A DNA stretch of 50,947 bases from an uncultured SAR86 cluster bacterium (GTDB lineage: Bacteria > Pseudomonadota > Gammaproteobacteria > Magnimaribacterales > D2472). How positions within the stretch are numbered: the stretch's first letter is position 1; every line of letters begins with the position of its first letter. The notes beneath the pieces are model-generated. The model saw only the letters and a program-made list of their open reading frames with translations, was not told the origin of the DNA and ran no database searches. The stretch lies in the NCBI GenBank assembly GCA_902563835.1, contig CACEZB010000001.1:106217-157163 (forward strand), in the 5' to 3' direction. Positions 1 through 50,947 of the stretch are shown here, piece after piece. A program made the translations under genes and the position numbers.

Positions 1-246
1 AATAGAAAAATGCAGACATTTACTCAAGATGAAAAAGATTTTCAGCTTTTAAGGAGAGGAAGATATGCTGAATTTAATTTAATTTATGATAGAGGCACAG
101 CATTTGGCCTTCAATCAAATGGAAGAATTGAATCAATATTAGCCTCTCTACCATCAAACGTTAAGTGGTCATACAATAAGAGCAAAGAATATAAATCCTT
201 AGAAAAAAAATTACTTAAAGCTGTAAACAGAGACTGGAATGTCTAG
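1..246 (+). CDS. hemF: Oxygen-dependent coproporphyrinogen III oxidase, C-terminal fragment
   Basis: This is the last 81 codons of a gene whose 5' part lies before the window. The reading frame is open from base 1, so the ATG at 10 is internal. HemF converts coproporphyrinogen III to protoporphyrinogen IX in heme synthesis, using oxygen. The fragment shows the conserved C-terminal block [16 protein letters not shown], then [17 protein letters not shown] and a tryptophan a few residues later, as in the HemF dimer and active-site region. Its stop overlaps the aroE start by 8 bases (ATGTCTAG), so the two are probably cotranscribed; hemF-aroE is a common gammaproteobacterial order. Identification is firm although only about a quarter of the usual 300 residues is visible. 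Confidence 0.93.
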
Positions 247-1054
247 AAAATTTAAATTAGGTGTAATAGGAAACCCTATAGAGCATTCGTTATCTCCATT
301 TATTCATTCTAGGTTTTCTAGAAATGAGAATATTAATGTTGAGTATTTGCCCTACAAGGTAACTGATGAAGATTTTGATTTATTTATAAGAGAATTCTTT
401 TCTGATAAAGACTCTAAAGGCCTGAATGTTACATTGCCACACAAGAAAAAAGCTGCAGAAATTGAAGGAGTCATATCGAGAGAAGCTAAATATATTAATG
501 CAGTAAATACAATTGTTAGTGATGACAAGAAAATATTTTTATATTCAACTGATGGCATAGGGTTTATAAATGATATGGAAAATAAAAACTTTTCTCTTAA
601 GAAAAAAAATATATTAATCATTGGGGCAGGCGCTGCTGCAGAAAGTGTCATATATAGACTGGCAAAGAGCGACGCCAAGAACATCACTATATTAAATAGA
701 ACAGAAGAGAAAGCTGATCGCTTAATTAGGAAGTTTTCAAATATGACCTCAATAAATACAGAAAGTAATTCTGAAGCACCATATGACCTTGTTATAAATG
801 GCTCATCTGCAGGATTAACAGGAGAATTTAAACCTATAGAAAATGTTTTGATTGACGAATGTACTCATTTTTATGACTTAAATTATTCATTAACCCAGAC
901 ACCATTTTGTAAGTGGGCGAAAGAAATATCAGAACATGTTGATGATGGGATTGGGATGTTAGTTTATCAAGCAGCTCACTCATTTGAAAAATGGTTTAAG
1001 GTTTTTCCAGAGACTGCTAGCGTAATTAAAGATCTTCATGGAATGAGAGAATGA
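239..1054 (+). CDS. aroE: Shikimate dehydrogenase (NADP+)
   Basis: AroE reduces 3-dehydroshikimate to shikimate with NADPH in the chorismate pathway. The 271 residues match the family length. Visible motifs are the substrate loop [10 protein letters not shown] (residues 11-20), NVTLPHK with the catalytic lysine at residue 69, the Rossmann glycine loop GAGAAAES near residue 128, NRTEEKA for NADP binding, and [10 protein letters not shown] near the C-terminus, close to the usual DGxGMLVxQA. The start overlaps the hemF stop by 8 bases, and the stop overlaps the next gene by 4, which indicates a translationally coupled operon. Confidence 0.96.
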
Positions 1055-1263
1055 AAAAATTTGTACAATTCATTGCAGGGGCCATATGTCCAAATTGCAA
1101 AAGCAATGACACAATCGCGTTAAACCCAGAAGATGATCAAATTTATTGTATTAAATGTGATTTTGTTGAAGACAGGCCAACAGAAAAAGTAGACAAAAAA
1201 GCAAAAAAAATAAATGTTGTAAACATCCAAGACTTTAAGAAAAATACTAACAAAAATCGATAG
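1051..1263 (+). CDS. YheV-family zinc-ribbon protein
   Basis: A 70-residue protein with two CxxC pairs (C13/C16 and C33/C36) after the segment FIAGAICPNC. This matches the YheV/DUF2387 family of small putative metal-binding proteins (E. coli YheV has FIAGAKCPAC). The C-terminal 25 residues are lysine- and asparagine-rich and probably disordered. Its molecular role is not established. It starts inside the aroE stop (ATGA overlap) and closes the hemF-aroE operon. The family call is fairly firm; zinc binding is inferred from the four cysteines. Confidence 0.82.
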   Translation: MKKFVQFIAGAICPNCKSNDTIALNPEDDQIYCIKCDFVEDRPTEKVDKKAKKINVVNIQDFKKNTNKNR

Positions 1264-1315
1264 AAATTCACCTTTCAAACATATATCATACATACCAAAA
1301 AAGTGTGTATTTGCT

Positions 1316-1344
1316 TTGTTGTATTTATAAATATGATTTATAAT
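1316..1344 (+). promoter_or_regulatory. Candidate sigma-70 promoter for the cox operon
   Basis: TTGTTG at 1316-1321 and a perfect TATAAT at 1339-1344 are separated by 17 bases, predicting a start near 1351 and a leader of about 45 bases before coxB. It lies in the 132-base gap after the hemF-aroE operon. The region is very AT-rich, so a good -10 box by chance is possible. Confidence 0.5.
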
Positions 1345-1395
1345 AGAGTATAAGTATATTTTATTATTAAAACGCACACTTACTTAGGGTAAATA

Positions 1396-2544
1396 ATGTT
1401 TCTTAACTTTTTTAAATATTTAAATAAGAAGATTTTATTTGTTATTTTATTTATAACAGCTCCTCTTATAAATGCAGACTGGTTTGCATTAAATATGACT
1501 AGGGGTATCACAGATATAAGCAATGAGGTATTTGAGTTACACATGCTTATTTTCTGGATTTGTGTAGTGATTGGCGTATTAGTATTTGGGGTTATGTTTT
1601 ACTCAATGTACGCACACACCAGAAAGAAAAATCCTGTACCCGCCACTTTTGATGACAATCATAAGCTTGAGATAGCATGGACAATCATTCCATTTTTAAT
1701 TTTAATAGCAATGGCTATTCCAGCATCTAAAACTCTTATTAAAATGTATGATGATACAGCTGGAGATATCAATATCCAGGTAACCGGATATCAATGGAAA
1801 TGGCAGTACAGATATTTAGAAGACGATGTAAGTTTTTTCTCAAACTTAGCTACAGATTGGGATGAAATTAATAATCTTGTTCCTAAGGGAGAGAATTATC
1901 TTCAGGAAGTAGACGAAATGGTTGTAATACCTACTGGGAAAAAAGTTAGATTTTTAATAACTGCAAATGATGTTATTCACTCATGGTGGATGCCTGCTTT
2001 TGCTATTAAGCAAGATGCTATTCCTGGATTTGTTAATACTGCATGGACAAAAGTTGATGTGCCAGGCATATATAGAGGCAAATGCACAGAGCTTTGTGGG
2101 AAGAATCATGGTTTTATGCCTATCGTTGTAAAGGTTGTTGAGCAAGACGAATATGAGGAATGGGTAGAAATTAAAAAAGAAGAAGCTCAAAAACTAGCTG
2201 AACTTACTACCAAAGAATGGACTACAGAAGAATTAGTTTCAAGAGGGCAAAGTGTCTATGAAGTAAATTGTGTTGCTTGCCATCAAACAAATGGACAAGG
2301 TATTACTGGCATCTTTCCAGCTTTAGTAGGAAGCGACATAGTTCTGAATGATAAAGAAAGAAATATAGAAATCTTAATGGAGGGAGTTCAAGGAGCAGCT
2401 ATGAATTCATTTAGCTACCTATCTGAAGTTGAGATCGCATCAGTAATAACATATACAAGACAGTCATGGGGTAACGGTGAAAAGGGTGACGGAGAGGTAG
2501 TTGTTCCAAAAGATGTTGTAGATTATAAAGAACCGAAAATATAA
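1396..2544 (+). CDS. coxB: Cytochrome c oxidase subunit II with fused cytochrome c domain (caa3 type)
   Basis: Subunit II accepts electrons at the CuA centre and passes them to subunit I. The 382-residue protein has a signal-like N-terminal hydrophobic stretch, two membrane helices (about 50-72 and 92-112), then a periplasmic cupredoxin domain with all CuA ligands: H195, C230, C234, H238 and M241 (CTELCGKNHGFM). A C-terminal class I cytochrome c domain follows, with heme motif CVACH (C292, C295, H296). This fusion defines a caa3-type enzyme that can take electrons directly from soluble cytochrome c. First gene of the oxidase operon, with coxA 14 bases downstream. Confidence 0.97.
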   Translation: MFLNFFKYLNKKILFVILFITAPLINADWFALNMTRGITDISNEVFELHMLIFWICVVIGVLVFGVMFYSMYAHTRKKNPVPATFDDNHKLEIAWTIIPFLILIAMAIPASKTLIKMYDDTAGDINIQVTGYQWKWQYRYLEDDVSFFSNLATDWDEINNLVPKGENYLQEVDEMVVIPTGKKVRFLITANDVIHSWWMPAFAIKQDAIPGFVNTAWTKVDVPGIYRGKCTELCGKNHGFMPIVVKVVEQDEYEEWVEIKKEEAQKLAELTTKEWTTEELVSRGQSVYEVNCVACHQTNGQGITGIFPALVGSDIVLNDKERNIEILMEGVQGAAMNSFSYLSEVEIASVITYTRQSWGNGEKGDGEVVVPKDVVDYKEPKI

Positions 2545-2558
2545 TATAGGAAATTATT

Positions 2559-4142
2559 ATGAGCTCAGTTATAGAAAACCATCACGACGACCACCACCAT
2601 GGGCCAGCCAAAGGTATAACTAGATGGTTATATACAACCAATCATAAGGACATAGGAACTTTATATTTATGGTTTAGTTTTGCAATGTTCTTAATCGGTG
2701 GAGCCATGGCAATGGTTATAAGAGCTGAATTATTTTCACCAGGAATGCAAATCGTAGAACCAGAATTCTACAATCAAATGATTACTTTACATGGCCTAAT
2801 AATGATCTTTGGTGGGGTTATGCCTGCTTTTGTTGGGTTAGCTAATTGGTTGGTCCCAATGATGATTGGGGCACCTGATATGGCTCTTCCAAGAATGAAT
2901 AATTTAAGTTTTTGGATACTCCCTTTTGCCTTCTTTATTTTATTATCATCTTTATTTATGGAAGGAGGAGCTCCTAATTTTGGCTGGACTTTTTATGCGC
3001 CTCTTTCAACAACTTACGCACCTCCAAGTGTTACGTTTTTTATTTTTTCAGTTCATATCATGGGGGCTTCATCGATAATGGGATCAATAAACGTTGTTGT
3101 AACTATAATGAATATGAGAGCTCCTGGAGTTGGTCTAATGAAGATGCCTCTCTTTGTTTGGTCGTGGCTAATTACTGCTTATTTATTAATTGCTGTTATG
3201 CCAGTCTTAGCTGGAGCAGTAACAATGATGTTAATGGATATTCATTTTGGAACTAGCTTTTTTAATGCAGCTGGCGGAGGAGACCCAGTTCTTTTTCAAC
3301 ATATATTTTGGTTCTTTGGACATCCTGAAGTTTATATAATGATCTTACCAGCATTTGGAATAGTTTCTCATATAATTGAAACCTTTTCTCGCAAGCCTTT
3401 ATTTGGATATGCTTCAATGGTTTGGGCAATGTTATCAATTGCAATATTATCTTTTGTAGTATGGGCGCACCATATGTTTACAGTTGGTATGCCATTGGCG
3501 GCTGAGATTTTCTTTATGTGGGCAACGATGCTGATAGCAGTTCCAACTGGAGTAAAAGTTTTTAATTGGGTTGCGACAATGTTTAGAGGTTCTATAACAT
3601 TTGAAACTCCTATGTTATTTGCATGTGCCTTTGTTGTACTTTTTACAATTGGTGGATTGTCCGGCTTGATGCTTGCTATCGTTCCTGCAGATTTTCAATA
3701 CCATGATACATATTTTGTAGTCGCACATTTTCATTATGTTCTAGTTCCGGGGGCTATATTTTCTATTATGGCTGCAGTTTATTATTGGATACCTAAATGG
3801 TCTGGAAATATGTATGACGAAAGATTGGGTAAGTTACATTTTTGGCTTTCTTTTATCGGAGTTAATGTAACATTCTTCCCGCAACATTTTATTGGTCTTG
3901 CAGGAATGCCTAGAAGATATCCGGACTATGCCCTGCAATTTGCTGATTGGAATATGGTTTCTAGTGTTGGAGCATTTTTATTTGGCTTTTCACAACTTTT
4001 ATTTTTATTTATAGTAATTAAAACGGTAATGGGCGGTAAAAAAGCTACCGACCAAGTCTGGGAAGGGGCAAAAGGGCTTGAATGGACTGTTGCTTCCCCT
4101 GCGCCATATCACACTTTCTCTACACCACCAAAAGTTGACTAA
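2559..4142 (+). CDS. coxA: Cytochrome c oxidase subunit I
   Basis: Catalytic heme-copper subunit with heme a, heme a3 and CuB. The 527 residues form about 12 membrane helices. Key motifs are GHPEVY (H254-Y258 region, including the CuB histidine and the tyrosine cross-linked to it), WAHHMFTVG with the histidine pair at about 304-305, and [15 protein letters not shown], which supplies the heme a3 and heme a axial histidines. The N-terminus carries a histidine-rich stretch (HHDDHHHG) that is not part of the catalytic core. The stop overlaps the cox11 start by one base (TAATG). Confidence 0.98.
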
Positions 4143-4699
4143 TGAATAAAGAAGCCAAGAAAACATTAATAAGACTAGTTGTTGCAGTTCCATTAATGTT
4201 TGCTTTTGGTTTTGCTTTAGTGCCGCTTTATAACGTTTTTTGTGAAGTTACAGGTATCAATGGAAAGATTTTTCAATCTGAACATAATGATGAATTTATT
4301 TCTGAAGAAGGAAGACCTATAGCTCTTCAATTTATTTCAACAAATAATGAGAATATGCCTTGGGTATTTAAACCTTCTGAGCAAGTGATGGAAATCCAAA
4401 CTGGAAAATATCATTCAGCAACTTTTTATGTAAAAAATACAACTAACAAGAAAATGACTGCCCAAGCAGTTCCAAGTGTAGCTCCCTCTAATGCGGCAGA
4501 GCATTTAAAGAAATTAGAATGCTTTTGTTTTGAGCAACAAGAATTAATGCCAGGTGAAGAGGCGATTCTTCCTGTTAGACTTCTTGTATCAAACCAATTA
4601 CCAGAAAATATAAAGAATATAATTTTGTCCTATACGATTTTTGACATCACTGACTATAATGATGAGGCCTTAGCTCACCATCAAATGGATATGGAGTAA
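4142..4699 (+). CDS. ctaG: Cytochrome c oxidase assembly protein Cox11 (CuB insertion)
   Basis: Cox11/CtaG delivers copper to the CuB site of subunit I. The 185-residue protein has one N-terminal membrane helix (about 9-30) followed by YNVFCEVTG with C34, and a periplasmic domain with the copper-binding pair in ECFCFEQQ (C127 and C129). All three cysteines known to matter in this family are present. Its place between coxA and coxC is usual. Not to be confused with the unrelated Bacillus protein also named CtaG. Confidence 0.95.
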   Translation: MNKEAKKTLIRLVVAVPLMFAFGFALVPLYNVFCEVTGINGKIFQSEHNDEFISEEGRPIALQFISTNNENMPWVFKPSEQVMEIQTGKYHSATFYVKNTTNKKMTAQAVPSVAPSNAAEHLKKLECFCFEQQELMPGEEAILPVRLLVSNQLPENIKNIILSYTIFDITDYNDEALAHHQMDME

Positions 4700-4708
4700 T
4701 ATAATATT

Positions 4709-5623
4709 ATGAGCGGCGGAAGTTATTACGTACCAGATCAAAGTAGATTTCCCATTTTTATGGCTGTCTCTTTATTCCTTCTTGTTATGGGCGCATCAAG
4801 CACAATCAATAATTTAGACGATCCCACAAATAATTCTGTATATATATTGTATACAGGGTTTGGATGCTTATTTTTAACAATGTTTTTTTGGTTCAGACAA
4901 GTAATCAAGGAGCACCTTGCAGGATTAGACTCTAATCAATTAAAACAGTCTTATGTATATGGCATGGCATGGTTTATTTTCTCTGAGGTAATGTTTTTTG
5001 CTGCATTTTTTGGTGCTTTATTTTATGTGAGAACTTTTGCAGTCCCATGGTTGGCTGGAGAAGGGGCCAAAGGTGGAGCAATTGAAGCGATTGAATTATG
5101 GCAAGGCTTTGAATCAACTTGGCCTGTTATGTCTACACCTGATCAAGGCAATGAATTTGTTTTGGCAGATAAAAGCATGGCTTGGCCAGGCTGGAATCAT
5201 GCTCTTGAATGGCTACCACTTTGGAATACAATTGTTCTACTTAGTTCAAGTGTAACTGTGCATATTGCGCATTTAGGTTTGAAGAATGGGAATAGAAGAA
5301 AATTTAATATTTTCCTAGGGATCACTGTTGCTTTAGCGCTTATATTTGTTGGGCTCCAAGCCGCAGAATATTATGAGGCTTATGCTCACTACGGATTAAC
5401 ATTAAATTCTGGTATATATGGCTCAACATTTTTTATGCTAACTGGCTTTCATGGATTTCACGTTATGATGGGAGGATTCATGTTATCAGTCATGTTGGCA
5501 AGATCAGTTTTTGCAGGGCATTTTGAAGACCATGATCATTTCGGCTTTGAGGCTGCCTCATGGTATTGGCATTTTGTTGATGTTGTTTGGGTAATGTTAT
5601 TTTTATTTGTTTATATACTCTAG
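4709..5623 (+). CDS. coxC: Cytochrome c oxidase subunit III
   Basis: Third core subunit of the aa3/caa3 oxidase, with seven predicted membrane helices over 304 residues. Family signatures include YGMAWFIFSEVMFF, the GLQAAEYYEAYAHYG region, GFHGFHVMMGG, and a C-terminal WYWHFVDVVWVMLF. An insertion of about 50 residues after the second helix pair (VPWLAGEGAKGG to WPGWNHALEWLP) is seen in many gammaproteobacterial homologues. Its TAG stop directly abuts the stop of the oppositely oriented DUF2909 gene, with no terminator space. Confidence 0.97.
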   Translation: MSGGSYYVPDQSRFPIFMAVSLFLLVMGASSTINNLDDPTNNSVYILYTGFGCLFLTMFFWFRQVIKEHLAGLDSNQLKQSYVYGMAWFIFSEVMFFAAFFGALFYVRTFAVPWLAGEGAKGGAIEAIELWQGFESTWPVMSTPDQGNEFVLADKSMAWPGWNHALEWLPLWNTIVLLSSSVTVHIAHLGLKNGNRRKFNIFLGITVALALIFVGLQAAEYYEAYAHYGLTLNSGIYGSTFFMLTGFHGFHVMMGGFMLSVMLARSVFAGHFEDHDHFGFEAASWYWHFVDVVWVMLFLFVYIL

Positions 5624-5842
5624 TTAAGAATCATCCCAAGGGACAGTATTTCCTAGTTCACCAGTGTATAGACCAATAGCTACCAATATGACTAACAGAG
5701 CAGCAAAGAAGACTCTAAGACCTAGCAAATAAACAGTTCTTTTTCTTCCTGTGTCTCCTTTATCAACAAACAGAAAAATTAGACCACCAACAAGAGAAAG
5801 AAGCAAAAGTGGTAAGACGATATAAATTAGAGTGGTAATCAT
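5624..5842 (-). CDS. DUF2909 twin-transmembrane protein
   Basis: A 72-residue protein with two hydrophobic helices (about 4-25 and 41-62) joined by a charged loop DKGDTGRKR. This is the DUF2909 small membrane protein frequently found in gammaproteobacterial cox clusters between coxC and SURF1, often on the opposite strand as here. Function is unknown; the constant location suggests a link to oxidase assembly (inference). It faces coxC tail to tail and diverges from SURF1, whose start lies 34 bases from its own. Confidence 0.85.
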   Translation of the reverse strand: MITTLIYIVLPLLLLSLVGGLIFLFVDKGDTGRKRTVYLLGLRVFFAALLVILVAIGLYTGELGNTVPWDDS

Positions 5843-5876
5843 AATAAAATTTTAAAGCATATATACTTTAATAGAT

Positions 5877-6578
5877 ATGGAAAAAAATAAATTTAATCCT
5901 GGAATAAGAATAACAATATTTTTTGTTTTTTTTGCTATTTTATTTTTTTCCCTTGGCCTTTGGCAGATAGAAAGAGGCCAAGCAAAAACCACTATTTTAG
6001 CTGAGTTTGAAGATAATTTAAGTAACACGCCTACATATCTTAATCAAGAATCAAAAAGGTGGGACAGAGTTTATGTAAAAGGTATATGGGATAGCTCAAA
6101 GCAGATATTAGTAGACAATGTCATTAATAGAGGTGTTGTTGGATACAAGGTTTTAACCCCACTAAGAATTATAGAAACAAATCAATTAATACTTGTTGAT
6201 AGAGGATGGATTAAACAAAATAAATTTAGAGATATCCTTCCTAACATTGAATTGGTAGAGGGTGATGAGGTTATTAGTGGGATTCTTGAATACCCAGAAC
6301 TGGGGTTGGTGTTATCAGAAGACTTAATTTCTAAAGAATGGCCTAAGGTTTCACAAACTAAGAGCCTTGAGGTCATCTCAAAGGAATATGATGAATTTAT
6401 TTACCCTATGATTTTACTAGCTGACCCCATCCTTAAAAACAGCTTAGAATATATTAAAATTACTCCTACAAATATGACACCAACTAAACACTATGGATAT
6501 TCTGCACAATGGTTTTTAATGTTTTTAGTCTTGTGCTTAATGTACCTTTGGTATGGATTTAAAAAAAATGAGAAATAA
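5877..6578 (+). CDS. SURF1 family cytochrome oxidase biogenesis protein
   Basis: SURF1/Shy1 proteins help place heme a in subunit I. The 233 residues have the expected two terminal membrane helices (about 11-28 and 208-226) around a periplasmic domain. Diagnostic motifs are LGLWQIERGQAK near the N-terminus, LVDRGWI in the middle and HYGYSAQWFLMF before the second helix. The gene follows coxB-coxA-cox11-coxC and precedes the heme A/heme O synthase genes, as in Pseudomonas. The end overlaps the following gene by 11 bases. Confidence 0.92.
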   Translation: MEKNKFNPGIRITIFFVFFAILFFSLGLWQIERGQAKTTILAEFEDNLSNTPTYLNQESKRWDRVYVKGIWDSSKQILVDNVINRGVVGYKVLTPLRIIETNQLILVDRGWIKQNKFRDILPNIELVEGDEVISGILEYPELGLVLSEDLISKEWPKVSQTKSLEVISKEYDEFIYPMILLADPILKNSLEYIKITPTNMTPTKHYGYSAQWFLMFLVLCLMYLWYGFKKNEK

Positions 6579-7119
6579 GATTTTTTTAGCAGCAATATTA
6601 TTAACTCCAATATTGGTAGTATCATTCTCATCTCTTTACTTTGTAATGGGTAACTCTCCAGAAGGCACTAAGAACAATGGAACCTTTTTTAAAAGCTATT
6701 TTGAATTCAGTCAATTTAAAAATGAAAAAGGTAGCCCAGATCTTATAGATTTTGATGATGGTAAATGGGTTCTATCTGTATATGTTACAAATATAGAAGC
6801 AAGCAAAGAATCTATATATTTAATGAGACAACTAAATGTTGCTCTTAATAGAGACATTAATAAATTAAAACGAGTGATATTTTATTCTAATAAACTTCTT
6901 GAAAGAGATTTGCTAGATATTAAATCTCAATATCCAAGAGTTGAACTTGTTGAAGACAAGAATGGTGTTTTATTAAATGTTCTCCAGAAAAATTCTAAAT
7001 TAAATTTTAATACTGATAACCCTATTTTTATAATTGACCCATATGGAAGAGCGGTAATGTATTTTAATCCAGGCACTGATCCAAAGTTAATCTTAAAAGA
7101 CTTAAAGGTACTAATTTAA
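6568..7119 (+). CDS. Membrane-anchored hypothetical protein of the cox cluster
   Basis: A 183-residue protein with one N-terminal membrane helix (about 3-24) and a periplasmic domain ending in FIIDPYGRAVMYFNPGTD, which resembles the C-terminal part of thioredoxin-fold SCO-like proteins. No cysteine pair is visible, so it would not be a redox or copper thioredoxin. A gene of this size sits between SURF1 and heme A synthase in many gammaproteobacteria; its function is not established. I chose ATG 6568, five codons after an in-frame ATG at 6553, because it shortens the overlap with SURF1 to 11 bases; the longer start is possible. Confidence 0.72.
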   Translation: MRNKIFLAAILLTPILVVSFSSLYFVMGNSPEGTKNNGTFFKSYFEFSQFKNEKGSPDLIDFDDGKWVLSVYVTNIEASKESIYLMRQLNVALNRDINKLKRVIFYSNKLLERDLLDIKSQYPRVELVEDKNGVLLNVLQKNSKLNFNTDNPIFIIDPYGRAVMYFNPGTDPKLILKDLKVLI

Positions 7120-8093
7120 TGAATCAAATTACAAAATTATCTTTTATTGGAATATGTATGGCTTTTGTTGTAATTGCGTTGGGTGCATGGACCAGACTGG
7201 TTGATGCAGGTCTTGGTTGCCCAGACTGGCCAGGCTGCTACGGATTTATAGTCTTTCCTACTAATGAGGCTGAAATTGCTCTTGCAGAAAGCAGGTATCC
7301 AATGTTTCCATATGATATTAATAAAGCAATTCCAGAGGTTGTTCATAGATATTTTGCTGCCGCTTTAGGCTTGCTTGCAATATTTTTAGTCTACCTCTCT
7401 TTTAAAAATACTAAAGATAGGTCAATTAGAGGTTGGTCAATATTTCTTTTATTTTTTATATGCTGCCAAGGCTTATTTGGGTACCTAACTGTTAGTCTAA
7501 AGTTGTTGCCTATAATAGTTACCACACATCTATTTGGAGGATTCGCAACATTAACTTTATTTTATTTTCTTTACTTAAAATCTCGTAATTTTGAGATTTT
7601 CAATCAAATTAATATTTCAAACTTAAAGGTAATCGCTAGCGTAGCTTTTTTAGTATTAATATTTCAGATTTTTCTTGGAGTATGGACTAGCACCAACTAT
7701 GCATCATTAGCATGTGCTGATTTTCCTACCTGCCAAGGAAGTTATTTACCCGAAATGGACTTCAAAAGTGGATTTAATTTAAATCAAGAGGTTGGGCCAA
7801 ATTATCTATATGGTTTGCTTGATAATCCCGCTAGAGTAGCGATTCATTATTCGCATAGAGTAACAGCAATATTAGTAACAATATTGTTTTTAATATTAAT
7901 GTCTAGGTTGTGGTTCTCCAATGCAGCTCCATTAGCATCAACGCTAGGTATATTATTGTTAACGCAAATAACATTAGGAATAATTAATGTTGTATATGTT
8001 TTACCTTTATATGTAGCAATTGCTCATAACTTAGTGGCAGCATGCTTATTGCTTGCGTTATTTACAATCAACTACCTTGCTTGGAAAAAATGA
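7119..8093 (+). CDS. ctaA: Heme A synthase (COX15/CtaA family)
   Basis: Oxidises the C8 methyl of heme O to a formyl group, giving heme A for the oxidase. The 324 residues form about eight membrane helices. Visible features are GAWTRLVDAGLGCPDWPGC near the N-terminus, EVVHRYFAA with H76, a second half starting GVWTSTNYASLACADFPTC, and HYSHRVTA with H243 and H246. The two internally similar halves and the histidines are those of the two heme sites. It overlaps the previous gene by 1 base (TAATG) and the heme O synthase gene by 4 (ATGA). Confidence 0.95.
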   Translation: MNQITKLSFIGICMAFVVIALGAWTRLVDAGLGCPDWPGCYGFIVFPTNEAEIALAESRYPMFPYDINKAIPEVVHRYFAAALGLLAIFLVYLSFKNTKDRSIRGWSIFLLFFICCQGLFGYLTVSLKLLPIIVTTHLFGGFATLTLFYFLYLKSRNFEIFNQINISNLKVIASVAFLVLIFQIFLGVWTSTNYASLACADFPTCQGSYLPEMDFKSGFNLNQEVGPNYLYGLLDNPARVAIHYSHRVTAILVTILFLILMSRLWFSNAAPLASTLGILLLTQITLGIINVVYVLPLYVAIAHNLVAACLLLALFTINYLAWKK

Positions 8094-8956
8094 CACTCTT
8101 AAAGAGTTATTATCAATTATGTAAACCTAATGTTGTTTATATGATGTTGATCTGTGCATTCGTAGGAATGCTTTTAGCAGAAGAATCAGTCGGATCTTTT
8201 GGTTATTTATTTGTTGCTTTAACTGGTATTGCATTATGCTCAGCCTCTGCTGCTGCAATTAATCAGGTAATCGATAGAAATACTGATGCCTCAATGACAA
8301 GAACTGATCAAAGACCACTTCCAAAAGGAGAGCTATCTGTAACCCATGCCTCAGTATTTGCTTTTGTTATTGGAGCGACAGGAGCATTGATTTTATATTT
8401 ATATGTAAACACTTTGACAATGATACTTACTATCGCATCCCTAATAGGCTATGCATTTATTTATACAATATATTTAAAAAGAGCCACTCCTCAAAATATT
8501 GTCATAGGCGGATTAGCTGGAGCAGCTCCACCTTTATTGGGATGGTCATCTATTACCAATACTATTGATCCATATGCTTTGTTGTTGGTGTTAATAATTT
8601 TTGTTTGGACACCACCTCATTTTTGGGCATTAGCAATTTACCGCAAGGACGAATATGCCAAAGAATCTATTCCCATGCTTCCAGTCACGCATGGAGTTAT
8701 ATTTACAAAGTTACAAATAGTCCTTTATACAATTATTCTATTTATAGTTAGTCTTTTGCCATATGTGGTGCTTATGTCAGGGCTGATATATCTTTATTCT
8801 GCATTAATACTTAGTAGTATGTTTTTATATTCCACAGTTAAACTTTATTACAGTAGCGATGATGAAGACGCTATGAAAACTTTTCAATTTTCTATTTATT
8901 ACATCTTTTTAATCTTTTTAGCATTATTGGTGGACCACTTTATAATACTTAGCTAA
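8090..8956 (+). CDS. ctaB: Protoheme IX farnesyltransferase (heme O synthase)
   Basis: Adds a farnesyl group to protoheme to give heme O, the substrate of the neighbouring heme A synthase. UbiA-type polyprenyltransferase with about nine membrane helices and the aspartate-rich motif NQVIDRNTDASMTRT, followed by DQRPLP. A second conserved stretch is FIYTIYLKRATPQNIVIGG. An open frame extends 16 codons further upstream, but ATG 8090 gives the family-typical start MTLLKSYYQLCKPNV and the ATGA overlap with ctaA, so I place the start there (288 residues). Confidence 0.95.
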   Translation: MTLLKSYYQLCKPNVVYMMLICAFVGMLLAEESVGSFGYLFVALTGIALCSASAAAINQVIDRNTDASMTRTDQRPLPKGELSVTHASVFAFVIGATGALILYLYVNTLTMILTIASLIGYAFIYTIYLKRATPQNIVIGGLAGAAPPLLGWSSITNTIDPYALLLVLIIFVWTPPHFWALAIYRKDEYAKESIPMLPVTHGVIFTKLQIVLYTIILFIVSLLPYVVLMSGLIYLYSALILSSMFLYSTVKLYYSSDDEDAMKTFQFSIYYIFLIFLALLVDHFIILS

Positions 8957-9591
8957 TGACCATAAAGAATAATATATTGTTGATTGTAATTTTTATGATT
9001 ACTGTTGTAGGACTGTTCATAAATAAACTAACAACACCAAGGATCTTGAGTGCTAATGAGCTTTTAGCGAATGGACTTTATTTATTTGAAAGCCCTAAAG
9101 AAATATCTGACTTTAGTTTTTATTCAGCAGATAAGACCGAATTTACAAAATCTGATCTTATTGGGAAATGGACTTTAATGTACTTTGGGTTTACTAGATG
9201 TCCAGATGAATGTCCTACGACCATGTATCAGATGTCTAAATTAATAAAAGTATTAAGAGAAAAAGAATTTCCTTTAGAAGACAAACAATGGGTTTTAGTT
9301 TCGATCGATCCAGAAAGAGATACCCCAGAGGTTATTGATAAATATGCAAAGGGTTTTGATGAAGATTTTGTTGGAGTTGTAAATATAAGACCAATGCTTT
9401 TAAGTCTTGCTACTCAACTATCAGTAAACAATGTAATGCCTAATAGTGAATCAATGGATCACTCTCACTTAGATAATCATGTCAATAATATTATTCTTTT
9501 AAATCCGGAAGGGGAGTTTGCAGGTATCTTTAGACCACCATTTGACGTATCAAGACTATCTTTAACCTATCAGTCTATTACTTCAAATTAG
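8956..9591 (+). CDS. SCO1/SenC/PrrC family copper chaperone
   Basis: SCO proteins metallate or reduce the CuA site of subunit II. The 211-residue protein has an N-terminal membrane anchor (about 8-22) and a thioredoxin fold with the copper-binding CxxxC in RCPDECPTTM (C82, C86) and the distal histidine H175 in NHVNNIILLNPEG; SIDPERDTPEV is another family signature. Last gene of the cox/cta cluster, with a TAATG overlap to ctaB. One base separates its stop from that of the convergent next gene. Confidence 0.95.
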   Translation: MTIKNNILLIVIFMITVVGLFINKLTTPRILSANELLANGLYLFESPKEISDFSFYSADKTEFTKSDLIGKWTLMYFGFTRCPDECPTTMYQMSKLIKVLREKEFPLEDKQWVLVSIDPERDTPEVIDKYAKGFDEDFVGVVNIRPMLLSLATQLSVNNVMPNSESMDHSHLDNHVNNIILLNPEGEFAGIFRPPFDVSRLSLTYQSITSN

Positions 9592-9592
9592 C

Positions 9593-10078
9593 TTAATACT
9601 TTTCCCCAATTAAATCCTTATCAGAGCAATCAACAATCTTTCTCATTACCGGCTTAGTATCCTTTATCTTATCTAAGAAAGCATAACCCTTATTTTGCTC
9701 ATTTAATTTATTAATAAATACTTTCTTTTCTTTTAATTTAATACTAGTCTTGAGGTAGCTTTTGCAATTATCGTCATATATTTTGTCTTTATCTAATTTC
9801 TTAATGAGTTGTGCATCTTCTTCAGCAACATGATATTCCTTAATCCAGCCCTGCATAAAAACAATATCTATATGTTTGTGCTTATCTTTTAGTTGTTTTT
9901 TTATACCAGGATAGACAAAGTCATCTTTCTTAGATCGATTGCCATAGTTTTTTAATTTCTGTTGGTCCGTTCCTACTTTTCCACCCTGATACGGTCTTCT
10001 GATAGATTGTTTTGCGATGTATTCTCGTATCGCTTTTTGTTCTTTTTCATACTCTGTGTTACTTTTATCGTTCGCCAT
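9593..10078 (-). CDS. Lysine-rich hypothetical protein
   Basis: A 161-residue strongly charged protein (about a fifth lysine) with no signal peptide, membrane helix or motif that I recognise. The N-terminal 60 residues are basic and glycine/asparagine-containing (RRPYQGGKVGTDQQ), probably flexible; the rest looks helical. Two cysteines occur far apart. It starts right after the stop of the quinone oxidoreductase gene with no gap, so it should be the last member of the pckA-gshA-qor operon. The even codon use and precise abutment to both neighbours support a real gene. No function is proposed. Confidence 0.7.
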   Translation of the reverse strand: MANDKSNTEYEKEQKAIREYIAKQSIRRPYQGGKVGTDQQKLKNYGNRSKKDDFVYPGIKKQLKDKHKHIDIVFMQGWIKEYHVAEEDAQLIKKLDKDKIYDDNCKSYLKTSIKLKEKKVFINKLNEQNKGYAFLDKIKDTKPVMRKIVDCSDKDLIGEKY

Positions 10079-11077
10079 TTATATTTTAATGATTACTTTT
10101 CCTTTAGCTTTTCTATCCTTTAAATGAGCTATAGCTTTTGCCCCATCATCAAGAGAGAAAGAATCAGAAACCTCAGGATTTATCTTACCTTCAGAATGTA
10201 ATTTAAAGAGCTCTTCAAAATTTTTCTTATTTTCTACTGGATTCATTCCGACCCAGGCGCCCCAAAAAACCCCAACTATTTTCATGCCTTTTAATAAGGC
10301 AAGATTAATAGGTATTTTAGGTATTTCTCCTGCGGCAAAACCAATGACTAAATATCTACCATCCCATGCTGTTGCTCTAATACATGGTTCAGAATATGAA
10401 TCACCAACTGGGTCATAAACCACATTAGCGCCCATACCCCCAGTTAATTCTTTTACTTTTGCAGACAATTCTTTTTGTTGATCTCTATCAAGTTTACCTG
10501 TTGGATAAACAAACCCTTCATCAGCACCATGCTGTTTACATAAATCAACTTTTTCTTCAGTTGAAGCTGCAGCTATAACTTTAGCCCCCATTGCTTTTCC
10601 TAATTCAACCGTGGCAAGACCTACTCCGCCAGCAGCGCCAAGCACAAGCAATGTTTCACCTTCTTTTAGTTCTGCTCTTTGTTTTAAAGCATACAAAGAG
10701 GTTCCATATGTCATTGGAAGAGCAGCTGCTGTTTCAAAACTCATAGAATCAGGAATTTTCATTACAGAGTTTTGATGAGCAACAATTTTTTCAGCAAAGG
10801 CGCCTAGTCCAGTCATTGCAAAGACTCTATCGCCAACGGCAATGTCTTTTACTCCTTCACCAACGGCTGAAACAGTTCCTGCAGATTCACCTCCAGGCGA
10901 AAATGGTAATTCAGGTTGAAACTGATATAGGCCTTGAATCATTAATACATCTGGAAAGTTAACACTCGCTGCCTTATTTTCAATTAAGACGTGCTCTGGT
11001 TGTATTTCTGGATCTGCTACTTCATTAATTTGTAATTTATCTGGAGGGCCAAGTTCAACACACTGTAAAGCTTTCAT
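10079..11077 (-). CDS. NADPH:quinone oxidoreductase family protein (zinc-independent MDR)
   Basis: Medium-chain dehydrogenase/reductase of the quinone oxidoreductase type, 332 residues. An N-terminal GroES-like domain carries NFPDVLMIQGLYQFQPELPF and PGGESAGTV; a Rossmann domain has the glycine loop GAAGGVGLATVELGK near residue 147. The zinc-binding cysteines of alcohol dehydrogenases are missing, as expected. Likely reaction is NADPH-dependent reduction of quinones or enoyl/enone substrates; the exact substrate cannot be read. It lies 9 bases after gshA, which suggests cotranscription and a possible link to redox defence (inference). Confidence 0.88.
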   Translation of the reverse strand: MKALQCVELGPPDKLQINEVADPEIQPEHVLIENKAASVNFPDVLMIQGLYQFQPELPFSPGGESAGTVSAVGEGVKDIAVGDRVFAMTGLGAFAEKIVAHQNSVMKIPDSMSFETAAALPMTYGTSLYALKQRAELKEGETLLVLGAAGGVGLATVELGKAMGAKVIAAASTEEKVDLCKQHGADEGFVYPTGKLDRDQQKELSAKVKELTGGMGANVVYDPVGDSYSEPCIRATAWDGRYLVIGFAAGEIPKIPINLALLKGMKIVGVFWGAWVGMNPVENKKNFEELFKLHSEGKINPEVSDSFSLDDGAKAIAHLKDRKAKGKVIIKI

Positions 11078-11086
11078 AATTTTTTC

Positions 11087-12592
11087 CTATATATTTAAAT
11101 TATAGTTTCCAACATATTCATCCATTTCTTCTTTTGAATTCACTGGAATATCATTTAATTTGTTTAATGATAACTCTGCTTCTTTTTTTATACTATTAAT
11201 ATTTGCACTTGTATCTGATTTTAAAGTTTCTAGATTAATTTTTGCTTGTTCAAGGCCATTCTGATGATGTGTCTTGTCTGTAACCTCTCCTTTCAGTGAG
11301 TTCTTTACATAGTTAATCGAATCTAAAAGTTCTTCATTTTCATTAAAGAAACTTGCCACTTCTTTTAATTCTTTAAATATTTTTTCTTTTGCAGCATTAA
11401 TATTTATTTCTTCTCCATCAATAAATACCTCTGTATTTTCATTCCTTCCGCCATAAATAGTTGCTTGATCATTCTTATCTATAAGGTCTTTTTCTTCAGA
11501 TGAAATTTTGGGACTGTCTTTAATAAGGCAATATATAAGAACAAGATCAAGAAACCTCATGTGATGTTTCGAAATTCCTGTAATATCATCAGGAGATAAA
11601 TCAATACCCCGTATTTCTAAATATTCGATTCCAAAATTCTTTAACAATTCATATGGCCTCGTATTATTAGATGCAGATCTCTTAGGTCTTATCGAGTCAT
11701 AGTACTCATTTTCAATTTGAATAATCCCAGTGGAAATTTGATGATAATTCCCATTCGCATCTTTTAAACCTCTTGCTTCAAATTCTGGATATGGAATGGT
11801 AATAGCATCTTTAATCTTGTTAAGAAAGCTCTCTAATGAATTATATTTAATATCTAGATCGCGCTGAGCTTTGCTTTGGTATCCTATCTCACTCATTCTC
11901 AAAGAAGTCGCATCTTTAAGATACATATCTTCATTATTTAATTTTTCAAGATTGTGTTTTCTTCCATTTATAAATGATTTATCCACGATATTTGTTTGCC
12001 CATACTCAGACAATATAAACCAAAAGATTCTTTTGAAATTTCTTACAAGACCAAGGTACGCTTTATTTATATTTTCTTGATCATTCGATTTAGTAAAGAT
12101 AGATAAAGACTCTGGTTTTATCGAAAAATTATAGTGCATTCCAGAAACACATTGCATCGTAGGCCCATATCTAACTTTTAAACCTCTTCTATAGACATGT
12201 TTAAGTAAACCAACATTACTTTGGTGATAATAACCAAGATTTATATCTGATTCATTACTTATTTTCGGCGGCATAGAAAAGGGCCAAAGCATTTCATCAT
12301 CTTCAATACTTTGAGCTACGAAAACATGGAGGGAATAAATAAAATCGTAAAGATTATCTATATCTTCAAAAACTGGAGTAACCAGCTCTAACTGAGCTTC
12401 GGCAAAATCTGTGGTAATGAATTTATTTGTAAGCGCAGAACCAAGTGACTTTGGATGAGGGCCTTTAGAAATATAACCATCTGAATTTACTCTAAAGAAT
12501 TCTTTCTCTATCCCTCTCCTTATTACTAATGTATTAAAAAACCCATCATGTTTTAATTTGGTTAGTTTATTTGTTAACGATTCATTAGTCAT
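11087..12592 (-). CDS. gshA: Glutamate-cysteine ligase
   Basis: Catalyses the ATP-dependent first step of glutathione synthesis. The protein (501 residues from ATG 12592) matches the proteobacterial GshA class: [11 protein letters not shown] near residue 26, [13 protein letters not shown] in the glutamate-binding region, [25 protein letters not shown], and [16 protein letters not shown] one codon upstream is also in frame, but the ATG gives the recurring 8-base overlap ATGACTAA with the pckA stop. Cotranscription with pckA is likely. A glutathione peroxidase-family gene is found at 48496. Confidence 0.95.
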
Positions 12593-14129
12593 CAAATCCT
12601 GGACCGGCTGATACTATTTCAGGTTGTACATTATATTTTTTGAAGTTCTCTTGGAATTGTGACACCAAATCTTTTAATTGTTTTTGATATTCATCTTTAT
12701 CATTCCAATTATTAATTGGATTTAATAATTTTGAATCCACCCCTCGAACTAACAAAGGTATTTCTAGGTTTAAACCAGGTACTTTTTCTGTTTCTACTTC
12801 ATGCAGCTCTCCATCTTGGATTGCATTTACTATTCTTCTTGTGACAGGTATATCAAATCTAGAACCAACTCCATAAGGTCCGCCAGTCCAACCAGTATTT
12901 ACAAGAAAGACCTTAGAACCAAACTCTTCAATGCGTTTAATAAGAAGATCTGCATATACATTTGCTGGTCTTGGAAAGAATGGGGCTCCAAAGCATGTAG
13001 AAAATGTTGACTGAATAGGGGCTCCAGCTCCTCTTTCAGTAGAACCAAGTTTGGCAGTATAGCCACTTAAAAAGTGATAGGCTGCACTCTTTCTAGATAA
13101 AATTGATACCGGAGGTATTACCCCAGTCAAATCACATGTTAAGAAAATAACAGTTTTTGGCTCTCCGGCAGCATTTTCTTTAACAGCATTTTCTATGTGT
13201 GATCTAGGGTAACAAACTCTTCCATTCTCTGAAATGGAAATATTAGAATAATCTGGTTCATTACTATCATTTAGATAAACATTCTCAATTACACTCCCAT
13301 GTTTAATAGCTTTATAAATTACTGGTTCGTTTTCTTCTGATAAATTTATCGTCTTTGCATAACATCCACCTTCAAAATTAAAAACAGATCCTTTACTCCA
13401 ACCATGTTCGTCATCACCTATGAGAGAACATTTAGTATCTGCCGAGAGTGTTGTTTTACCTGTTCCAGATAAACCAAAAAAGAGAGTCACATTATTATTT
13501 TTATTTACATTTGCCGAGCAGTGCATTGGCAAAACATCTTTATCAGGTAGTAAGAAATTTTGAACTGAGAACATTGATTTTTTTAATTCGCCTGCATATT
13601 TCATGCCTGCAATTATGACCTTTCTCTCTGAAAAATTAATAACTATACAACTTTCTGAATTCGTACCATCTTCTTCAGGAACACATTCATAGTTTGCTGC
13701 GCTCAATATCTCCCATTTTATTTTATTAAGAGGATTAAAGTCATCAGGACATATAAAAATTAATCTAGCGAACAATGAATGCCACGCTGTCTCAGTAGTA
13801 ACTTTGATTGGTAAATAATGTTCTGGATGCGCGCCAACATGAACATCTGAAGTATAACTATTTCCATTAGCTAAATAAGACTCGACCCTTTCCCATAGAC
13901 TATTGAATTTTTCTCTATCAAAAGGTTTATTAATCTCACCCCATTCAATTAAATCTTCAGTATGTGCCTCTTTTACTATAAATCTATCGTTTGGGCTTCT
14001 TGAGCTTCTCTCTCCAGTAGTAGTAGAAAATGCACCATTGCTTGCAATAACACCTTCATTATTTGCAACAGCAGCATCTATTAATTGTTCAGTACTCAGA
14101 TGGAGAGGGTCTTGTGTTTGGTTGTTCAT
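12585..14129 (-). CDS. pckA: Phosphoenolpyruvate carboxykinase (ATP)
   Basis: Converts oxaloacetate and ATP to phosphoenolpyruvate, CO2 and ADP, the first dedicated step of gluconeogenesis. The 514 residues fit the ATP-type family. Motifs: the P-loop [22 protein letters not shown] with metal ligands, [11 protein letters not shown], and [12 protein letters not shown]; the adenine-binding [11 protein letters not shown] follows. Head of a four-gene operon (pckA-gshA-qor-unknown). No convincing Shine-Dalgarno sequence precedes the ATG; instead the start codon lies 6 bases after a long inverted repeat (14136-14218), which may control its translation. Confidence 0.97.
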
Positions 14130-14135
14130 ATTTAA

Positions 14136-14218
14136 CTAACAAATATTATAGGTACTTGGGGGGAATAATTATATATGTAGAGGAAATAATTATGTACCTA
14201 TAATATTAGCTTTGTTAG
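14136..14218 (-). promoter_or_regulatory. Nested inverted repeat in the pckA leader (candidate structured RNA)
   Basis: Outer arms 14136-14155 and 14194-14218 pair over 14 plus 6 base pairs, interrupted only by 5 extra bases (14208-14212) in the second arm. Inside them lie inner arms, both ATAATTAT (14165-14172 and 14186-14193). The inner right arm touches the outer right arm; on the left a 9-base segment with six consecutive G (C on the pckA strand; 14156-14164) bulges out. The apical loop is 14173-14185. As pckA-strand RNA this is one long hairpin of about 28 pairs with a C-rich bulge, ending 6 bases before the ATG. Arms also contain TATAAT-like sequence, so a DNA operator or promoter role is an alternative. 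Confidence 0.65.
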
Positions 14219-14244
14219 CAATTAATCAGATTAATATGTAGCGT

Positions 14245-14273
14245 AGTAAAATTTATTTGCTAAAAAAAGTCAA
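14245..14273 (-). promoter_or_regulatory. Candidate promoter for pckA
   Basis: On the minus strand TTGACT (14273-14268), a 17-base spacer and TTTACT (14250-14245) give a 5-of-6 plus 4-of-6 match to sigma-70 boxes. Transcription would begin near 14238, giving a leader of about 109 bases that contains the whole inverted repeat. The weak -10 box keeps confidence moderate. Confidence 0.4.
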
Positions 14274-14318
14274 TATTTGAATTAAATACTTATTTTATAG
14301 GGATTAAAAGCTATTTTT

Positions 14319-14337
14319 TTTGTAGTTTTGCTACAAA
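14319..14337. repeat. Short hairpin downstream of dsbB
   Basis: TTTGTAG (14319-14325) and CTACAAA (14331-14337) form a perfect 7-base-pair stem with the 5-base loop TTTTG. It starts 12 bases past the dsbB stop. The run of T lies on the plus strand before the stem, so in the dsbB direction the stem is followed by A, not U; it is not a standard intrinsic terminator. The rest of the spacer 14219-14348 is AT-rich with nothing else I recognise apart from the pckA promoter. Confidence 0.35.
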
Positions 14338-14348
14338 TTTAAAGGTTT

Positions 14349-14855
14349 TTAACTGTTTTTTAATTTAAATATAGTGCAAATTAAGAACACTAAAAAGAAT
14401 ATAAAACCCCATTCTGCAAAATTAAATACAAACCTCCACCCGTCTTCTGCACAACTAGGTCCGCCTGCAAGAGTTTTCTTTATGGCCTCTATAATTCCAA
14501 AGTATTCAACTTGAGTATTAAAAGGCATTCCGCAGCCAGAAAGTTGAGAAATATCCTCAAGCGACATATTTTGGATATAAATTTGTCTAGTTGTTACCAA
14601 AAGACCAACAAGAGAAGAAATAATTATTAACAATTGGCTAATAATAGGTTTCTTGAAAAGAATTCCAATAATTGAAGATAAAGCAATTAAACCAAAAACA
14701 TATCTAGTTAATATACACATCGGGCATGCTTGTAAATATAGAAACTTATCCATGATAACTGCTATCAAAATAATCATTATTGCTGAAATAGCTACAGCTA
14801 ACTCAAAGTAGATTTGATATATATGCTTAATAAATTCTGAAATATTTTTATACAT
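14349..14855 (-). CDS. dsbB: Disulfide bond formation protein DsbB
   Basis: Inner-membrane quinone reductase that reoxidises DsbA. The 168 residues hold four membrane helices. The first periplasmic pair is C44/C47 in QACPMCILTRYVFG, the second C108 (LSGCGMPF) and C135 (GGPSCAEDGW), so both redox pairs are present. It diverges from polA, with 63 bases between the starts. Its partner DsbA is encoded at 19403. Electrons would flow to ubiquinone, whose biosynthesis genes are also in this window. Confidence 0.93.
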   Translation of the reverse strand: MYKNISEFIKHIYQIYFELAVAISAIMIILIAVIMDKFLYLQACPMCILTRYVFGLIALSSIIGILFKKPIISQLLIIISSLVGLLVTTRQIYIQNMSLEDISQLSGCGMPFNTQVEYFGIIEAIKKTLAGGPSCAEDGWRFVFNFAEWGFIFFLVFLICTIFKLKNS

Positions 14856-14918
14856 TTTTATCTAATTTTTTCCATTATAGAAAAACAAGGGTCATAATAC
14901 ATTATATAAAAGTGAAAC

Positions 14919-17591
14919 ATGAAAGATAGAATTTTTGTAATAGATGGATCCTCATATCTTTATAGAGCCTTCCATGCAATGCCCCCTTTAAGCACCTCCT
15001 CAGGTAGGCCGACCGGTGCTGTTAAAGGTGTTACAAACATGCTTATTAATTTAAAAAAAGAAAGTGAAGGTTCGCCAATAATTGTTGTATTTGATGCGAA
15101 AGGCAAAACTTTTAGAAATGATATTTATAAAGAATACAAAGCAAACCGACCGCCAATGCCAGACGAACTTAGAGAGCAACTTGAACCAGTTAAATCAATA
15201 TGTAGAGCAATAGGATTTCCATTAATAGAAATTACTGGAGTAGAGGCTGATGATGTGATTGCAACTATTGCACGCATGGCAAAAGATGCTAAATATAAAT
15301 GTGTTATCTCTTCTTTAGATAAAGATCTTATGCAGTTAGTTGAAGACCCTGATACAACTGTGATGAATACAATGAAGCATATTATATTTAATGAAGAAAA
15401 GGTATTTGAAAAATTTGGAGTTAAACCTAATCAGGTTAGAGATATGCTTGCTCTTACTGGGGATTCTTCAGACAACATTCCAGGTGTGCCAAAGGTTGGC
15501 CAAAAAACTGCTGCAAAGTGGTTGAATGAGTATGGTGATTTAGAAGGGATCAAAAAAAATGCAGAATCAATAACAGGAGTTGTTGGTGAAAATCTAAGAA
15601 ATTGTTTAAATGATCTCGATAGAAATGTTGAATTAGTATCATTAAAAGAAGATGTGGACTTAAGGCTTGATTTCAAAGATCTATTAAAGTTAACACCTAA
15701 CGACGAAGAGTTAGAAAAAATTTTTACAGAATTAGAATTTAAAGCACTTGATAAAAGCAAAGAAGAAAAAGCGCCTAAGAAAGATTCTAAATACGAAACA
15801 ATATTAAGTGAAAAGGGTTTAAACAAGTGGATTAATAAAATTAATAAATCAAAAGTATTTGCTCTTGATACCGAAACTGATTCAGTAGATACAGTTTCAG
15901 CAAATTTAATAGGGATTTCTATTTCAGTTTCTGAAAATGAGGGTTGTTATATCCCAATAGGACATTCTTATGATGGATGTCCAAATCAATTAAAAATGGA
16001 TTATGTAATAAAAACATTTGGTCCAGCAATAGAAAAAAACCAAAAAAAGATAGTAGGACAGAATCTTAAATTTGATATTCCAATACTTTCTAGACATGGA
16101 ATTAATATCACAGAATTTTGTTCTGACACAATGTTAATGTCTTATGTTTTAAACAGCACGGCTACTCGCCACGGAATGGATAGGCTTGCAGATTATTATT
16201 TAAATTACACTACAACAAAATACACAGATGTTACTGGAACAGCATCAAAACAAATTAGTTTTTCTGAAGTAAAACTAGATGTTGCAACTGACTATGCATC
16301 TGAAGATGCTGATATAACTTTAAGATTGTATAACGTACTAGCGCCGATGCTAAAAGATAAACCAACTCAAGAAAAGTTACTTCATGATATTGAATACCCC
16401 TTAGTTCATGTTCTAGCAAGGGTAGAACAAAACGGAGCAAAAATAGATAAGAAGAAATTATCAAAGCATTCAAAAGAGTTAAGTAAGAAAATTGATGAGC
16501 TTTCATCTCAAGCTTTCAAAATCGCGGGTGAAGAATTTAATTTAGATTCTCCAAAACAATTACTTGAAATACTTTATGAAAAACAAGGGTTGCCAGTGTT
16601 AAAGAAAACACCAAAAGGACAACCTTCTACTAACGAAGATACTTTGCAGCGACTTTCTGAAGAATATGAATTACCAAAGATTATTTTGCAATATAGAACA
16701 TTAGCAAAATTAAAATCAACTTATACTGATAGTCTCATAAATATAGAGAATCCTAAGACTGAAAGAATTCATACTTCCTACCAACAAGCTGTGACGTCGA
16801 CGGGAAGATTATCATCTACAGAACCTAATTTACAAAACATTCCAATTAAAACAGCTGAAGGAAGAAGAATTAGAGAGGCTTTTATACCTGAAAAAGGTAA
16901 TGTTTTAATTTCAGCTGACTATTCTCAAATCGAATTAAGAATAATGGCTCACTTATCCAAAGATGAAAATTTAACCCATGCATTTAATAATGATATAGAT
17001 GTTCATTCATCAACAGCAGCTGAAGTTTTTGGTGTTTCAATTGATGATGTAACCCAAGACCAGAGAAGGAGCGCCAAAGCAATTAACTTTGGGTTGATGT
17101 ATGGTATGTCTGCTTTTGGACTAACAAGACAACTAGGCATCCCAAGGGGAGAAGCTCAAGAATATTTGGATACCTATTTTGCTAGATATACAGGCGTTAG
17201 GGATTATATGGATAACATCAAAGCTCAAGCAAAAGAAGATAAATATGTAGAAACAATTATGGGGAGAAGACTTTATTTAAATGAAATTAATGCAGCAAAT
17301 GCAAGATTAAGACAAGGGGCAGAAAGAGCTGCAATTAATGCACCACTTCAAGGATCAGCAGCAGATATTATTAAAAAAGCTATGTTAGATATTGATAATC
17401 TTATTCTAAATAAAATGTCTGATGTAAAAATGATTATGCAAGTTCATGATGAATTGGTGTTCGAGTGTCCAAAAAATAATGCTGATAAAGTCATGGAAAA
17501 AATGAAAGATACTATGGAGCAAACGGTAGAGCTTAATATTCCTTTAATAGCCGAAGCTGCTATTGGATCGAATTGGAATCAAGCCCACTAA
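14919..17591 (+). CDS. polA: DNA polymerase I
   Basis: Repair and Okazaki-fragment processing polymerase, 890 residues. Domain order is the 5'-3' exonuclease (about 1-290; FDAKGKTFRNDIYKEYKANR, GDSSDNIPGVPKVGQKTA), a proofreading 3'-5' exonuclease (about 305-485) with intact acidic residues (ALDTETDS, GQNLKFDIPIL, YASEDAD), and the polymerase. Motif A is SADYSQIELRIMAHLS, motif B RRSAKAINFGLMYGMSAFG, motif C QVHDELVFE. Proofreading residues are retained, unlike in several bacterial Pol I enzymes. The stop overlaps the convergent COQ4-like gene by 4 bases (CTAA). Confidence 0.98.
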   Translation: MKDRIFVIDGSSYLYRAFHAMPPLSTSSGRPTGAVKGVTNMLINLKKESEGSPIIVVFDAKGKTFRNDIYKEYKANRPPMPDELREQLEPVKSICRAIGFPLIEITGVEADDVIATIARMAKDAKYKCVISSLDKDLMQLVEDPDTTVMNTMKHIIFNEEKVFEKFGVKPNQVRDMLALTGDSSDNIPGVPKVGQKTAAKWLNEYGDLEGIKKNAESITGVVGENLRNCLNDLDRNVELVSLKEDVDLRLDFKDLLKLTPNDEELEKIFTELEFKALDKSKEEKAPKKDSKYETILSEKGLNKWINKINKSKVFALDTETDSVDTVSANLIGISISVSENEGCYIPIGHSYDGCPNQLKMDYVIKTFGPAIEKNQKKIVGQNLKFDIPILSRHGINITEFCSDTMLMSYVLNSTATRHGMDRLADYYLNYTTTKYTDVTGTASKQISFSEVKLDVATDYASEDADITLRLYNVLAPMLKDKPTQEKLLHDIEYPLVHVLARVEQNGAKIDKKKLSKHSKELSKKIDELSSQAFKIAGEEFNLDSPKQLLEILYEKQGLPVLKKTPKGQPSTNEDTLQRLSEEYELPKIILQYRTLAKLKSTYTDSLINIENPKTERIHTSYQQAVTSTGRLSSTEPNLQNIPIKTAEGRRIREAFIPEKGNVLISADYSQIELRIMAHLSKDENLTHAFNNDIDVHSSTAAEVFGVSIDDVTQDQRRSAKAINFGLMYGMSAFGLTRQLGIPRGEAQEYLDTYFARYTGVRDYMDNIKAQAKEDKYVETIMGRRLYLNEINAANARLRQGAERAAINAPLQGSAADIIKKAMLDIDNLILNKMSDVKMIMQVHDELVFECPKNNADKVMEKMKDTMEQTVELNIPLIAEAAIGSNWNQAH

Positions 17592-18091
17592 CTTGATCTT
17601 TTTAGTGGAATATATTTTCTTTCTTCAGGTAAGAGAATTTTAATACCATGTTCTTCTCTTAAATCTGAAATTTTCATAGAGAGATATTCTTCTGGCATTT
17701 TAAAGGGCCATTTCTTTTTCATTTTAAAAGTCCTAAACATCGTCTTTCTTTTTATTCCTCCAAGTTTCCAGAAAATTTTAAGAAAACCAAGAACTCCAAG
17801 TTCTTTATGTAAGTCTTTGTATAGTTGTTGTATTGCAGGAAGTTTTTGGTACTTAAGTATATATTTCCATTGAAATTTACTTCCCCAAATAACCCATGTA
17901 TCAAGAATAGACTCTTGCTCTATAGAGGTATCAAGTCCAAAAATCACATGTGTACAATCATGATCCCTTAAAAGGGTTCCAGATTCCTTGTTGTCTTCCA
18001 TTATTTCAGTAGTTTCAGGAAAATTTTTGTAGTAACAATCCAAACCTTCTTGAAGTGTTAAATCACAGTCTTGTTTTTGATACTCGTACAT
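17588..18091 (-). CDS. COQ4-like ubiquinone biosynthesis family protein
   Basis: A 167-residue soluble protein with H44-D45-x-x-H48-x11-E60 (HDCTHVIFGLDTSIEQE), an exact match to the HDxxHx11E metal-binding signature of the COQ4 family. COQ4 acts in coenzyme Q synthesis, where it has been tied to late ring modification at C1 and to complex organisation. The length is shorter than mitochondrial COQ4 (about 230) but typical of bacterial relatives. The C-terminal half is basic (KRKTMFRTFKMKKKWPFKM). It starts on the last base of the engB stop (TAATG), so it is coupled to engB. Family membership rests on the motif and length; role in ubiquinone synthesis is inferred. Confidence 0.7.
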   Translation of the reverse strand: MYEYQKQDCDLTLQEGLDCYYKNFPETTEIMEDNKESGTLLRDHDCTHVIFGLDTSIEQESILDTWVIWGSKFQWKYILKYQKLPAIQQLYKDLHKELGVLGFLKIFWKLGGIKRKTMFRTFKMKKKWPFKMPEEYLSMKISDLREEHGIKILLPEERKYIPLKRSS

Positions 18092-18672
18092 TACTTAACA
18101 AAGTTTAGTATTTTTCTAGAGAGGATGTCAAAACCATCTTTATCTTTTGAAGATACTGCAATAGGAGTTGATTCAGGAATCTTCTCTTTAACAAAAGCTA
18201 TAGCTTTGGCAACATTATTGTTCGACAGTTTGTCACTTTTTGTAAGTGCTGGGATAAAAGGAACATTAAAATTCCTACATAATTGGATCATTTCCCAATC
18301 ACTTTCTTTAAGTGGATGACGGATGTCCATGAATATAATTACTGCAGTTAAAGCTCTGCGTTTTTGAAAATATTCACCCAATAGAGGACCCCAGTCTTTC
18401 TTTTTTGCCTTACTAGATTTTGCAAAGCCATATCCAGGAAGATCTAGCAGCATCAAATCTTTATTTACTTTAAAAAAGTTAATTTCTGTTGTTCTACCCG
18501 GAGTTTTACTTATTCTTGCTAGTTTTGGATTATCAGTAAGCATATTAAGTGCGCTAGATTTTCCAGCATTAGACCTTCCTGCAAGCAGAATTTCGCTTCC
18601 AGCATCATCTGGTAGATTTTTATAGTTTGTTACACCAAAAACAAACTCAGTTTTTTTAAAAAGGTTTTTCAT
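18091..18672 (-). CDS. engB: Ribosome biogenesis GTPase EngB (YihA/YsxC)
   Basis: GTPase needed for assembly of the large ribosomal subunit, 193 residues. G1 is GRSNAGKSSALNML, G2 GRTTEINFF, G3 DLPGYGFAKSSK, G4 TKSDKL, and a G5-like VSSKDKDG. Location between polA and a cytochrome c4 gene with the opposite orientation is a conserved gammaproteobacterial arrangement. It diverges from cytochrome c4, leaving a 68-base shared promoter region. Confidence 0.95.
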   Translation of the reverse strand: MKNLFKKTEFVFGVTNYKNLPDDAGSEILLAGRSNAGKSSALNMLTDNPKLARISKTPGRTTEINFFKVNKDLMLLDLPGYGFAKSSKAKKKDWGPLLGEYFQKRRALTAVIIFMDIRHPLKESDWEMIQLCRNFNVPFIPALTKSDKLSNNNVAKAIAFVKEKIPESTPIAVSSKDKDGFDILSRKILNFVK

Positions 18673-18740
18673 TTAATCGTTTATATCATATCAACCTATG
18701 TTTATAATACACACCAACAAGACACACATTTTAGTTTTCA

Positions 18741-19406
18741 ATGAAGTATTCTTTATTATTTTTTGCTCTTTTAGGCCTTTCAGTTGGTTTGGATGCTGCT
18801 GATGATAAATCCAAAGGTATACAAATGCCAGAAACTTTCATATCAGGCAATCCTGATAAAGGGTCTACGTTAGTTGAATCTTGTGTTGCTTGTCATGGTG
18901 TTGATGGAAATAGTATTAGTACAGATTGGCCTAAGCTTGCTGGACAAAATCAAAAATATCTACTTGAAGAACTGAAACATTTTAGAGATGGAGAAAGAAA
19001 TAATGTTTTAATGATGACAGTAATCCCATACCTACAAACATTAAGTGATCAAGATCTATTAGATATAGCTGCTTTTTATTCTAAATATAATTCTAATGTG
19101 GGGCAGGCCAGGAATGATGAGGAATTGCTTGCATTAGGAACACAATTATATAGATTTGGAGATATTAAAAAACAGATACCAGCTTGTACTTCCTGTCATG
19201 CGGTTTATGGTCAAGGCAATAGACTTGCTGGATATCCCGCTGTAGCAGGACAGCAAATTGGCTACTTAACTTCTACTTTAAAAGCTTATAGATTAAAAGA
19301 AAGAAATGCCGGAGAGTCTTCTTTAGTAATGCAAGCAATTGCAGAAAATTTAAGTGATTATGAAATTGAGGCTTTAGCAAATTATATGCATGGATTATAC
19401 GAATGA
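18741..19406 (+). CDS. Cytochrome c4 (diheme)
   Basis: Periplasmic diheme electron carrier, likely donor to the oxidase encoded at 1396-5623. The 221 residues begin with a signal peptide (about 1-20, ending LDAAD). Two cytochrome c domains follow, with heme motifs CVACH (C48-H52) and CTSCH (C149-H153); axial methionines are available at VLMMTVIPYL and SLVMQAIAENL. The gene directly precedes dsbA and overlaps it by 4 bases, the conserved engB / cytochrome c4 / dsbA arrangement of Pseudomonas relatives. Confidence 0.94.
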   Translation: MKYSLLFFALLGLSVGLDAADDKSKGIQMPETFISGNPDKGSTLVESCVACHGVDGNSISTDWPKLAGQNQKYLLEELKHFRDGERNNVLMMTVIPYLQTLSDQDLLDIAAFYSKYNSNVGQARNDEELLALGTQLYRFGDIKKQIPACTSCHAVYGQGNRLAGYPAVAGQQIGYLTSTLKAYRLKERNAGESSLVMQAIAENLSDYEIEALANYMHGLYE

Positions 19407-20026
19407 GGAATTTTATGAAAACTAGTTACAAATTTTTACTTTTATTTATTTTTACAGTTTCTATACAAGCAGAATATAGGCTGGGAGTTGATTATGTTTT
19501 AATAGATAATCCATTACCAGTTAAAAGAGATGGCGTCGTAGAGGTAACAGAATCTTTTTGGTATGGCTGTGGAGCATGTTATTCATTTGAATCATCAATT
19601 AATGCCTGGGCTGCAAAACAGGACGATGATGTAAAATTGACTAAGATGCCCATAACATGGGGAGCAATTCATCAACTTCATGCATCTCTATACTATACAA
19701 TTGAGGCATTAAAATTAGATCCTTCGACTCATTCCGCCGTTTTTGTAACAATTCATAAAGAAGGGAATTTTTTACAAAACACTAAAGCAATACAAAACTT
19801 TTTAGAAAAATTTGGAGTAGCACCAGAATTATCTGAACAGTATTTAAATTCATTTGCGGTAAAGCAAAGAGTTAACAGGGGAATAAAATATGCTCGACAG
19901 TTAAAGGTCGCAGCTGTTCCTCAAATGATAGTTGATGGAAAATATATGATTCAAAATAAAGGCTCTTTTTCAGACATGCTTAAAGTTGTTGATCATGTTA
20001 TCGAGCTTCAAAAACCAAACAGTTAG
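19403..20026 (+). CDS. dsbA: Thiol:disulfide interchange protein DsbA with CGAC active site
   Basis: Periplasmic oxidant that introduces disulfides into exported proteins. The 207 residues include a signal peptide (cleavage likely near SIQAEY). The thioredoxin-fold active site is C56-G-A-C59 in FWYGCGACYSFE, where the family norm is CPHC; the surrounding FWYGC..C..FE pattern is conserved. The cis-proline loop is present as AAVPQMIVDGKY. Start ATG 19403 overlaps the cytochrome c4 stop; ATG 19415 is an alternative four codons in. The changed dipeptide should alter the redox potential. Confidence 0.9.
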   Translation: MRNFMKTSYKFLLLFIFTVSIQAEYRLGVDYVLIDNPLPVKRDGVVEVTESFWYGCGACYSFESSINAWAAKQDDDVKLTKMPITWGAIHQLHASLYYTIEALKLDPSTHSAVFVTIHKEGNFLQNTKAIQNFLEKFGVAPELSEQYLNSFAVKQRVNRGIKYARQLKVAAVPQMIVDGKYMIQNKGSFSDMLKVVDHVIELQKPNS

Positions 20027-20033
20027 ATTAATT

Positions 20034-20621
20034 ATGAAGAATAAAATCCTTTTATTAATTCTTCCGCTATGTTTCTTATTGCTTTTTAACGGCAAGAAAT
20101 ACGATGAGGCTGTAAAAGATAGATTAAATCTACCTGTTAAATTATGTCTCGAAGGTGAAGATTGTGGAACTAGCTCCCAAGTTAGCCAGCCAACTGCGGT
20201 TGCTCAAGTTGCTGTAGAAAAGGTTGAACTTTCTGAGGGTTCAGAGCATATCGTAAAGATGCTTAATTCTGGCGAAGGTGGACAGATGATATTTGAACCT
20301 GCTGTTATAAAAGTCTCCAAAGGAGATACTATCCATTTTAAATTAGTAGACGCGGCACATAATTCAGCATCTATTGATGGAATGATACCTGTAGGAGCTA
20401 ATTCATGGGCTGGAGAACTCAATCGAGATATTAGCGTAACCCTAGATACTGAAGGTGTTTATGTTTATCAGTGTGACCCTCATGTCATGATGGCTATGAT
20501 TGGAGTTATTCAAGTAGGCGAGGCTGTAAATATAAATCAAATTAAAGAAGCTTCTAAAAATTTAAAAACTTCATTCATAATGAATGCAGAAAGAATAGAT
20601 ACATATTTAAGTCAGCTTTAA
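20034..20621 (+). CDS. Pseudoazurin-like cupredoxin with N-terminal cysteine-pair segment
   Basis: A blue-copper electron carrier, 195 residues from ATG 20034. The N-terminus is a hydrophobic signal or anchor (LLLILPLCFLLLF). Residues 22-44 (ending CLEGEDCG, C38/C44) resemble a linker I associate with cytochrome c5-type proteins. The C-terminal half is a cupredoxin with ligands H109 (AAHNSAS), C147, H150 and M155 (YQCDPHVMMAMIG), the pseudoazurin spacing. A tail of about 30 residues follows the copper domain. It lies 7 bases after dsbA. The open frame extends 16 codons upstream into dsbA, but the chosen start gives a clean export signal. Confidence 0.82.
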   Translation: MKNKILLLILPLCFLLLFNGKKYDEAVKDRLNLPVKLCLEGEDCGTSSQVSQPTAVAQVAVEKVELSEGSEHIVKMLNSGEGGQMIFEPAVIKVSKGDTIHFKLVDAAHNSASIDGMIPVGANSWAGELNRDISVTLDTEGVYVYQCDPHVMMAMIGVIQVGEAVNINQIKEASKNLKTSFIMNAERIDTYLSQL

Positions 20622-20848
20622 TCTTTTTCCAATTCTGAGAGCCTCTCTTCTAGATCATTAATTATTCTCTCAAGATTTTTATATTTTGATTTTTTAATAT
20701 AACCACTTTGTTCAATAAGGTTTTCAATTTCAGGCGATATTTTTTCTTCAATATTTGAAATGATATCTTTAGGAATTAATTTACTGAAACTTTTTAATTC
20801 TTTTTCAATGATGTTTTTAATAGCTTCTGATAAATCTTTTTCACTCAT
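20618..20848 (-). CDS. UbiK-like (YqiC/BMFP family) small coiled-coil protein
   Basis: A 76-residue helical protein: an amphipathic N-terminal half (KNIIEKELKSFSKLIPKD) and a C-terminal coiled coil ending in INDLEERLSELEKD. This layout, with a short break at GYIKKSKY, resembles UbiK/YqiC, where SREEFD precedes the coiled coil and the end reads LEQRISELE. UbiK is an accessory factor of aerobic ubiquinone synthesis that partners UbiJ; ubiJ is at 37357-37857. The start overlaps the HAD gene stop by 8 bases and the stop overlaps that of the convergent cupredoxin gene (TTAA). Similarity is weak in a low-complexity protein, so this is tentative. Confidence 0.55.
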   Translation of the reverse strand: MSEKDLSEAIKNIIEKELKSFSKLIPKDIISNIEEKISPEIENLIEQSGYIKKSKYKNLERIINDLEERLSELEKD

Positions 20849-21545
20849 ATTTGTTCTCTATTATTCTCGGTAATATATCCCAAGATTTAAATTCATCAGG
20901 CTTAGGAAAATCTTGAGACCATCTTTCATTATTATTATTAAACCATAATGTGTCTATACCAAGATTATAAGCACCTAAAATATCATTTACCTGATGATCC
21001 CCAATATGAAGCATTTGATCAAAACTTATATCATCAACGAACTCTAGAGCTTTATCAAAATGAGCACGATTTGGTTTGCTATCTCTTGCCTCTAAAGAAC
21101 TAATTGCAAATTTAAAGTATTTGCCTATTTTAAATTTATACACGTTAGCATTACCATTAGTTAATATTCCTAACACATATTTTTTTGATAAAAAATTTAG
21201 AGCCTCTTCAACCCCATCAAATAATTCGATTTCATGCCTTTTATTAATAAAGATGTTAAATGCCTCGTCTACAATTTCATCTCTTAAATTAGATGGAGTT
21301 ATATGGCTGATTTTTTTTCTAAAAATCTCTTTTCTTAATTTGCTTATATCCCATTCGATGCTTGCGTCTTCTTTTATAAGCTCTTCTCTTAGAGAAAGGA
21401 AGTCATTAAAATCCCCCCATTGAACTTCGCCAACCTTATCTTCTATCCATTTTCTAGTATCAATCTCAGCTTTTAAAATAGTGGGCCGGTTATCCCAAAG
21501 AGTATCATCCAGATCAAAGGTTATCATTTTGATCTTTTTACTCAT
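20841..21545 (-). CDS. HAD-superfamily phosphatase (YigB-like)
   Basis: A 234-residue class IA HAD hydrolase. Motif I is FDLDDTLWD (nucleophile D11, acid D13), motif II GILTNGN, motif III lysine in DSKPNRAHF, motif IV HIGDHQVNDILGA. E. coli YigB, encoded just after xerC, is such an enzyme and dephosphorylates a riboflavin precursor and FMN; here the gene follows xerC in the same operon after two inserted genes, which supports orthology. Substrate assignment is by position only. It overlaps both neighbours by 8 bases. Confidence 0.85.
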   Translation of the reverse strand: MSKKIKMITFDLDDTLWDNRPTILKAEIDTRKWIEDKVGEVQWGDFNDFLSLREELIKEDASIEWDISKLRKEIFRKKISHITPSNLRDEIVDEAFNIFINKRHEIELFDGVEEALNFLSKKYVLGILTNGNANVYKFKIGKYFKFAISSLEARDSKPNRAHFDKALEFVDDISFDQMLHIGDHQVNDILGAYNLGIDTLWFNNNNERWSQDFPKPDEFKSWDILPRIIENKYE

Positions 21546-22266
21546 TGTTTTCTCTATATATACTTGGAAGAATATTTGATAAATAACTCATTTCTTCTTT
21601 GGCGTGGTTTGTTAAATCTATTCCTAGCTGCTTATTAATAAATATTAAACGAGTTAAATACCCATTTCCTATTATATTGATTGGAGATTTAACCATATCA
21701 TTTCCTTGTCTTTTATTTAAATGACCCAACCAAAATCTAGAACGCATTTCAGAGCCATTAGAATTATTTATAACGACATGGCACATTTTTGAAAAATTTA
21801 TTGATTGTTCAAGAAATCCTATCCTGGCACAAATGACGAAAGTTTGGTCATTATTTGGATCAAAACCAAAAAACTCAACAGGATTAACAAATTGAATTCT
21901 TAATTTAGATAGATTGTTACCAATATATTCATGAACAAGGTGGCTTGCTCCAATAACGCTACCATGTTTCTTATTTTCCCAATCCATCCAAATATGATCA
22001 GCGGGATGCCACATCTTGTAATGATCTGTAGTATTTAGATAATCAGAAAACCACCAGCGCACCATTTCTGCTTTTACTTTAGGCATAGGAGTTCTTACAG
22101 CTACCAAATAACTCGAATCTTTGAGTCTTTTATGTTCAGTAATATAAGTATTAGAACCATCAACAAGGGTAGTATTTGCATCTAATGCTAAGTCATGCGG
22201 TTGAAAACTAAGAATACATAAAATAGCTAGAGTTATAAATGTAATTAATTTAATTTTTTTCAACAT
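21538..22266 (-). CDS. DAPG-hydrolase (PhlG)-like exported protein
   Basis: A 242-residue protein with an N-terminal signal or anchor (LITFITLAILCILSF). The core shows EMVRWWFSDYLNTTDHYKMW followed by HPADH, then HLVHEYIG, FFGFDP and near the end NHAKEEM, which contains an HxxxE. These match the DAPG hydrolase family, whose founding member PhlG cleaves a carbon-carbon bond of 2,4-diacetylphloroglucinol with zinc bound by His/Glu residues. No phloroglucinol genes are near, so the substrate is unknown; members are widespread and mostly uncharacterised. The gene is inserted between xerC and the YigB-like gene. Family call moderate, activity not assigned. Confidence 0.62.
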   Translation of the reverse strand: MLKKIKLITFITLAILCILSFQPHDLALDANTTLVDGSNTYITEHKRLKDSSYLVAVRTPMPKVKAEMVRWWFSDYLNTTDHYKMWHPADHIWMDWENKKHGSVIGASHLVHEYIGNNLSKLRIQFVNPVEFFGFDPNNDQTFVICARIGFLEQSINFSKMCHVVINNSNGSEMRSRFWLGHLNKRQGNDMVKSPINIIGNGYLTRLIFINKQLGIDLTNHAKEEMSYLSNILPSIYRENNE

Positions 22267-22585
22267 ATACCCAACTTTTAATACCCGATACTAAAGTTAC
22301 TTCTACTCTTTTGTAATCATCAACCTCATACCCATCTGCTTTTAGTAATTCATCTAATGTAATTTTAAATACAGTGCCTATAACTTTGTCTTTTTCATTG
22401 CCGGTATATGAAAGAATGGGATGAAATTTTTTATCACTTACTTCAAGTACAACTTCATCTGTAATTTCTATCTCTTTTAAAGTAAATTTTTCGAGCGTAT
22501 CTTCAGCGCCATCGAGAAGTCGACCAAAATTTTTTAATTGAACATTTTGTTGTCTTAGGGTTCCATAAGAGAATAAATATTCCAT
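22250..22585 (-). CDS. AIG2-like / gamma-glutamylcyclotransferase-family protein
   Basis: From ATG 22585, one base after the xerC stop, 111 residues start with MEYLFSYGTLRQ, the hallmark YGTLR substrate loop of the GGCT/AIG2 fold. VIGTVFKITLDELLKADGYE carries the acidic residue usually found near the catalytic site, followed by YKRVEVTL and a terminal WVYV. Such proteins cyclise gamma-glutamyl amines or peptides; the actual substrate is open. An open frame continues 20 codons upstream into xerC, but MEYLF is the family start. Its end overlaps the DAPG-hydrolase-like gene by 17 bases. Confidence 0.82.
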   Translation of the reverse strand: MEYLFSYGTLRQQNVQLKNFGRLLDGAEDTLEKFTLKEIEITDEVVLEVSDKKFHPILSYTGNEKDKVIGTVFKITLDELLKADGYEVDDYKRVEVTLVSGIKSWVYVEKN

Positions 22586-22586
22586 T

Positions 22587-23483
22587 TTATTTTTTTGCTC
22601 TTGGGTGAGCTTGATCATAAATTTTAACCAAGTGTTGATAATCAAGCTTGGTATATATTTGAGTCGTAGATAAAGAGCTATGACCTAATAATTCCTGAAT
22701 TGTTCTAAGATCGCCGCTTGATTCAAGCATATGAGTAGCAAAGCTATGTCTTAACATATGTGGGTGAATAGGAGGTAGGCCTTGTTTAGTTGCCATTTTT
22801 TTAAGTCTTAATTGAACACTCCTTATACTTAATCTAGCTCCTTTTGAATTTAGAAACAGCGCATCACTCTTGGTTAAAATCTTATCTCTTTCAATAATCC
22901 AATTATTAATAGCATTTACTGCAAATTTACCTAATGGGACTATTCGAGTTTTAGCGCCTTTACCAAGAATCCTTAAAAAAGTCATATCTTCTTCAAAATC
23001 CCCTATATTTATATTTACTGTTTCAGATACTCTTAATCCGGAAGAGTACATTAATTCAACAATTGCCATATCTCTAATTTCAATGAGATTTGATGGTTTA
23101 AAATTTAATAGTTGCTCAACATCTTCAGGAGAAAGAACCTCAGGAAGATTGCTCGGAGATTTGGGAGCTGATACCAACTCAAAAGGAGAAGACTCGATTA
23201 AATTATTTTTTTTTAAAAATCTAAAAAAACCTTTTGCAGAAGATAAATGTCTTTGAATGCTTCTTGGATTATTATCTTGTGAATAAAGATTACCTATCCA
23301 AGCAGAACAAATTTCATTATTAATTTCAGAATAATTCGAAAGATTTAGATCATTAATGAACTTAGCAAGCTTTTTTAAGTCTCTTTCATACGCGCTAGTA
23401 GTATTTTTAGATAAATTTTTTACTTGAGAAACAAATATTAAATATTCTTTTATGTCATTAAGAATAAAACTGGCATTATTCAT
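22587..23483 (-). CDS. xerC: Tyrosine recombinase XerC
   Basis: Resolves chromosome dimers at dif together with XerD. The 298 residues have an N-terminal SAM-like core-binding domain and a catalytic domain with GLRVSE (first arginine), [14 protein letters not shown] (His-x-x-Arg), [14 protein letters not shown] (second histidine and nucleophile Y277). XerC rather than a phage integrase is supported by the dapF-DUF484-xerC-HAD order. It starts 3 bases after the DUF484 gene. Confidence 0.94.
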
Positions 23484-23486
23484 AAA

Positions 23487-24107
23487 TTATAAAGCTAACT
23501 TTTTTTCTAATACATCTCTTATATATTGGATAAATGTAGTATCTTCATCTCCTAAATATTTGGCCCTATCAAAACTTCCTAATTTTAAAAGCCCAATTTC
23601 TTTTTCTAGAATAATTACTGCGATTACCATTGATTCAATCTTATTATCACCAAATAAAATATCCGCCTTCTCAGAAGAAAATGAACCGCAATGAATAGCA
23701 CCTTTATGCAATGAAAGTCCTGTTTCCTTTTCAATTTTATTTATGTCTTTATTTTTATAAAATTTAAGCAAACATTTATCAACATTAAAGTCATTGCTAA
23801 AGCTTTTTTCTACAGTTTTAACTATCTCTCTTTTAGAATTAGATTCTAATATCTTTAATGTAAGATCTTTGGATTTATTAAAAAGATCCTCATTTATTGA
23901 TGCAGTATCAATAAATGATGTCAGCAAATCTATTAAGTTTTTGTGTTCATCTCTTAACTTAAGCACTTGCCTTTCTAGCAAAGAGGAAGCTTTACTAGAA
24001 GAGTGTTTAAATTTTAATTCTCCTACCAATGATTCTCTTGATTCAAAAAAATCCAGGTTGTCTAATAGGAATAATTCGACTTCTTTTGGATCTAATTTTT
24101 TACTCAT
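23487..24107 (-). CDS. DUF484 family protein
   Basis: A 206-residue protein with an N-terminal helical part, DPKEVELFLLDNLDFFESRESL, and a GAF-like C-terminal domain (residues about 80-205) that ends FIQYIRDVLEKKLAL. DUF484 genes sit between dapF and xerC in many gammaproteobacteria; the biochemical role is unknown. The order and 8-base overlap with dapF (ATGAGTAA) agree with that family. Confidence 0.87.
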   Translation of the reverse strand: MSKKLDPKEVELFLLDNLDFFESRESLVGELKFKHSSSKASSLLERQVLKLRDEHKNLIDLLTSFIDTASINEDLFNKSKDLTLKILESNSKREIVKTVEKSFSNDFNVDKCLLKFYKNKDINKIEKETGLSLHKGAIHCGSFSSEKADILFGDNKIESMVIAVIILEKEIGLLKLGSFDRAKYLGDEDTTFIQYIRDVLEKKLAL

Positions 24108-24876
24108 TAGTAGCGCCTTGGTATATAAAGTTGGATGGCCCAGTCATTAATATACCATTTTTATTTACCTTAAAACTTAATTTCCCACCCATAGAAATAA
24201 CATTCACTTTATTTTTGGTTAATGATTTTGATGCTACACATAAAGCTGCAGACCCACAAGATAGAGTTTCTCCAGTACCATTTTCATATGTCCTAATATG
24301 AATATCTTCTTTAGATTTAGTAAATATAGAAAGATTTATATCTAAATCTTTAATTATCTTATATAGCTCTTGATATATTGAATCAAGATCAACTTTTTTT
24401 ATAGATGGCAATTCTATGCATAAATGATTATTTCCTATATTAGATAGAAAAAACTTTCTTTTTATCTTTTTATTTATCTTTTGTTCTAAACTTTTATCAT
24501 CGATTAAAGAAGGCGAATTGACCAAGACTGATACCTTTCCTTTCTGTTTTGGAATGCACTTTAAATCCATATATTTCGTTTGAACCAAGATATTTGAAAT
24601 AGGCATAAATTTATTTTTCCAAATATATGATGCTGCACACCTAATACCATTTAGACACATTCCAGCCTCTGATCCATCTGAATTATAAAATCTTACAAAA
24701 AAACTGTATTGATCTTTTGTTGGGAGCCCAATATGGATTAATTGATCAAAGCCTATGCCTTTATTTCTATCTGAGATTTTCTTTATAAAACTTTTTTTAA
24801 TTTTAAGCTCTTGTTCAATTGAATTTACAATAACAAAGTCATTTCCATTCCCATGCCATTTCTCAAACTCAATCAT
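24100..24876 (-). CDS. dapF: Diaminopimelate epimerase
   Basis: Interconverts LL- and meso-diaminopimelate for lysine and peptidoglycan. The 258 residues include KWHGNGNDFVIV at the N-terminus and two catalytic cysteines: C74 in AGMCLNGIRC and C207 in GETLSCGSAALC. The first motif departs from the usual CGNGxRC by a leucine after the cysteine. The second cysteine motif and NSDGSEA are normal. It overlaps lysA by 8 bases upstream and DUF484 by 8 downstream, an operon that makes and then uses meso-DAP. Confidence 0.94.
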   Translation of the reverse strand: MIEFEKWHGNGNDFVIVNSIEQELKIKKSFIKKISDRNKGIGFDQLIHIGLPTKDQYSFFVRFYNSDGSEAGMCLNGIRCAASYIWKNKFMPISNILVQTKYMDLKCIPKQKGKVSVLVNSPSLIDDKSLEQKINKKIKRKFFLSNIGNNHLCIELPSIKKVDLDSIYQELYKIIKDLDINLSIFTKSKEDIHIRTYENGTGETLSCGSAALCVASKSLTKNKVNVISMGGKLSFKVNKNGILMTGPSNFIYQGATNE

Positions 24877-26107
24877 TTAGATCAACCTCATTTCTAATCA
24901 AGTCTTCAAAGGACTCTCTTTTCCTAATAACAGTATATTGATTATTATCAACTAATATTTCTGGGGCCCTAACCCTAGAGTTATAGTTTGATGACATAAC
25001 AAAACCATATGCTCCAGCAGTTTTAATGGCTAGAATATCTCCTTCAGAAGCATTCATTTCATGGTCTTTCGCTAAAATATCTGATGATTCGCATATTGGG
25101 CCTACAATAGTCCATTTTTTAGTATCAGAATCATTTTGTTTAAGGTTCCAGATATCATGTTTTGCATTATATAAGGCAGGCCTTAATAGATCATTCATAG
25201 CAGCATCTACGACTAAGAAGTTATCTTTGATATATTCAACTTTGGTAAGCAATATGCCAGCATTACCAGTAATACTTCTTCCCGGTTCTAATATTATCTT
25301 TTCATTTCTATCTTTTAGCTCTTCTTCAATTATAGAAACTAAATCTTTAGGTGATGGAGTTTTATTACTGTTATAAGGGATGCCAAGCCCTCCACCAAGG
25401 TCTAAAAATTTTAATTCATTTCCTGTTTTATCTATCTCTTCAGCAAGTTGTCTAATATTTATGGCCGTTAATTTATAACTCTCAAGATCCCCTATTTGAG
25501 AGCCAATATGACATGCTAAGCCAATAAGCCTTAGATGCTTTGACTTATAGATATAATTACTTAATTTTAGAACAAGATCATTCGGTGATATGCCAAACTT
25601 ATCTCCTTTCCTTCCTGTTTTAATATATTCATGTCCTCCAGAATCAACCTCGGGATTAAATCTAATAGCAACGTCAACAACTTTATTATTCTCTGAAGCT
25701 ACTTTTTCAATTCTGAATAATTCAGATTCAGATTCAATATTAAAAGAAAGTATTTCATTATTTATACCTTCTAATATCTCTTTATTTGATTTTCCAACAC
25801 CTGAAAAGATTATTTTTTTTGGGTTTGTTTCAACATGAAGAGCTCTTTGAAGTTCTCCTCCTGAAACGATATCAAAACCACAATCTTTTTCTTTTAAGAT
25901 ATTTAGAATAGAAATGTTGCTAAGGGATTTTACTGAAAAACATATTAAGCTATCTTTTTTTTGAAAGGCATTTTTATAAACATCGATATGTCTCTCTATA
26001 GTCTTTTTTGAATAAACATATGCAGGAGTCCCGAACTCTTTCGCTATTTCTTGAAGATTAACGTCTTCACAGAAAAGTTCACTGTTTTTATATAGAAAGT
26101 AATCCAT
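24869..26107 (-). CDS. lysA: Diaminopimelate decarboxylase
   Basis: PLP enzyme that makes lysine from meso-diaminopimelate, 412 residues. The PLP lysine is K60 in CFSVKSLSN (family norm is AxKAN). Other marks: HIGSQIGDLESY, LDLGGGLGIPY, EPGRSITGNAGIL and the second-subunit motif GPICESSDILAKD near the C-terminus. Order lptM-lysA-dapF-DUF484-xerC is that of Pseudomonas-type gammaproteobacteria. Confidence 0.96.
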   Translation of the reverse strand: MDYFLYKNSELFCEDVNLQEIAKEFGTPAYVYSKKTIERHIDVYKNAFQKKDSLICFSVKSLSNISILNILKEKDCGFDIVSGGELQRALHVETNPKKIIFSGVGKSNKEILEGINNEILSFNIESESELFRIEKVASENNKVVDVAIRFNPEVDSGGHEYIKTGRKGDKFGISPNDLVLKLSNYIYKSKHLRLIGLACHIGSQIGDLESYKLTAINIRQLAEEIDKTGNELKFLDLGGGLGIPYNSNKTPSPKDLVSIIEEELKDRNEKIILEPGRSITGNAGILLTKVEYIKDNFLVVDAAMNDLLRPALYNAKHDIWNLKQNDSDTKKWTIVGPICESSDILAKDHEMNASEGDILAIKTAGAYGFVMSSNYNSRVRAPEILVDNNQYTVIRKRESFEDLIRNEVDLND

Positions 26108-26120
26108 AAAACTTAAATTA

Positions 26121-26204
26121 TTAGAAAATTAGAGGCCCTTTAACTCCGCAACTTGAAATAATTAAAAGAATAGAAAGACCTAAAGATATTTTATTAATAC
26201 TCAT
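26121..26204 (-). CDS. lptM: LptM-type small lipoprotein (YifL/LppL), 27 residues
   Basis: Reading the gap before lysA gives ATG at 26204 and TAA at 26121-26123, encoding 27 residues: MSINK, a hydrophobic stretch, lipobox ISSC with C19, and GVKGPLIF. LptM/YifL lipoproteins have the same start of the mature protein (CGLKGPLY in E. coli) and are encoded next to lysA or dapF. In E. coli LptM helps mature the LPS translocon LptDE. Only nine residues remain after the lipid anchor, at the short end of the family. It lies 13 bases before lysA. The motif plus location make this a confident call despite the size. Confidence 0.88.
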   Translation of the reverse strand: MSINKISLGLSILLIISSCGVKGPLIF

Positions 26205-26211
26205 AAGCCAC

Positions 26212-26235
26212 ATTATGGGCAAAAATACCCATAAT
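26212..26235 (-). promoter_or_regulatory. Perfect 8-bp hairpin before lptM
   Basis: ATTATGGG (26212-26219) and CCCATAAT (26228-26235) form a perfect stem around an 8-base loop. It lies 15 bases past the ahcY stop and 7 bases before the lptM start. No U-tract follows the stem on the minus strand (GTGGCTT), so it is not a standard terminator; it could be a weak or factor-dependent stop for ahcY or a translational control element for lptM, which has no clear Shine-Dalgarno. Confidence 0.45.
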
Positions 26236-26250
26236 TTGAACATTTACATA

Positions 26251-27645
26251 TTAATATTTGTAAGTCTCTTCTTTAAACGGACCATCTTTTGGAACGTTTA
26301 TATAGTCAGCTTGATCTTGAGTCAGCTTTGTGACCATACCTCCAAAGCCTTCAACCATTAGACTTGCAACTTCTTCATCCAGTTTCTTAGGAAGAACTTC
26401 TACAGTTATCATCTCAGCTTTCTTATCTTCGTCATTTATATTCGCAAAACCCTGTTTATATAAATGTATTTGGGCAAGGACCTGGTTTGCAAATGAACCA
26501 TCCATAATTCTGCTTGGATGACCAGTAGCATTTCCTAGGTTTACCAATCTACCTTCTGCTAGAAGAATAATATAATTTTTGCTTGATAGATCTGGAGTTC
26601 CATCCGGAGCTGTATCTCTAAAAATTCTATGTACCTGAGGCTTAATTTCGTCCCAATAATAATTTTCTCTCATGAAGGCTGTATCTATTTCATTATCAAA
26701 GTGACCAATATTACATACAACAGCTGTATTCTTAAGAGTGCTTAACATTGCTGAATCACACACATTAACATTTCCAGTTGTGGTGACGACCAAATCAGTA
26801 TCTTCCATGACTTGCATATTTATATCTTTAGGATCTCTTGTAACAACACCATCTTTATAACAAGAAACAACAGAAAAACCATCCATGCAAGCTTGCATTG
26901 CACAAATTGGATCTGATTCAACAACACTAACTATCATCCCTTCTTGAGCTAGACTTAATGCAGATCCTTTACCAACATCACCATAACCAATAACAAGACC
27001 CTTTTTCCCTGAAAGTAACATATCAGTTCCTCTCTTTAGAGCATCATTTAGACTATGCCTACAACCATATTTATTATCATTTTTTGATTTTGTGACGGAG
27101 TCATTAACATTAATAGCTGGTATTTTAAGATCACCATTTTCAAGCATTTCTTTTAGTCTATGCACTCCAGTTGTAGTCTCTTCTGACACACCATGAATTG
27201 TTTCAAGCATATCAGGAAATTTTTCATGCACCATGGCTGTAAGGTCACTACCATCATCAAGAATCATATTGGCATCCCATGGCTTACCATCTTTGCAAAT
27301 AGTTTGTTCTATACACCATTCAAACTCTTCTTCTGTTTCTCCTTTCCAGGCGAATGTTGGTACCCCTCTTGCTGCCATTGCTGCAGCAGCATGATCTTGC
27401 GTTGAAAAAATATTACAAGAAGACCACCTTAATTCTGCGCCTAAGTCTATTAAAGTTTCCATTAGAACTGCAGTTTGAATAGTCATATGGATACAACCCA
27501 TGATCTTTGCTCCTGCAAGAGGTTGTTCTGCTCTATATTTTTCTCTTAAAGCCATTAAAGCAGGCATTTCATTTTCTGCTAGAGAAATTTCTCTTCTTCC
27601 AAATTCAGCTAAATTAATATCTGCTACTTTGTAATCATTTTCCAT
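26251..27645 (-). CDS. ahcY: Adenosylhomocysteinase
   Basis: Splits S-adenosylhomocysteine to adenosine and homocysteine, clearing the product inhibitor of methyltransferases. The 464 residues include [44 protein letters not shown] with the catalytic lysine, the NAD loop [15 protein letters not shown] and the C-terminal [10 protein letters not shown]. It follows metK by 25 bases with a good AAGGAAAAT ribosome-binding site, so both halves of the activated-methyl cycle are made together. Confidence 0.97.
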
Positions 27646-27670
27646 TTTATTTTCCTTATATTATTTATAT

Positions 27671-28825
27671 TTACTGAGAAATTTCTGAAGCTTTATCAGT
27701 TTTTTCCCATGAAAGATCTATATCAGTTCTTCCGAAATGCCCATAGGCAGCTGTAGGGAGATAGATAGGTCTTTTGAGATCAAGCATATTTATTAGACTT
27801 TTGGGCCTAAGGTCAAATTTTTCTTCAACAATTTTTTCAATTGCTTCTTTAGAAATTTTTTCACTATTGAATGTGTTTACATTTATTGAAGTTGGTTTAG
27901 CAACACCAATCGCATATGAAACTTGAATTTCACAATAATCAGCAAGACCAGCAGCTACTATATTTTTGGCCACATATCTTGCAGCATAAGCAGCCGATCG
28001 ATCAACCTTAGATGGGTCTTTCCCAGAAAAGGCACCTCCACCATGCCTAGCCATTCCACCATAAGTGTCAACAATAATTTTTCTCCCGGTAAGACCACAG
28101 TCTCCAACTGGCCCTCCGATAACAAATTTACCTGTTGGATTTATATAAATCTTGGTTGAATCTAGAATCCATTCTGCTGGAACTATTGGTTTAATAATTT
28201 CTTCCATAACCCCTTCTTTAATATCATCTTGAGTAACATCTTCATCATGTTGTGTAGAGAGGACTATTGCTGATAGACCTTCTATAGTTTTACCATCATC
28301 TGAGTAAATTGCACTTACTTGGCTTTTAGCATCAGGCCTTAGCCATGATAATCCGTTTGCTTTCATTACATCAGCTTGTTTTTTAACTAATCTATGAGAT
28401 AGGTCAATAGGAAGCGGCATTAAGGATTCTGTTTCTGTACAAGCATAACCGAACATAAGACCCTGATCACCAGCCCCTTGTTCTAGATTTTCACCCTCAC
28501 CTTCTGTTACACCTTGAGATATATCAGGTGATTGCTCAAAAACAAGATTAGTAAACTCACAAGTATCTCCATTAAAACCATATTCATCAGTGTCATAACC
28601 AATATCATTAATTGTTTTTCTAACAACTGGTTCAAGATCTGGGCTACCAAGAGATGTTATTTCACCAGCAATATATACCATATTATTTTTAATCATAGTT
28701 TCGCAAGCAACTCTACTATTTGGATCTTCAGCTAAATAAGCATCTAAGACAGCATCTGAAATTTGATCGCATACCTTATCTGGATGTCCTGCTGAAACAG
28801 ATTCTGATGTAAATATATAACTCAT
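27671..28825 (-). CDS. metK: S-adenosylmethionine synthetase
   Basis: Makes SAM from methionine and ATP, 384 residues. Motifs are [20 protein letters not shown] at the start, [12 protein letters not shown] for ATP, and [19 protein letters not shown] (P-loop-like phosphate site). A GGGAGAG ribosome-binding site lies 5-6 bases before the ATG. SAM feeds UbiE, MiaB and other methyl or radical-SAM enzymes in the window. Divergent from tkt; I saw no SAM riboswitch in the 150-base spacer. Confidence 0.97.
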
Positions 28826-28874
28826 ATGTTCTCTCCCTAGTTTTTAATGTGAAGAATTATCTTTTAAATAAGAT

Positions 28875-28884
28875 TGTGATCACA
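28875..28884. promoter_or_regulatory. Palindrome TGTGATCACA between metK and tkt
   Basis: A perfect 10-base palindrome about 50 bases before metK and 90 before tkt. It joins CRP-type half-sites without the 6-base spacer that CRP needs, so it is not a CRP site; another dimeric regulator is possible. The remainder of the 28826-28975 spacer is AT-rich with no clear promoter I would defend. Confidence 0.3.
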
Positions 28885-28975
28885 GATTGACTATTTTATA
28901 TCAAAAAAACAAATTTTATCTATGATTTTAACTTCAAAGATATTATTATCCTAGAAAGCAAATGGGGAAATAAAT

Positions 28976-30964
28976 TTGAATCAAACAGATCCTATAAACG
29001 CTCTAAGATTCTTATCAATAGATGCTGTTCAAAAAGCAAACTGCGGTCACCCTGGCATGCCTATGGGTATGGCAGAGATAGCAACCGCATTATGGAGCAA
29101 CCATTTAAAACACAATCCCTCTAATCCCAAATGGTTTGATAGAGATAGATTTGTTCTATCTAATGGGCATGGGTCAATGCTTTTATATAGTTTGCTTCAT
29201 TTAACGGGATATAAGATTTCAATCGATGACATCAAAGATTTTAGACAGTTACATTCTAAAACCCCTGGTCATCCTGAATATGATATTGATATAGGAGTTG
29301 AAACTACTACTGGGCCTCTAGGTCAGGGTATTGCAAATGCTGTTGGAATGGCGATTTCAGAAAAAATATTAGCAGCAGAATTTAATCAGGACGATATAAA
29401 ACCAATCGATCATTATACTTATGTTTTTTTAGGAGATGGTTGTTTAATGGAGGGCGTTTCTCATGAAGCTTGTTCATTTGCAGGAACTCATAATTTGGGC
29501 AAGTTGATATGCTTTTATGATCAAAATGGAATTTCTATTGATGGTGAAATTAAAAATTGGTTTACTGATGATTCAGTTAAAAGGTTTGAAAGTTATGGCT
29601 GGCATACAATTTGTGTAGATGGTCACAACATTGAAGAAATTAATAATGCTATTTCTCAAGCCAAAGAAACTACTGATAAGCCCTCAATGATTTTTTGTAA
29701 AACAACTATTGGGTTTGGCTCACCTAATAAATCCGGAACAGCTGATGCACATGGAGCACCATTAGGCGAAGATGAAATAATAAAAACTAGGGAAGCTTTA
29801 GATTGGAAATATGCAGAATTTGAATTAACTGATGAAATCTATAATTTTTGGGATGCTAAAGAAGCTGGTAATAATGTAAATTTAGATTGGGATAATTTGA
29901 TAAAAAGTTATCAAGAAAAGTATCCTGAAAAATCAAAAGAGCTCTTAAGAAGAATAGAAGGCAATAATCCAGAAAATTTTGAAAGTGATTTTAATGAGTT
30001 CCTTAAAGATTGTGATACGAATAATTCTCCAATGGCAACAAGAAAAGCATCAAAGGCTTGTCTTGATTTCTTTGTAAAAGAAATGCCAGAGTTGATTGGA
30101 GGTTCTGCAGATTTAACTCCATCTAATAATACCTTTTCTGATTCAAGCTCAACTTTTTCCAATAAAAACCCTGCAGGGAATCATATAAATTATGGAGTAA
30201 GAGAATTTGGAATGTCAGCGATTATGAATGGGATGGTTCTACATGGCGGAATAAAGCCATATGGTGCAACTTTCCTAGTTTTTACTGATTATGCAAGAAA
30301 TGCAGTAAGACTCTCTGCTCTAATGGGGCTACCTAATATTTTTGTTTATACCCACGACTCAGTAGCATTAGGCGAAGATGGGCCAACTCATCAACCTGTA
30401 GAACACTTGGTAACCTTAAGATCAACACCTAATTTAGTTAATTGGCGACCAGCTGATTTGGTTGAAACGGCTGTTGCATGGAAAGAAGCAGTAATATCAA
30501 AAGCAACACCTACATGTTTAATTTTTAGCAGACAAGGGACCTCAGCAATTCAAAGAAATTCAGAACAGCTTACAGAAATTCATAATGGAGGTTATTTACT
30601 AGAATCGTGTGATAACCCAGATATAACTATTATCGCCTCAGGAAGTGAGGTTCAATTAGCTCTTGACGCTTCGAAAGAACTAGAAAATGATTCTATAAAA
30701 TCAAATATAGTTTCTATGCCTTCTTTAGATAAATTTCTTGAAATGCCAGAAGAGTATCAAAATAAAACCATAAATTCAGATAAACCAATATTAGTAGTTG
30801 AATGCGGCCATCCCAACTCTTGGTATAAAATATTAAATCGGAACGATAAAGTATTAGGTATTGAGAGTTTTGGGGAGTCAGCGCCTGGCAATCAATTGTT
30901 AGAACATTTTGGCTTTAATGTTGAGAATGTTGTAAAAATGGCAAAATCATTAATTAATGATTAA
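28976..30964 (+). CDS. tkt: Transketolase
   Basis: Thiamine-diphosphate enzyme of the non-oxidative pentose phosphate pathway, 662 residues. It starts at TTG with GGGGA 7 bases upstream; the encoded N-terminus NALRFLSIDAVQKANCGHPG is the normal beginning, so the TTG is well supported. Further motifs are the ThDP-binding GDGCLMEGVSHEA, FYDQNGISIDG, and HDSVALGEDGPTHQPVEHL in the pyrimidine domain. First gene of a tkt-pgk-fba sugar-phosphate operon; overlaps pgk by 8 bases. Confidence 0.97.
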   Translation: MNQTDPINALRFLSIDAVQKANCGHPGMPMGMAEIATALWSNHLKHNPSNPKWFDRDRFVLSNGHGSMLLYSLLHLTGYKISIDDIKDFRQLHSKTPGHPEYDIDIGVETTTGPLGQGIANAVGMAISEKILAAEFNQDDIKPIDHYTYVFLGDGCLMEGVSHEACSFAGTHNLGKLICFYDQNGISIDGEIKNWFTDDSVKRFESYGWHTICVDGHNIEEINNAISQAKETTDKPSMIFCKTTIGFGSPNKSGTADAHGAPLGEDEIIKTREALDWKYAEFELTDEIYNFWDAKEAGNNVNLDWDNLIKSYQEKYPEKSKELLRRIEGNNPENFESDFNEFLKDCDTNNSPMATRKASKACLDFFVKEMPELIGGSADLTPSNNTFSDSSSTFSNKNPAGNHINYGVREFGMSAIMNGMVLHGGIKPYGATFLVFTDYARNAVRLSALMGLPNIFVYTHDSVALGEDGPTHQPVEHLVTLRSTPNLVNWRPADLVETAVAWKEAVISKATPTCLIFSRQGTSAIQRNSEQLTEIHNGGYLLESCDNPDITIIASGSEVQLALDASKELENDSIKSNIVSMPSLDKFLEMPEEYQNKTINSDKPILVVECGHPNSWYKILNRNDKVLGIESFGESAPGNQLLEHFGFNVENVVKMAKSLIND

Positions 30965-32111
30965 TTTAACATCTTTAGATATCACAAATAAAAACCTTGT
31001 TATAAGGGTAGATATGAATGCACCAATAACGGATGGAATTGTTGCAGATGCATCAAGAATAAGGGCTTGTATTCCAACAATTAAACTTGCTCTTGAGAAT
31101 AATGCAAAAGTCTTATTAATAAGTCATCTAGGAAGACCAGAGGAGGGAAAATTTGAAGAAAAATTTTCTATGAAACCAGTAGCTGAATCTTTAAGCGGCA
31201 TAATTAATCAAGAAGTTGGTCTTGTAGATAGACTAGACTCCGAAGATATTTTTAAAAGCGCATTCAATATTCAAATTTTAGAAAATATTAGATTTTTTAA
31301 AGGAGAAAAAGCTAATGATAAAGATTTGGGTAATACATTAGCTAATCTAGGTGATATTTATGTTTTTGATGCATTTGGAACCGCACACAGAGAGCAGGCC
31401 TCTACACATTCTGCTATAGAACAATCAAAAATTGCTTGCGCTGGGTTATTACTTGAAAGAGAGATAGATTTTTTGACTAAAGCACTTAATGATTATCAAA
31501 ATCCATATGTTGCTATTATTGGTGGAGCAAAAGTATCAACAAAACTTGAGCTTATAAAATATATAAATAATGTTGCAGATAATATTATTGTTGGCGGCGG
31601 TATAGCAAATACTTTTATTCTGGCATCTGGTCTAAATGTAGGAAAATCTCTTATTGAAGAAAACATGTTAGATACTGCAAAGAGTATTCTTGATCAAGGC
31701 AAAATCATTTTGCCAAAAACGGCTATTACTTCAGAAAGTTTCGAAGGTAAAAATATTAATAAGAAATTAATTTCTGATATAAAAGATGATGAAATGATTC
31801 TTGATTTGTGTATCGAAGAAGAGACTACTCAATTAATTAATGAGGCACAGACTATATTGTGGAATGGGCCTATGGGAGTTTTTGAAAATAAGGCATTTGA
31901 AGAAGGTACCAAAGACTTATCGCTTTCTATTGCAAAATCTAAAGCATTTTCATTAGCTGGCGGCGGCGAAACTTTGTCAGCTATTAATAAATATATTAAA
32001 CCAGATGATGTATCATATTGTTCTACTGGCGGTGGAGCTTTTTTAGAATTTATGGAAGGCAAAGCCCTTCCAGCAATAAAAGTTTTAAATTCAAAAGAAA
32101 ACGGGAGATAA
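30957..32111 (+). CDS. pgk: Phosphoglycerate kinase
   Basis: Glycolytic and gluconeogenic kinase, 384 residues. NLVIRVDMNAPI near residue 13 and LLISHLGRP hold the triose-binding arginine and histidine residues; IIGGAKVSTKLELI, TILWNGPMGVFE and a C-terminal STGGGAFLEFMEGKALPA mark the nucleotide domain. It lies between tkt and a class I aldolase. In many gammaproteobacteria a glyceraldehyde-phosphate or erythrose-phosphate dehydrogenase stands between tkt and pgk; none is present here. Confidence 0.97.
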   Translation: MINLTSLDITNKNLVIRVDMNAPITDGIVADASRIRACIPTIKLALENNAKVLLISHLGRPEEGKFEEKFSMKPVAESLSGIINQEVGLVDRLDSEDIFKSAFNIQILENIRFFKGEKANDKDLGNTLANLGDIYVFDAFGTAHREQASTHSAIEQSKIACAGLLLEREIDFLTKALNDYQNPYVAIIGGAKVSTKLELIKYINNVADNIIVGGGIANTFILASGLNVGKSLIEENMLDTAKSILDQGKIILPKTAITSESFEGKNINKKLISDIKDDEMILDLCIEEETTQLINEAQTILWNGPMGVFENKAFEEGTKDLSLSIAKSKAFSLAGGGETLSAINKYIKPDDVSYCSTGGGAFLEFMEGKALPAIKVLNSKENGR

Positions 32112-32114
32112 ATT

Positions 32115-33131
32115 ATGTCATTAGATAACATAGAAGAAATAGCATCGTTTATTGTTGCAGACGGCAAAGGTATTTTAGCTGCAGATGAAAGCAATCCTAC
32201 CTGTGGAAAAAGATTTGATTCAATTGGGGTTGAATCTACTGAAGAAAATAGAAGAGATTATAGAGAGATGTTATTTAGATCTAAGGGTATGAAAGGTAAT
32301 ATTGGCGGCGTAATACTTTTTGATGAAACTATTCGACAATCCGCAGCAGACGGTTCTTTATTAAGAGATCTGATATCTAAACAAGGAGCACTGCCTGGCA
32401 TTAAAGTTGATAAAGGACTTCAACCAATAGAAGATTGTCCTGGAGAAACAGTTACCGTAGGTTTAGATGGTTTAGATGAAAGATTAAAAGAATATGCATC
32501 AATGGGAGCCAAATTTACTAAATGGAGAGCTGTAATTAATATCGGTGATGGTATTCCTACTGACAAATGTATAGACGCCAATATGGACGCTCTTGCTGAT
32601 TATGCAAAGTGTGCACAAGATAATGGAATGGTACCAATAGTTGAACCTGAAGTTCTAATGGATGGAGATCATAATATTGATGAATGTTATCAAGCTACTG
32701 AGAGATCATTAAAATCTTTATTTAACCACCTTGAAAAAAAGGGCGTAAATATAAAAGGGACTTTATTAAAACCAAACATGGTGACGTCTGGGAAGGATAA
32801 TAGCAACCAAGCGTCAATTGATGAGGTAGCAGAAAAAACCTTAGATTGTTTAATTAAAAATGTTCCTGCTGAACTTCCAGGAGTTACTTTCCTTTCTGGG
32901 GGCCAATCAGATATTTTGGCAACAGCACACCTTGATGCTATGAATAAAATTGGTGGGTTTTCGTGGAAACTAAGTTTTTCATATGGTCGAGCTCTCCAAG
33001 CACCTTCATTAAAAGCTTGGGGAGGTAAGTCAGAAAATGTCTTTATTTCTCAAGATGAACTTTCTCATAGAGCTGAAATGAATAAACTTGCCTCTCTTGG
33101 TCAGTGGGAAGAAGAATTAGAAGACAGATAA
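32115..33131 (+). CDS. Fructose-bisphosphate aldolase, class I
   Basis: Schiff-base (metal-independent) aldolase, 338 residues, of the animal/plant-like class I family. GKGILAADESNPTCGKRF near the N-terminus, KVDKGL, FTKWRAVINIGDG with active-site lysine and arginine, IVEPEVLMDGDHNI, and the Schiff-base lysine in TLLKPNMV are all present, as is FLSGGQSD. Gammaproteobacteria often carry the class II zinc enzyme after pgk; here the class I form takes that place. It is 3 bases from pgk and 3 bases from dtd. Confidence 0.95.
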   Translation: MSLDNIEEIASFIVADGKGILAADESNPTCGKRFDSIGVESTEENRRDYREMLFRSKGMKGNIGGVILFDETIRQSAADGSLLRDLISKQGALPGIKVDKGLQPIEDCPGETVTVGLDGLDERLKEYASMGAKFTKWRAVINIGDGIPTDKCIDANMDALADYAKCAQDNGMVPIVEPEVLMDGDHNIDECYQATERSLKSLFNHLEKKGVNIKGTLLKPNMVTSGKDNSNQASIDEVAEKTLDCLIKNVPAELPGVTFLSGGQSDILATAHLDAMNKIGGFSWKLSFSYGRALQAPSLKAWGGKSENVFISQDELSHRAEMNKLASLGQWEEELEDR

Positions 33132-33134
33132 AAC

Positions 33135-33572
33135 TTGTTAGCAACCGTTCAAAGAGTTTCGAAGGCCGAAGTTATAATTGAGGATAAAACATATTCTTCA
33201 ATAGCGAATGGTTTATTAGTTCTTATGTGCGTTGAAGATAACGATACTGAAAAAACAACAAAAGAAATGGTTAATAAAATTATTAATTTTAGAATGTTAG
33301 ATGGTCCTAAGGGTATTACTTCGAAAGCACTAAAAGATTCAGAAGAAGCAGTTTTAATAGTTAGTCAATTTACCCTAGCCGCAATTACAAATAAAGGCAG
33401 CAAACCAAGTTTCCATAAAGCAGCAAAACCAGAGGATGCAAAATTGTTGTATGATAAATTTGTAAGCGAGTTCAAAAAAGCATTTAACAAAGTCGAGGTA
33501 GGAAAATTTGGTGCATTTATGGAAATAGCATTAGTTAATAAAGGACCAGTAACATTCAATTTTAAAACCTAG
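33135..33572 (+). CDS. dtd: D-aminoacyl-tRNA deacylase
   Basis: Removes D-amino acids wrongly attached to tRNA. The 145 residues have the family start ATVQRVSKAEV, the catalytic motif VSQFTLAA and the Gly-cisPro motif NKGPVTFNF (usual NxGPVT). The start is TTG at 33135, only 3 bases after the aldolase gene; no ATG is available near the conserved N-terminus, so this start is forced by alignment. Confidence 0.93.
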   Translation: MLATVQRVSKAEVIIEDKTYSSIANGLLVLMCVEDNDTEKTTKEMVNKIINFRMLDGPKGITSKALKDSEEAVLIVSQFTLAAITNKGSKPSFHKAAKPEDAKLLYDKFVSEFKKAFNKVEVGKFGAFMEIALVNKGPVTFNFKT

Positions 33573-33579
33573 TTTATTT

Positions 33580-34161
33580 ATGAAGAATATTTCAATTTTT
33601 TGCGGAGCTCATGAAGGAAAGAATCCTAAATATGCCGAAGCTGCTAAAGTAATTTCAGAAATTATTGCGAAGAAAGGTATTAATATTGTTTTTGGTGGCG
33701 GCAATGTCGGACTAATGAAAATAATATCTAATACTGCTCTTGATAATGGAGTCAAAGCATTGGGCATTTCATTAAAATCACTTCATGAGCTTGAATTAGT
33801 AAATCCAAGGTTAGAAGAAGTTGTAGTTGCACAAACATTATTAGACAGAAAAGATGTTTTTATGGATCGATCTGATGCATTTATTGTACTGCCGGGTGGA
33901 GTGGGTTCTTTAGATGAATTAGCCGAAGTTATGGCAAGTAACCAACTTGGCATAATAAATAAACCAATTGGGATACTAAATACTGAAGGATATTATGATC
34001 ATCTTTTACATTGGTTTAACAAGGCCGTAGAAGAAGGATTTATTTCAAAAGCAAATTTAGATGAGCTCATAATTTCAGATTCTCCAGAGGAATTAGTTGA
34101 TAAAGTTATTAACCATCAGAGACCAGCTGATGATAATTGGACCGACAGGCTTGGACTATAG
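33580..34161 (+). CDS. LOG family protein (lysine decarboxylase-like fold)
   Basis: A 193-residue Rossmann protein with ISIFCGAHEGKNPKY, FGGGNVGLM and the signature PGGVGSLDELAEV (consensus PGGxGTxxE). LOG proteins hydrolyse cytokinin riboside or purine nucleoside 5'-monophosphates to base and ribose 5-phosphate. The T-to-S change in the signature is conservative. In bacteria the role is commonly nucleotide turnover rather than hormone production. It follows dtd by 7 bases. Confidence 0.88.
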   Translation: MKNISIFCGAHEGKNPKYAEAAKVISEIIAKKGINIVFGGGNVGLMKIISNTALDNGVKALGISLKSLHELELVNPRLEEVVVAQTLLDRKDVFMDRSDAFIVLPGGVGSLDELAEVMASNQLGIINKPIGILNTEGYYDHLLHWFNKAVEEGFISKANLDELIISDSPEELVDKVINHQRPADDNWTDRLGL

Positions 34162-34168
34162 TTAATTA

Positions 34169-34759
34169 ATGTCATTTGAAGAAATTAGAGTAATAACAGT
34201 CGTTTATGTTGCAGTATTTTTACCTCTAATTATTTATATTAAAAATAAATCTAAATTACCAAGTTGGGTTCCGTCATTTTATATAGTTGGTGTAGTAGTT
34301 TGTGCATTAGGCTGGGAGCTTTGGTTTACGTACGGATGGATAGATGGTGATTCAGTGGATGTAAGAAGATCGGAAGCTCTGAATATTTGGTTACCAAAGA
34401 ATATAAATTGGTTAATGAACTCTATGGGAGATGCGGGTACTATTTTATTGGGAGGAGTATGGCTTATTTGGATATCTCACAAAAAAGATGAAAGAGTTTT
34501 TAAAGAATGGAAGTGGAGCGCTTTTTGCATTTTATTGATATGGTGTGTTAGTCAAAATATTTTAGTAGAGATGTTTCTATATTACGATCAACTAGCAGAA
34601 GGCAAGCAGCTGTCATGGGCTCCCCTATCCCCACTTGGACCATATTTTAATCCCATACTTCTTGAATTTAATGATCGCACTATAATGCTTCAATCACAGA
34701 TACCTTGGTTAATATTGCCTTGGTTCTTTTATAGAACTTTAATAAATTTGAATAGATAA
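34169..34759 (+). CDS. Hypothetical multi-pass membrane protein
   Basis: I do not recognise this family. The 196 residues have about five hydrophobic segments (roughly 7-24, 34-53, 88-103, 119-136 and 172-190) with many tryptophans. Conserved-looking polar stretches are NSMGDAGTI between segments and LSWAPLSPLGPYFNPILLEF before the last helix. No signal peptide cleavage site or metal motif is evident. It ends the tkt operon, 7 bases after the LOG gene, and its stop directly abuts the stop of convergent tatC. Codon use matches its neighbours. Confidence 0.7.
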   Translation: MSFEEIRVITVVYVAVFLPLIIYIKNKSKLPSWVPSFYIVGVVVCALGWELWFTYGWIDGDSVDVRRSEALNIWLPKNINWLMNSMGDAGTILLGGVWLIWISHKKDERVFKEWKWSAFCILLIWCVSQNILVEMFLYYDQLAEGKQLSWAPLSPLGPYFNPILLEFNDRTIMLQSQIPWLILPWFFYRTLINLNR

Positions 34760-35461
34760 TTATTTTTTTCTTGCAAAAAGAATTCCAACTTCAAATAAAA
34801 TCCACATAGGGATAGCAAGGAATAATTGTGAAAAAACATCAGGCGGAGTTAATAACATGCCAACAATCAAAAATAGAATAATTAAATATGGCCTTGCTTT
34901 GACCAAAGACTCTTTGGACATAATATCGTTTTTTACTATAAGAATTGTTGCAATTGGAATTTCAAAAGCAACACCAAATGCAAATATAAGTTTAAATACA
35001 AAACTAAGATATTGATTTATATCTGTCATGACACGAATTGACTCTGGAGCCATCGCTATAAAAAATTTAAAAATAATTGGGCAAACAAAGAAAAAAGCGA
35101 AAGCAGCCCCACTAAAAAAAAGAATAACAGTTGAAAGCATTAATGGACCAGTAAAAGCCCTTTCGTTTTTATAAAGACCAGGAGACATAAACATCCATGT
35201 TTGATAAAACAACCAAGGCATTGAAAACATTAGAGCTATATATAGGACTAATTTTATTGGTGCCATAAATGGTGATGCAACTTCAGTGGCAATCATTGAG
35301 CTCCCGTCAGGAAGTAATTCTATAAGTGGCGCTGATACAAAGAGATATATTTCTGATGCAAAGGGAATACCTAGGACTGAAAAAATAGCAAATAGGAAAA
35401 TAACTTTAAGCAATCGTGATCTTAGCTCTAATAAGTGATCTGAAATAGAATCTTTAGTCAT
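34760..35461 (-). CDS. tatC: Sec-independent translocase subunit TatC
   Basis: Core receptor of the twin-arginine translocon, 233 residues from ATG 35461, with six membrane helices. SISDHLLELRSRLL at the N-terminus (signal recognition, with the conserved glutamate-leucine-arginine), SMPWLFYQTWMFMSPGLYKNE in the first periplasmic loop and cytoplasmic side, and FGVAFEIPI in helix 4 with its key glutamate are visible. The open frame extends 8 codons upstream, but ATG 35461 gives an 8-base overlap ATGACTAA with tatB and the normal N-terminus. Confidence 0.95.
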   Translation of the reverse strand: MTKDSISDHLLELRSRLLKVIFLFAIFSVLGIPFASEIYLFVSAPLIELLPDGSSMIATEVASPFMAPIKLVLYIALMFSMPWLFYQTWMFMSPGLYKNERAFTGPLMLSTVILFFSGAAFAFFFVCPIIFKFFIAMAPESIRVMTDINQYLSFVFKLIFAFGVAFEIPIATILIVKNDIMSKESLVKARPYLIILFLIVGMLLTPPDVFSQLFLAIPMWILFEVGILFARKK

Positions 35462-35699
35462 TGTTTGGGTCTTTATTTTTTTCAAGCTCTTCGAGTCTTA
35501 ATTCATTAAATACATCTTTTTTTAATTCATCAGCTCCAATGTCTTGTTCAATATCTTTTTTAAATAAACTTAATCTATTTTCAATTTTTTTATAAAATTT
35601 AAGTACTATTTTTATAACTCCAGGTAGCCTAGTAGGCCCAATAATCACCAGACCCAATATAAGAATAATTAAAATTTCAAGAAAGCCAATTTGAAACAA
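35454..35699 (-). CDS. tatB: Sec-independent translocase subunit TatB
   Basis: An 81-residue protein starting MFQIGFLEILIILILGLVII, with the conserved GFLE before a single membrane helix, the GPTRLPG hinge and an amphipathic helix (VIKIVLKFYKKIENRL), then an acidic tail. It is short for TatB (E. coli 171), having little beyond the amphipathic helix. The start is TTG at 35699, two bases after the tatA stop; no in-frame ATG exists near it. Works with TatC in substrate recognition. Confidence 0.92.
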   Translation of the reverse strand: MFQIGFLEILIILILGLVIIGPTRLPGVIKIVLKFYKKIENRLSLFKKDIEQDIGADELKKDVFNELRLEELEKNKDPNND

Positions 35700-35701
35700 T
35701 T

Positions 35702-35869
35702 TTAGTCTTCTTCTTTTTTAGATTCGTCTTCTTTAACTGCTTTTTTAAAACCTTTAATGCTAGAGCCCAGATCAGACCCGAGAGATTTTAATTTACCACT
35801 TCCAAAGATAAGTAAAACAACAACCAAGATAATTAGTAGTTGCCATATGCTTATTCCACCAAAGCCCAT
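35702..35869 (-). CDS. tatA: Sec-independent translocase subunit TatA, 55 residues
   Basis: Found by translating the gap between ubiB and tatB: ATG 35869 to TAA 35702-35704. The 55 residues start [20 protein letters not shown], then the hinge [24 protein letters not shown] (a membrane helix followed by an amphipathic helix), and an acidic-basic tail ending KKEED. FGxxKLxxLGxDLGxxIKGFKKA is the diagnostic TatA pattern, here with serine for proline/threonine at one position. Its ribosome-binding site (AGGAGA) overlaps the ubiB stop codon. Completes a tatABC set. Confidence 0.95.
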
Positions 35870-35878
35870 ATATTTCTC

Positions 35879-37360
35879 CTATGAAACTATCATTATGATA
35901 GCTGCAGCAAATATTATACCAATACCAATTACTCTATTGATGTATTTTTGCTTAGATAATTGAAGTTCTAATTCTTTAATTTTTTTGTTATTTGAATTTT
36001 TATTTATAGAGTAACTCCTTAACTCATCAAGAGCTTCGTACACAATCACAGGAACTTCAGATGCTTTGAATAATAGATCTTCTTTATTTTCAATAATATA
36101 GTCTTTAAGTTTTACAGGATTAAATTGTTCAGCTAACCAATTATCAAGATATGGTTCTGCCAATCCCCAAAAATCCAGCTCAGGATATATTTGTCTACCC
36201 ATACCCTCTATATGTATAAGTGTTTTTTGAAGTAAAACCAGAGATGTTTGAATAGATAAACCATATTGCCTGGTGCTTTGAAATAGATATAACAGCAGCT
36301 TACCAAATTCAATCTCAGATAAAGGTTTTTCAAATATTGGTTCGCAACAAGCTCTTAGAGTATTCTCAAGTTCTATTTCATTTGTTTCTACATTAACCCA
36401 ACCAGAACTAATAAACAGTTGAGCAAGAGATTTATAATTTTGCTTCAAGACTGCTTGTAGCATCCTTGCAAGAGTATATCTTTCATCATTAGATAATGAG
36501 CCTGTTATTGCACAATCGACAGCAATATAACCTGCATTCTCAGGATTTTTCTTAGAAACAAATATATTTCCAGGGTGCATATCTGCATGAAAAAAATTAT
36601 CTCTGAAAACTTGATTTAAAAAAATCATTACCCCATTTTCTGCAAGTTCTTTTTTATTTATGCCATGTTTTTCAATTTGATCTATATCAGTACAGGGTAT
36701 TCCATCTATTTTTTCTAGAACCATAACGTTGGAAGTTGTTAGATCCCAATAGACTTCTGGGATATAAAGTTCAGCTGAATCAAGAAAGTTTTTTCTTGTT
36801 AAATTTGTATTTGATGCTTCAAGTTTTAAATCAAGTTCTTTAAATATAGTAGTTTCATAGTCTTTAATGACTTCATTTGGTTTTAGTCTATAACTTTCTT
36901 TATAGATGTAAGAGAAAATCCTAGCAGCAGCTTTTAAAAGTCTTAGATTTTTTTTAACACTTCTTTCTATATTTGGACGAAGTACCTTAATTACGACTTC
37001 ATTTCCATTCTTTAGTTTTGCTGAATGAACTTGAGCTAATGAGGCGGCTGCTAAAGGCGTTTCATCAAAAGAATCAAAAATATTATCAATTGAATCACCT
37101 AGCTCTGATTCTACGATTTTCTTGAATGTTATTACATCGAAAGGCTTGCAACTATCAGTTAAGCTTTCAAGTTCTTTTGCTGTATCAAAATCAAGTATAT
37201 CTGTCCTGGTTGAGAGCAATTGCCCGAACTTTGTAAAAATTGGGCCAAGAGACTCTAAATATGCTGCTAGCTTTTTACCATTAGGCTTATAAAAGATACC
37301 TTTTCGAATGCCAATCAAGGACATCTTTAATAATTCGTATATTACTATTATGAAATTCAT
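35879..37360 (-). CDS. ubiB: Ubiquinone biosynthesis regulatory ATPase UbiB
   Basis: Atypical kinase-like (ABC1/ADCK/UbiB) protein supporting aerobic ubiquinone synthesis, 493 residues. The family motif KxGQ is in FTKFGQLLSTR, the alanine-rich loop in AAASLAQVH, the ATP lysine in VVIKVLRP, and FHADMHPGNIF plus the metal-binding AVDCAITGSL follow. In AVDC the usual DFG is DCA-like, as in several homologues. Two membrane helices close the protein, though here I can clearly see only one. Cotranscribed ubiE-ubiJ-ubiB-tatABC, with a 4-base overlap to ubiJ. Confidence 0.95.
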   Translation of the reverse strand: MNFIIVIYELLKMSLIGIRKGIFYKPNGKKLAAYLESLGPIFTKFGQLLSTRTDILDFDTAKELESLTDSCKPFDVITFKKIVESELGDSIDNIFDSFDETPLAAASLAQVHSAKLKNGNEVVIKVLRPNIERSVKKNLRLLKAAARIFSYIYKESYRLKPNEVIKDYETTIFKELDLKLEASNTNLTRKNFLDSAELYIPEVYWDLTTSNVMVLEKIDGIPCTDIDQIEKHGINKKELAENGVMIFLNQVFRDNFFHADMHPGNIFVSKKNPENAGYIAVDCAITGSLSNDERYTLARMLQAVLKQNYKSLAQLFISSGWVNVETNEIELENTLRACCEPIFEKPLSEIEFGKLLLYLFQSTRQYGLSIQTSLVLLQKTLIHIEGMGRQIYPELDFWGLAEPYLDNWLAEQFNPVKLKDYIIENKEDLLFKASEVPVIVYEALDELRSYSINKNSNNKKIKELELQLSKQKYINRVIGIGIIFAAAIIMIVS

Positions 37361-37857
37361 GTTCCGTTAATTGCTTCTAATCTATCAAGTCTTATTGAAA
37401 TATCTCTTAAACGTTTTCTTAGGTTTCTTTCCTCATCATCTTTATATATCTCAGCAGTATTAAAGACTTTATTAACAATAGCATATGTAAATACTGCTGG
37501 TAAATTACCAAAATATTTATCAATTAGATAAATCAAATCAATATTTGATTTATAAAGTGTATTGAAAAAGACAATTGCTAATTCAGCATCACCCTTAATA
37601 AGGTTCGTATTTATTTTGCCAGATATGATTGTATAGAGTATTTCTAATAATGATCCATTTATCTCAAATTGAGTATTATTCGCTTCGAAGGATATATCTG
37701 AATTATTATCATTTATAGATATAAATATCTTCTTATGACCTTTAAGGCTTATACAAAAACTTATAGGAGATATTTCTTTTAATGTTTTCTTAAAATTTGG
37801 AGAAGATTCTTGTATGTCTTTTAAGAATTTATTAAACCCCTTTTTAAGATTAATCAT
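37357..37857 (-). CDS. ubiJ: Ubiquinone biosynthesis accessory factor UbiJ (SCP2 domain)
   Basis: A 166-residue protein encoded between ubiE and ubiB, the invariant place of ubiJ. An N-terminal SCP2-type lipid-binding domain contains FEINGSLLEILYTIIS and the IKGDAELAIVFFNTL stretch, as in UbiJ (GD.x.......). The C-terminus is a coiled coil (ERNLRKRLRDISIRLDRLEA). It binds lipid intermediates in the Ubi complex. The open frame runs 10 codons further upstream; ATG 37857 gives an ATGATTAA overlap with ubiE and is preferred. Confidence 0.9.
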   Translation of the reverse strand: MINLKKGFNKFLKDIQESSPNFKKTLKEISPISFCISLKGHKKIFISINDNNSDISFEANNTQFEINGSLLEILYTIISGKINTNLIKGDAELAIVFFNTLYKSNIDLIYLIDKYFGNLPAVFTYAIVNKVFNTAEIYKDDEERNLRKRLRDISIRLDRLEAINGT

Positions 37858-38590
37858 TATATGCAATATGTATGGCAACCACTCCATTTACAAGGTTATA
37901 GAACTTGCAGTTACTAAAACCTGAATCAAGCATCATTTGTTTTAATAATTCTTGATCTGGATGCATGCGTATTGACTCTGCTAGATATTGATAGCTTTCA
38001 GAATCACTTGCTAAAAAAGAGCCGAGCTTAGGCAGTACATTGAATGAATACCAATCATATATTTTTGAAAATATTGGATTCATTGGCTTTGAGAATTCAA
38101 GGACTAAAAGCCTACCATTTCTTTTTAAACACCTTTTCATTTCTATTAAACCATTTTCTTTATTTGTAAAATTTCTCAAACCAAACCCAACAGTTATTAA
38201 ATCAAAAGTATTTTCTCTAAAAGGTAGAGCTTCTCCATTTAACTGACAGAATGAACAATTGGATGCAAAGCTTTCATCAATAGCTCTATTTCTTCCCTCA
38301 TTAAGCATTTCGAAATTGATATCACTCATTAAAATATTTGTATTAGGATATTCTTTAGAAATTAGTTTTGAAATATCTCCAGTTCCGCTGGCGATATCTA
38401 AAATCATATCTCTGTCTCCTATTGAGGCTAATTCAACAAGTATTTTTTTCCATAGACGATGCATGCCAAAAGACATTGCATCATTCATAATGTCGTAGTT
38501 TTGTGCTACTGAAGTAAAAACATCTCCAACATACTTAGCCTTATCCACCTCATCAACTTCTTTATATCCAAAATGAGTTTTTTTATTCAT
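37850..38590 (-). CDS. ubiE: Ubiquinone/menaquinone biosynthesis C-methyltransferase UbiE
   Basis: SAM-dependent C-methylase, 246 residues. The N-terminal FGYKEVDEVDKAKYVGDVFTS region, YDIMNDAMSFGMHRLWKK, SAM motif I ILDIASGTGDISKL, and DLITVGFGLRNFTNKE are diagnostic. Adjacent ubiJ and ubiB confirm the pathway. It begins 3 bases before the rsgA stop on the same strand, so rsgA may be in the same transcript. Confidence 0.97.
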   Translation of the reverse strand: MNKKTHFGYKEVDEVDKAKYVGDVFTSVAQNYDIMNDAMSFGMHRLWKKILVELASIGDRDMILDIASGTGDISKLISKEYPNTNILMSDINFEMLNEGRNRAIDESFASNCSFCQLNGEALPFRENTFDLITVGFGLRNFTNKENGLIEMKRCLKRNGRLLVLEFSKPMNPIFSKIYDWYSFNVLPKLGSFLASDSESYQYLAESIRMHPDQELLKQMMLDSGFSNCKFYNLVNGVVAIHIAYND

Positions 38591-38593
38591 TTA

Positions 38594-39451
38594 TTATTTA
38601 TTCCTAAATTTAATGAAATTATTGTATCTACTTTCACTAATCTCTCCATTGGCTAAATTGGTTATGATATTACATCCATCATTATTAATATGGTTGCAAT
38701 CGTTAAATTTACAACTCTTTGAAGACTGTAAAATTTCTTTGAATCCTTTAATTATTTCTTCTGATTTATAGCTTGCTAATTCAACATCCCTCATACCGGG
38801 TGAATCTATAATTTTCGTATTATCTTCTGTTTCATATAAGGATGAAATTGAAGTTGTATGCGTCCCTTGATCATTAGAAAGAGTATTTGTTTTAAGTTCT
38901 CTGCCTATTAATCTTGATGATAAAGTTGATTTGCCTGCGCCTGAATTCCCCACAAAGAGCACGCACTTATTTTTTAAATAATTTGTAAGTTCTTGGATAT
39001 TGTCTCCATATTTAGCTGAAATATTTATTATAGGAATATCGATATCTTTATATATATTTAACTTATCCGTATATTCTTGTTCTATATCTATATCGATTTT
39101 ATTATTTATTATAAAAGGCTCAATTTTTGAGAGGATGGATTTTAAAATCCATTTATCAATAAACTCAGTTGATGTTTTTGGTTTTGGAGTATTAATAATA
39201 CCTACATGTGTTATGTTTGCAGCAAAGAGCTTATCTTTACTTCCATCTCTTTTGGATAGCTTAGAAATTCTATCTTGAATTTTAATAATCTTGCCTTGAA
39301 GTTGTTTACTATCTTGGATAATTTCAAATTCTACAAAGTCTCCAACAACGACATTTTTGATTGCAATACAGCTAAATTCACCAAAATTTGTTTTTACCTG
39401 ACAACTATTTGAATAGAATTCTATTACTTGTCCAGTTTGAACTTTTTCCAT
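38594..39451 (-). CDS. rsgA: Ribosome small-subunit-dependent GTPase RsgA
   Basis: Circularly permuted GTPase acting in late 30S maturation, 285 residues from ATG 39451. An N-terminal OB fold comes first, then G4 (INNKIDI) before G1 (FVGNSGAGKSTLSSRL), G3 (IDSPGMRD), and the C-terminal zinc site CKFNDCNHINNDGC. The order G4-G1-G3 shows the permutation. The open frame extends 20 codons upstream through a hydrophobic stretch; I take MEKVQTGQVIEF as the start because it leaves the normal RsgA N-terminus and a 41-base gap to the divergent orn gene. Confidence 0.93.
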   Translation of the reverse strand: MEKVQTGQVIEFYSNSCQVKTNFGEFSCIAIKNVVVGDFVEFEIIQDSKQLQGKIIKIQDRISKLSKRDGSKDKLFAANITHVGIINTPKPKTSTEFIDKWILKSILSKIEPFIINNKIDIDIEQEYTDKLNIYKDIDIPIINISAKYGDNIQELTNYLKNKCVLFVGNSGAGKSTLSSRLIGRELKTNTLSNDQGTHTTSISSLYETEDNTKIIDSPGMRDVELASYKSEEIIKGFKEILQSSKSCKFNDCNHINNDGCNIITNLANGEISESRYNNFIKFRNK

Positions 39452-39492
39452 AATAAGAACAAAATACACTAAAGAGGTGATTATAAAAAGAG

Positions 39493-40041
39493 ATGAAGAC
39501 TTTACAATCAAGAGATAACTTAATTTGGATAGACCTAGAAATGACTGGTTTAGATCCAGATAAAGAAAAAATTATAGAAATTGCAACACTGGTTACAGAC
39601 TCTGATTTAAATATTATTGCAGAGGGCCCTAATATTATTATCAACCAATCTTTACAAATTCTTGATGCAATGGATGAGTGGAATCAAAATCAACATAGCT
39701 CATCTGGGTTGATTGATGAAGTTAAAAAAAGTGATATAACTGAACAAATTGCAGAAATTGAAACATTAGACTTTATATCTAAATATGTTGGAGAAAAGGT
39801 TTCCCCAATGTGTGGTAATACAGTCTCGCATGATAGAAGGTTTTTGTTGAAATATATGCCCAGATTAGAAGAATATTTCAACTATAGGCATATAGACGTA
39901 TCTTCTTTCAAGGAAGCAGCAGTTAGATGGATGAATGAAGCTCAGGTGTATGAAAAAAAGGGTTCTCATAGAGCCCTAGGAGATATTAAAGAGTCTGTTG
40001 AAGAGCTTAAGTTCTATAAAAAACTTTTTATGCCAGATTGA
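39493..40041 (+). CDS. orn: Oligoribonuclease
   Basis: DEDDh 3'-5' exonuclease that degrades RNA dinucleotides, including pGpG from cyclic-di-GMP breakdown. The 182 residues contain WIDLEMTGLDPD (first D and E), NTVSHDRRFLLKYMP (second D) and SHRALGDIKES (histidine and last D), the complete catalytic set. Divergent orientation to rsgA is conserved in gammaproteobacteria. One base separates its stop from the convergent DUF1820 gene. Confidence 0.97.
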   Translation: MKTLQSRDNLIWIDLEMTGLDPDKEKIIEIATLVTDSDLNIIAEGPNIIINQSLQILDAMDEWNQNQHSSSGLIDEVKKSDITEQIAEIETLDFISKYVGEKVSPMCGNTVSHDRRFLLKYMPRLEEYFNYRHIDVSSFKEAAVRWMNEAQVYEKKGSHRALGDIKESVEELKFYKKLFMPD

Positions 40042-40042
40042 A

Positions 40043-40369
40043 TCAATCTTTTTTACTAGAAGGCTGAATATTTAGAGGAAATTGCTTAACCTCTCCTTTA
40101 TTTTCCTTAATTTTAGCCTCTCCAGACTCATTGACTTCATCTATTCTGATTATTGAGTTTATAGGTATATAACTTCTTTCAACTTTAGAAAATTCGTTTT
40201 TTAATTTTTCTGAACTAGGATCAACTACTAGCTGTTTATCTTTATTGAAGATATACTCTTCCACCTCGATAAAACCATACATATCACTTTGGTAGATTTG
40301 TTTTGCGAAAACTTCATAAATCTCACCAAGTTGTATAAAAATTATCTTGTAAACATTTTTTGTTTTCAT
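40043..40369 (-). CDS. DUF1820 family protein
   Basis: A 108-residue soluble protein with YKIIFIQLGEIYEVFAKQIY, YGFIEVEEYIF and RSYIPINSIIRIDEV, which matches the DUF1820 family found next to miaB in gammaproteobacteria. Function is unknown. The predicted fold is mainly beta. It diverges from miaB, with a 59-base spacer. Confidence 0.87.
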   Translation of the reverse strand: MKTKNVYKIIFIQLGEIYEVFAKQIYQSDMYGFIEVEEYIFNKDKQLVVDPSSEKLKNEFSKVERSYIPINSIIRIDEVNESGEAKIKENKGEVKQFPLNIQPSSKKD

Positions 40370-40428
40370 AATACTTAATTATATGAGAATAAGGTTAAAG
40401 ATATAAAGTTATCGATAATATATTAAAT

Positions 40429-41754
40429 ATGACGAAAAAATTATTTATAAAAACTCATGGCTGTCAGATGAATGAATATGATTCTGCAAAAATGTTTGAT
40501 CTTCTGCAAGAAAAAGAAAATTTTGAAATGGCGGAATCCGAAGATCAGGCAGATTTATTAATATTAAACACATGTTCAATTAGAGAAAAGGCACAAGAGA
40601 AGGTTTTCCATCAAATAGGAAGGTGGAGAAAAATTAAGGATAAAAAACCTGATCTTAAAATAGCAATTGGTGGATGTGTTGCCTCTCAAGAAGGAGATAA
40701 AATAATTAAAAGAGCTCCAGCAGTAGATATAGTTTTTGGACCACAAACTCTGCACAAGTTACCTGAGTTATATAATGAGAAAGATAAGACCAACATAAAT
40801 CAAGTTGACATATCTTTTCCAAAATTAGAGAAGTTTGACCACTTCCCAGTTCAAGGTACTGGAGAGCCGTCAGCATTTGTATCAATTATTGAAGGTTGCA
40901 ATAAATATTGTTCTTTTTGTGTTGTACCCAAAACAAGAGGGCATGAAGTTTCTAGAACAATTGAAGATATATTAAATGAAGTTTCTGCATTAGCAGATAA
41001 AGGAACAAGAGAAATACACTTGCTTGGACAGAATGTAAATAATTTTAAAGGAACATACAAAGGAGAGAAATCTTCTCTAGCAAAATTAATTGAGCTGACC
41101 TCTAAGATTGAAAATATAGAACGTATAAGATATACAACAAGTCATCCACATGAATTTAAAGATGATTTAGTAGAAGTTTATGATAGGGTTCCAGAATTAG
41201 TTAGTCATGTTCATTTACCGGTTCAAAGCGGATCTGATAGGATCTTAGAATTAATGCGAAGAAGATATAATGTTGAGAAATATCTTGATTTAGTTGAAAG
41301 AATTAGAACAGTTAGACCTAGTATGAGCTTTTCTTCAGATTTTATTGTTGGATTCCCTGGCGAAACTAAAGAAGATTTTATGGGCACTATGGATCTTATA
41401 AACGAAGTAAAATTTGATGAATCATTTAGTTTTATTTATAGTCCAAGGCCAAATACAACAGCATCAGACATGCCAGATGATGTTACCCAAGAAGAAAAGA
41501 AAGATAGATTAAATATCCTTCAAAATAGATTGAATCAATTATCATTTGGATATAGTAGAAAAAAAGTAGGATCTTCCCAGAGTTGTCTTGTTTACGGCCA
41601 ATCAAGAAGAGACCCAGGACAGCTACAAGCAAGAACCATTTGCAACCGTATTGTTAATTTTCCTTCGAATGATGTTGATTTAATTGGCCAAATCATTAAT
41701 ATTCAAATAAATGAAGCACTACCAAATTGTTTAAGGGGTAATATACAAAATTAA
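40429..41754 (+). CDS. miaB: tRNA-2-methylthio-N6-dimethylallyladenosine synthase MiaB
   Basis: Radical-SAM methylthiotransferase acting on A37 of tRNAs that read UNN codons. The 441 residues show the auxiliary cluster cysteines in [20 protein letters not shown] and GGCVASQEG, the radical-SAM CxxxCxxC in [16 protein letters not shown], and [17 protein letters not shown]; a C-terminal TRAM domain follows. First gene of the miaB-phoH-ybeY-corC-lnt operon; TAATG overlap with phoH. Confidence 0.97.
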
Positions 41755-42713
41755 TGTCAAAAGATTCTGCTTTAACCAATCTTGAGTTAAACCCATCAGA
41801 TGCAAATGTTATGGTTAGGCTTGTTGGTGAACTTAACGAGAACCTGAAATTTATAGAAAAAACATTTAATGTAACCATTTTTCAAAATGGTAATAATTTA
41901 AAGATACAAGGCTCTGAAAAAGATGTGAATCTCTCTGCTAGTGCGTTAAAAAGACTTTATGAAGCTGCTGGTAAAGGTATAGAAATTACAAAAGAGACCT
42001 TACATTTATGTATTCAAGATTCACATAGTGATAATGAAGGAAAAGAAATTGTTATTAAGACACCAAGAAAAAGTATTATTCCAAGAGGAAAGAATCAAAA
42101 GTCTTATATAAATAAGATTTTAGACTTTGAAATTAATTTTGGAATTGGCCCAGCTGGAACAGGTAAGACCTATCTTGCAGTAGCCACAGCAGTGGATGCT
42201 TTGTTAAATGAGAAAGTAGATAGAATAATTCTTATAAGACCGGCAGTAGAGGCAGGAGAGAAGCTTGGATTTTTACCGGGCGATCTTTCACAAAAAGTAG
42301 ATCCATACCTCCGCCCTCTTTATGATGCGCTATATGAAATGTTAGGCATTGAAAAAACAGAAAATTTTTTAAATAGAGGAATAGTTGAGATAGCACCATT
42401 AGCTTATATGAGAGGCAGAACCTTAAATAATTCTTTTATTATTGTTGATGAAAGTCAAAATACTACTAAAGAGCAAATGAAAATGGTTTTAACCAGAATG
42501 GGGTTTGGGTCACATTTAGTTATTAATGGCGACCTTACTCAAATAGACTTACCAAAGAATATTAAATCTGGCTTATCTCATGCTATTGAGGTAATTGAAG
42601 ACACTGAGGGTATAGGAATTACAAATTTTTCATCTGTTGACGTTGTTAGACATCCATTGGTAAAAAAAATCATAGATGCATATAAATATTTTGAAGACAA
42701 GATAGGAAAATAA
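41754..42713 (+). CDS. PhoH-family ATPase (YbeZ)
   Basis: A 319-residue PhoH-like protein. Residues 1-90 form a KH-like N-terminal part; the ATPase shows Walker A GPAGTGKTYLA, RPAVEAGEKLGFLPGDLSQK, and Walker B FIIVDESQNTT. It is thought to work with YbeY in RNA metabolism, and the next gene is ybeY. Its exact function is unsettled. The stop is one base from the TTG of ybeY. Confidence 0.94.
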   Translation: MSKDSALTNLELNPSDANVMVRLVGELNENLKFIEKTFNVTIFQNGNNLKIQGSEKDVNLSASALKRLYEAAGKGIEITKETLHLCIQDSHSDNEGKEIVIKTPRKSIIPRGKNQKSYINKILDFEINFGIGPAGTGKTYLAVATAVDALLNEKVDRIILIRPAVEAGEKLGFLPGDLSQKVDPYLRPLYDALYEMLGIEKTENFLNRGIVEIAPLAYMRGRTLNNSFIIVDESQNTTKEQMKMVLTRMGFGSHLVINGDLTQIDLPKNIKSGLSHAIEVIEDTEGIGITNFSSVDVVRHPLVKKIIDAYKYFEDKIGK

Positions 42714-42714
42714 G

Positions 42715-43164
42715 TTGAGTCTTTTTATTTCGCAAAACGAAGATTATCAAATAGAAGACAAGCTTATAGATAAACTTAACGATGCTTTTACTATTATTTG
42801 TGATGAAGAAAAATTATCAGAATGCTCAATAAATTTAAAAATATTAAATGATCATGAAATGAAAAATCTAAATAATAAATTTAGAAATAAAGATTCTTCA
42901 ACCAATGTATTATCATTTACAAATGAAGATATTTCTAAGAAAGTGACAGGAAATATAGGTGATATAGCAATTAATTATGAATATGTTCAAAGAGAATCAA
43001 AAGAATATAATAAAAGTTTTGATAGTCATATGATTCACATGTTAATTCATGGGATATATCATATATTAGGATTTGATCATGAGAATGATGAAACAGCAGA
43101 TATTATGGAAAATAAAGAGATAACCCTTTTAGAGAAATTAAATATAAATAACCCATATAAATAA
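42715..43164 (+). CDS. ybeY: Endoribonuclease YbeY (16S rRNA maturation)
   Basis: Zinc-dependent RNase for rRNA 3'-end processing and quality control. The 149-residue protein carries the metal motif HMLIHGIYHILGFDHEND (three histidines) and the RNKDSSTNVLSF substrate region. Start TTG at 42715 follows the phoH stop by one base; the next ATG would remove part of the fold, so TTG is supported. Part of the conserved phoH-ybeY-corC set. Confidence 0.94.
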   Translation: MSLFISQNEDYQIEDKLIDKLNDAFTIICDEEKLSECSINLKILNDHEMKNLNNKFRNKDSSTNVLSFTNEDISKKVTGNIGDIAINYEYVQRESKEYNKSFDSHMIHMLIHGIYHILGFDHENDETADIMENKEITLLEKLNINNPYK

Positions 43165-44022
43165 ATGAATGAAAAATTAAATGGTGAAGAAAGCCAGCCT
43201 CCATCGGGCATTATTGCTAGGCTAAAAAAATTTTTTAGAAACCCCTTTTTCATAAAAACACAGTCTGTATCAGAGGTTACTGATTTTTTAAAAGAGGCAG
43301 TTGACCACAATATTATAGATAAAGAAGCTGAATCGATTGCAACTAAAGCAATTAAATTGGGCGATATTACAGCAAAAGAAATCATGATTCCAAAAGTTGA
43401 TATGGTTACAATTCAGATCAATGAAGATACAAATCAAGTTATAAGGAAGATTATTGATTCAGGTCATTCGAGGTATCCAGTTTTGGGTAATGAAAGAGAT
43501 GAAGTTAGCGGGATTCTTCTAGCAAAAGATATTTTGCCAAAATTATTTAAAGGAACTAATGAATTTTATATAGGTGAGATGTTAAGAGACCCAAATATAG
43601 TTCCAGAAACTAAAAGGGTAGATTCGTTATTAGAAGAATTTAAAGAAGATAGGTCTCATATGGCTGTTGTAATTGATGAATATGGCTCAATATGCGGTTT
43701 AATAACTATTGAAGATATTCTTGAGGAACTTGTTGGAGAAATTGAAGATGAGCATGATGTTGAAGAAGAAGAAATTACTGAAGTTTCGAAAAATAAATAT
43801 ATCGTTGATTCAAAAATTGAACTTGAAGAATTTATTAGGTTTTTTGAGTTAGACTTTGATCCATTATCAATTGATGCTGAAACCCTCGGAGGATTATTTA
43901 TATCAAAGTATGGGGTTTTACCAAAAATTGGAGATAAAATTAATTTAGGCAATATATCTATAAAAGTATCAGATACCGATAACAGAAGAATTAAAAAATT
44001 TAAAGTAACCAAAAATTCATGA
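43165..44022 (+). CDS. corC: CorC/YbeX family CBS-domain transporter-associated protein
   Basis: A 285-residue cytosolic protein with two CBS domains (about 75-135 and 138-195; IMIPKVDMVTIQ, HMAVVIDEYGSICGLITIEDILEELVG, given here in part) and a C-terminal CorC_HlyC domain. An acidic linker EDEHDVEEEE separates them. Historically linked to Mg/Co efflux; recent work ties YbeX to ribosome metabolism, consistent with ybeY next door. It starts directly after ybeY and overlaps lnt by 4 bases. Confidence 0.92.
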   Translation: MNEKLNGEESQPPSGIIARLKKFFRNPFFIKTQSVSEVTDFLKEAVDHNIIDKEAESIATKAIKLGDITAKEIMIPKVDMVTIQINEDTNQVIRKIIDSGHSRYPVLGNERDEVSGILLAKDILPKLFKGTNEFYIGEMLRDPNIVPETKRVDSLLEEFKEDRSHMAVVIDEYGSICGLITIEDILEELVGEIEDEHDVEEEEITEVSKNKYIVDSKIELEEFIRFFELDFDPLSIDAETLGGLFISKYGVLPKIGDKINLGNISIKVSDTDNRRIKKFKVTKNS

Positions 44023-45482
44023 GATTTATTAACTTTCTAGCTCCATTTATATTTGGACTGGTTGGAATATTATCGTTTGCGCCCTTTTCAATTAAGTTCT
44101 TAATTTTTATCTCATACTCATATCTAATCTACATATTAATCTCTGATCAAAAGAATGATTTATTTAAAATTTTTTTATGGGGCATAGGGCATTGGGGATT
44201 TGGTATGTCATGGATAATAGTAAGTGTTTACTATTACGGAGAGACAGCAATAGCAACAACTTTACTAATATATATATTATTAGTTTGCATCCTTTCGTTA
44301 GTGTTTACCTGCCCTATTATTCTAATTAAGAAATTATTAAATTTAATTAATATTAAAAATAATATATATAAAACTATACTCATCTCATCATTCTTAATGC
44401 TTAGTGAATTAAGTAGATACTATCTATTAAATGGTGTGCCTTGGCTTATACCTGGAAATATTTATTTAGATACAATAACTCAAGATATATATTCTGTATT
44501 GGGTGTCTCAGGGGCTTCAATCTTAATATACCTAATAAGCTCTAATCTGGTCATTTTTTATAAACAAACTAGAATTTTTTATATCATAATTTTTTTATTG
44601 GTTATAAGCATCGTACCCAGTCAAAAAATTGAAAATGTTTCTGACGGAATTAAAGTATCTATAATTCAACCATCATCAGATCCATTTTTAAAATATAAGA
44701 AAGATTATTATTATGAGATAGAACAAAATTTATTAAACTTAATCCAGAAAACTGCAAAAGACACTCAATTAATTGTATTACCTGAAGCAGAGCTGCCTTA
44801 TGCCTTAGACAATCCTAGATTTGATAGTTTTATTGATAATGCCTCTCAATCTGAGAAAATAGTTATGGGGTTATGGAATATCGAAGAAAACAAGCTTTAT
44901 AATTCTATATACAGTGTAAAAAATAGAGACTTATACAAAAAAATTCATTTAGTCCCATTTGGTGAATATATACCATTTATTGAAAGCCTCAGAGGTTTAA
45001 TATCATTTTTCAATCTACCTATGTCAAATGTTTCTAGGGGAAATAAAAATCAAACTAATCTAAATATTTTAGGTGATATAAAGGTTGCCACCCCAATATG
45101 CTTTGATATAACTTTTCAAGAAACAATTAGAAAGATGAACAAAAATTCACTTTTAATGATAAACATCTCTAATGATACATGGTTCGGTAATTCTATAGGA
45201 CCACATCACCATTTAGAAATAACAAGAATCAGGTCTATAGAAAATAATAGATGGACAGTCAGGGCAACAAATGATGGTTTTTCTGCTTTTATTTCAAATA
45301 AAGGGACAATTGTTTCTATATTAGAAAAAGAAGAGTCATATATACTTGAAAGTAATGTTTCATTAATAAAAGAGAATAGTTTTTTTAATAAAATAGGGTA
45401 CTTATTTGCATATATATTTACTTTTTTATTTATTACATTATATTTACTAGTGTTGATATGGACAAAATATATAAAAAAATAG
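44019..45482 (+). CDS. lnt: Apolipoprotein N-acyltransferase
   Basis: Adds the third acyl chain to outer-membrane lipoproteins. The 487 residues have about six N-terminal membrane helices, a periplasmic nitrilase domain and a terminal helix. Catalytic triad: E256 (LPEAELPY), K308 (YKKIHLVPFGEY) and C361 (PICFDITFQ); E316 of the GEY loop is also present. The residue two after the cysteine is D363, where E. coli has the essential E389 (CYE). The substitution is conservative. Substrates would include the LptM lipoprotein encoded at 26121. Confidence 0.94.
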   Translation: MRFINFLAPFIFGLVGILSFAPFSIKFLIFISYSYLIYILISDQKNDLFKIFLWGIGHWGFGMSWIIVSVYYYGETAIATTLLIYILLVCILSLVFTCPIILIKKLLNLINIKNNIYKTILISSFLMLSELSRYYLLNGVPWLIPGNIYLDTITQDIYSVLGVSGASILIYLISSNLVIFYKQTRIFYIIIFLLVISIVPSQKIENVSDGIKVSIIQPSSDPFLKYKKDYYYEIEQNLLNLIQKTAKDTQLIVLPEAELPYALDNPRFDSFIDNASQSEKIVMGLWNIEENKLYNSIYSVKNRDLYKKIHLVPFGEYIPFIESLRGLISFFNLPMSNVSRGNKNQTNLNILGDIKVATPICFDITFQETIRKMNKNSLLMINISNDTWFGNSIGPHHHLEITRIRSIENNRWTVRATNDGFSAFISNKGTIVSILEKEESYILESNVSLIKENSFFNKIGYLFAYIFTFLFITLYLLVLIWTKYIKK

Positions 45483-46021
45483 CACTTTTATTGGCTTTAT
45501 TCTCTATTTCTAATGTTATTAACGCTAATGATTTACTTAATAAGATAGAAATAATAGTGGATATTTCAGATCAAAGACTATATTTAGTAGAGGATAAAAT
45601 AATAATTGAAAGTTACCCAATATCATCATCTAAATATGGAGAAGGAAGTATAGAAAACTCTTTTAAAACACCATTAGGAAAGCATATTATAAAAGAAAAA
45701 ATTGGGTACGGAGTACCATTAAATACTATTTTTGTAGCTAGGGTAAATACTAATGAAAAAGCAAATATTATAAAATCTTTAGATGATTCTGAAGACGATT
45801 ATGTAACTTCTAGAATATTATGGCTTGATGGGCTTGAAGAAGGCATTAATAAAGGAGAGGGCGTAGATTCTTTCAATAGATTTATATACATACATGGAAC
45901 TCATGAGGAAGGCCTGATTGGCCAAAAAGCATCTCACGGTTGTATAAGAATGTTTAATAATGATGTTGTAAAGCTTTATGATATTGTTAAAAAAGGAACA
46001 AAAGTCTATATTAAGGCTTAA
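45458..46021 (+). CDS. L,D-transpeptidase (YkuD domain)
   Basis: A 187-residue exported protein: signal peptide (about 1-23, ending NVINAN) and one YkuD domain with IVDISDQRLYLVED at the start, IYIHGTHEEGLIG, and the catalytic SHGCIRMFNNDVV with C162. Such enzymes make 3-3 cross-links in peptidoglycan or attach lipoproteins to it, using meso-DAP residues. It overlaps lnt by 25 bases, an unusually long overlap for this window, caused by the start of the signal peptide lying inside the lnt end. No LysM domain is present. Confidence 0.9.
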   Translation: MDKIYKKIALLLALFSISNVINANDLLNKIEIIVDISDQRLYLVEDKIIIESYPISSSKYGEGSIENSFKTPLGKHIIKEKIGYGVPLNTIFVARVNTNEKANIIKSLDDSEDDYVTSRILWLDGLEEGINKGEGVDSFNRFIYIHGTHEEGLIGQKASHGCIRMFNNDVVKLYDIVKKGTKVYIKA

Positions 46022-46040
46022 AGCTTTAGATTCTTACTTT

Positions 46041-48194
46041 TTAGAAATTATTAGCAACTGAAGACATTTCAAATCCTAACTTTTCTTTTCTATTATCCTT
46101 TTCTGGTGCTTCTCCTAATTTCTCACCATTTTTAGCTAGTTTTACTAGCATCTCACTAGGTTTGTAGACGTCACTACCTGTTATTTCTTTATATTTTTCG
46201 AGTTTTTCTATTACAACATCTAACCCCATTGCATTAGCATGATGCATTGGTCCACCCCTCCATATTGGGAATCCGTAACCATTTATATATACAACATCAA
46301 TATCAGCAGCTCTTTGAGATACACCTTCTGACAATATATCAGCGCCTTCGTTTATAAGAGCTAATATACATCTATCTACAATTTCCTCATCTGATATTTC
46401 TCTTCTTGTAAAACCATTCTCTGCAGATATTCTTTCATATGTTTCTTCATTTTCAGGCGCTGGATTAGGTGCCCTAGATCCTTCAGAATAGTTATAATAA
46501 CCAGCTCCATTTTTTTGACCATATCTATCTTGTTCACAAAGCTCATCACCAATTTTTGCATGAAGTGGTGATTCTTTACCGCTTAGCTTTCTAGCTCTCC
46601 AACCTAAATCCAATCCAACAAGATCCATCATTCTAAATGGACCCATATTTAATCCAAATGATTCTAATGCTTGGTCAATTTGATGGGGAAGGGCTCCTTC
46701 TAGAAGCAACATATTGGCTTGTGCAGTATATCCAAATAACATTCTATTACCGATAAAACCAGGGGCATTCAGTGAAACTACTGCAGCCTTCTTAAGCTTC
46801 TTACCTATAGCCATTATAGTTGCTAATGTTTCATCAGATGTTGCCTCACCCCGAACAACTTCTAAAAGTCTCATTATATTTGCAGGACTAAAAAAGTGAG
46901 TACCCACTACCATTTCAGGCCTTTTAGTTACTGATGCTATTGAGTCTATATCTAAACCAGATGTATTGCTGGCAAGTATTGCTCCTTCTTTAACATGCTC
47001 ATCTAAAGATTTAAAAATTTCATGCTTAAGTTCTAAATTTTCATATACAGCTTCTATAACAATGTCACAATCTGAAACATCTTTATAATCCAAACTAGAG
47101 GTTACTAAACCAAAAACACCATCTTTTTGCTCAGCAGTGAGTCTCCCTTTATTAACCATAAAATCATAATTTTTTTCTATTACAGATACTCCTCTTTTTA
47201 AGTTTTCCTCATCTTGATCAATTATATGTACAGGTATTCCAGCATTAGCAAAACACATTGCAATTCCGCCACCCATTGTTCCAGATCCAATAATTCCAGC
47301 TTTTTTAATATCTTTAATTTTTGTATCTTTTGGTACATCTGAAATCTTTGATGCTGCTCTTTCACCAAAGAATATATGGATCATTGCTTCTCTTTGAGGG
47401 TGGAATAAACACTCCATGAAATATTCACCTTCTTTTTTTATACCTTCATCAAAATTATCAATATTAATTGCAGCTTCTACACATTTAATTATTTGTCCTG
47501 GTGCAAATTGACCTTTTCTTGCTTTAGCAGCCATAGCCTGAGCTTCTAAAAGAATATTTTTATCCCCTCGAGCTTCAAGCATTTTCTCATTTTTATCTCT
47601 AACTCTAGGGTGATTATCATTATTGCTAGCCATTTCTTTTATAAAATCAATTGATTCTGCAACCACGTCTTTTGATGTTTTATCTACAATACCCATTTTT
47701 AAAGCTTTTATTGCAGGCACATGTGATCCAGAAAGCATCATTTTGAGTGCTTCACCTGGACCTATTAATCTCGGTAATCTTTGCGTACCGCCGCCCCCTG
47801 GCAATAACCCTAAATTAACCTCAGGTAAGCCCACAAATGCTGTTTCAGCAGCAATTCTGTAATTACAACATAATGCTGTTTCTAGGCCTCCACCCAAGGC
47901 TACGCCGTTAATTGCAGCCACTACTGGCTTTTTGCAGAATTCAAGCTTATTAAATACTTCATTTAAAGGTATTCCTTCAACATTTCCACCAAATTCAGAT
48001 ATATCTGCTCCAGCTATAAATGCTCTACCGTTACCTGTTAAAACAACCCCTTTTACTGAATCATCTTCTTCAGCTTTAACTAACGATTCATATAATCCTG
48101 TCCTAACTCCATCACTTAAGGGATTTACCGGTGGATTGTCTACTGTAAGTATTGCTACTTCTTCCTTAACTTCATATAAAACTGTACCTTTCAA
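46041..48194 (-). CDS. Fatty-acid oxidation multifunctional enzyme (enoyl-CoA hydratase / 3-hydroxyacyl-CoA dehydrogenase)
   Basis: A 717-residue fusion: enoyl-CoA hydratase/isomerase domain (about 1-190; NPPVNPLSDGV, AFIAGADISEFGG, VNLGLLPGGGGTQRL) followed by a 3-hydroxyacyl-CoA dehydrogenase with the NAD loop GSGTMGGGIAMCFANAG (about residue 305), SNTSGLDI, GTHFFSPANIMRLLEVV and a C-terminal domain repeat with YINGYGFPIWRGGPM. The oxyanion glycines and catalytic glutamate region are retained. It resembles the FadB/FadJ and peroxisomal bifunctional types; no thiolase partner is in the window. Start is TTG at 48194 with GGAGA 6 bases upstream; an ATG 5 bases before is out of frame. Confidence 0.93.
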   Translation of the reverse strand: MKGTVLYEVKEEVAILTVDNPPVNPLSDGVRTGLYESLVKAEEDDSVKGVVLTGNGRAFIAGADISEFGGNVEGIPLNEVFNKLEFCKKPVVAAINGVALGGGLETALCCNYRIAAETAFVGLPEVNLGLLPGGGGTQRLPRLIGPGEALKMMLSGSHVPAIKALKMGIVDKTSKDVVAESIDFIKEMASNNDNHPRVRDKNEKMLEARGDKNILLEAQAMAAKARKGQFAPGQIIKCVEAAINIDNFDEGIKKEGEYFMECLFHPQREAMIHIFFGERAASKISDVPKDTKIKDIKKAGIIGSGTMGGGIAMCFANAGIPVHIIDQDEENLKRGVSVIEKNYDFMVNKGRLTAEQKDGVFGLVTSSLDYKDVSDCDIVIEAVYENLELKHEIFKSLDEHVKEGAILASNTSGLDIDSIASVTKRPEMVVGTHFFSPANIMRLLEVVRGEATSDETLATIMAIGKKLKKAAVVSLNAPGFIGNRMLFGYTAQANMLLLEGALPHQIDQALESFGLNMGPFRMMDLVGLDLGWRARKLSGKESPLHAKIGDELCEQDRYGQKNGAGYYNYSEGSRAPNPAPENEETYERISAENGFTRREISDEEIVDRCILALINEGADILSEGVSQRAADIDVVYINGYGFPIWRGGPMHHANAMGLDVVIEKLEKYKEITGSDVYKPSEMLVKLAKNGEKLGEAPEKDNRKEKLGFEMSSVANNF

Positions 48195-48265
48195 AGCATT
48201 TCTCCATAAATAATTTTAAAAAAGCATTATACATAAAAAAAACTTGTTTTTTATTATAATTACTA

Positions 48266-48293
48266 TTGATAATTAATTATAAGTATATATAAT
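48266..48293 (+). promoter_or_regulatory. Strong candidate sigma-70 promoter
   Basis: TTGATA (48266-48271), a 16-base spacer and a perfect TATAAT (48288-48293). The expected start is near 48300, exactly at the 5' arm of the hairpin described next. Bases 48195-48265 hold only AT-rich sequence and presumably the fadB-like promoter on the other strand. Confidence 0.65.
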
Positions 48294-48298
48294 AATAA

Positions 48299-48377
48299 TT
48301 GTCAGCACTCCTCTCCCCCTATTTGATTATGCTGACAACTCTGGATTGTGGAGGGTTTTTAACCCTCCATTTCTTTT
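48299..48377 (+). ncRNA. Candidate small RNA or structured leader with intrinsic terminator
   Basis: From the predicted start near 48300 the transcript folds into a hairpin with arms TTGTCAGC (48299-48306) and GCTGACAA (48331-48338), closing a 24-base loop that includes CACTCCTCTCCCCCT. A 10-base linker follows, then the terminator hairpin at 48349-48369 and a U-rich tail. The size (about 78 nt), promoter placement, C-rich unpaired loop and terminator are the layout of a trans-acting sRNA. CUCCU in the loop is the anti-Shine-Dalgarno core. Alternatively it is an attenuator for the downstream peptide and peroxidase genes, because CTCTCC in the loop can also pair with GGAGGG of the terminator. 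Family not recognised. Confidence 0.6.
48349..48377 (+). terminator. Rho-independent terminator
   Basis: TGGAGGGTT (48349-48357) and AACCCTCCA (48361-48369) form a perfect 9-base-pair stem with a 3-base loop, followed by TTTCTTTT (48370-48377). It is the only textbook intrinsic terminator I found in the window. On the plus strand no gene other than the candidate RNA precedes it. Confidence 0.85.
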
Positions 48378-48393
48378 AAAGCGAGGTTTTTTT

Positions 48394-48480
48394 ATGGAAA
48401 AATTTAAGGCTAATATTGAAATAATTTTGTTAACAGTTATTTTTATATCATCTCTAACTGCAATAACTCCAATTTCTTAG
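48394..48480 (+). CDS. 28-residue predicted membrane peptide
   Basis: ATG 48394 to TAG 48478-48480, 28 codons: a charged N-terminus (MEKFKANIE), one hydrophobic segment (IILLTVIFISSLTAI) and a short polar end (TPIS). GCGAGG lies 7 bases before the ATG. The gene sits between the terminator and the peroxidase gene, which starts 15 bases after it. The single-helix layout and ribosome-binding site suggest a true small membrane protein, but a chance ORF in AT-rich sequence cannot be excluded. No family recognised. Confidence 0.5.
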   Translation: MEKFKANIEIILLTVIFISSLTAITPIS

Positions 48481-48495
48481 TAATATAATTAATAT

Positions 48496-49020
48496 ATGAA
48501 CAAACTGTTTTTAGTAATAGTACTTTTTACATCCTTCTATTCTTATAGCTGCTCTTATCTGCTTGATACAGAGATGAGACTTTTGGACTCAACTGAAGAA
48601 TTAAACTTATGTGAATATCAGGATAGTGTCTTATTAATAGTTAATGTAGCAAGCAGATGTGGGTATACATATCAATACGCGTCGTTACAAAAACTTTATG
48701 ATAAATACAAAGACCAAGGTTTTGTAGTTCTAGGCGTGCCTTCAAGAGACTTCTTTCAGGAATATTCTGATGAAACAGATGTTGCTGAATTTTGTTCTAC
48801 TGAATATGGAGTCAACTTCCCAATGTTTGCAACTTCAAAAGTTACTGGAAGAAAGGCAAATCCATTATATAAAAAATTACTTGAGGAAAGTGGCGTAAGT
48901 CCAAGATGGAATTTTAATAAATATCTAATATCAAAAGAGGGTAAAGTTGTTTCTACTTATGGATCTAAAGTTAAACCAGACTCTAAAGAACTTATTGATG
49001 AAATTGAGAAACTTTTATAA
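48496..49020 (+). CDS. Glutathione peroxidase family protein, exported
   Basis: A 174-residue thiol peroxidase with an N-terminal signal (about 1-18). The peroxidatic cysteine is C55 in NVASRCGYT, and the WNFNKYLI motif supplies the tryptophan and asparagine of the catalytic tetrad. The glutamine position is not conserved: FPCNQFGGQEP of classical enzymes reads GVPSRDFFQEY, so asparagine-glutamine is replaced by arginine-aspartate; bacterial relatives with PSNDF are common. The reductant in the periplasm may be thioredoxin-like rather than glutathione (inference). It may be cotranscribed with the small peptide gene upstream. Confidence 0.88.
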   Translation: MNKLFLVIVLFTSFYSYSCSYLLDTEMRLLDSTEELNLCEYQDSVLLIVNVASRCGYTYQYASLQKLYDKYKDQGFVVLGVPSRDFFQEYSDETDVAEFCSTEYGVNFPMFATSKVTGRKANPLYKKLLEESGVSPRWNFNKYLISKEGKVVSTYGSKVKPDSKELIDEIEKLL

Positions 49021-49027
49021 ATAAAAA

Positions 49028-49666
49028 TTAATCAGAAACAAGCACAACCTCAGGCTTGTTAATTGCAAAGATTCCATTATCAACAACACCAGGAATATTA
49101 TTAATTAATGCTTCTAATGATTCTGGTTGAGATATATCTATATCGTTAACATCTAGTATTTGATTGCCTTGATCTGTTATAAAGCCCTTTCTATAAATAG
49201 GTGTTCCCCCCAATGAAGTTATTTTTCTTGCAACTAAACTTCTGCTTTCAGGTATTACCTCAATAGGGAGAGGAAATTCTCCAAGGCTTTCAACTAATTT
49301 TGATTTATCTACTATGCATATGAATTCATTAGAAGCTGATGCTATTATTTTTTCCCTAGTATGAGCACCACCACCTCCCTTTATTAAATAATTTTCAGGA
49401 GAAACCTCATCAGCACCATCAATATAATAGGCAACCTCATTAACATCATTTAGGGAAAAAACTTCAATACCTATCTCTTGTAATAATTTTGTTGATGCTT
49501 CTGAACTAGATACGGCACCATAAAAATTATTTTTATATTTAGCTAATTCTGAAATAAAAAAGTTTACTGTTGAACCAGTCCCAATTCCTAAAACCATATC
49601 TTTAGTAAGTTTTTTTCCTATATGGTTTATTGCTTTTTTTGAAACACTTATCTTTGCGTCGCTCAT
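49028..49666 (-). CDS. rpiA: Ribose-5-phosphate isomerase A
   Basis: Interconverts ribose 5-phosphate and ribulose 5-phosphate, feeding transketolase (28976). From ATG 49666 the protein has 212 residues with GIGTGSTVNFFI for phosphate binding, the catalytic region DGADEVSPENYLIKGGGGAH, and IVDKSKLVESLG. The open frame extends 5 codons upstream, but MSDAKISVSKKA is the family-like start. It diverges from ilvA, a conserved rpiA/ilvA pairing. Confidence 0.95.
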   Translation of the reverse strand: MSDAKISVSKKAINHIGKKLTKDMVLGIGTGSTVNFFISELAKYKNNFYGAVSSSEASTKLLQEIGIEVFSLNDVNEVAYYIDGADEVSPENYLIKGGGGAHTREKIIASASNEFICIVDKSKLVESLGEFPLPIEVIPESRSLVARKITSLGGTPIYRKGFITDQGNQILDVNDIDISQPESLEALINNIPGVVDNGIFAINKPEVVLVSD

Positions 49667-49704
49667 ACAGTTATAATACAAGAAAATAATGCATGTGATT
49701 TAAA

Positions 49705-50947
49705 TTGAGACTAAAAATAAAAAAAACTGGAAAATTTAAGAATTCAAAGAAATATCTTAAATTAATTAATGAAGCTTCTGTTTACGATGTGGCTATTGAT
49801 TCACCAACAACCCATGCAATAAATTTATCTATTAAAGAAAAAAATAATATTTTTTTAAAAAGAGAAGATTTACAACCAATTTTTTCGTTCAAGAATAGAG
49901 GTTCATATAACAAAATAGTTAATTTGTCTGAAATGCAAAAATCTCAAGGAATTATTGCTGCATCAGCAGGCAATCATGCTCAGGGCGTTGCTCTTGCATG
50001 CAAGAAATTAAATATTTCATGTAATATCATTATGCCTGTTACAGCTCCAGAGAATAAATTAAACTCAGTAAGAAGGCTGGGGGCAAAGATTACTCAATAT
50101 GGCGAAAACCTAGCAGAGGCTTTAGTTAAGGCCGATGAAGTTGCAAAGAAGAAAAAATATACTTTTGTTCATCCATTTGATGACCCTTATACAATTGCTG
50201 GGCAAGGAACAATTGGTAAGGAGATACTAGAGGATGGTATTGAATATGATGCGATCTTTGTTCCAGTCGGAGGCGGTGGCTTGATTGCTGGTATTTCTGC
50301 CTGGATTAAACAACAACAAAAGAAAATTAAGATTATTGGTGTAGAAGTTAATGATTCTGCATGTCTAACAGAGGCCCTCCAATCAAATAAAAGGGTTCTT
50401 TTAAAGAGGGTAGGTTTGTTTGCTGATGGAGTAGCAGTCTCTCAAATAGGTAAGCTTAATCTCGATGTTATCAAAGAATGTGTTGATGAAGTTATAACTG
50501 TAAATATAGATGAGGTATGTGCAGCAGTTAAAGATATTTTTGAGGATACTAGAGTGTTATCAGAGCCTTCAGGAGCAGTTGCTTTGGCAGGGTTAAAAAT
50601 TTATTCAAAAAAAATGAAGAATAAGAATCTTTTAGCAATTAGTTCAGGTGCAAATGTAAATTTTGAAAAACTTGGTTTTATTGTAGAAAGATCTGAGCTT
50701 GGAGAAAATAGAGAAAAAATTCTAAGTATTAAAATTCCTGAAAAGCCAGGAAGTTTTTTAAAGTTATCAAAGGTTTTTGGTAAATTGCCTGTAACAGAAT
50801 TTAATTATAGAAAATCAGGTGACAAAGATGCATTCGTATTAGTGGGGATTAGAACTTCTTCAGAGGAAAGTTTTTTAAAGCTAAAACAAAAATTAAAAAA
50901 ACTTAAATACAAGTTTAGTGATTACACTAGCAATGAAATATCAAATG
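49705..50947 (+). CDS. ilvA: Threonine ammonia-lyase (threonine dehydratase), biosynthetic, 3' end cut
   Basis: PLP enzyme that makes 2-oxobutanoate from threonine for isoleucine. 414 codons are visible and the frame is open to the window end. Motifs: SVYDVAIDSPTTHA, FLKREDLQPIFSFKNRGSY with PLP lysine K63, ASAGNHAQGVAL, the phosphate loop VPVGGGGLIAG, EPSGAVALAG; an ACT-like regulatory domain begins near residue 330 (KILSIKIPEKPGSFLKL). The presence of that domain suggests isoleucine feedback control. The start is TTG at 49705: the frame is closed by TGA at 49696 and no ATG lies before the conserved core. Confidence 0.93.
   Translation, partial: MRLKIKKTGKFKNSKKYLKLINEASVYDVAIDSPTTHAINLSIKEKNNIFLKREDLQPIFSFKNRGSYNKIVNLSEMQKSQGIIAASAGNHAQGVALACKKLNISCNIIMPVTAPENKLNSVRRLGAKITQYGENLAEALVKADEVAKKKKYTFVHPFDDPYTIAGQGTIGKEILEDGIEYDAIFVPVGGGGLIAGISAWIKQQQKKIKIIGVEVNDSACLTEALQSNKRVLLKRVGLFADGVAVSQIGKLNLDVIKECVDEVITVNIDEVCAAVKDIFEDTRVLSEPSGAVALAGLKIYSKKMKNKNLLAISSGANVNFEKLGFIVERSELGENREKILSIKIPEKPGSFLKLSKVFGKLPVTEFNYRKSGDKDAFVLVGIRTSSEESFLKLKQKLKKLKYKFSDYTSNEISN

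Follow-up and report, generated by a model that had tools for sequence, protein, structure and literature searches.

The window, by which we mean the whole stretch of 50,947 nucleotides analysed here, comes from an uncultured SAR86 cluster bacterium, a member of one of the commonest groups of uncultivated bacteria in the surface ocean, for which the listed genomes are about 0.7-1.8 Mb in size. Towards its end lies a promoter followed by a predicted RNA of approximately 78 nt, which comprises a hairpin with a C-rich loop and an intrinsic terminator, and behind which stand a very short open reading frame (microORF) and a glutathione peroxidase gene (gpx). The features are as follows.

48246 to 48265, plus strand: AT-rich element 5' of the -35 box, consensus about TTTATTTTATAAATA (alignment of 34 copies; upstream rows of 64)
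48266 to 48271, plus strand: -35 box, TTGATA
48266 to 48282, plus strand: imperfect dyad TTGATAAT-NN-ATTATAA, a candidate operator overlapping the -35 box (pattern search)
48288 to 48293, plus strand: -10 box, TATAAT
48299 to 48338, plus strand: 5' hairpin with a 9-bp stem (folding, covariation), predicted transcript start near 48299-48301
48308 to 48319, plus strand: C-rich loop segment CTCCTCTCCCCC, the proposed seed
48348 to 48377, plus strand: intrinsic terminator, stem 48349-48357/48361-48369, then a T tract (terminator scan, folding, covariation)
48394 to 48480, plus strand: 28-codon microprotein ORF with a single hydrophobic segment (MEKFKANIEIILLTVIFISSLTAITPIS), conserved after the terminator
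48496 to 49020, plus strand: glutathione peroxidase family gene (PF00255, E 1.6e-27)

A conserved promoter, hairpin and terminator

The promoter, TTGATA-16-TATAAT, carries 11 of the 12 consensus bases, is the joint best in the 1.2 kb scanned, and lies exactly where a sequence-only reading of this DNA had placed a near-consensus promoter. Promoter-like sites as a class show no excess over this 1.2 kb, with four found against a shuffle mean of 6.4. The match is nevertheless not a chance one, because TTGATA is near-fixed in position upstream of 64/64 copies examined, and the best -10 match follows 16 bases on in 59 of them. The AT-rich element in front of it is also kept among relatives. When the dyad pattern was sought in 60 genomes, 33 of the 39 listed sites were the promoter of this RNA; within genus g1 the NN centre is variable and the flanks are constant. 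Set against consensus sequences of the Fur, PerR and FNR type, the half-sites look like those of Fur/PerR boxes but are spaced differently. A promoter closely like that of the RNA (TTGATATTTAATTATAAGTATTTATAATAAT in L035) also precedes a cupredoxin-like gene in three other loci (L035:930-1020, L036 and L037), followed in L035 by an alternative oxidase, and it is possible that a common regulator acts on both kinds of promoter. On the minus strand, a further promoter match, CTGACA-18-TATAAT (48305-48276; 11/12), is directed towards a FadJ/FadB-like gene, its -35 box sitting within the stem of the RNA.

Folding pairs 48299-48307 with 48330-48338; the sequence-only reading had the hairpin in the right place, but its eight base pairs and 24-nt loop become nine and 22. 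The loop core is predicted to be accessible, its unpaired probability averaging 0.91 over 63 copies, and is among the best-conserved stretches of the RNA across 64 aligned copies. The label given to it at the outset, the anti-Shine-Dalgarno core CUCCU, fits less well than "C-rich": CTCCCC, present in 62/64 copies, describes the seed better than CTCCTCTCCCC, present in 48/64. The terminator consists of the perfect 9-bp stem noticed earlier at this place, a UUU loop and one additional G-U pair, followed by TTTCTTTT; a terminator scan found this one against a shuffle mean of 0.3. The 81-nt RNA as a whole folds at -27.8 kcal/mol (z = -6.5), and none of 200 shuffles reaches as low.

The original proposal hinged on conservation of the two stems in relatives, where both are kept, with compensatory changes. 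Across the 64 aligned copies, 98.0% of cells in the two stems hold standard pairs, compared with 37.5-57.3% in slid versions of the structure; compensatory change affects 13/15 pairs, which 0/500 shuffles reach, and changes on both sides occur in 58 cells against 7.2 in shuffles, all of these pairing statistics being biased towards the structure by an alignment that was fitted to a covariance model. Comparison of the copies confirms the element as real, and the first observation of it as right, and demonstrates at the level of sequence that the promoter is conserved, that hairpin and terminator both covary, and that the hairpin keeps open a C-rich loop which hardly varies.

Behind the terminator, an ORF of 24-35 aa is found in 56/64 copies examined, and the order of microORF and gpx relative is the same in 56/56 of these main copies, including 6/6 from family f4 despite a different upstream gene (f1 is the family of the window's genome; f2, f3 and f4 are other SAR86 families). 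Wherever the flank reaches, rpiA follows gpx on the opposite strand, the exception being L216, which has no rpiA match. The microORF has a median dN/dS of 0.18, obtained by comparing without gaps 30 equal-length sequences from g1, g2 and g3 (256 usable of 435 pairs), and neither the window microprotein nor one relative matched any family in Pfam or NCBIfam. A recognisable relative of it is present in three of the six f4 copies (L215, L217 and L220); in the other three (L216, L218 and L219) its position is taken by a different ORF of 34-35 aa. In the window, 16 bases separate the T tract from the ATG of the microORF, and 15 its stop from gpx. Given this short spacing, microORF and gpx are probably read from the promoter of the RNA by read-through of the terminator, barring a promoter hidden inside the RNA. 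The RNA is thus a leader too, and for this conserved operon of microprotein and gpx no other leader is plausible. By-eye inspection of the loop against the microORF's own Shine-Dalgarno found no consistent pairing pattern.

Distribution across SAR86 and copies that stand alone

With 135 bases of the element as the query, BLAST matched 32/36 f1 genomes strongly (E below 1e-13), the window's own counted, and none of 24 order-level relatives reached E 0.001 or better. A pattern scan of genome contigs, the gap setting of which overlooked copies with shorter loops, returned 21 stretches; six contained the whole element, and four of these six are titled uncultured SAR86 cluster bacterium. A first covariance model, built from 34 copies and run over 203 genomes of the SAR86 order, matched 124 of them at E at most 0.01. 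Within f1, 96/107 genomes were matched, one match (G111) proving on reading to be a terminator alone; by score (E at most 3.1e-5) the element is present in 95/107, and reading covered one copy or more in 52 of these 95. The twelve f1 genomes without it are G006, G019, G022, G028, G095, G106, G111, G115, G117, G118, G121 and G161, among which only G095 is given as 90% complete. Matches in f4 were weak (18 genomes), and the six that were read all had TTGATA, hairpin, C-rich loop and terminator. Ten f2/f3 genomes also gave weak matches, and the five read there were terminators only. A second covariance model, applied to 369 genomes sampled across the class, produced seven matches, three of them in SAR86 and none a true copy outside it; the other four were, on reading, terminators without the C-rich loop.

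By these searches the RNA is conserved over much of marine SAR86, and it seems to have gone undescribed so far. No title on the element was found in the open-licence literature on SAR86 small RNAs or Hfq, or, among the matches listed, on marine small RNAs. The sequence-only reading had recognised no family in it, and nor did Rfam, which at gathering score had no match in the window and, in 15 related loci, found three tRNAs only. Matches below threshold to SSRC38, LhrC, TD-1 and MicX were far under their cut-offs and were taken as chance. A phage origin was considered and rejected: GCACTCCTCTCCCC occurs in 70 viral stretches, of which four have a matching stem or a nearby GGAGGG and none has both (the candidate L119 has the stem without the GGAGGG arm), and BLAST against phages gave five short AT-rich matches only.

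Copies independent of the downstream genes also exist. Seven solo copies without the microORF were read (L031, L034, L209, L210, L212, L214 and L231), and one genome (G144) has a solo copy only. Beside each, a convergent open frame on the minus strand ends at most 7 bases from the end of the RNA, this end having been set approximately in L031 and L034; in both loci scanned, L031 and L209, the frame is an Exonuc_X-T_C (exonuclease I C-terminal domain) gene. All seven retain the C-rich loop; the letters of stem and terminator drift. Since the loop is kept with no gene on the same strand to attenuate, a pure attenuator does not explain these copies, and their position next to a convergent gene favours action in trans. 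A tRNA gene lies close by in 3/3 solo loci scanned with Rfam, and the combination of tRNA and convergent frame around the copies at L031:846-921, L034:1081-1154 and L212:1248-1323, which belong to three genera, suggests one old insertion site. The gene upstream of the solo copy in G160 (L209:224-739) is, like those described above, a cupredoxin (PF00127). An eighth extra copy, the third in G154 (L232:1012-1090), may be a decaying paralogue or contamination: its loop is shortened, and an early stop interrupts its microORF.

Hfq and candidate targets

No Hfq (PF17209) was detected in 16 SAR86 genomes of f1 and f4, 15 of them at least 90% complete, with a model that matched in 5/14 known genomes used as a control. 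Potential pairing partners of the loop were sought as GGGGAGA-N2-12-ATG in ten f1 genomes, giving 108 sites, at least two of which are the RNA's own antisense, against 60 in the reversed control; 90 loci were inspected (30 returned and 60 fetched). However, GGGGAGA-N-ATG is enriched more strongly in ten f2/f3 genomes that yielded no copy of the RNA, at 189 sites against 68 reversed, which shows that G-rich ribosome-binding sites also occur without it. Hence the genome-wide excess of GGGGAGA before ATG was rejected as proof of targets, as it is stronger in genomes that lack the RNA.

Individual genes recur among the starts inspected in f1, namely those for a DUF3604 protein (PF12228) and an NAD formate dehydrogenase (NF005750, above cut-off), which were chosen because three and two of their genes, respectively, matched GGGGAGA. 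Relatives of both were sought in 27 genomes, and the closest 18 of 30 and 15 of 21 were read. The ribosome-binding site contains a G-run, either GGGG or GGGAG, in 14/16 readable DUF3604 genes (18 rows, two unreadable) and in 12/15 formate dehydrogenases, starts having been corrected by eye in two rows.

A set of 347 orthologue pairs from two 400-kb stretches, in G016 and G012, gave a second approach. As a background for the counts above, 13/347 genes carry GGGG in the ribosome-binding site in either genome; nine pairs have it in both, where 0.49 would be expected. Within a stricter set, pairing with the loop at -12 kcal/mol or better was predicted for 6/329 pairs, compared with a mean of 1.9 for shuffled loops; 4/300 shuffles equal this, and 6/200 do as well when CUCC is kept, though -12 is one of five thresholds and one of the six appears to involve an internal start. 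At -8, -9, -10 and -11, the loop is equalled by 23, 5, 8 and 5 of 300 shuffles, and by 23, 5, 18 and 9 of 200 that keep CUCC. An earlier run with all 347 pairs gave 14, 5, 2, 1 and 1 of 100 shuffles from -8 to -12. The in silico target search that had been proposed for the loop thus has a mixed outcome, in that the loop beats most shuffles, but with modest statistics and against the grain of the f2/f3 control.

The best pairing orthologue pairs include formate dehydrogenase, metK and a GcvT-family protein, which is closest to DMSP demethylase, under the model cut-off (262 vs 410 bits), and which has a G-run in its ribosome-binding site in 14/16 rows. Two such sites were recorded in the window.

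28831 to 28837, minus strand: candidate target site GGGAGAG in the metK ribosome-binding site
28964 to 28967, plus strand: candidate target site GGGG before the TTG start (28976) of transketolase

The metK G-run is found in 7/7 g1 genes read and 9/29 rows overall, and that of transketolase in 8/27 readable of 29 rows, several starts being uncertain. The genes for the GcvT-like protein, formate dehydrogenase, the DUF3604 protein and MetK can on this basis be named as candidate targets.

How the RNA may act

The model that best accounts for these observations, to which we assign a probability of a little under 0.6, is that of an Hfq-independent small RNA, the loop of which pairs with G-rich ribosome-binding sites, while read-through expresses the operon behind it. 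One promoter would yield a short terminated RNA of about 78 nt; its C-rich loop would act in trans and independently of Hfq, pairing with ribosome-binding sites that are rich in G, and would thereby lower translation of the targets, the likely ones being genes of one-carbon and methyl-group metabolism (the DMSP-demethylase-like GcvT, NAD formate dehydrogenase and metK) together with the DUF3604 protein. Part of transcription would pass the terminator, as the gene spacing implies, and lead to a 28-aa membrane microprotein and glutathione peroxidase, so that a single promoter would feed both the small RNA and a small operon. The promoter, the covarying stems, the near-invariant loop and the solo paralogues all speak for the small RNA that the sequence-only reading had put forward, although the attenuator it had named as the rival is also partly right.

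Comparable RNAs are found in distant lineages. The Gram-positive Hfq-independent small RNAs RsaE/RoxS and FsrA direct a C-rich unpaired segment against Shine-Dalgarno regions; this segment is the likeness, the sequences having been compared through Rfam only. A closer parallel is offered by 6C/B11 of mycobacteria and other Actinobacteria: mycobacteria likewise have no identified Hfq, and the cytosine-rich loops of B11 are reported to pair there with ribosome-binding sites (PMC10470900). Shared are the short RNA, the C-rich loop, the pairing with ribosome-binding sites (here proposed) and the failure to find Hfq; in contrast, B11 has two C-rich loops, and the SAR86 RNA one plus a terminator. 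The phylum also differs, the 6C model of Rfam was unmatched, and homology is not claimed. PmaR of Agrobacterium likewise exposes a stem-borne, accessible loop with several C-rich regions (PMC6234868), but mostly activates, has most of its predicted sites away from the ribosome-binding site, and belongs to an unrelated lineage. The most economical account is a small RNA with a C-rich loop that needs no Hfq and derives from the terminated leader of the microprotein-gpx operon; it would work like mycobacterial 6C/B11, without being a member of that family by the sequence tests made.

If the small RNA model is true, control by C-rich loops would seem to have arisen independently in Gammaproteobacteria lacking Hfq, and there would be a handle on the control of DMSP-type, formate and methionine metabolism in such streamlined cells. 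The covariance model itself provides a marker that can be counted in metatranscriptomes. A tentative extension, for which the odds are clearly against, is a dual-output locus, in which a regulated promoter drives both a chaperone-free small RNA tuning one-carbon and methyl-donor metabolism (DMSP-type demethylation, formate oxidation and SAM synthesis) and the microprotein, as a new family, with gpx, linking peroxide defence to methyl-carbon flux.

Among the alternatives, the one that survives best, while still unlikely, is that the element acts in cis only, as a leader and terminator that set transcription of microprotein and gpx, with no targets elsewhere; in a variant, read-through may change when the loop takes up a protein or a strand rich in G, the terminator 5' arm being one such strand. 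Transcription attenuators and terminated leaders can give rise to small RNAs, and these likewise have a terminator between promoter and short operon. The position of the terminator fits such a role, the order of leader, small ORF and gpx being constant, even in f4 behind a different upstream gene, and the 16- and 15-base gaps leaving little space for another promoter. Furthermore, the terminator 5' arm has GGAG or GGGG in 64/64 copies and could meet the C-rich loop. Yet the predicted ensemble of the window RNA lacks the 6-bp pairing between loop and arm that the sequence-only reading had suggested for an attenuator of the next two genes; what stands of this suggestion is the place as leader of a conserved operon. 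G-rich 5' arms are also found in other terminators (8/47 in two 400-kb stretches, two of the eight being this RNA's own), neither a conserved leader peptide nor a known ligand fold nor a stable alternative antiterminator was seen here, and the seven solo copies retain the loop beside a convergent frame, with no microORF to control.

Rather less probable is that the RNA, with no base pairing, serves to store or to decoy a protein with affinity for C-rich single strands; a near-invariant, accessible loop would suit this as well, but the gene-specific G-rich ribosome-binding sites suit base pairing better. It is highly improbable that the locus is simply a strong promoter whose terminated leader is stable and leaky, conserved for control of gpx transcription. 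Promoter and RNA are indeed conserved together, but the compensatory changes in the hairpin and the near-invariant loop indicate that the RNA itself is under selection, and the solo copies also count against this reading.
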